DNA of 33,032 nucleotides from assembly GCA_003245525.1 (NCBI GenBank), contig QKCY01000491.1:1-33032 (forward strand), read 5' to 3'. The stretch comes from Victivallales bacterium. GTDB lineage: Bacteria; Verrucomicrobiota; Lentisphaeria; Oligosphaerales; Lenti-02. Within the stretch, counting starts at the first letter, position 1. Each line of letters opens with the position of its first letter. Shown here one piece after another: positions 1 through 33,032 of this stretch. The notes under the pieces are model-generated. The model was given only the letters and a program-made list of their open reading frames with translations. It did no database searches and was not told the DNA's origin. The position numbers and the translations under genes were made by a program.

Positions 1-341
1 TAGGGATCGATCCCCTGTTCGTCCAGCAGCTTGGCATTCGCCGGCCAGCGACCGGGCGGCGGCACCCCGTCCACCGGTTTCCAGATCGGGTCCCGCACCT
101 TGCTGGCGAAGTTCGCCCGCATGGCATTCGGGCAAAGGAAGAGATGGGTCACCGCCGAGTTCGCATACTGGTCCACGAACTGATGCAGGCCCGCCAGGTT
201 CATCTGCTCCGCGGTCCGGCTACCGAAGAAGTGGCTGTTGTCCTCGTTGACCACCAGGACGGACCGTTGGTCGGGTTGCGCCACTGCGACCGCAGCGAAC
301 GCCAGGAAGACCACGACCAGGATCGAACCGCTGCACCTCAT
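1..341 (-). CDS. Secreted protein of unknown function (C-terminus truncated by window edge)
   Basis: Reverse-strand reading from ATG at 341 gives MRCSGSILVVVFLAFAAVAVAQPDQRSVLVVNEDNSHFFGSRTAEQMNLAGLHQFVDQY..., with a clear signal peptide, open to position 1. Not in the ORF track because it runs off the edge. Confidence 0.75.
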   Translation of the reverse strand, partial: MRCSGSILVVVFLAFAAVAVAQPDQRSVLVVNEDNSHFFGSRTAEQMNLAGLHQFVDQYANSAVTHLFLCPNAMRANFASKVRDPIWKPVDGVPPPGRWPANAKLLDEQGIDP

Positions 342-401
342 CGCCTGCTCCTCATGGTTGCCGGCTCTCCCTGGGCCTCTCGCCCTGGCAGCATAGCAAA
401 G

Positions 402-1598
402 CTACTCGAAGGGTAGTTCCGGAGCTTCGGGGATCACATTGGGGATGGGAACCTGGCTCCCCGCCAGCTCCGGGATGGTGCGGAGCACGCGGAATCCCAG
501 CATGTTGCCGTGGGACGTGGGGGCTAGACGACCGCGCTCGGCGGAGCGGCAGTCGGGGGCACGGACATACCAGTTGCCCCCGCGCAGGCAGCGCATGCGC
601 TGCTCGTCCTCGGTGATGGGGGTCGGATCGTCGGGATAGCGGGTGTACCAATCGAGGCACCACTCCCAGACATTCCCGTGCATGTTGTACAAGCCGAAAG
701 CATTGGGCGGACGCCGCCCCACGTTCATGGTGCAATGGTAGTTGTTGTCGCCGGTCTCGGCCACGCGGTCCAAGTCGGCGGGCGAGTTGCCGGAATAGTA
801 GGCCGTGTCGGTCCCTGCCCGGCAGGCATACTCCCATTCCACTTCGGTGGGCAGGCGGTAGGTGTTCTTGGGCAGCCCCTCGCGTTCGTTCAGCTTGATG
901 CAGAAGGTCTGGGCATCGAACCAGGAGACCTCCTCGACCGGACGGCGGGCCCCGTGGAACCCGGAGGGGTTCGTGCCCATGATGCTGCTGTACTCCTCCT
1001 GGGTTACCTCGAACTTGCCGAGGTAGAAGGGCCGGTAGACCGTGCGGACGTGCTGCTTCTCCACCGATCCCCTCCCGGGCTCGCCCTCGGGACTGCCGAT
1101 CATGCAACTGCCGGGAGGAACCAGCCGCAGGCGCAGGCCGATGGAGTTCACGAGTTCCACCGGCAAATGGAGCTGCTGCGCGTACTGGGCCTGGGCGGCA
1201 GCCATCGCCTCGCTGCCGCTGGCCAGCCCGACCGGATTCGCCAGGCGGGCATCCGGGACCTCCTTGGCCCCGGTCAGCGCCAGGGCCTTCTCGCCGAGTA
1301 CCGGGGCCGGCGCCATGCCTTGCTCATGCACGGCGACGTCGCTGGTGGCAGGCTGACGGTGACTCAGCCGCTGGCGCACCGCGAACTCCACCGCCGCCAG
1401 GACGAGGGCCAATTCCAGCCCCCACAGCATGAGACGGAACCGGGAGAAACGCCGCCGTTTGCCCTTCTCCGCCCGCTGCACGCGCTGGTTGTCCAACTGC
1501 CGCCGGGCCTTCTCGGCCACCACGGCAAGATTGGGCGAGGGCTTGTGCGCCGGGGGTGGTTCGGGGACAGAGGGGTCGGGTTGGGCAGGAGTGGTCAT
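402..1598 (-). CDS. Formylglycine-generating-enzyme-fold (SUMF1/FGE-sulfatase domain) protein, membrane anchored
   Basis: Motifs YRLPTEVEWEYACRAGT, GLYNMHGNVWEWCLDWY, LRGGNWYVRAPDCRSAERGR, LGFRVLR; N-terminal TM LMLWGLELALVLAAVEFAV. Confidence 0.9.
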   Translation of the reverse strand: MTTPAQPDPSVPEPPPAHKPSPNLAVVAEKARRQLDNQRVQRAEKGKRRRFSRFRLMLWGLELALVLAAVEFAVRQRLSHRQPATSDVAVHEQGMAPAPVLGEKALALTGAKEVPDARLANPVGLASGSEAMAAAQAQYAQQLHLPVELVNSIGLRLRLVPPGSCMIGSPEGEPGRGSVEKQHVRTVYRPFYLGKFEVTQEEYSSIMGTNPSGFHGARRPVEEVSWFDAQTFCIKLNEREGLPKNTYRLPTEVEWEYACRAGTDTAYYSGNSPADLDRVAETGDNNYHCTMNVGRRPPNAFGLYNMHGNVWEWCLDWYTRYPDDPTPITEDEQRMRCLRGGNWYVRAPDCRSAERGRLAPTSHGNMLGFRVLRTIPELAGSQVPIPNVIPEAPELPFE

Positions 1599-1604
1599 GG
1601 CAGG

Positions 1605-2783
1605 TCAACGCTTCCGGTGCATCTGCCAGCCGCCGAAGCCCAGGAAGAGCAACGTGGGCACGGCTCCGCCCAGAATGGGGGGCACGTAGCCCTGCTGGCC
1701 CAGAACCAGCGCGATCTGGCAGACGACATAGTAGGCCACCATCAAGCCGATGGCCACCGCAAATCCCCGCAACGCAGTTCCCCGCTCGTCCGCGATGGAG
1801 AGGGCCACCCCCAGCAGCACGCCGACCAGGCAGGAGAACGGGAAGACCAGCCGGTACCAGATGGTGGCGCGAATCATCCGGCGGGTCCGTTCCGGCAGGC
1901 TGGGATTCAGTCGCATCGTCTCCAGCATGCGGGCGACGGAGAGCTCCTCCACCGGCCGCAGTTGATTGAGAATCTGCGCGGGAGTCTCGTCCAGACCGGG
2001 AAACACCCGGCGCTCGAAGCGCTGCACGGCCCCCTGCGGGAGCCGCCCCTGATCGTCGAACTGCCGGAACGCGCCGTCGTAGAAGACCCACTCGCTGCCC
2101 ACGTACTGGGCTCTCCCGGCGGTCAGTTCCCACTCGGTCGTGTAGTCGGGACGGAACTGCTTGACCAGGATGTCGCGCTGCTCGGCACCGGGCGCAAACT
2201 GGCCGAAGAACCAGTCCCGCCGCGCTTCGGCGTTGCTGTAGCTTAGATAGCCGTGCATCTGCCGGTACTGCTCGCTCTCCGTCCAACGGTCGCGCATGTC
2301 CTGGGCAAGAACGGCACAACGGGGGGAGAGAGTCTCGCCAACCACCAGGGAGACCAGCGAGAGAAGCAGGCCCAGCAACCAGACCGGACGCGCACAGACG
2401 GCGAGGGACAGGCCGCTCGCCCGCATGGCCGACAGCTCATGGTGGCGCTGGAAGCCGCTGACCATGAAACTGGCCGACAACAGCACGGACATGGGGAGCA
2501 CTTGCGGCAGGTTGACCGGTTGCTCGATCGCCATGTACAGCAGCAACTGCCCGAGGCTGGCCTCCTGGTTCTGCAAGACATCCGAGAGGACGTCGAACAG
2601 ATCCCGGACCACGAACAGCGCCACAAAGGCCAGCAGACAGCAGACCAGTGGCACCAGGAACTCCCGGGCCACGTACCAAAAGAGAGTCCAGGACATGCGC
2701 CGCTGCGGGCACTGCACCGGCCCGGCGTCGTCCTTGGCCTCGTCCGTCGCCGAGTCCCCGCCTCGCTGCCCGTTCGCCTGCAT
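1605..2783 (-). CDS. LptF/LptG (YjgP/YjgQ) family LPS-export permease
   Basis: MSWTLFWYVAREFLVPLVCCLLAFVALFVVRDLFDVL...LPMSVLLSASFMVSGFQRHHELSAMRASGLSL plus C-terminal TMs. The start may be the internal Met (MSWTLF). Confidence 0.88.
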   Translation of the reverse strand: MQANGQRGGDSATDEAKDDAGPVQCPQRRMSWTLFWYVAREFLVPLVCCLLAFVALFVVRDLFDVLSDVLQNQEASLGQLLLYMAIEQPVNLPQVLPMSVLLSASFMVSGFQRHHELSAMRASGLSLAVCARPVWLLGLLLSLVSLVVGETLSPRCAVLAQDMRDRWTESEQYRQMHGYLSYSNAEARRDWFFGQFAPGAEQRDILVKQFRPDYTTEWELTAGRAQYVGSEWVFYDGAFRQFDDQGRLPQGAVQRFERRVFPGLDETPAQILNQLRPVEELSVARMLETMRLNPSLPERTRRMIRATIWYRLVFPFSCLVGVLLGVALSIADERGTALRGFAVAIGLMVAYYVVCQIALVLGQQGYVPPILGGAVPTLLFLGFGGWQMHRKR

Positions 2784-2786
2784 CGC

Positions 2787-3518
2787 CTACCGTTTCTTGC
2801 CCGTCAACAGGATACGCACCATCCGGGTACCGGTGGCGATCTCCTGGATGGAACGTCCCGAGGGAACGACATAGCCGATGATCGGGGTGAGAATGCCGAA
2901 GGGAACCATGAACAGCAGGTACAGATAGGCCCGTCCCAGCCAGAAACTCCCCCCCATCCGCTTGATCAGGATGATCCCCCAGAACTTCTGCCCCACCGTC
3001 TGCCCACCCACGGCGATGGACACCACGTAGTAGAGGCTGAAGACCACATAGGCGGTAGCAATGCCCAGATAGCCCGCCGCATTGCCGGAAAGCGCCCCGG
3101 CAGAGAAGAGGAACGCGAAGAGGAAGTACACGGCCACCATCAGCAGCACGACCACCACGCCGTCGATGAACGCCGCCAGAACCCGGAAGAGCATGGGGGC
3201 CTTTTCGAAGTCCTCGGGACGCGAACCATGGAGCCCCGAGGTGTCCTTCTCCTCGGAGGCACGCATGGTGACCCGCTGCTTGACCTTGTCCCAGCCCGTC
3301 GCCTCCTTCTGCTGCTCCTCCAGCACCTGGGCCATGAGCAAGTCGCGCAGGAAGGGGATATCCACCGCCTTTTCCCAGCGCGCGATGAGCGTGCTGCGGA
3401 TCTGGCAGTAGGGAGTGATCCGTCCGTTCTGCGCCCAACGGATCAAAGTCTCCTGGTCGGCGGGACCGAACTCCTCGCCGTCCACTGTCTTCAGAATGTA
3501 CTGGCGTTCATTGGCCAT
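2787..3518 (-). CDS. GYF-like domain + RDD family membrane protein
   Basis: N-terminal YILKTVDGEEFGPADQETLIRWAQNGRITPYCQIR (GYF_2-like) followed by the RDD-type region RVLAAFIDGVVVVLLMVAVYFLFA...GQTVGQKFWGIILIKRMGG. Start set at MANERQ. Confidence 0.85.
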   Translation of the reverse strand: MANERQYILKTVDGEEFGPADQETLIRWAQNGRITPYCQIRSTLIARWEKAVDIPFLRDLLMAQVLEEQQKEATGWDKVKQRVTMRASEEKDTSGLHGSRPEDFEKAPMLFRVLAAFIDGVVVVLLMVAVYFLFAFLFSAGALSGNAAGYLGIATAYVVFSLYYVVSIAVGGQTVGQKFWGIILIKRMGGSFWLGRAYLYLLFMVPFGILTPIIGYVVPSGRSIQEIATGTRMVRILLTGKKR

Positions 3519-3704
3519 CGGGCGGAACTCCCAGATAAGAGCTCGGGAACAACCGACAGACTGCCCCCGGACAAGCAAGGCTTAACCTACACGCTGGTTG
3601 CCATCACGGCAAAAAGGGAGTGTTGGGTTCCCTGCCAGCCCCTTTGGTCCCTTTGCTTCCTGGAACTATGGTGAGGCGTCGTCCACCTACCCGAGGAGTC
3701 TGCC

Positions 3705-4703
3705 ATGCCTGCCAACACCGACTGGTTCCGTGCCGCCCGCTGGGGTGTCTTCAACCACTACTTGGCCTATGGGGCCAGCCACCAGGGGGGTGCCGGCGTC
3801 ACGCCGGAGGCCTGGAACCGTCGCGTCGATTCCTTCGACGTCCCCGGCCTGGTCCGCCAACTCCAGGCGGTGGGAGCCCGCTACTACTTCATCACCCTCG
3901 GGCAGAACTACGGCTTCTACTGCAGCCCGAATGCGACCTACGAGGAACTGGTCCGGCAGACCCCGAGCCGTCTGGCCAAGCGGGATCTGGTCGGCGAGTT
4001 GGCCGATGCGTTGGACGCCGTGGGCATCCGCCTCATGGCCTATCTGCCCTCCCACGCCCCCGCCATGAACCGCGAGGCGGTCCAGGCCCTCTCCTGCACC
4101 CCGCCCTGGGATGCCTCCAAGTGGCAATTGCGTCCCGGCACCTACCTGTGCGCTCCAGACAGCGACCAGCGCCTGACCGTGTTCCAGCGGCACTGGGAGG
4201 CCATCGTGCGCGAGTGGTCCCTGCGCTGGGGCCGCAAGGTCCACGGTTGGTGGATCGACGGCTCCTACTACGCCGACCTCATGTACCGCCATCCGGACGA
4301 ACCCAACTTCGCCAGCTTCGCCGCCGCGCTCAAGGCGGGAAACCCGGATTCCATCGTCGCCTTCAATCCCGGCGTGAAGGTCCCCGTGATCCGCTACACG
4401 GAACACGAGGACTACACGGCCGGCGAGGTGGCGGACGCCCTCCCCGTCGGCCGCTGGGGCAAAGACGGCTTCGGCCGCAGCGAGGGCACGGTGAACGGGG
4501 CCCAGTACCACCTGCTCACCTTCATGGGCGAGTACTGGGGCCGCGGCCTGCCCCGGTTCAGTACCGAGATGGTGATCGGCTACACCCAGTTCGTCAACGA
4601 CTGCGGCGGCGTGATCTCCTGGGACGTGCCCATCTCCGACGATGGCCGCATCCCCGAGGCCTTCATCGACCGCCTCGCCGCCCTCAACCAAGCTATTGGC
4701 TAG
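3705..4703 (+). CDS. Alpha-L-fucosidase-like (GH29-type) glycoside hydrolase, no signal peptide
   Basis: WFRAARWGVFNHYLAYG, FDVPGLVRQLQAVGARYYFITLGQNYGFYCSPN, KVHGWWIDGSYY (candidate nucleophile Asp). Confidence 0.75.
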   Translation: MPANTDWFRAARWGVFNHYLAYGASHQGGAGVTPEAWNRRVDSFDVPGLVRQLQAVGARYYFITLGQNYGFYCSPNATYEELVRQTPSRLAKRDLVGELADALDAVGIRLMAYLPSHAPAMNREAVQALSCTPPWDASKWQLRPGTYLCAPDSDQRLTVFQRHWEAIVREWSLRWGRKVHGWWIDGSYYADLMYRHPDEPNFASFAAALKAGNPDSIVAFNPGVKVPVIRYTEHEDYTAGEVADALPVGRWGKDGFGRSEGTVNGAQYHLLTFMGEYWGRGLPRFSTEMVIGYTQFVNDCGGVISWDVPISDDGRIPEAFIDRLAALNQAIG

Positions 4704-4713
4704 GAGCACCCTC

Positions 4714-5463
4714 ATGGGCTTCCCTGGAACCACCAGTGTCTGGCGCGGCTTCGACCGCTGGGATTTCACGTACGACGGCCGGGCCTGTATCGTCTGCGCC
4801 CCCCAGGCCGAGGCCCCGGGCCGTCCCTGGATCTGGCGCGCCCGGTTCTTCGACGCCTGGCCCGCCACCGATGTGGCCCTGCTCGAACGGGGCTTCCATC
4901 TGGTCTATATGGATGTGGCGGACATGTACGGCGCGCCCTGCGCGGTCGCCCATTGGGACGCTTTCTACGCCTACTTGGTTGGGACTCACGGCTTCGCCCC
5001 CAAGGCCGCCCTGGAAGGCTTGAGCCGGGGCGGACTCATCATCTACAACTGGGCCATCGCCAATCCCGACAAAGTGGCCTGCCTCTACGGCGACGCTCCC
5101 GTCTGCACCATCCGCAGTTGGCCGGCCGGCAAGGGCGTCGGCCCCGGCAGCCCGAACGACTGGGCGAAGTGCCTGAAGGCCTACGGTTTCACCGAGGAAC
5201 AAGCCCTCGCCTACGCGGGCAATCCCATCGACCGGCTCGCCCCCCTAGCCGCCGCCAACATCCCCCTCCTCCATGTGGTCGGCGACGCGGACGAACCCGT
5301 TCCGGTGGCCGAGAACACCGCCATCATCGAACAACGCTACCGGCAACTGGGTGGCCAGATCGAGGTGATCCACAAGCCGTCCTGCGGACACCACCCCCAC
5401 AGCCTGGAAGACGTCACGCCCATCGTCGATTTCATTCTCCGCCATACGGGGAAAGCGGAATAA
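4714..5463 (+). CDS. Alpha/beta hydrolase (prolyl-oligopeptidase/acetyl-esterase-like)
   Basis: GLSRGGLIIYNWAIANPDKVACLYGDAPV (nucleophile elbow GxSxGG), HVVGDADEPVPVAENTAIIEQRY, CGHHPHSLED. ATG at 4714 is 10 nt after the upstream stop. Confidence 0.82.
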   Translation: MGFPGTTSVWRGFDRWDFTYDGRACIVCAPQAEAPGRPWIWRARFFDAWPATDVALLERGFHLVYMDVADMYGAPCAVAHWDAFYAYLVGTHGFAPKAALEGLSRGGLIIYNWAIANPDKVACLYGDAPVCTIRSWPAGKGVGPGSPNDWAKCLKAYGFTEEQALAYAGNPIDRLAPLAAANIPLLHVVGDADEPVPVAENTAIIEQRYRQLGGQIEVIHKPSCGHHPHSLEDVTPIVDFILRHTGKAE

Positions 5464-5464
5464 T

Positions 5465-5597
5465 GGAATGGTGGAATGGTGGAATGCTGGAAACACAGGA
5501 ACCAGCCTGGCCGGACAGCCCCAGCATTGTCCTATCATTCCGCTCCCGTCGTCTTCCATTCTTCCATTCTTCCATTCTTCCATCATTCCACCATTCC
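5465..5597. repeat. Intergenic inverted repeat A with 8-nt periodic arms
   Basis: Left arm GGAATGGT GGAATGGT GGAATGCT (5465-5488). Right arm TTCCATTC x3, TTCCATCA, TTCCACCA, TTCC (5554-5597). Outer 14 bp GGAATGGTGGAATG/CATTCCACCATTCC is a perfect inverted repeat. Confidence 0.92.
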
Positions 5598-5618
5598 GCC
5601 CCCTCCTAGGAGCCTCCC

Positions 5619-7115
5619 ATGCCTACCTCCCGCAAGATCGTTTTCATCATGGTGGACACCCAGCGTTGGGACATGCTTGGCTGCTACGGCAATCCCGACC
5701 TGAAGACCCCCAATCTGGATCGGCTCGCCGGGGAAGGCATCCGGTTCGACCGGGCCTACACCTGCCAGCCGGTCTGCGGTCCGGCGCGGGCGGCGCTCTT
5801 CACCGGCACTTGGCCCCACACCAACGGCAGTTGGGGCAACAGCATGCCCCTGGGTCAGACCATCCGCACCCTTGGCCAGCGCCTCGCCAACGCGAACCTG
5901 CACACCGCCTACATCGGCAAGTGGCACCTCGACGGCGGCGACTACTTTGGCTACGGCATCTGTCCCGAAGGTTGGGACCCCGACTACTGGTACGACATGC
6001 GCACCTACCTGGAGGAACTGCCCGAGACAGAACGCGTCCGCTCGCGGCAGTTCGCCACCTGTCTGGAGGAGGGTTTCAGCGAAGAATTCACGTACGGACA
6101 CCGCTGCTCCAACCGGGCCGTCGACTTCCTGGAGAAGCACGCCGCAGAGGACTTCTGTCTAGTGGTCTCCTACGACGAGCCCCATGGTCCCTGTCTCTGT
6201 CCTGCCCCCTTCAACACCATGTACCGGGACTACGAGTTCCCGAAGACTCCCAGCGTCTGGGACCGGCTGGAGAACAAGCCCGCCCACCAGAAGGCCTGGG
6301 CCGGCAACGCCGTCAACCGCGACAACGAGGCGCTGAAGATCAAACGCGCCGCCTTCTTCGGCTGCAATTCCTACGTGGACTACGAAATCGGCCGGGTCCT
6401 GGCCGCCATCGAGCGCCATGCGCCGGACGCCCTCGTGGTCTACACCGCCGACCATGGCGACGCCCTGGCCAGCCACGCCATCGGTGGCAAGGGACCGGCC
6501 ATGTACGACGAGATCACCCGCATCCCCTTCCTCGTCCGCTGGCCCGGCGTCGCCCCGGCCGGGACAGTCTGCCCCCATCCCGTCTCCCATATCGACGTGG
6601 TGCCGACCCTGCTCGCCGCCGCCGGTGCCACCGTGCCACCCTGCCTGGAGGGCAAGAGCATGGTGCCCACTTTTGCCGATCCCAGCACTCGGCCCAACGA
6701 CTGCGTCTTCATAGAATTCAACCGCTACGAGGTGGACCACGACTGCTTCGGTGGGTTCCAACCCGTCCGGTGCGCCTTCGACGGCCGCTACAAGTTCGTC
6801 CTCAACCTGCTCTGCGAGGACGAACTCTACGACCTGGAGACCGACCCCTACGAGCTCGCCAATCTGCTCGATTCCCCCGACCACGCCGCGATCCGCGACC
6901 GGCTCCATGACCGGCTCCTACAATGGATGAACGAGACCCGCGATCCCTTCCGCGGCTACTACTGGGAGCGCCGCCCCTGGCGGACCGACGCCCGGCCCGC
7001 CACCTGGGGCTACACGGGCATGACCCGCCAGCGCGAAGACGACCCCGAGTACGAACCCCGTCAGCTCGACTATGATACCGGTTTGGCCATGGAGGCTGGC
7101 ACCCGCCAGAAATAG
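5619..7115 (+). CDS. Sulfatase (Cys-type arylsulfatase family), no signal peptide
   Basis: KIVFIMVDTQRWDMLGCYGNPDLKTPNLDRLAGEGIRFDRAY; active-site C-x-P-x-R as CGPAR (TGC at 5775-5777); GKWHLDGGDYFGYG; YTADHGDALASHAIGGKGPAMYDEITRIPFLVRWPG. Confidence 0.95.
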   Translation: MPTSRKIVFIMVDTQRWDMLGCYGNPDLKTPNLDRLAGEGIRFDRAYTCQPVCGPARAALFTGTWPHTNGSWGNSMPLGQTIRTLGQRLANANLHTAYIGKWHLDGGDYFGYGICPEGWDPDYWYDMRTYLEELPETERVRSRQFATCLEEGFSEEFTYGHRCSNRAVDFLEKHAAEDFCLVVSYDEPHGPCLCPAPFNTMYRDYEFPKTPSVWDRLENKPAHQKAWAGNAVNRDNEALKIKRAAFFGCNSYVDYEIGRVLAAIERHAPDALVVYTADHGDALASHAIGGKGPAMYDEITRIPFLVRWPGVAPAGTVCPHPVSHIDVVPTLLAAAGATVPPCLEGKSMVPTFADPSTRPNDCVFIEFNRYEVDHDCFGGFQPVRCAFDGRYKFVLNLLCEDELYDLETDPYELANLLDSPDHAAIRDRLHDRLLQWMNETRDPFRGYYWERRPWRTDARPATWGYTGMTRQREDDPEYEPRQLDYDTGLAMEAGTRQK

Positions 7116-7155
7116 ATCTCTCCTGGGAACGCCGGGCCCCAGTTCGGCGGAATCC

Positions 7156-7217
7156 AAAGGACCGAAGGGACGCAGGGGACCGAAAGGACAGGGGTCCCTT
7201 TGATCCTTTTCGTCCCG
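7156..7217. repeat. Intergenic inverted repeat D with 9-nt degenerate units, between convergent genes
   Basis: Left arm AAAGGACCG AAGGGACGC AGGGGACCG AAAGGAC (7156-7189). Right arm TCCCTTTGATCCTTTTCGTCCCG (7195-7217). Confidence 0.75.
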
Positions 7218-7233
7218 TGTTTCCTTGCCTACT

Positions 7234-8268
7234 TCAGGCGAGGTCGGCCAGACGATAGCAGGCGGCGGAGTGGTCGTTGCCGAGGTCGGTCAAGGAAGGC
7301 GGGCCGCCCTGGTCGCAGACGCCAGGCTTGAAGTGGGGGCAGCGGGGATGGAAGGGGCAGCCGGGGGGAATCGCGGTGAGGGAGGGAACACTCCCCCGGA
7401 TGCTAGGCAGGTGTTCCTCGTCCAGGCTCAGGCTGGGCAGGGAGGCCAGGAGGCCCTGGGTATAGGGGTGACGCGGGGCTTTCATTACGGTGCGCACGTC
7501 GGCCCGTTCCACGACCCGACCTAGATACATCACAGCCACATCGTCCGCTGTCTGGGCGACCACGCCCAGATCGTGGGTGATGAGCAGGATCGAGGTGCCG
7601 GTCCGCTTCTGCAAGCCCTTCATCAGGCCGAGAATCTGGGCCTGGATGGTGACATCGAGAGCGGTGGTAGGCTCGTCGGCGATGAGCAGGTCGGGATCGC
7701 AGACCAGAGCCATGGCGATGACCACGCGCTGGCGCATGCCGCCGCTCATTTCGAAGGGGTACTGGTCGATGCGCCGTTCGGCCCCCGGGATGCCGACACG
7801 GGTCAGCATCTCGATGGCCTTCTGGCGGGCGGCTTCGGGGGTCATGTCCTGGTGGATCAGGATGGCCTCGGTGATCTGGTTGCCCACCGTGTGGACCGGG
7901 CTGAGCGCGGTCATGGGCTCCTGGAAGATCATACTGATGGCCCCGCCGCGCAGGGAGAACAGCTTCTCGTCGTCCTCGGCCAGAGCCAGGATGTCCACGC
8001 TATCGCCCGACTTCGGCTGGTAGCGGATGGAGCCACCGAGAATCCGACCGGGCCGCTGGATGAGGCGCAGGATGGAGTAGGAGGTCACGCTCTTGCCGCA
8101 CCCGCTCTCCCCTACCACAGCGGTGGTCCGGCCTCGGCGAATGGCGAGGCTGACGCCGTCCACGGCCCGGACTTCGCCCTCGTGGGTGAAAAAGGAGACC
8201 CGCAGGTCCTGGATACTCAGCAGTACATCGGGGGAAGCGGACACAGTTGGCGAGGCAGCAGGCGTCAT
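7234..8268 (-). CDS. Oligopeptide/dipeptide ABC transporter ATP-binding protein (DppD/OppD-like)
   Basis: Walker A GESGCGKS, signature MSGGMRQRV, Walker B LLIADEPTTALDVT, C-terminal Cys motif GCPFHPRCPHFKPGVCDQGGP typical of Opp/Dpp ATPases. Confidence 0.95.
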   Translation of the reverse strand: MTPAASPTVSASPDVLLSIQDLRVSFFTHEGEVRAVDGVSLAIRRGRTTAVVGESGCGKSVTSYSILRLIQRPGRILGGSIRYQPKSGDSVDILALAEDDEKLFSLRGGAISMIFQEPMTALSPVHTVGNQITEAILIHQDMTPEAARQKAIEMLTRVGIPGAERRIDQYPFEMSGGMRQRVVIAMALVCDPDLLIADEPTTALDVTIQAQILGLMKGLQKRTGTSILLITHDLGVVAQTADDVAVMYLGRVVERADVRTVMKAPRHPYTQGLLASLPSLSLDEEHLPSIRGSVPSLTAIPPGCPFHPRCPHFKPGVCDQGGPPSLTDLGNDHSAACYRLADLA

Positions 8269-8440
8269 GGCGAATCCAAATGAAAATGACCAGCCAGCAA
8301 CGTAGCCGCCGACCCCGCAAATGCCATCGCGTCAGCGGCGACCGGGCTTGGCGGCGGCACGGATGGATATCTGCGCCCGCGAACCTACATTTTGGGGTTG
8401 TCCAATCCGTCCCCCACCCTCGGGAGTCCCGGCGCATCCC

Positions 8441-9103
8441 ATGTTCATCACGGAGCTATGGTCAAATCCGGTCCACTTCGTCTGCTGGACAGTCATGGTC
8501 GTCTTTTCGGTCTGCTGCCATGAGCTGGCCCACGTCTACGCCGCGCTCAACGAAGGGGACGACACGGCCGCCCGCCGGGGGTATCTCACCCTCGATCCCC
8601 TGAAGCTGATGGGCCCCCAATCGCTGCTCGCGCTCGCCTTTCTCGGCATCGCGTGGGGGGCGGTTCCCGTCACGCTCAGCAAGTTCCGGAACCGCTACAG
8701 CCACGCCCTGGTGGCCGCCTCCGGGCCATCGACCAATCTGTTGCTGGGAGTCGTCTTCGCCTTTGCCGCCGCCTTCGCCATGGCCCACGCCGAGGGAGCG
8801 GAGACCGTCGGCATGTTCGGCACCTTCTTCAAGACCGGCCTGGAGGTGAACTGCATGCTGGCCCTGCTGAACATTCTGCCGATCCCCATGTTCGATGGCT
8901 GGGAAGTGGCCGCCTACGTCGCCCCCTCCCTCAACCGGATCCCCGCCGAAAAGCGCTACGTGGGCGGCTGGATCGCGCTCATGGTGCTCTTCGTCACCCC
9001 GCTCTCCCGGGTCCTCTGGAGCGGGGCTTTCTACTTGCGGGACGTGTTTCTGGACACGGCCATTCGTCTGGTTTCGTTGGTGAGTCCCGCGAACGGCTTG
9101 TAA
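8441..9103 (+). CDS. Site-2 protease-like M50 family membrane metallopeptidase
   Basis: HELAH zinc motif in a first TM, AASGPSTNLLLG, NILPIPMFDGW, multiple TMs. Confidence 0.85.
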   Translation: MFITELWSNPVHFVCWTVMVVFSVCCHELAHVYAALNEGDDTAARRGYLTLDPLKLMGPQSLLALAFLGIAWGAVPVTLSKFRNRYSHALVAASGPSTNLLLGVVFAFAAAFAMAHAEGAETVGMFGTFFKTGLEVNCMLALLNILPIPMFDGWEVAAYVAPSLNRIPAEKRYVGGWIALMVLFVTPLSRVLWSGAFYLRDVFLDTAIRLVSLVSPANGL

Positions 9104-9116
9104 GGAACTCCGTCGC

Positions 9117-10742
9117 ATGTTGCGCCGCACTCTCATCGCCCTCATGCCCTTGGTCATCATCATCGCCTTGCCATTGCTGATGCGCCGGGACGAGGTGAAG
9201 GACGATCCCACGGCCGAGCAGCTGGTCATCGTCAGCCCCCACAACGAAGCCATCCGGTGGGAGTTCGAGAACGCCTTCCAGAAGTACTGCCGGGAACGCT
9301 ACAACCGCAAGGTGGACATCGACTGGCGGACGCCCGGGGGGACCAGCGAGATCATCCTCTACCTCCAGGGCGGCTACGTGGCCTCCTTCCGCCAAGCCTG
9401 GGAACAGCAGGACAAGGAATGGAGCAGCCAGATCGAGGCCGGATTCCTGGACCGCAAGCTCAAGCAGGCGGACGCCGACGCCACCGTCTGGGAGGCCCGC
9501 CAGACCTTCCTCGCCTCTTCGGCCAGTGTCGGCATCGACATTCTGTTCGGCGGCGGACAGTACGACCTCGCCAACCTCGCCAAACAGGGCATCCTGGTCC
9601 CCGCCGGGGTGCGCGAGCGCCATCCCGAGTGGTTCGCCGGCCCCCAACCCATCCTGGACAACGGGTTGAGCGGCGAAATCTGGTGCGACCCCAACGACTG
9701 CTACTACGGGGCCTGCCTTTCCTCCTTCGGCATCTGCTACAATCTCGACCGACTGGCGGCCCTTGGCTACGACGTCAACGATCCCGCCGCCCTGCCCTCC
9801 ACCTGGGAAAGTCTCGCCGATCCCCGGCTCTTCGGCCAAGTGGCCGCCGCCGATCCCTCCAAGAGCGGTTCGATCACCAAGTGCTTCGAGATGCTGGTCC
9901 AGCAGCGCATGGCCCAAACCGTGCAGGCCGCCGGACCGGATCTCTCCCAGGAGCAGTTGGCCGCCGCCGTCGGCCAGGGCTGGGTGGACGCCATGGACCT
10001 GATCAAACGCATTGGCGGCAACTCCCGCTACTACACCTTCTCCGCCAGCAAGGTGCCGGTGGACGTGGCGCGAGGCAATCTGGCGGCAGGCATGTGCATC
10101 GACTTCTACGGCGGCAGCCAGGCCGAGTGGGAGGAACTGCACGTGGGGCGCGAGACCATGCGCTACGTGACCCCCGAGGGAGGTTCCTCCATCTCCGCCG
10201 ACCCGATCGGCATCCTGCGCGGGGCTCCGCACCGTGACTTGGCCGAGCTGTTTGTGGATTTCGTCCTCTCGCCCGAGGGGCAGAAGCTCTGGGGCTACCG
10301 GGTCGGCGAGCCGGGCGGCCCGGTGCAGTACGCCTTGCGCCGTCCGCCGATCCGCCGCGACTTCTACACCCCCGAATACCAGGTCCATATGTCGGACCCG
10401 AACTACAACCCCTTCGTCCTGGCCGCCGAGTTCGAGTACCATGGCGAGTGGACCGGGCCTCTCTTCGGCCTGATCCGCGTACTGCTGCGGGCCATGGTCA
10501 TCGATCCCCATCCCGAACTGCGCGATGCCTGGCAGGCCATCCTCGATGCCGGTGGCCCCGAGGCCGTTCCCGACGCCATGGCCGCCCTGCGCCGCCTGCC
10601 CTTCGAGCTGAAGGATGCGGGAGCGGAGGCCAAGGCGATTCGCCTGCCCGAGGACCGCGTCTTCCGGATGCGGGACTGGGGCGAGTTCTTCCGCGCCTCC
10701 TACCGGGAGGCCGAACGCCTGGCCCGTACCCATGCCCCCTGA
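9117..10742 (+). CDS. Extracellular solute-binding protein (family 1-like), N-terminal membrane anchor
   Basis: MLRRTLIALMPLVIIIALPLLMRRDEVKDD then LVIVSPHNEAIRWEFENAFQKYCRERYNRKVDIDW...GGGQYDLANLAKQGILVP...SGEIWCDPNDCYYGACLSSFGICYN...LADPRLFGQVAAADPSKSGS; typical binding-protein fold signatures. Confidence 0.82.
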   Translation: MLRRTLIALMPLVIIIALPLLMRRDEVKDDPTAEQLVIVSPHNEAIRWEFENAFQKYCRERYNRKVDIDWRTPGGTSEIILYLQGGYVASFRQAWEQQDKEWSSQIEAGFLDRKLKQADADATVWEARQTFLASSASVGIDILFGGGQYDLANLAKQGILVPAGVRERHPEWFAGPQPILDNGLSGEIWCDPNDCYYGACLSSFGICYNLDRLAALGYDVNDPAALPSTWESLADPRLFGQVAAADPSKSGSITKCFEMLVQQRMAQTVQAAGPDLSQEQLAAAVGQGWVDAMDLIKRIGGNSRYYTFSASKVPVDVARGNLAAGMCIDFYGGSQAEWEELHVGRETMRYVTPEGGSSISADPIGILRGAPHRDLAELFVDFVLSPEGQKLWGYRVGEPGGPVQYALRRPPIRRDFYTPEYQVHMSDPNYNPFVLAAEFEYHGEWTGPLFGLIRVLLRAMVIDPHPELRDAWQAILDAGGPEAVPDAMAALRRLPFELKDAGAEAKAIRLPEDRVFRMRDWGEFFRASYREAERLARTHAP

Positions 10743-12786
10743 TGCCGCGACGATCCCCGCCTACCGCCGGAAGGAACTGGCCTACGAGGTCATCGTCCTC
10801 CTGCTGGGCATCCCGTTCCTCCTCATGCTGGCGGCCTGCGCCGACGGCGACGAGGCGCTCTTTGCGCCCTGGGGCCAAGTCTCGCCCATCCTGCTCTCCC
10901 TGGCGGGCGGCTATCTGCTGCTGGTCGTCGGCGGCTTTCTGGTCCCGGCCTGGCGGGGCAGTTCTCCGGGCCACTTGACCCGCAGTGTGCTCTCTCTGGC
11001 CTTCGTGCCCATCTACATTCTCATGTTCTCCGTCCACAAGGGGCTGGCCCTGACTGGCTTTGCCTGGAGCTACCTCGCCTCCCAGTGTCTGCTGCGGGCT
11101 TCGTCGGCGGAGAGCGCGGAGGAGGACTACGAGGGTTTGGCCTTCTCGGTCTCCGTGCTGGTCATGGCAGGCACCCTTGCGGCCGCCTTGCTGGACACCG
11201 GCTACGGTCTGCTCTTCGGCATGGTCGGCCAAGTGGCGGCCTGGCTCTTCGCCGTGCTGGCGGTGGCTGCTCTCACGATCCTGCGCACTCCCGCCGTGCC
11301 ATCGCGGGCCCTGGGCACCATCGAACATCTGCTGACCGGGTTGGGACTGGTCTGCCTGACCCAACCGGAGTGGCGGGATGCGGCCTTGCCCATCTTCGCC
11401 GCCCGGCTGGCCCTTACCGTGCTGCGCGGCTGGGAGAGGCGCTACGGATTCGACTCTCTCTGGCGGCACCTCACGGAACGGCCCACCCATCTGCTGGTCC
11501 TCAGCTTCGCGGCCGTGATTCTGGTCGGGACCCTGATCCTCACCCTGCCAGTCGCCACCAGCCACCATGTGGGCCTTTCGCCTCTCGACGCCCTGTTCAC
11601 CTCCACTAGCGCCACCTGCGTGACCGGACTGATCGTGGTGGATACGGGCAGTGCCTTCTCCCTCTTCGGCCAACTCGTGGTGCTGGCCCTGATCCAGATC
11701 GGCGGCCTCGGCATCATGACCATATCGATCTTCGCCGCCCTCGCGCTCGGTCGCCGAGTCGGTCTGCGCAGCGAATTCGCCGTAGGCGAGATGATCGGGG
11801 AGCAACGCAACCGCATGGCCCGACGCCTGTTGTACTTCATCGTCCTGGTCACGGCAGTCATCGAACTGGCCGGAGCCGTGGCTCTGGCCTACGGCTTCCG
11901 CCAGTACCAGGGCTACGGCCTGGGCAAGGCGGCGTACTACGGACTGTTCCACAGCATCAGCGCCTTCTGCAACGCCGGGTTCGCCCTCTTTGCGGACAGT
12001 TTCGTCGGCTTGGCCAACGTCCCCTTCTTCCCTCTGGTTCTCTCGGCCCTGATCACGCTGGGCGGGCTGGGCTTCGGCGTGCTCTACACCCTCTTCCGCC
12101 TGCCGGGCAGCCGGCGCGCCAACTATGGCCCGCACGTGAAACTGGTCCTGGTGACCAGTGTGGTGCTGACCGTGGGGGGAACAGTCTTCTTCCTGATCGC
12201 GGAGCGTAGCCATTCGCTGGCCGGGCTCTCCCTCCGCGACTCCCTGGTGAACGCCTGGTTCCAGTCGGTCACTGCCCGCACGGCCGGCTTCAACACCGTC
12301 GATCTCACTCAGTTCTCCGCCGCTTCGAACCTGCTGATGAACCTCCTCATGTTTATCGGTGCGGCCCCTGGCTCCACCGGCGGCGGGGTGAAGGTGACAA
12401 CCATCGCCGTGCTGTTCCTGCTCGTCCGCTCGGTGCTCCGCGGCCATGAGCGGGTCAACGCTTTTGGCCGCTGCATCGAGCCCGCGACCGTGGTGAAGTC
12501 CACGGTCCTCATCTGCCTCTCCGCCCTGGCGGTGACCGTGTCGGCCATGGTCCTGCTCGTCACCCAGCACATCTCCACCGTGGACCTCCTCTTCGAGACC
12601 GTCTCCGCCTTTGGCACGGTCGGCCTTTCGCGCGGTGCCACGGGGCAACTGGACGCCCTGGGCAAACTCGTCATCGTCGGACTCATGTTCATTGGCCGCG
12701 TCGGCCCTCTCACCCTTCTCGTCATGATGCGTCCCCGCCGGGGTTCCAGCATCGAGTACCCAGCCGCCCGCGTCATGGTGGGCTAG
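10732..12786 (+). CDS. TrkH/KtrB family potassium uptake protein with ~250-aa N-terminal membrane extension
   Basis: Core DALFTSTSATCVTGLIVVDTG, LIQIGGLGIMT, HSISAFCNAGFALF, TARTAGFNTVDL, APGSTGGGVKV, FETVSAFGTVGLS. Start MPPDAATIPAYRR overlaps the upstream stop by 11 nt. Confidence 0.92.
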   Translation: MPPDAATIPAYRRKELAYEVIVLLLGIPFLLMLAACADGDEALFAPWGQVSPILLSLAGGYLLLVVGGFLVPAWRGSSPGHLTRSVLSLAFVPIYILMFSVHKGLALTGFAWSYLASQCLLRASSAESAEEDYEGLAFSVSVLVMAGTLAAALLDTGYGLLFGMVGQVAAWLFAVLAVAALTILRTPAVPSRALGTIEHLLTGLGLVCLTQPEWRDAALPIFAARLALTVLRGWERRYGFDSLWRHLTERPTHLLVLSFAAVILVGTLILTLPVATSHHVGLSPLDALFTSTSATCVTGLIVVDTGSAFSLFGQLVVLALIQIGGLGIMTISIFAALALGRRVGLRSEFAVGEMIGEQRNRMARRLLYFIVLVTAVIELAGAVALAYGFRQYQGYGLGKAAYYGLFHSISAFCNAGFALFADSFVGLANVPFFPLVLSALITLGGLGFGVLYTLFRLPGSRRANYGPHVKLVLVTSVVLTVGGTVFFLIAERSHSLAGLSLRDSLVNAWFQSVTARTAGFNTVDLTQFSAASNLLMNLLMFIGAAPGSTGGGVKVTTIAVLFLLVRSVLRGHERVNAFGRCIEPATVVKSTVLICLSALAVTVSAMVLLVTQHISTVDLLFETVSAFGTVGLSRGATGQLDALGKLVIVGLMFIGRVGPLTLLVMMRPRRGSSIEYPAARVMVG

Positions 12787-12845
12787 GCCGCGCCAAGCGG
12801 CGGAACCGAGGCTATGTTCCGCCAGCAACCGAAGGAACCAACGGG

Positions 12846-13523
12846 ATGAAGCGACAGATTGCAGTGATCGGACTCGGTATCTTCGGCCGGGAAGTGGCCC
12901 TGTCCTTGGCCCAACGCGGGTTCTCGGTGATGGCCATCGATGCCGAAGCCGAGCCCGTGGAGGAGATCAAGGACGACGTGGCCCAGGCCCTGGTGCTGGA
13001 CACCACCAACGAGCACGCCCTGCTCGAAGCCAAGATCGACGAGATCGAGGTGGTGGTGAACGCCATCGGCACCCAGCACATCGAGAATAGCATCCTCACC
13101 ACCGCCCTCCTCCGCCAGCTTGGCGTCTCCCATATCATCGCCCGCGCCACTGCGCCCCTCCATGCCCGCATCCTCCGCCAGGTGGGTGCCCATGAGGTCG
13201 TGAACCCCGAGGAGGACATGGCCCGCAAGCTCGCCCACCAGCTCGCCCGGCCCGGCCTGCGGGAAATCCTCCCCCTGGCCGAGGACGTCTGCGTGGCGGA
13301 GCTTCCCGTGCCCGCCAGTTTCGTCGGGCGCACCCTCGCCCAGCTCGACGTGCGGCGGCATTACGGGGTCAACGTCATCGGCGTCCAGCGCCTGCCCGCT
13401 GGCGGCGGCGAGCGCCGCATGGTCCTGAACATCGTGCCCAACCAGGACGCCTTCCAGGAAGGCGACGTGCTGGTGGTCATCGGTCGCGACGAGGATGTGG
13501 ACCGCCTCGGCGGTCTGGGTTGA
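12846..13523 (+). CDS. TrkA/KtrA family potassium uptake regulator (NAD-binding RCK)
   Basis: MKRQIAVIGLGIFGREVALSLAQRGFSVMAIDAE; RCK_N/RCK_C layout, 225 aa, immediately downstream of trkH-like gene. Confidence 0.93.
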   Translation: MKRQIAVIGLGIFGREVALSLAQRGFSVMAIDAEAEPVEEIKDDVAQALVLDTTNEHALLEAKIDEIEVVVNAIGTQHIENSILTTALLRQLGVSHIIARATAPLHARILRQVGAHEVVNPEEDMARKLAHQLARPGLREILPLAEDVCVAELPVPASFVGRTLAQLDVRRHYGVNVIGVQRLPAGGGERRMVLNIVPNQDAFQEGDVLVVIGRDEDVDRLGGLG

Positions 13524-13526
13524 TTC

Positions 13527-13669
13527 ATTCACCACGAAGGCACGAAGAACACGAAGTGAAGACAGTAGGAGCAGAGACAGTCCCGCACACCGCCCGGAGA
13601 CTCCGGGCGATGTGCGCTGTATTCCTCTCTCTTGCTTCCCTTCGTGACCTTCGTGCCTTCGTGGTGAAT
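13527..13669. repeat. Intergenic inverted repeat B (CACGAAGG type) with nested hairpin
   Basis: Perfect 21-bp arms ATTCACCACGAAGGCACGAAG (13527-13547) / CTTCGTGCCTTCGTGGTGAAT (13649-13669). Nested hairpin CGCACACCGCCCGGAG (13584-13599) / CTCCGGGCGATGTGCG (13601-13616). Confidence 0.95.
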
Positions 13670-13698
13670 ACGGTTTTCTAGGAGAAAGGAAAACGGCG

Positions 13699-15096
13699 GT
13701 GAATGCTCCGTTGCTTGGCTTCTGTCCCATCGGGAAGTTCGTCTTCAGCAACGCGGACGCCGTCCGCCTGAAGGGGGAGATCCGGGCGCGGCTGCTCTCC
13801 TGGCAGATTCCCTTTGTGGATTTGGAGGGCGTCCTGGAGGACGGTTTGGTCAAGGACCAGGCCCACGTCAACGCCGTGGTCGACCACTTCCGCGCCGCCG
13901 GGGTGGAGGCGCTGTTCATGCCCCACTGCAACTTCGGCACCGAGGGCGCCGTCGGGATGATCGCCCGCAAACTCGGCGTGCCCGTGCTCCTCTGGGGGCC
14001 CCGCGACGAGGCCCCGCTGCCCGACGGCACCCGCCTGCGCGACACCCTCTGCGGCCTCTTCGCCTCCAGCAACGTCCTGCGCAAGCTCGGCGTCCCCTTC
14101 ACCTACCTGGAGAACTGCCGCCTGGACGATCCCCCCTTCGCCCAAGGGCTCGACACCTTCCTCCGCGCCGCCCACGCCGCCAACGCCCTCCGCCAGGGCA
14201 TCAAGATCGGCCATATCGGCCAGCGTATCGACTTCTTCTGGACCACCATCGTCAACGAGCGCGAACTGCTTGAGCGTTTCAACGTCGAGGTCCTTCCCCT
14301 CGATCTGGTGGACTTCATCGCCCAATCGAAGGACCGGGTCCGCCAGGGCCGCGCGGGGTACGAGAAGGAACTGGCCGAACTGCGCCAGCACGCCCAGATC
14401 ACCGGGTTCACAGACGATACCCCCATGCTCCACGTCCTCGCCATGCGCGACCAGATGCTCGCCCTCGGCGAGACCCATGGCCTCGACGCCCTGGCCGTGC
14501 AGGAGTTCACCTCCCTGGTCGATGCTATGGGCGCCTACTGCTGCTACGCGGAGTCTGCCGTGGGCGACCGCCTCACCATCGCCTACGAATCCGACCTCCA
14601 TGGAGCCATCAGCAACGTCCTCGCCCAGCGCGCCACCCTCGGCAGCAGCCCCGCCTTCCTGGCCGAATTCGTCGTCCGCCACCCCGAGAACGACAACGCC
14701 GGCTGCGTCTGGCACGCCGGTGCCCCCCTCAGCCTCCGCGACCCCGCCGACCCCCTCCGCATCGGCCAGCATTGGATTCTCCCCAGCCCCCTTGCCGGCA
14801 TGACCCACTTCCGCCTCCGCCCCGGAGACGTCACCATGGCCCGCTTCGACGGCGCGGGCGACGACTACCAGCTCGCCATCGGCCAAGCCGCCACCTGCGA
14901 CGGCCCCGCCACCCAGAACAACTACTGCTGGGTCGAAGTCGACAACTGGCCCCACTGGGAGCGCACCCTCATGGAAGGCCCCTTCATCCACCACATGGCC
15001 ATGGTCTACGGCCATTGCGGCGACGCCCTCCAAGAAGCCTGCAAATACATCCCCAACCTTGCTCCGGTACGGCTGGATGGAGACAAGCAGAGATAA
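13699..15096 (+). CDS. L-fucose/L-arabinose isomerase-like family protein
   Basis: GTG start; fold-type motifs FRAAGVEALFMPHCNFGTEGAVGMIARKLGVPVLLWGPRDE, IKIGHIGQRIDFFWTTIVNERELLERFNVEVLPLDLVDFI, CYAESAVGDRLTIAYESDLHGAIS. Confidence 0.72.
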   Translation: MNAPLLGFCPIGKFVFSNADAVRLKGEIRARLLSWQIPFVDLEGVLEDGLVKDQAHVNAVVDHFRAAGVEALFMPHCNFGTEGAVGMIARKLGVPVLLWGPRDEAPLPDGTRLRDTLCGLFASSNVLRKLGVPFTYLENCRLDDPPFAQGLDTFLRAAHAANALRQGIKIGHIGQRIDFFWTTIVNERELLERFNVEVLPLDLVDFIAQSKDRVRQGRAGYEKELAELRQHAQITGFTDDTPMLHVLAMRDQMLALGETHGLDALAVQEFTSLVDAMGAYCCYAESAVGDRLTIAYESDLHGAISNVLAQRATLGSSPAFLAEFVVRHPENDNAGCVWHAGAPLSLRDPADPLRIGQHWILPSPLAGMTHFRLRPGDVTMARFDGAGDDYQLAIGQAATCDGPATQNNYCWVEVDNWPHWERTLMEGPFIHHMAMVYGHCGDALQEACKYIPNLAPVRLDGDKQR

Positions 15097-15133
15097 CCGG
15101 CGGCACGGCGCACGGGCCGGAACGGGTCTTCGC

Positions 15134-15205
15134 TCGTAGTCCAGGCTTCAGCCTGCTGTTCCCTAGATCGCGCCGGAAAGGCACAGGCTGAAGCCTGGAC
15201 TACGA
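15134..15205. repeat. Intergenic inverted repeat C (TCGTAGTCCAGGCTTCAGCCTG type)
   Basis: Perfect 22-bp arms 15134-15155 / 15184-15205. Each arm itself contains CAGGCT-N2-AGCCTG. Confidence 0.95.
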
Positions 15206-15311
15206 ACGGGAACAGCCGTGAGAGTAGACCTTGGGATGGGGCCGGTATATCTTGGGTGGCGGCGTGGCCGCCCGGACAGTCGTCTGGGCGGTGGTATCTG
15301 GAGTGGATGCC

Positions 15312-17072
15312 ATGGTGACCAGACGAATCATCGGCGGTGTAGCGCTTGCGGCACTTGCCGTTGTATCCTTGGCGGCTGAGGAAGAGGCTGCAATGAAACA
15401 GGCACAGACTGGGAATGGGGCGGTTCTTCTGGAGGATGTCCCGTGGGTCGGATTCTACCAGGGGCCCAAGAAGGGCAATCCCGAGGACCATCCGTTGCCC
15501 TCGGTCATGCGGGCGTTGATGGAGTATCTGGGCGACGACCTGGAGTTGCCTCATTTTGCCGACCAGCGGGGGAAGTGGCGGTGGCCGGCGTGCGCGCTGT
15601 TCCACGGGGTCACGGGGTCGGGATTCGGCTTTGCGTGGCAGCAGCCCTATGGCGAAGGCTACCTTGGCAAGGAGCTGTTCCATACCTACGAGCGGTCGTT
15701 CGCGGTGGCGGGGTACGAGTGCCAGACGCTCCTGCGACCGGCATTCGCGGCCAAAATGGACTATGCGGGGCCGATCAGCGACGACGGGCAGGAGTACCGC
15801 CGCCGGATCGTGGAGAGCATCCGGGACCACCGTGTGCCAGTGATCGCCATCGGGGTGATCGGGCCCGACGAGCCATGCCTGATCTGCGGATTCGAGGCGG
15901 ATGGAGAAGTGATTACGGGGTGGAACTTCTTTCTGGACGAAGTCCGCAAGGACTCTCGGGCCAGCCTGGATGCCGACGGTCGGTTCGCGGTGCGCGATTG
16001 GTTCCGTGACCTGCGTGGCATCGTCCTCCCCGGTCACCCGCTCGCCCAGCCCCCGGATCGCCGCGAACTCTGCATCGAAGCACTCCAGCGGGATTTGGCC
16101 CTGCTGTGCGATTGCGGTTCGGCCGACAACCCGATGGGAGTTGCGGCCTACCAGGCGTGGCTGGAATACCTGCTCAAGCCAGTGCCCGAAGCCGTGGCTG
16201 GCGACCCGCGCCAGATCGAACCCCTGTACGGCAAGCACAACGATCCGATTGGCGAGTTGGCCGAACGCCGCGCCTATGCCGCAACCTTCCTGGACCAAGC
16301 CGTAGACCTTCTCCCGACCGCCGCCGAACTGCGCCAAGCCCCTTATTGCGACCAGGCCATGCACGATCTGCTCTGGCGGGTCTGGCAGACCCTCGGCGTC
16401 TGGCACAAGACCGACGACGACAAGCTCCGGCGTTTCGCCCAGCCGGAATTCCGCCGGGAGTTGGCGGCGCTGGTCCGCCGGTTGCAGGCGTGGGATTTGG
16501 AGTCGGCGAGCCACATCCGCGCCGCCCTTTTGCAGTTGGGTGTGCCAGAGACCGACCTGCCCACTCTACCGACGCTACCGCCCATCGAGGGCTTGCGTGA
16601 CCTCGGCGTCGAGCACCCGTTGCCGGGTCGGCTTGGCCGCCTGTGGGAGACGCCCGAACCGGCCATCCCCGGCGTGCCTGCCCCGGCTGGTTTCGGTCTG
16701 GGCGACGCGGTCCAAGCCGCGACTGCGGCGACCGACCGGCCCATCACCACCGCCCTCCCCGCCGATGGCAATCTGCGCACCTGGGCCGCGCAGGCCGGCT
16801 GGGAGGTGAAGATCGTGGACCTGCTGCCGGACGAACCCCTCATCACGCGCGCGCAACGGATCAACGACGTGATCGTCTCCTGTCTCTATGGTTTGCCCGT
16901 AGCAACCACCCACGATGGCCGCCCGGTGGTCGTAGTCGGCTACAACCACCTGGCCGGGGAGACGCTCCGGGTCCGCCTGCCGGGCCAACGGAACGACGAA
17001 CCCACCGCCCAGATCCGGCTCGACGATCCGGGCTGGGGGCCAACCTGGGTCTTCCTGGTCGGCAGGAAGTAG
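15312..17072 (+). CDS. Secreted protein of unknown function (BtrH/C39-peptidase-like features possible)
   Basis: MVTRRIIGGVALAALAVVSLAAEEE signal peptide; VPVIAIGVIGPDEPCLICGFEADGEVITGW and GRPVVVVGYNHLAGETLRV resemble BtrH/C39-like segments. Weak functional evidence. Confidence 0.6.
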   Translation: MVTRRIIGGVALAALAVVSLAAEEEAAMKQAQTGNGAVLLEDVPWVGFYQGPKKGNPEDHPLPSVMRALMEYLGDDLELPHFADQRGKWRWPACALFHGVTGSGFGFAWQQPYGEGYLGKELFHTYERSFAVAGYECQTLLRPAFAAKMDYAGPISDDGQEYRRRIVESIRDHRVPVIAIGVIGPDEPCLICGFEADGEVITGWNFFLDEVRKDSRASLDADGRFAVRDWFRDLRGIVLPGHPLAQPPDRRELCIEALQRDLALLCDCGSADNPMGVAAYQAWLEYLLKPVPEAVAGDPRQIEPLYGKHNDPIGELAERRAYAATFLDQAVDLLPTAAELRQAPYCDQAMHDLLWRVWQTLGVWHKTDDDKLRRFAQPEFRRELAALVRRLQAWDLESASHIRAALLQLGVPETDLPTLPTLPPIEGLRDLGVEHPLPGRLGRLWETPEPAIPGVPAPAGFGLGDAVQAATAATDRPITTALPADGNLRTWAAQAGWEVKIVDLLPDEPLITRAQRINDVIVSCLYGLPVATTHDGRPVVVVGYNHLAGETLRVRLPGQRNDEPTAQIRLDDPGWGPTWVFLVGRK

Positions 17073-17347
17073 GCACGCATCCCTTTTTTTTGCGGTTCTC
17101 TTCACAGCCACCGGTTCGGCGGCGAAGCGCAGGGACGGCGAGCGGGCCGAGGAGGCCAGGAGGCGATGACGGAAGGGGAGATAGGCGAGGATTAGTCTCC
17201 TTCCTCCCGCATTCGGCATCTTTTCTCCCATGACGCACTTGCAACTCCCAAGCGGGTTGCCACCTTACGCCTGACGCTGGGGTGTAGTTCGGCGGTCCGC
17301 CCGCCGAACCGGTATGGGTTCAGAAACCGGAACAAGGAGAGGCTTCC

Positions 17348-18028
17348 GTGACGACTGCCAAGCGAACGGGTTTTCTGCCGCGTTTTACCCTGATCGAGTT
17401 GCTGGTGGTGATCGCGATTATCGCCATTCTCGCCTCCATGCTGCTTCCCGCCCTGTCCAAGGCCCGGGAAAAGGCGCGGGCGATCAGTTGCATGGGCAAC
17501 GTGAAGCAGATCAACACCGCGATCATCATGTATGTGCAGGACTATGACGATACCATGCCTAACCGCTGGGACAACAACAGTCAGTTCCTGCAGGTGCGCC
17601 TGCAACCCTATCTCAACAACACTGCGGTGCTGACCTGCCCCGCGACCTCCGAAGGCACGAACATCACCTACGGCTACATAGAGGGCCTCGGCGGCACCAC
17701 CAAACTGACGTCGATCGCGGCCCCGTCGGCCACAGTGTTGGACTGCGACGTGAAGAAGGCCTTCAACTCCTCCGGCGGCAAGTACTTCGACCAGCATGTG
17801 AACAAGCCCAGTGTCTTCGGTGCCCCTCCGGGCTATCCCGGCGACACGGCCGACGCAGATGTGGATCCGATCTCGGGCGATGCCGCCTACACCCAGCGGC
17901 CCCGCGGCCTGCACTCGGCCATGTGCAACGTGGGTTGGGTCGATGGGCATGGCGAGGCCATGCGCACCCGCCAGTTCTACTACGCCCAGACGCCGACGGA
18001 TCGCTTCTTCGATCTCTTGGCCAACTAG
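17348..18028 (+). CDS. Pseudopilin with prepilin-type N-terminal cleavage/methylation and H-X9-DG C-terminal motif (copy 1)
   Basis: [34 protein letters not shown]-terminal [15 protein letters not shown] (H-X9-DG). GTG start with AAGGAGAGG upstream. Confidence 0.93.
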
Positions 18029-18067
18029 ACGGGAAGCTCCCCGCGCCATGCGGGGTGGCTCCGCCCC

Positions 18068-18118
18068 ACCGTCCGGGCACAGACCAGGTTCCCTGAACCG
18101 GCGCTGTACCCGGACGGT
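18068..18118. other. Long imperfect stem-loop downstream of pseudopilin gene
   Basis: ACCGTCCGGGcACAG ... CTGTaCCCGGACGGT (14 of 15 pairs) enclosing GGTTC-CCT-GAACC (18087-18099). Preceded by CCCCGC-GCCAT-GCGGGG hairpin (18039-18055). Confidence 0.7.
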
Positions 18119-18176
18119 TGTTCTGCCGGGGTTCGGGGCTGCGGAAGGCCAAGGCTGCCTTGTTCGCCGGCGGCGA

Positions 18177-18253
18177 ATGGAAATATTTCCATACATCCCT
18201 TGAACTGGCGGCTTCTCGCATGATGGTTTCCGCATCGAGTGGAACTTTTTCCA
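18177..18253. promoter_or_regulatory. Candidate LacI-family operator pair (TGGAA-N4-TTCCA)
   Basis: ATGGAAATATTTCCAT perfect 16-bp palindrome (18177-18192) and TGGAACTTTTTCCA (18240-18253), 62 bp apart, upstream of lacI-type gene. Confidence 0.6.
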
Positions 18254-18286
18254 TTCTGGATCGTTTCCACACCGAACGGGACCACC

Positions 18287-19327
18287 ATGCCTGGGAAGAA
18301 GACGACCATCACGGACATCGCCCGCGCGTGCGGCGTTGGCGTGGGCACGGTGTCGCGGGCAATCAACGGCAAACCCGGCGTACGGGACGAGATCCGGCGC
18401 AAGATCCTGCAGTACATCGAGGACCTCGGCTGGCGTAGCACCAGCATCCAGAACCGCCTGCGGCTGCCGGACCAAGGGCCGACGGTCATCTTCATCGCCT
18501 CGGTCTCCTCGCTGGAGCGCAAGTACTACAGCGAGCTGCCCCGGATGCTGCTGGAACGGGTGACCGTGAACGGCTTCTCGCCCGTGTTTCTCTACGGACG
18601 CTGCCGGGAGAATCTGGAGCGCTGCCTGTCGCTGCGGCCCCATGCGGTGGTGGTGCTGGGCGTGGAACCCTTCCAGAGGGAGGCGATCCGCCAGCTTCTG
18701 GCCAATGGCATCCGGGTGCTCAGCCTGGGCGAAAGCGAGGACATGGCGGGGCCACTCGTCTCTTCCGCCCACCGCAAGGCCGCCATCAGCGCCGCCGAGT
18801 TGCTGCGCACAGCCGGGCATCAGCGGATCGGTTTCCTCGGCGGCATGGGGATGCTGAAGAAGGTCGACCACCTCGACCAAGTCCACCTCCCCCGCATCCG
18901 CGCGATGCTGGAGGGGCTGCGCGACACCCATCCAGGTTTCGATCTGGCCGCCGATGCGGTCAGCGACTGCTTCAGCGATCTGGACAATCTGCGACGCAAG
19001 CTCAAGGCGGGCAGACACACGGCCTGGATTACCAGCGATGAGAAGATGTGCGGCCAGTTCCTCCATTGCGCCGCCGAACTGGGCATCCGCATCCCCGAGG
19101 ACCTGTCGCTGGTGAGTTTCACGCCGGAACTGCCCTTCTATGCCTTCGCCCAGGACGTCACCCGGTTCTACCCGAACAGCGCGGCCCAGGTGGAACAGGT
19201 CATGGGCATGCTACAGGCGGAACCGTCGACCCAGCCGGCGCTCTACGTGGCGGACTACCTCTTTCATCCAGGGGCAACGGTCCGCAGGAATACGCTCATC
19301 GCAGCAGAGGAACGAGCAGGAAGATGA
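18287..19327 (+). CDS. LacI family transcriptional regulator
   Basis: TTITDIARACGVGVGTVSRAINGKPGVRDEIRRKILQYIEDLGW HTH; periplasmic-binding-like effector domain. Confidence 0.93.
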   Translation: MPGKKTTITDIARACGVGVGTVSRAINGKPGVRDEIRRKILQYIEDLGWRSTSIQNRLRLPDQGPTVIFIASVSSLERKYYSELPRMLLERVTVNGFSPVFLYGRCRENLERCLSLRPHAVVVLGVEPFQREAIRQLLANGIRVLSLGESEDMAGPLVSSAHRKAAISAAELLRTAGHQRIGFLGGMGMLKKVDHLDQVHLPRIRAMLEGLRDTHPGFDLAADAVSDCFSDLDNLRRKLKAGRHTAWITSDEKMCGQFLHCAAELGIRIPEDLSLVSFTPELPFYAFAQDVTRFYPNSAAQVEQVMGMLQAEPSTQPALYVADYLFHPGATVRRNTLIAAEERAGR

Positions 19328-20415
19328 AAACCTTTACCGGATTCACGTACGGGATGGGGATCGGTGGTTGGCTCACCAACTACAAGCGGTTCAACGTGCT
19401 CCCCGACAAGTGGCGCGGCCCTCTCTCCCCCGGCGACTACGAGCACTTCGACACCTACATCACCCAGGAGGATGTGCTCAACATCGCGTCCTTCGGCGTC
19501 GACCATATCCGGCTGGGCTTCGACCAGGTCGTGTTGGAGGAGACGCCGGGCGTCTACCGGGAGCGGACCTTCGGGCGGATCGACGCTTTCGTGGAATGGT
19601 GCGAGGCCGCCGGGGTGAACGTCGTCCTCAACCTGCACAAGGCGGTCGGCAACTACTGCGACATCCAGGAGCCCGTCGCGCTGCTGGACGACGCGACCCT
19701 CCAGGAACGGTTCATCGCCCTGTGGCTGGAGTTCGAGCGCCGCTACCACGGCAAGCCCGCCGTGGCCTTCGAGCTGCTCAACGAGGTCCGGAACGTCGTC
19801 CCGGACCGGTGGAACGACCTCGCGCAACGGACGGTGGCAGCCATCCGCCGGGAAAACCCGACCCGCAAGATCGTCATCGGCAGCACCTGCTGGAACAGCG
19901 CCAGCACGCTCAAGGACCTGCGCCTCTACGACGACGAGAACATCGTCTACACCTTCCACACCTACTCCCCCTTCGAGTTCACCCACCAGCAGGGCGTGCT
20001 CCAGTCCGGGCCGCTCTACTACAACCGGAAGATGGCGTATCCGTCGGACCTCGAACCGTACCGGGACTTCCAGCGTTTCGTCAACGGCAGCCAGAACCCG
20101 TACCCGGACGAGGCAGCCATGGACAAGACCTACCTGCGGAAGACCCTGCAACCGGCCTTCGACTTCGTCGCCGCGCATCCCGACAAGATTCTCTGGTGCG
20201 GGGAGTTCGGCACCATCCGGCACTGCAAGGCGGTCTACCGGGAGAACTGGATGCGCGACATCATCTCCCTGCTGAAGGAGCACGCCATCCCCTACTGCGT
20301 GTGGAACTACCTCAGCACCCCGAACGACGGCAACCGCTTCAGTCTGGTGGACGACGAGACCCGCGCCATCCTCTCGCCCCGGATGCTCCGGGTCATCCAG
20401 GGCCGGGAGGGATAG
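19324..20415 (+). CDS. Glycoside hydrolase family 5 (cellulase-type), no signal peptide
   Basis: VDHIRLGFDQVVLEE, VNVVLNLHKAVG, AFELLNEVRN (acid/base), IVYTFHTYSPFEFTHQ, ILWCGEFG (nucleophile). ATGA overlap with the lacI stop. Confidence 0.9.
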   Translation: MKTFTGFTYGMGIGGWLTNYKRFNVLPDKWRGPLSPGDYEHFDTYITQEDVLNIASFGVDHIRLGFDQVVLEETPGVYRERTFGRIDAFVEWCEAAGVNVVLNLHKAVGNYCDIQEPVALLDDATLQERFIALWLEFERRYHGKPAVAFELLNEVRNVVPDRWNDLAQRTVAAIRRENPTRKIVIGSTCWNSASTLKDLRLYDDENIVYTFHTYSPFEFTHQQGVLQSGPLYYNRKMAYPSDLEPYRDFQRFVNGSQNPYPDEAAMDKTYLRKTLQPAFDFVAAHPDKILWCGEFGTIRHCKAVYRENWMRDIISLLKEHAIPYCVWNYLSTPNDGNRFSLVDDETRAILSPRMLRVIQGREG

Positions 20416-20419
20416 GCGG

Positions 20420-21319
20420 ATGCAAGCCCTGCCCAACAAGCTGGCGGCATTGGTGGCCGCTGTCTGTTTCTGTTGCCTTGCCCAGGAGGAAAAGACCATG
20501 TGGCATCCAGCGAACGACCCCGGTTGGGAACTGACCTTCTCGGACGACTTCCAGGCGGACACGCTCGACGCGACCAAGTGGTTCCCCGGCTACCGGCTGG
20601 GACGGCTTGAGTACTACAAGCGGATCGGCTACCCCAATGCCCACGCCCGCGGCTGGCAACCGGACCCGCCACTGGCGCATTATGTCCTCGGCGACGGGGT
20701 GCTCCGCCTACGGGTGGACAAGGACCTGCCCAAGCGCGACACGCCCCAGACCAAGACGGTCTCCGCGCTGACCTCCGCCATCTACCGCTACGACGAAACG
20801 ACCGATGACTTCAAGGACGAGGTGAAGTTCGCCCAGAAATACGGCTGGTGGGAGATGCGCTGCCGGATGCCGGTCTGCGGCAGCGGGGCCTACACCGCAT
20901 TCTGGCTCCACTCCGTCGGTGCCCGGAACCAAGAATACTCGCCGGAAGGCGTGCGCCAGGGGAACCTGCCAGGGAAATCGCCCGCATTGGAGATCGACAT
21001 CTTCGAGTGGCTGGGCAAGAGCCCCGGGAAGAACCTGTTCAACGTGCATTTCACCAAGAACGGGCACAAGGCGTTCGACTGCCCCTGCGACCTGACCAAG
21101 GACTTCCATATCTGGGCGATCAACTGGGAAGAGGGCAAGATCACCTGGTATCTCGACGGCCAGCCGATCCATGTGTACGAAGGGGCGACGCCTGCTGGGG
21201 AGATGTACTTGCTGATGGCCATGTTCCAGATTGGTGGCTGGGTCGGAGAGATTGCCCCCGACCTGCCCTACCCGCTGGATTTCGAGATCGATTACGTGAA
21301 AGTGTGGCGGAAGCGATAG
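20420..21319 (+). CDS. Glycoside hydrolase family 16 (beta-glucanase/laminarinase-like), exported
   Basis: Catalytic motif E-I-D-I-F-E (PALEIDIFEWLG), WELTFSDDFQADTLDATKW, YGWWEMRCRMPVCGSGAYTAFWLHS; N-terminal signal sequence. Confidence 0.9.
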   Translation: MQALPNKLAALVAAVCFCCLAQEEKTMWHPANDPGWELTFSDDFQADTLDATKWFPGYRLGRLEYYKRIGYPNAHARGWQPDPPLAHYVLGDGVLRLRVDKDLPKRDTPQTKTVSALTSAIYRYDETTDDFKDEVKFAQKYGWWEMRCRMPVCGSGAYTAFWLHSVGARNQEYSPEGVRQGNLPGKSPALEIDIFEWLGKSPGKNLFNVHFTKNGHKAFDCPCDLTKDFHIWAINWEEGKITWYLDGQPIHVYEGATPAGEMYLLMAMFQIGGWVGEIAPDLPYPLDFEIDYVKVWRKR

Positions 21320-21351
21320 CTTCCCCCGGATAGCCGAGGTTGGGAAGACAC

Positions 21352-21675
21352 ATGCCCTACGGTTCCATCGTTGCGTTCTTCGTACTCCAGGTGACGGCAG
21401 GTCTCGTGTTCAAATACGGGTCACTCCACAAGGAGTACTGGTGGCACGGCTTCATCTGGGGCAACGTGCTGGGTATCATCAGCATCTACTTCCTGATGCG
21501 GGTGTACCACGACCTCAACCCCAATCTGGGCGAGGCCATCTGCCGTGGCGGTCGCTTCGTGCTCCTCCAGCTCGCCTTTGTCCTCTTTTTCCAGTCGCGG
21601 CTGAACACGATCCAATGGGGGGGGATCGCCATGATCGTGGCCGGCATCTTCGTGGTCTCCCTCTGCGGCCACTAG
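21352..21675 (+). CDS. Small membrane protein, DMT/EamA/SMR-like
   Basis: 107 aa, ~4 TM segments, NTIQWGGIAMIVAGIFVVSL C-terminus resembling half-size drug/metabolite transporters. Confidence 0.7.
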   Translation: MPYGSIVAFFVLQVTAGLVFKYGSLHKEYWWHGFIWGNVLGIISIYFLMRVYHDLNPNLGEAICRGGRFVLLQLAFVLFFQSRLNTIQWGGIAMIVAGIFVVSLCGH

Positions 21676-21689
21676 CCCAGGAAAAGGAA

Positions 21690-21722
21690 CGAGCCGCCAT
21701 CGGACGGGACGATGGCGGCTCG
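21690..21722. terminator. Bidirectional terminator-like hairpin between convergent genes
   Basis: CGAGCCGCCATCG (21690-21702) GACGGGA CGATGGCGGCTCG (21710-21722), perfect 13-bp stem. Confidence 0.8.
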
Positions 21723-21751
21723 TAAGGCATGAACAGAAGCCCGGGGAAGCC

Positions 21752-22582
21752 TTAGAAGTCCATGCCAAGCATAAGGCTACCGCCGAGGCTATCCTCGGTC
21801 AGGCTGCCTTCCGCGCGGAGGGTTACGTGCTGGGTGATCGTCCATTCGATGCCGCCGTAGCCACCGAACTGGGAGGCGGCACCGTCGTTCCGGTAGCTGC
21901 TGGAGAACGGAGTGTCGTCCACTTCCGTAATCGAGGAGTCATTCATCTGGATGGTCTGATGCAGGAGCACTCGCTGGAAGAGACCACCTCCGTAGAGAGC
22001 CAGATTCTCGCGCAACTGCCAGACAGCACCCACTCCGATACACCACTGCTGCATCTGGGCATCGACCGTCCCCCAATCCCGGTACTTGAGTTGGTGGGTA
22101 GTGATCTTGGTGCCGTCCATTTGGTAGGCCCCGTCGAAGTTGGCGTAGCTGTAGGAAGCAACCGCTCCCAGAGTGACCTTGCCAAGCGTGGCAAAAGTCA
22201 CGCGCAAGCCTCCGCCGAAGATCAACTCGGTGTCGTAGTCGTAGTCCCATTCCATGACTCGGGTGCTCGATGCTTTCTCCTGTTCGTCCCCGGCCATCGT
22301 GACACCGCCGATCCGGACGAAACACTCCAGCCACTCCATCGTCCCCACGGAGAGGGAAAGATAGGTGGTGTGCATATTGTCGATCCCCAGAGGCGTAATC
22401 ACCTGGTCCTCGTAGTCGGGCCTCCGTTTCCTCAGTTCCAGTTGGGCATAGGAGTACTCGACCCCAAGCGAGAACTGGCCCGGTGCCAGGCTGGCCCGGG
22501 GCGGTCCCAGCGGATCGGCGGCAAAGACCCAAACCGGCGCGAGGGCGGCAAGCAGGCCGAGTAGAGCAGCGGCTCGTCTCAT
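21752..22582 (-). CDS. Outer-membrane beta-barrel protein
   Basis: Signal peptide MRRAAALLGLLAALAPVWVFAADP; alternating beta strands; C-terminal LGGSLMLGMDF ending in Phe. Confidence 0.78.
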   Translation of the reverse strand: MRRAAALLGLLAALAPVWVFAADPLGPPRASLAPGQFSLGVEYSYAQLELRKRRPDYEDQVITPLGIDNMHTTYLSLSVGTMEWLECFVRIGGVTMAGDEQEKASSTRVMEWDYDYDTELIFGGGLRVTFATLGKVTLGAVASYSYANFDGAYQMDGTKITTHQLKYRDWGTVDAQMQQWCIGVGAVWQLRENLALYGGGLFQRVLLHQTIQMNDSSITEVDDTPFSSSYRNDGAASQFGGYGGIEWTITQHVTLRAEGSLTEDSLGGSLMLGMDF

Positions 22583-22774
22583 GGATGGCAGTTCCCCTGT
22601 TCACGGTTGACGGATGCGTCCGAAGGCCCCGGTGGTGCCTTTGCGAACGACCACCCCTGCCCTGCCTAAACGCAATTCCGCGCCACTATCTACCGCCAGG
22701 AGAGATGAAAATACCGGAGCCGGGCGGGAGAGTGCCCGATTCCCCCTCGGCCTGCCCCAAAACAGGCGTGCCGT

Positions 22775-24127
22775 TCAGCCCAGGTTGGCCCCCTGGGAGC
22801 GCAGGATGGCCTGCAACCGGCAGATGTCCACCTGCCGGGGGGGGATACCGCCGCCAGCGGCAAGAGCCGCCGCCGTCCCCGCCGCCTGACCGACCGCCAT
22901 GGAGATGGGGATGACCCGGGTCGAGGCCATGGCTTCGTGGGTGGCGCTCATGCAGCGGCCCGCGACCAGGACCTGATCGACCTCGGCCGGCAGCAGGGCA
23001 CGGTAGGGAATCCGGTAACAGGGCGGGCGGGCCGTCTCCAGGCCAGGATGGTCGGGGGAATGGATGTCGAGATGATAGGCCCCGCAGGCAATGGCGTCGG
23101 GAAACGCCCTGCTATGCAACAGGTCCTCGCCCGTGAGCAGGTAGTCGCCGACGAGATGGTTGGTCTCGCGTAGCCCGATCTGGTGCGGCGTGGCCACCAA
23201 CCGGCAGTTCCGGAACCCCGGCACGTACTCGCGCAGGAACCGGAACCAGGGGCGGACCTGGCGGGCTCCGGCCAGTTCCCCGTGCGAGAAACTGGCCGGA
23301 TCGCCGGGGTCCACCTCCTCGACCCGGCTGGCCACCGTGAAGAACTCCTCCCGCCCGGGAAACACGATGCCCGGCACGTTCTCGCGGGTCAAAGGCAAGC
23401 CATCCTGCACCGCCTGCCGGATCAGGGAACGGAAGGCGCCAAGCACAAAGACCTCCCGCTCGGGCAGCCGCTGGAACCAGTCCCCCAGATCGCACTCGGG
23501 AAAGGGCCGGGCGTCGCCGGGGTGCTCCTGCAGATAGGAAACCAAGGCTGGAACCTCCACCCCGCCGACGGTGAACGCCCAGGATGCCACCTGCATCCGT
23601 CCGTCCGCAGCGCGCCCCTTGGTCAACTGGGCCCCCGCCAGGCGCGCCGCCTCGCCGGTATCGGTGCAATCCACCAGCACCTTGGCCTCCGCCTCTTCCA
23701 GGGCCCCCCGGCAAGCCAACGTCACTCTCACCTTCCCCTCTTCCACCGACACAGCGGCCACCCGGCTATGCAGGCGAACCGCAATCCCCTCTTCGGCCAC
23801 CCATTCGGCGGCGAAGACCTTCCACCAGTTCGGATCGACCCCGACCACGCTGCCGCAGATGGGGTCCCGCTCGAACCGGGTCGCGCTGCCCTCCCCCTGG
23901 AGCCGTTCGACCACCTCCAGCGGAATGCCGCCCACCACCCGCTCTCCCCCCACCGAGTGGAAACCCAGCCAGCCGGGGATGACGGTCGCGTTCCCGCCCA
24001 GGAAGCCATACTGCTCGACCAGGAGCACCCGGCTGCCGTTCCGCGCGGCGGCCACCGCCGCTGCCAACCCGGTTGTTCCACCCCCGGCGACCACCACATC
24101 GTATTCGAAATTTCGCAGTATTTTCAA
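22775..24127 (-). CDS. FAD-dependent oxidoreductase
   Basis: [40 protein letters not shown] dinucleotide-binding motif; [55 protein letters not shown]. Confidence 0.93.
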
Positions 24128-24248
24128 GTTTCAGCCGACCCCAGACGTTGCACTCGCGGGAACCCCACTGAAAGTACGGGTCCTAATCGTTGAGTTGTCC
24201 GTTAAATTTCGTGTCCAGAAACCAGTGATTTTCGAAAGGCAAGACCGG

Positions 24249-24914
24249 ATGTCCAGACAACGTCGCTTCACCCTGATCGAACTCCTGGTGGTGATCGCCA
24301 TCATCGCCATTCTGGCCTCGATGCTGCTTCCCGCCCTCAGCAAGGCGCGCGAAAAGGCCCGCCAGATCAACTGCACCGGCAATCTGAAGCAGATGGGCTT
24401 GGCCCTGGCCATGTACACCCAGGACAACAAGGAGGCCTGGCCTCCGGACCATGTGGGTGCCTGGGGAAGCTGCTACACCTGGCGCGCCCTGCTCTACGAC
24501 TACATCAACTCCACCAAGGTATTCGACTGCCCCAGCTCCACCTACTCCTACTCGGGTGCCAACGCTGGCGTGAAGAACACCAGCGAGTGCAATGTCCAAG
24601 GCGGCTACGGCGACGTGACCGTCCACTATGATTCCGGTGCCCCCACCTATCCGGGGCAGGCCACGACGGTGTCCTTCCAGAAACCCTCCCAGTTGATCAC
24701 CATCGGCGACTCGCACGCCGGGACCTTCCAGATCTCGGTGTCCAGCAACAGCGTGGGCTTCAACCGGGTTGCGGCGGGCCAGGCCGAGGGTGCCGAACGG
24801 CACAACAGCATGGCCAACTACTGCTTTGCCGACGGCCATGTGGAATCCATGCGCCCCGGCAATATTCCCTGCTCGACCACCGAGTGCTACTGGTGCATCG
24901 AGGGCAAGCACTAG
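24249..24914 (+). CDS. Pseudopilin with prepilin-type N-terminal cleavage/methylation and H-X9-DG C-terminal motif (copy 2)
   Basis: [56 protein letters not shown] (H-X9-DG). The track start at 23571 is an antisense artefact; 24249 is the plausible ATG. Confidence 0.93.
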
Positions 24915-24933
24915 CCGCGACTTCTTGCCCCGG

Positions 24934-24971
24934 CGGGCGGCGCGACCACGGAATGGTGGTGGTGCCGCCCG
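24934..24971. terminator. Terminator-like hairpin between convergent genes
   Basis: CGGGCGGC (24934-24941) / GCCGCCCG (24964-24971) with inner ACCAC/GTGGT stem, followed by TTTCATTT. Confidence 0.75.
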
Positions 24972-24973
24972 TT

Positions 24974-26458
24974 TCATTTCGGTTCGCCTCCGACGAACTG
25001 GAAGGCATAGAGGTCGGCTAGCCGCAGGCGGACGCGCAGCCGCACCGGCGTCCCCGCCAGTCCGGCCAGAGAACCCGGCCAACGGACGGGAAGAGCCACC
25101 CCGTTGCCCCGGATTGGGGAGCTGTCGGCGAAGGCGAATCCCGGCAGGGCGTGCCCGTCGGCATCCGCGAGTTCCACCCGGCACTCGCCCGTCGCCGCCG
25201 TGGCCAAGTTCAAGCGCAGCTCGCCGCCCTGGAACACCAGGGGCTTGGTCAGCAACTCGCCCTCGCTCACGCCTGCCTGCACGGAAACGAACCCGTCGAG
25301 ACGCTGCTCCGCCAGGCAAATGGCGCCGGGGTCCATATCGCCTTTGGGATGGGCACCGTGGGTGCTGCGATAGCCGCAGTAGTAATGGAGCAAGGTGTCG
25401 CCCCGGCGGACCAGCCCGGCGAAGTGGTAGAGCATCCGGCTGTCCGGCTCCCCCTCGCCGCCAAGCGGCAGGTAGGGACGAACCGAAGGACGCTGCCAGG
25501 TCCGGCCATCGCGGCTCGTGGCCAGATGGATGTCCAGGATGCCGTCGTTGCCATAGCGTCCCCCCTTGGCCGGAGGCGGATAGTGCTGGTAGATGCTGGG
25601 GAACAGGAAATGGGCCCGGTCGGCCCATGGGTACTCCACCGCCACCGGCGTATAGACATCCGCGTCGGGGCCGTCCACGGCCGGATCGCAGGCGAACACC
25701 TCCTCGATCTCGGTGGAGGGGACCGGCGCGCTATCCGGCCCCCAGAGCAGACGCGGCTCGTGTCCCGCCGCGTAGGGCCAGGGCTGCTTGAGATCGGGAA
25801 TCTCGATCCGCCCCACCCGACGGTTGGGGTGCCAGGTTCGCACGTAGGCCACCCAGGAACCGCAGCCGGTCTCGTAGCGCACCTGGTTCTGGGTGTCGGG
25901 CACAAAGGGAAACAGCCGCTCGGGATAGGAATGCCAGCGGATGCCGTCGGGGGAGAAGCTCAGGTACACGCCGCCCGTCGCCCGATTGTCGTGGCTGCGC
26001 GCCTGTAGCAGGACGAAACGCTCTTCGGGCGGGCCCAGGGGATTGAACGACACGGTGTCGCCAAAGGCGGTCACCAGGTTGTTCGCCTTCGAGCCCTCCC
26101 GTGCCACCAGCCCCAGCTCCGGTTTCTGCCAGTGGATGCCGTCCTCGGAGGTGGCCAATGCCAGCCCCTTCTGCCACGCCTCGTTCCGGTACTCGGTCTG
26201 GGCCCAGTACCACATCATCAGACGGCCTTGGTCCTCCAGCACGGAACCGTAGAACCCGATCCGTCCCCGTTCGGACGGGAGCTCGGGGAGGATGACCGGT
26301 CCCCGCTTGATGGCGGGATGCATGGCGAACGCCAAGTCGGTCCGCTGGTCGAGCAGTTCGTCGTCGAAGAGCAGTTGCTTGCGGTCGGCAATGTCCATTG
26401 GCGCAGCTCCTAAGGCGAAGGCAACCAGAGAGATGAGAATTGGGCAACGGCAGTCCAT
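24974..26458 (-). CDS. Secreted beta-propeller-type protein (GH32/43-like, function uncertain)
   Basis: Signal peptide MDCRCPILISLVAFALGAAP; DRKQLLFDDELLDQRTDLAFAMHPAIKRGPVILPELPSERGRIGFYGSVLEDQGRLMMWYWAQ; LALATSEDGIHWQKPELGL. Confidence 0.8.
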   Translation of the reverse strand: MDCRCPILISLVAFALGAAPMDIADRKQLLFDDELLDQRTDLAFAMHPAIKRGPVILPELPSERGRIGFYGSVLEDQGRLMMWYWAQTEYRNEAWQKGLALATSEDGIHWQKPELGLVAREGSKANNLVTAFGDTVSFNPLGPPEERFVLLQARSHDNRATGGVYLSFSPDGIRWHSYPERLFPFVPDTQNQVRYETGCGSWVAYVRTWHPNRRVGRIEIPDLKQPWPYAAGHEPRLLWGPDSAPVPSTEIEEVFACDPAVDGPDADVYTPVAVEYPWADRAHFLFPSIYQHYPPPAKGGRYGNDGILDIHLATSRDGRTWQRPSVRPYLPLGGEGEPDSRMLYHFAGLVRRGDTLLHYYCGYRSTHGAHPKGDMDPGAICLAEQRLDGFVSVQAGVSEGELLTKPLVFQGGELRLNLATAATGECRVELADADGHALPGFAFADSSPIRGNGVALPVRWPGSLAGLAGTPVRLRVRLRLADLYAFQFVGGEPK

Positions 26459-27618
26459 CAGTCGATGCTCACGGTGGTGCCCCAGAGGCTGTTCGGCCCC
26501 GCCTTGTGGCCGCAGTACAGCACCAGGAACCACTCGCGCTCGTTCAGTTGGGTCATCCAGGGATAGCCAAAGTCTGCATGCCTGTCCTCGGGCGTGCCGC
26601 TGGGGGCGATGGTAACGAGCTTACGCACCGGGTGCCAGGCGAGAGTCCGGGCGTCCGCCTCCCACAGTTCCACATAGCCCAGTTCATCGGGACGATGGCA
26701 GCGGTGGGTCAGCAACGCCACCAACCGGTCGGGCTGCCCATGCACGGCACTCACGAAGGGGGAAGGCAGCCCGCGCATGCCGGGACCGACCAGAGACTCC
26801 TGTTCTTGCCAGGTCTTGCCCAAGTCGTCGCTGACCAGTTGCCAGTAGTGCCCCCCGCCATCATTGCGGATCAGACCGACGAGCCGACCAGCGGCACAGG
26901 CGAAGGCGGGTTCGAACAGCGGACTGGCCGAGATGGGTACCGGGTCGCCCCAGCTCCTGCCATCGTCCGCCGAGACCGCATACCAGATGCCGGTGGCGGG
27001 CGTGGAACCCGCCCGGTAGTGGCCGAAGACCACCAATCCGAGGCCGGGGACCGTAATGATTTCGCCGAACACGGAGCCGGTGCGGTTCTCGGCCAACCGC
27101 CGGGTATCGACCGGGGTCCAGGTCTCGCCGCCATCCGCGGAGCGCCAGCCGTAGATGGTGTTCCTCTCGTTGCCGGTGAAGGCCATGGCGAGATAGACCA
27201 GCGCGCCCTCCGCTGTCACTCCCAGGGCAATGTTCCCGGCATGCCGGTAGGGCATGGAACGGTCGAACTCGGCCAACATCCGGGGCGGGGAGAAGGTCGC
27301 GCCACCGTCGCGGGACAGGCAGACCGCCGGACACCCGTCCACCGTGTGCTCGCGTCCTGCCAGGCACCCCAACACCAGCGTGCCGTCGGCCAAGCGCACG
27401 ATTTTGGGCCAGCCCAGATGGGCAAAGCGCGCCCCGGCCGGGGCTGGCACCACCACCCGCAAGGGCGTCCTGTCGCAGGTAGTCGGGACCCATGGACCGT
27501 GGCGCGGCTCTCCGCCTTCGTCGGCGAGGCAGTACCATCCAGAACCCAGAGCCGCCAGGGCCAGACGGAAAGGCGACCATACTCGACGGGGACAATGCCG
27601 GGGAAACCACATGTTCAT
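26458..27618 (-). CDS. Sialidase/neuraminidase-like BNR-repeat protein, exported
   Basis: Four Asp-box motifs (SRDGGATF, SADGGETW, SADDGRSW, SDDLGKTW); signal-like N-terminus if the start is MNMWFPRH. Stop overlaps the next start (TGATG). Confidence 0.82.
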   Translation of the reverse strand: MNMWFPRHCPRRVWSPFRLALAALGSGWYCLADEGGEPRHGPWVPTTCDRTPLRVVVPAPAGARFAHLGWPKIVRLADGTLVLGCLAGREHTVDGCPAVCLSRDGGATFSPPRMLAEFDRSMPYRHAGNIALGVTAEGALVYLAMAFTGNERNTIYGWRSADGGETWTPVDTRRLAENRTGSVFGEIITVPGLGLVVFGHYRAGSTPATGIWYAVSADDGRSWGDPVPISASPLFEPAFACAAGRLVGLIRNDGGGHYWQLVSDDLGKTWQEQESLVGPGMRGLPSPFVSAVHGQPDRLVALLTHRCHRPDELGYVELWEADARTLAWHPVRKLVTIAPSGTPEDRHADFGYPWMTQLNEREWFLVLYCGHKAGPNSLWGTTVSID

Positions 27619-27719
27619 CCACACTCCGGACAACCAGGATTGGGAAACACAACCAACAGTTCTCACCACGACCCAAGCTAGACTTCCGCGCCGGGCGGAG
27701 CAATCGTATGCGTGGGACA

Positions 27720-28694
27720 ATGATTGACCATACGACTCATTCCGCGGATTTCTCCGACCTTCCCCTCCGGCTCCATTGGCAGCAGGCCCTGGCTGCGATC
27801 AATCGTCGGCAGCTACCGACCCGGGTCGACCTGCACCGCTGGTCGGGAGCTGCAACAGGGCGCGGCATTCCCTCCTGCGTTCCCGCCACCCGATTGCTTC
27901 TATGCACCCATGCCCGGGCCTGCTACCGGCTCGCCACTCCCACTGGTGCCGAGGAGTTGGTCCTGAACGAGGGCGAGGCGGTCCTGATCGCTCCCGACGC
28001 GGGAGTCGCCAATGTCTCGCGCGAACCCTACGAGAGTGTCGGGTTCATCTTCTACCCCGACTCGGTCCGGGTCTATGGAATCCTGCACGAGCCGACGGGG
28101 ACGGCCCGGTTCCCGGACCCGTTGCGCCTGCTGCGCCACAACTATGTCCATCCGGTTCCCCTGGACGAAGACGGGCGGCGCCTGCTGGCCTGCGCCCTGG
28201 GGGCGACTGCGTTCGGCCCGGAGAGCGCCTACCGGCACCATCTGGTTGCCGCCCTGCTTCTCCAAGTGGAGGCACTCCTCGCCCGGCCCACGGCCGGCGT
28301 GACCCGGAAGGCGGCCCGCACGTTCCGGTCGCTGGTCCGCCATGTGGAGGTCCATTTGGGCGAGGCGCTCACCCGCGAACGCCTCGCCACCGCCCTCCGC
28401 CTGCATCCCAACCACGTTTCGCGCCTGTTCCGGGAGTTTTCCGGGCAGACCTTTCTCGCCTTTCTCCGCGCCATTCGACTGGACCGTGCCGAAGCCCTCC
28501 TGCACCAAGGCACACACACCGTTGCGGAGATTGCATCTGCTTGCGGCTTCGGCAGTTCCTCGTCGCTCATCCGGGCGTTCCAACAGCGCCATGGGGTTTC
28601 CCCTGGACGCTGGAACGCCCCCTTCCCGCCGGACCCAACCCCGGTCGATCGTACAGGAACGACTTGTGGATTGGGTGAGAAATGGCGACTCTAA
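27720..28694 (+). CDS. AraC family transcriptional regulator
   Basis: C-terminal double HTH LTRERLATALRLHPNHVSRLFREFSGQTFLAFLRAIRLDRAEALLHQGTHTVAEIASACGFGSSSSLIRAFQQRHGVSPGRW. Confidence 0.93.
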   Translation: MIDHTTHSADFSDLPLRLHWQQALAAINRRQLPTRVDLHRWSGAATGRGIPSCVPATRLLLCTHARACYRLATPTGAEELVLNEGEAVLIAPDAGVANVSREPYESVGFIFYPDSVRVYGILHEPTGTARFPDPLRLLRHNYVHPVPLDEDGRRLLACALGATAFGPESAYRHHLVAALLLQVEALLARPTAGVTRKAARTFRSLVRHVEVHLGEALTRERLATALRLHPNHVSRLFREFSGQTFLAFLRAIRLDRAEALLHQGTHTVAEIASACGFGSSSSLIRAFQQRHGVSPGRWNAPFPPDPTPVDRTGTTCGLGEKWRL

Positions 28695-28958
28695 AGACAG
28701 GGTGACTGGTGAAGGAAAATGACCACAATGGGGAGATTGGCAGAAAGCCTGCCGAATTGGGGGTCTGACAATGTGTGGGCAACCAGGAACTCGTAGTGCG
28801 ATAGGCGTGGCGGGGCACGGTGCTCCCCGCCGACACAGGATATCACGCTTCCGATCCGGGGATCAAGGTGAAGCGATGGTTGGCAATGATGGTGGTAGCA
28901 TTTCCGTGGGTGTTCGCGCCCGCCGAGGACTGTGCACGAGGCCGACGGGGCAGGCAGG

Positions 28959-29696
28959 ATGAAGCTAGTTACGGATGGCGTCGAACGCCTCCTCGCTGCC
29001 GAAGATGATCTGGACGCGATCCAGCAGGTCTTCCAAAGCGCAATCGGAGAGATGGGGTTCTCGCATTTCCTCTATGCGGAGATGCCGACTCCTATTTCGT
29101 CGCTGGACCACGGGATGGCACCGTTCTTCCTGGCCCGGCCGCCGTCTCTGGTCGCCCACTATCTCGACGTCATCTCCCAGCCCGAAGACCCCATTGCCCT
29201 TGAGTTGCCCCGCCGGATCACCCCGTTCACCCTCAGCGAAGCGTTGCGCGCCCATCTTCCCCCGGCCCGGCGCAACCGGGTGTTGGGCACCCTGGACGAG
29301 TTGGGTCTGGCCAACGGCCTGGTGGTGCCGCTGAACTCCCAGCAGGGGCTCTGCTACTCGTCCACGCTGTTTACCTCGGAACGGGGGCCGGAAGCAGCGA
29401 TGGTGCTGACCCAGTCGCGGCACGAAGTGCATGTCCTGGCCTGCTATTTCCATCGCCGCGTGCGCGAAGTGCTCTCCCGCCAGCCTTCGTCCAACCACAA
29501 CCTGCTCACCCCCCGCGAACGCGAGTGCCTGCTCTGGGCCGCCTGCGGCAAGACCGCCTGGGAGACGTCGCGCATCCTCAAGATCGCCGAGCGCACGGTC
29601 AAGTTCCATCTCGCCAACGCCAGCCGCCGCCTCGACACCGCCAACACCACCCACGCGGTGGCCCGCGCCATCCTCCGCGGTGAGTTCCTGCCCTAG
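28959..29696 (+). CDS. LuxR-type regulator with autoinducer-binding-like domain (LuxR solo)
   Basis: C-terminal LTPRERECLLWAACGKTAWETSRILKIAERTVKFHLANASRRLDTANTTHAVARAI; N-terminal domain with Y..D-P, PF and G-P spacing of the autoinducer-binding domain. Confidence 0.88.
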   Translation: MKLVTDGVERLLAAEDDLDAIQQVFQSAIGEMGFSHFLYAEMPTPISSLDHGMAPFFLARPPSLVAHYLDVISQPEDPIALELPRRITPFTLSEALRAHLPPARRNRVLGTLDELGLANGLVVPLNSQQGLCYSSTLFTSERGPEAAMVLTQSRHEVHVLACYFHRRVREVLSRQPSSNHNLLTPRERECLLWAACGKTAWETSRILKIAERTVKFHLANASRRLDTANTTHAVARAILRGEFLP

Positions 29697-29803
29697 CAGG
29701 CTGCGGACAGAACGACAATCTTGCCAAGCCTCTGGATTGCGGCGCAGATGGCCACACGGTATCGTGCCGGGACACGGTTGCTCCTGTTCCGGAGATGCGA
29801 ATC

Positions 29804-32800
29804 ATGACTGCCCGCGTTGCTCTGCTTGCCGCCCTGCTTTCCTCCTTTGGCTTCGCCCAATCCCTCGAAAAGGGGTTCCAGCAGCCCCCCGACAGCGCCA
29901 AACCGCACACCTGGTGGCACTGGATGAACGGCATGGTCACCCGCGAGGGGATCACGGCCGACCTCACGGCCATGAAGGAGGTGGGCCTGGGCGGCGCGCA
30001 GATGTTCCATGTCACCGACGGCATCCCCGCCGGTCCGGTGGGCTATATGACCCCCCCATGGCGCGAACTGATGCAGCACGCCGTAGCCGAAGCCGACCGC
30101 CTCGGCCTTGAACTCTGCATCCATAACTGCGCGGGCTGGTCGTCGAGCGGCGGTCCCTGGATCGACCCGCCCCATTCCATGCAGATTCTGACCTGGAACG
30201 AGCAGGAACTGGTCGGTCCAGGTCGCCTGCCCGCCCTCCTGCCCCGGCCCTCCTGCCGCCAGGACTACTACGAGGACATTGCCGTCCTCGCCTTCCCCAC
30301 GCCTCCCGCCGAACAGATTTCCCTGCGCACCTCCAACCCGCAGGTCACGGCCAGCGCCAACCCCGAGGATGCGGCCAAGGCCTGCGACGGCGATCCGGCC
30401 ACCATTCTGCGTCTGGGCCGACCGACCAGCAAGCGGCCCCAGTTCGTCTCGCTTGCCTTTGCCGAACCCTTCACGGCCCAGTCCTGCTCGCTCCTGCCCG
30501 CCTTTGGACGCAGCGGCTACAGCGGCGAACTCCAGATCTCCGACGACGGCGAGACCTTTCGCACCCTCCGTCCCTTCCGGATCTCCTCGGACGGCGTCAC
30601 CCAGTGCCGGGTGGCCCTGCGCTTCCCTCCCACCACCTCCCGCTACTGGCGGCTGGCCATCACCCGTCCCGATCCCAAAGGCGGCCCGATCACGGTGGCC
30701 GAACTCGAACTCAGCGGCGGCATCCGCATCGAGAACTGGCCCGCCAAGGCTGGCTATCTCCGGGCCGGACTGGGCGGCCCCACCACTGCCACCCCCGATA
30801 GCTGCATCCCGGTCGACCAAGTTCTCGACCTCACTCAGCATCTCGCCGCCGACGGCACCCTCGACTGGCAGGCGCCCGCCGGTTCCTGGACCATCCTCCG
30901 CATCGGCCACACGACCACCGGCAAGACCAACCACCCCGCCCCGCCCGAGGGCTGCGGGCTGGAGTGCGACAAGCTCAGTCGCGAAGCCGCCCAGCAGCAC
31001 TGGGACGGCATGATGGCCAAGGTGCTGGCCGACATCGGCCCCCTGGCGGGCACCGTGCTGAACAACGTGCTGGTGGACAGCTACGAGGTCGGCTGTCAGA
31101 ACTGGACGCCCGCCTTCCGGGCGGAATTCCAGAAGCGGCGCGGCTACGACCTGCTGCCCTATCTGCCAGCCATGCTCGGGCGCGTGGTCGGCGACGCCGA
31201 CACCAGCGAACGGTTCCTCTGGGATGTCCGCAAGACCATCGCCGAACTCTTTGCCGAGAACTACTTCGGCTTCTTCCAGGAAATGGCCCACAGGAACGGG
31301 ATGCTCTTTTCGGTCGAGGGCTACGGCAACGGCAACTTCGACAACCTGGTCGCCTCCGGCCTGGCTGACATTCCCATGACCGAGTTCTGGGCCGGGCACG
31401 GGGCCAGTCCCGGCGGCGGGCATATGGCCGGGGCCGCCGCCCACGTCTGGGGCCGCACCTACGTCGGGGCCGAGGCCTTCACCACCGATTCCGACACCGG
31501 GGCCTGGCGTCAGCATCCCTACTCCCTCAAGGGCCAGGGCGACTACATGTACTGCGCCGGGGTCAACCGTTTCATCTTCCACCGCTACGCCCAGCAACCG
31601 TGGACCGACCGCGTACCCGGCATGACCATGGGGCCGCACGGCTTCCACTTCGACCGCACCAACACCTGGTGGAAGCAGGCCCCGGCCTGGACCACCTATC
31701 TGGCCCGCTGCCAGTACCTGCTCCAGTCCGGCCTCTTCGTCGCCGACTTCTGCTACTTCGCGGGCGAGGATTCGCCCGGGGGCTCGCTCGACGGCACCGG
31801 CCTGCGCCCGGCCCTGCCGGATGGATTCCGCCAGGACAACTGCGCCGCCGATGCCTTGCTTACCCGTTTTGCAGTCAAGGATGGTCGCCTCGTTCTCCCC
31901 GACGGCATGAGCTACCGGCTCCTCGTCCTGCCGGAGAGCAAGACCATGACGCCCCCGGTTCTCCGCCAAGTCCGCGCCCTGCTCATGGCCGGCGCCACGG
32001 TCATCGGGCCGAAACCCGAACGCTCGCCCAGCCTCGGTGACCAAGGCGCAGGAGATCAAGAGATCCAGCGACTCACCGCCGAAATCTGGGGGAACTGCGA
32101 CGGCAAGACCGTCACCACCCGCCGGGTCGGCCAAGGGACCCTCTACTGGAACCATCCCATGGACCAGATCCTGGCCGCTCGCGGCCTCTCCGCCGACGCG
32201 GCGTTCACCTGCCCGACCAACGATGCCCACGTCGAGTGGATTCACCGGCGGACGGCGGACGCCGACTGGTACTTCGTCTCCAACCAGAACGCCAAGAGCG
32301 AGATGATCGAGGGCCGTTTCCGGGTCACTGGACGCATGGCCGAACTGTGGCACCCCGACACGGGCAAGATCGAGCCTGCCCCCCTCCAGCACCGCGACGG
32401 CGACCACACCGTGGTCTCCCTCCTCTTCCAGCCCCAGGAATCCGTGTTTGTCGTCTTCCGCGCCCCGGCACCGGCCAATCCGGCCGTAGGGGCGACCCAC
32501 GGCGGACAGTCTCTGCTGCAACCGGTGGTCAGCCGGGCAACCACGCTCGAAATCCGGCAAGCGACCTATGGCCTGCTCGAAGCCGCCGGCGCCGACGGCA
32601 TGGTGGATGTCACCGAGCTTCTCCGCCGCCAGGTCCGCGACAACCGGTTGGAGATCGTCGCCTCGAACGCCCTCGCGGGTGATCCCGCAAACCAGGTCGT
32701 CAAGCGGATGGTGGTGGAGTACGAACTCGACGGCAAGCCCCTGCGGGCAAGCGTGGGCGAGAACCAGACCCTCCGCCTGCCGCCGGAGGGCCAGCGAGGC

Positions 32801-33032
32801 ACCCTCGTCATCCGGCGCGCCGCATACGGCGACATCCCGGATGGCCCGCTACAGGTCCCCGTCAACACCAACACGGTCGATGTGACTACAGCCCTGCGCC
32901 AGCGCATCCGCGATGGTCACCTCGTGGTCCGGACCGGCAACGAGATCGCGGGCGATCCTGCCCCCAATATCCGCAAGCAATTGCATGTGGAGTACGCCGT
33001 GGATGGCATGCCCGGTGAGATGACGTTGGGCG
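29804..33032 (+). CDS. GH106-like (alpha-L-rhamnosidase family) glycoside hydrolase, exported, C-terminus beyond window
   Basis: Signal peptide MTARVALLAALLSSFGFAQ; KPHTWWHWMNGMVTREGITADLTAMKEVGLGGAQMFHVTDG; VDSYEVGCQNWTPAFRAEFQKRRGYDLLPYLPAMLGRVV. Open to the window end; not in track as a + ORF because it is unterminated. Confidence 0.88.
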   Translation, partial: MTARVALLAALLSSFGFAQSLEKGFQQPPDSAKPHTWWHWMNGMVTREGITADLTAMKEVGLGGAQMFHVTDGIPAGPVGYMTPPWRELMQHAVAEADRLGLELCIHNCAGWSSSGGPWIDPPHSMQILTWNEQELVGPGRLPALLPRPSCRQDYYEDIAVLAFPTPPAEQISLRTSNPQVTASANPEDAAKACDGDPATILRLGRPTSKRPQFVSLAFAEPFTAQSCSLLPAFGRSGYSGELQISDDGETFRTLRPFRISSDGVTQCRVALRFPPTTSRYWRLAITRPDPKGGPITVAELELSGGIRIENWPAKAGYLRAGLGGPTTATPDSCIPVDQVLDLTQHLAADGTLDWQAPAGSWTILRIGHTTTGKTNHPAPPEGCGLECDKLSREAAQQHWDGMMAKVLADIGPLAGTVLNNVLVDSYEVGCQNWTPAFRAEFQKRRGYDLLPYLPAMLGRVVGDADTSERFLWDVRKTIAELFAENYFGFFQEMAHRNGMLFSVEGYGNGNFDNLVASGLADIPMTEFWAGHGASPGGGHMAGAAAHVWGRTYVGAEAFTTDSDTGAWRQHPYSLKGQGDYMYCAGVNRFIFHRYAQQPWTDRVPGMTMGPHGFHFDRTNTWWKQAPAWTTYLARCQYLLQSGLFVADFCYFAGEDSPGGSLDGTGLRPALPDGFRQDNCAADALLTRFAVKDGRLVLPDGMSYRLLVLPESKTMTPPVLRQVRALLMAGATVIGPKPERSPSLGDQGAGDQEIQRLTAEIWGNCDGKTVTTRRVGQGTLYWNHPMDQILAARGLSADAAFTCPTNDAHVEWIHRRTADADWYFVSNQNAKSEMIEGRFRVTGRMAELWHPDTGKIEPAPLQHRDGDHTVVSLLFQPQESVFVVFRAPAPANPAVGATHGGQSLLQPVVSRATTLEIRQATYGLLEAAGADGMVDVTELLRRQVRDNRLEIVASNALAGDPANQVVKRMVVEYELDGKPLRASVGENQTLRLPPEGQRGTLVIRRAAYGDIPDGPLQVPVNTNTVDVTTALRQRIRDGHLVVRTGNEIAGDPAPNIRKQLHVEYAVDGMPGEMTLG

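Follow-up and report, generated by a model that had tools for sequence, protein, structure and literature searches.

The window, a stretch of 33,032 nucleotides from a Victivallales bacterium, contains between its genes several inverted repeats whose arms are arrays of short tandem units, which raises the question of what these repeats are and how they are generated. An earlier note on this DNA had described four of them (A, B, D and D′) and had proposed a role in RNA stability or processing, protein binding, or a mobile/REP-like system. All arms and repeats are given here on the plus strand.

Element A (5465–5597) begins with a 5′ arm of 3.6 units of TGGAATGG(R) (5465–5492), located 1 nt past the stop codon of the preceding gene (4714–5463), and ends with a 3′ arm of inverted units CCATTCTT/CCATCATT (5552–5597), which stops 21 nt upstream of the start of a sulfatase gene (5619–7115). 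The interior (5493–5551) is without a gene in the window copy, and in another copy of the family (L221) it is a four-helix-bundle (PF05635) gene. The hairpin score of 18 is equalled by 0/200 dinucleotide shuffles, the RNA folding has a z of −5.4, and the core TGGAATGNTGGAATG occurs in 117 plus-strand and 123 minus-strand copies across the 6.7-Mb genome, with 0/0 for the reversed-pattern control. The unit number of family A arms varies independently, from 2 to ~16, so that slippage is clearly acting on this family.

In element B (13527–13669), the 5′ arm (13527–13561; units ACC-ACGAAG/GC-ACGAAG/AAC-ACGAAG) begins 3 nt past the stop codon of a TrkA gene (12846–13523), and the 3′ arm of inverted CTTCGTG units (13635–13669) ends 29 nt ahead of the next gene start (13699). 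Between them lies an inner GC-rich hairpin (13584–13616, CGCGCAACGCCCGGAG..CTCCGGGCGTTGCGCG), which is conserved among other copies and was absent from the earlier description. The hairpin score of 27.5 is equalled by 0/200 shuffles, the RNA folding energy is −94 kcal/mol (z −13.5), and the genome-wide count of the core is 17 copies on the plus and 18 on the minus strand (reversed-pattern control 0/0). A and B are thus genuine multi-copy elements, far above chance. Within family B the 7-mers are invariant and the inter-unit spacers often unpaired. Covariation, which had been put forward as a check on structure, shows no excess over shuffles among the family B copies and was dropped as proof of RNA function, not being significant. 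In neither A nor B is the 3′ arm followed by a T-run, and the elements are therefore not classic intrinsic terminators; an Rfam search matched no known RNA family at the gathering score.

Element D (7156–7217), an inverted repeat of 9-nt units (AAGGGACNN) between convergent genes, is weak on its own (hairpin score 11, 2/200 shuffles as good, RNA fold z −1.9), yet it belongs to a small 9-nt-unit family: AAGGGACNN has 18 matches in 1.45 Mb vs 1 for the reversed control, with further copies at L178:17013 and L179:9690. A stricter unit, AAAGGGACNN, gives zero matches genome-wide. D′ (3611–3660) is indistinguishable from chance, 159/200 shuffles being as good (z −0.14), and was rejected as an element. 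A fifth inverted repeat (15131–15208) is an ordinary REPIN, a known kind distinct from A and B. It consists of two inverted GTAG-tagged REPs (GTAGTC plus the hairpin CAGGCT-TC-AGCCTG), with ~33 matches of the REP in the genome. A GTAG-like tag with a palindrome in each arm is found only in this repeat; the arms of A, B and D are unit arrays.

At the genome scale, the shared design consists of two inverted arrays of 7–10-nt purine-rich units with fixed polarity (231/253 vs 63/83 motifs) and a unit dialect common to both arms (match within elements 0.82 vs 0.53 when arms are re-paired). The period is 8 in 13/16 periodic arms, and a CRCNRAG consensus recurs in arms across phyla. A scan of 1.45 Mb gave 98 inverted repeats between genes vs 1 after shuffling, and 2 in coding sequence vs 3; for family A arrays the numbers are 42 intergenic and 0 coding. 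The claim that such repeats never lie inside an ORF thus holds up well. The elements are located a few nt from stop codons (median 11–13 nt from the facing stop codons for A and B), between co-directional operon genes. The proposal of one architecture with several sequence families and a common generating mechanism is likewise supported, and the architecture extends across phyla.

Gene-bearing members, which are fewer than the gene-less copies, carry one small gene between the arms, coding for either a GxxExxY protein of the PD-(D/E)XK type (PF13366) or a four-helix-bundle protein (PF05635). PF13366 genes are bracketed by arms in 27/30 phylum genomes (90% vs 1.7% shuffled and 3.4% shifted) and PF05635 genes in 26/30 phylum loci (87% vs 3.7% shuffled and 3.3% shifted), and the named GxxExxY loci, from many bacterial phyla and archaea, are bracketed in 62/77 cases vs 11/262 shifted. 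GxxExxY genes sit in CRCNRAG-type arms (B type), and four-helix-bundle genes in arms of 7–9-nt units (A type). Of the 7 testable genes in the genome to which the window belongs, 6 are bracketed, every one by a different unit family, against a background of 6.6% of 877 genes at a score of at least 12, 1.4% at a score of at least 14, and 0/7 for the RAYT genes; the seventh gene (L226) and an eighth at a contig edge (L220) adjoin such elements. PF05635 ORFs within inverted-repeat brackets in this genome include those of L221, which has family A arms, L222 and L225. A search of the genome, which is 88% complete, gave no GxxExxY gene whose dialect is exactly the CACGAAG of B. Arrays and PF13366 co-occur phyletically (130/20/35/104, OR 19), and protein similarity tracks arm dialect (Mantel rho 0.30, p 5e-4), both values being without phylogenetic correction. 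GxxExxY is rare in plasmids (8/72,556 records) and was found in 0/50,697 phage records.

The GxxExxY protein is predicted to be a nuclease similar to Cas4 and lambda exonuclease. The residues E, D, ExK and QxxxY are invariant, the D...ExK...QxxxY active site of the PD-(D/E)XK Cas4/lambda-exonuclease group is recognizable in the sequence, and the modelled fold (pLDDT 95) has Cas4 SSO0001 as its top PDB match, followed by lambda exonuclease. A sequence search for a solved structure returned none.

Precise presence/absence at orthologous sites is seen for gene-bearing relatives and for one gene-less copy (L390). Empty sites are clean in congeners, reciprocally between two genomes (G228 and G035), and are also present at the nrd and TraM junctions of Nostoc/Calothrix, the TraM junction of plasmids being empty in some cases and in others occupied by a full (gene-bearing) element, a gene-less one or one of another dialect. 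Target-site duplications are not obvious at any of four sites, two bacterial and two on plasmids, and deletion could in principle have produced the empty sites. At one congener site (L381/L383) the two genomes carry different elements, a case of re-use of the site or of rapid replacement. In Flavobacterium, two species share the same element at their map/methyltransferase junction.

We consider it probable that A and B lack a gene but belong, as D probably does too, to a class of small mobile elements that are bracketed by a hairpin and lie between operon genes. The encoded protein would recognize the arm units, also in trans on gene-less copies of its own dialect, and would cause the hairpin to be copied into further intergenic junctions. 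Insertion inside operons would be tolerated because RNase III, in analogy to its action on rRNA intervening sequences, would excise the transcribed hairpin, so that the mRNAs on either side stay usable. A host role in RNA stability, processing or protein binding is not required by such a mechanism, yet it is possible. Of the mechanisms proposed in the earlier note, the mobile/REP-like system fits best, in view of the bracketed genes, the presence/absence in relatives and the excess of gene-less copies; the elements are not REPs proper, as arms of this kind are absent from every RAYT of the genome.

Since the two proteins are unrelated and yet sit in one and the same architecture, both types of element may be moved by another enzyme, the proteins being passengers or cofactors, mere cargo or modulators. 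To our knowledge, the four-helix-bundle protein has no catalytic activity, and its distant relative Avd, of diversity-generating retroelements, works with a reverse transcriptase. We nevertheless find such a third factor unlikely, given that the dialect follows protein similarity and that GxxExxY retains a full predicted nuclease active site. It is less likely still that the arrays are host regulatory sites, binding a nucleoid or global regulator (IHF/HU-like) or forming hairpins that stabilize or terminate mRNA. The same architecture has been read in this way in Geobacter metallireducens (PMC2700814), the elements lie just past stop codons, the RNA hairpins are strong, and the invariant 7-mers with often unpaired spacers of B are what protein sites would show. 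However, the presence of the elements varies between congeners and, at a single junction, from plasmid to plasmid, each element in one genome has a different unit sequence, a specific small gene lies between the arms in 80–90% of the sampled loci of those genes, and the missing T-runs of A and B speak against classic terminators.

Passive slippage, followed by inversion through chance or template switching and without any dedicated protein, would account for the independently varying arms of A. This origin appears very improbable, as the association with two gene families argues strongly against it, and so do the fixed polarity, the recurring CRCNRAG consensus and the intergenic restriction. 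Movement of A and B as REPINs by RAYT transposases is scarcely credible and largely refuted: the genome does have RAYTs, each flanked by its own REP family, and the window does contain a REPIN, but A and B lack the GTAG-tagged REP hairpin, unit arrays are found at none of the seven RAYT loci, and the arrays bracket other genes.

The proposed mobile elements resemble several known systems. Like REPIN/RAYT (REPtron; PMC3116915, PMC3733652), they are paired inverted intergenic repeats whose gene-less copies are numerous in a genome, every associated small gene has a repeat family of its own at its flanks, and they are nearly absent from plasmids and phages; the arms differ, being arrays of 7–10-nt units rather than GTAG-tagged palindromes, as do the proteins, PD-(D/E)XK or four-helix bundle instead of HUH transposases. 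The PF05635 protein is also carried by 23S rRNA intervening sequences (the S23 protein, Coxiella; PMC4990558), ~430-nt suspected selfish or mobile elements with an inverted-repeat stem around the ORF and excision by RNase III, which is putative for the elements here. The bracketed S23 ORF is found in the gene-bearing relatives, the window copies being gene-less. The intervening sequences are single and lie in rRNA helices, whereas the window elements lie between protein genes, have tandem-unit arms and belong to a class with abundant gene-less copies. Cyanobacterial STRR heptamers (PMC2670836) are hairpin-forming 7-nt tandem intergenic repeats of unknown function; the literature searched does not report them as arms of a gene-bearing element, but in Nostoc plasmids STRR-like heptamer arrays bracket four-helix-bundle genes. 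The paired octanucleotide sites of G. metallireducens (classes 1–3; PMC2700814) are likewise opposite-strand arrays of 7–8-nt units with variable spacing and many copies, and their class 2 unit, TCTCCGTS, is complementary to a CACGGAGA unit; they were interpreted as putative IHF/HU sites, with no gene association stated.

The foldback (FB) elements of Drosophila have a variable middle part, enclosed by inverted arms that are built from short tandem subrepeats. They are eukaryotic and far longer, and their sequences are unrelated. Literature searches with the unit sequences as DNA strings returned no relevant paper, and none was found that links the tandem-arm architecture to GxxExxY or four-helix-bundle genes.

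More tentatively, and with somewhat more doubt than confidence, the elements described here may form part of an unrecognized selfish superclass of bacteria and archaea, with arms that are octamer/heptamer arrays for protein recognition, moved by a Cas4-like GxxExxY nuclease or an Avd/S23-like four-helix bundle, located within housekeeping operons and removed from the mRNA by processing. It would include the cyanobacterial STRRs, the Geobacter paired octamers and the 23S rRNA intervening sequences, the last of which gain a large set of intergenic relatives from the link. Decades of reports on intergenic arrays of short tandem units, among them STRRs, paired octamers and the repeats behind spurious HEGHEG/EWWNGG ORFs, have led to no agreement on their function, and GxxExxY and the four-helix-bundle protein are very common "hypothetical" genes without a known role. 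Linking the arrays with both genes provides a testable identity for element and gene alike, offers an explanation for repeats long reported without one, and suggests a Cas4-like nuclease family acting on mobile hairpins in many phyla. The remark that such repeats give rise to spurious ORFs is borne out by the ORF lists of L218 and L221, in which the arms appear in translation as ...SVSSVDGH and MVEWWNGGMVEWWNGG.

The earlier note had ascribed one design to four intergenic inverted repeats of the window. A (5465-5597) and B (13527-13669) stand above chance, each beating 200 of 200 dinucleotide shuffles, D (7156-7217) beats 198 of 200, and D' (3611-3660) is at chance level. The RNA fold z-scores are -5.4, -13.5, -1.9 and -0.14, respectively, and D', equalled by its shuffles, was dropped as an element. 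In the own genome (6.70 Mb, 607 contigs, ca. 88% complete, the window being one entire contig), scanning 1.45 Mb de novo gave 98 intergenic inverted repeats versus 1 after shuffling; period 8 predominates among the periodic arms. The catalogued inverted repeats are of two kinds, REPINs and short-unit arrays, the latter comprising the families TGGAATGR, CACGAAGR, GCGCAGAG, GCGCCAAG, CACGGACNN, GTGGACNNN, ATGGGACNN, and AAGGGACNN.

The short-unit arrays bracket genes of two protein families, GxxExxY (PF13366) and a four-helix bundle (PF05635). The pattern CRCNRAGNCRCNRAGN(1,2)CRCNRAG occurs in 150 of 289 phylum genomes and 99 of 153 genera, the reversed control being far lower. Some of its + and - arrays are 400-640 nt apart, a gap for which a GxxExxY gene was predicted inside, and the first locus read (L202) has this gene between the arrays. 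The equivalent prediction for family A and PF05635 also held, with a four-helix-bundle gene between arms TGGAATGG and CCATTCCA in the own genome (L221). Each of the three own-genome PF13366 genes is inside or next to such an element with a unit of its own, namely CACGGAA (L218), CGCCAAG (L219, a frameshifted copy with a complete element flanking each side), and, at the end of a contig, CGCGAAG (L220). The arms at the remaining PF05635 genes are 7-nt GTTCGGA at L222/L223 (a broken copy), 9-nt ATGGGACNN at L225, and GTGGACNNN at L224; L226 has an adjoining CACGGACNN element.

Bracketing, i.e., an inverted repeat with a score of at least 12 spanning the gene, is found in the own genome at 6 of the 7 testable PF13366/PF05635 genes, at 6.6% of 877 ordinary genes (1.4% at score 14), and at none of 7 RAYT genes. 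Among the best phylum loci, 30 for each family, it reaches 90% (PF13366) and 87% (PF05635), compared to 1.7% and 3.7% with dinucleotide-shuffled flanks and 3.4% and 3.3% after an 800-nt shift of these loci. Of 77 named loci drawn from archaea and numerous bacterial phyla, 62 are bracketed versus 11 of 262 shifted at score 12, and 57 versus 2 of 262 at score 14. These loci were selected by best protein score, with the arms disregarded.

The PF05635 flanks have a sharp 7-nt period (lag-7 identity 0.39 versus 0.26), and unit spacing in GxxExxY arms alternates between 8 and 9 nt. The dialects (unit sequence variants) of the two arms of one element match at 0.82 versus 0.53 when re-paired, the best of 1000 shuffles giving 0.62. 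Arm polarity is fixed, and dialect similarity follows protein similarity (Mantel rho 0.30, p 5e-4). Arrays and PF13366 co-occur (130/20/35/104; odds ratio 19, uncorrected for phylogeny). Other GxxExxY units are CACTAAT, CGCAGAT, and ACAGGAT (L371, L375, L238, L252, L370), so the CRCNRAG consensus falls short of covering the whole family.

The GxxExxY elements neighbor gatA/gatB, carA, aceF/sucB-type E2, and further housekeeping operon genes, and the gene is co-directional with both neighbors at 33 of the 54 named loci having both called. Orthologous junctions were compared for relatives of A and B, in two bacterial congener pairs and cyanobacterial plasmids. Two congeners reciprocally lack each other's element: at the site of the G228 element, G035 has ca. 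12 nt, and at the gatA-gatB site of the G035 element, G228 has 45 nt. Two other congeners carry different GxxExxY elements with different arms at one junction. The gatA|gatB junction hosts elements of differing dialects in four phylum families (L235, L237/L377, L242, L255/L376), reflecting either an old insertion or a repeatedly used site. In two Flavobacterium species (L339, L355), elements with clearly diverged arms directly follow the map (methionine aminopeptidase) stop codon at one junction.

Cyanobacterial plasmids have heptamer-armed four-helix-bundle genes at nrdB|nrdA and TraM|hypothetical junctions. Searches with joined flanks showed Calothrix NIES-4105 to have no element at the nrd junction and two Nostoc C057 plasmids to have none at the TraM junction. 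In Nostoc C052 and N. edaphicum, this TraM junction is occupied by the full element; Nostoc ATCC 53789 has a gene-less element of 260 nt there, whose arms are related, and another C057 plasmid has an element of 340 nt with units AATTCAA. Together, these states connect gene-less hairpins such as A and B with gene-bearing elements. Four-helix-bundle genes also occur in plasmid CRISPR operons, at cas6|cas4 and cas10|cmr3 (L386, L389), where such elements could pass for cas genes.

Family B has ca. 24 copies among 35 core matches in the own genome, with three CACGAAG units per arm followed by an inner GC-rich hairpin. Its 7-mers are near-invariant, the 2-base spacer between units 2 and 3 is mostly unpaired, and the covariation check proposed earlier gave no excess over shuffles; constraint appears to act on the units rather than on perfect pairing. 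Three B copies (L016, L026, L040) have an extra insert of ca. 280 nt in their 3' part, a CGGAGTCCCGCC..GGCGGGACTCCG-type hairpin that represents a second, nested repeat family. Family A arms have 2 to ca. 16 TGGAATGR units, the two lengths being independent, and the interiors are unlike from copy to copy, frequently containing other repeats. Co-directional gene pairs host family A in 26 of 33 cases, versus 317 of 548 for all intergenic regions of at least 60 nt in the sampled genome, and A/B elements start 11-13 nt (median) from the facing stop codon. Several contigs of the own genome end inside long TGGAATGA arrays (L123, L133/L131/L139), so the assembly underrepresents A copies, and any count of them is a minimum.

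The GxxExxY protein has invariant E, D, ExK, and QxxxY residues, and its model (pLDDT 95) matches best Cas4 SSO0001 and next lambda exonuclease. The PF05635 protein folds as a four-helix bundle (model pLDDT 89; PDB 2gsc, 2rld) and is weakly related to Avd. Beyond the bracketing, dialects, polymorphic sites, and junction preference, which are direct observations, we propose that the encoded protein would recognize the arm units and would spread the hairpin, acting in trans on gene-less copies as well. A third factor could instead be the true mover of the elements, which we consider less likely. RNase III-type cutting of the transcript would let operons tolerate the insertion, by analogy with the Coxiella intervening sequence, for which such cutting was shown in vitro (PMC4990558).

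S23-bearing intervening sequences are already known. The arm architecture was earlier taken for putative global regulator sites (PMC2700814), and STRR heptamers with such architecture were left unexplained in function (PMC2670836). In the open-access library searched, GxxExxY or PF13366 is mentioned in just three papers, none of them on repeats, and the link of these arms to these genes appears undescribed there.

The repeat at 15131-15208 (RNA fold z-score -7.3) is an ordinary REPIN, made of two GTAG-tagged REPs. Its REP family has ca. 33 matches in the own genome and is absent from all 8 Y1_Tnp/RAYT matches there (L180-L187). Six REPIN families flank RAYT genes, a distinct one beside the gene at each of six loci, which implies at least six RAYT/REP pairs in one genome.
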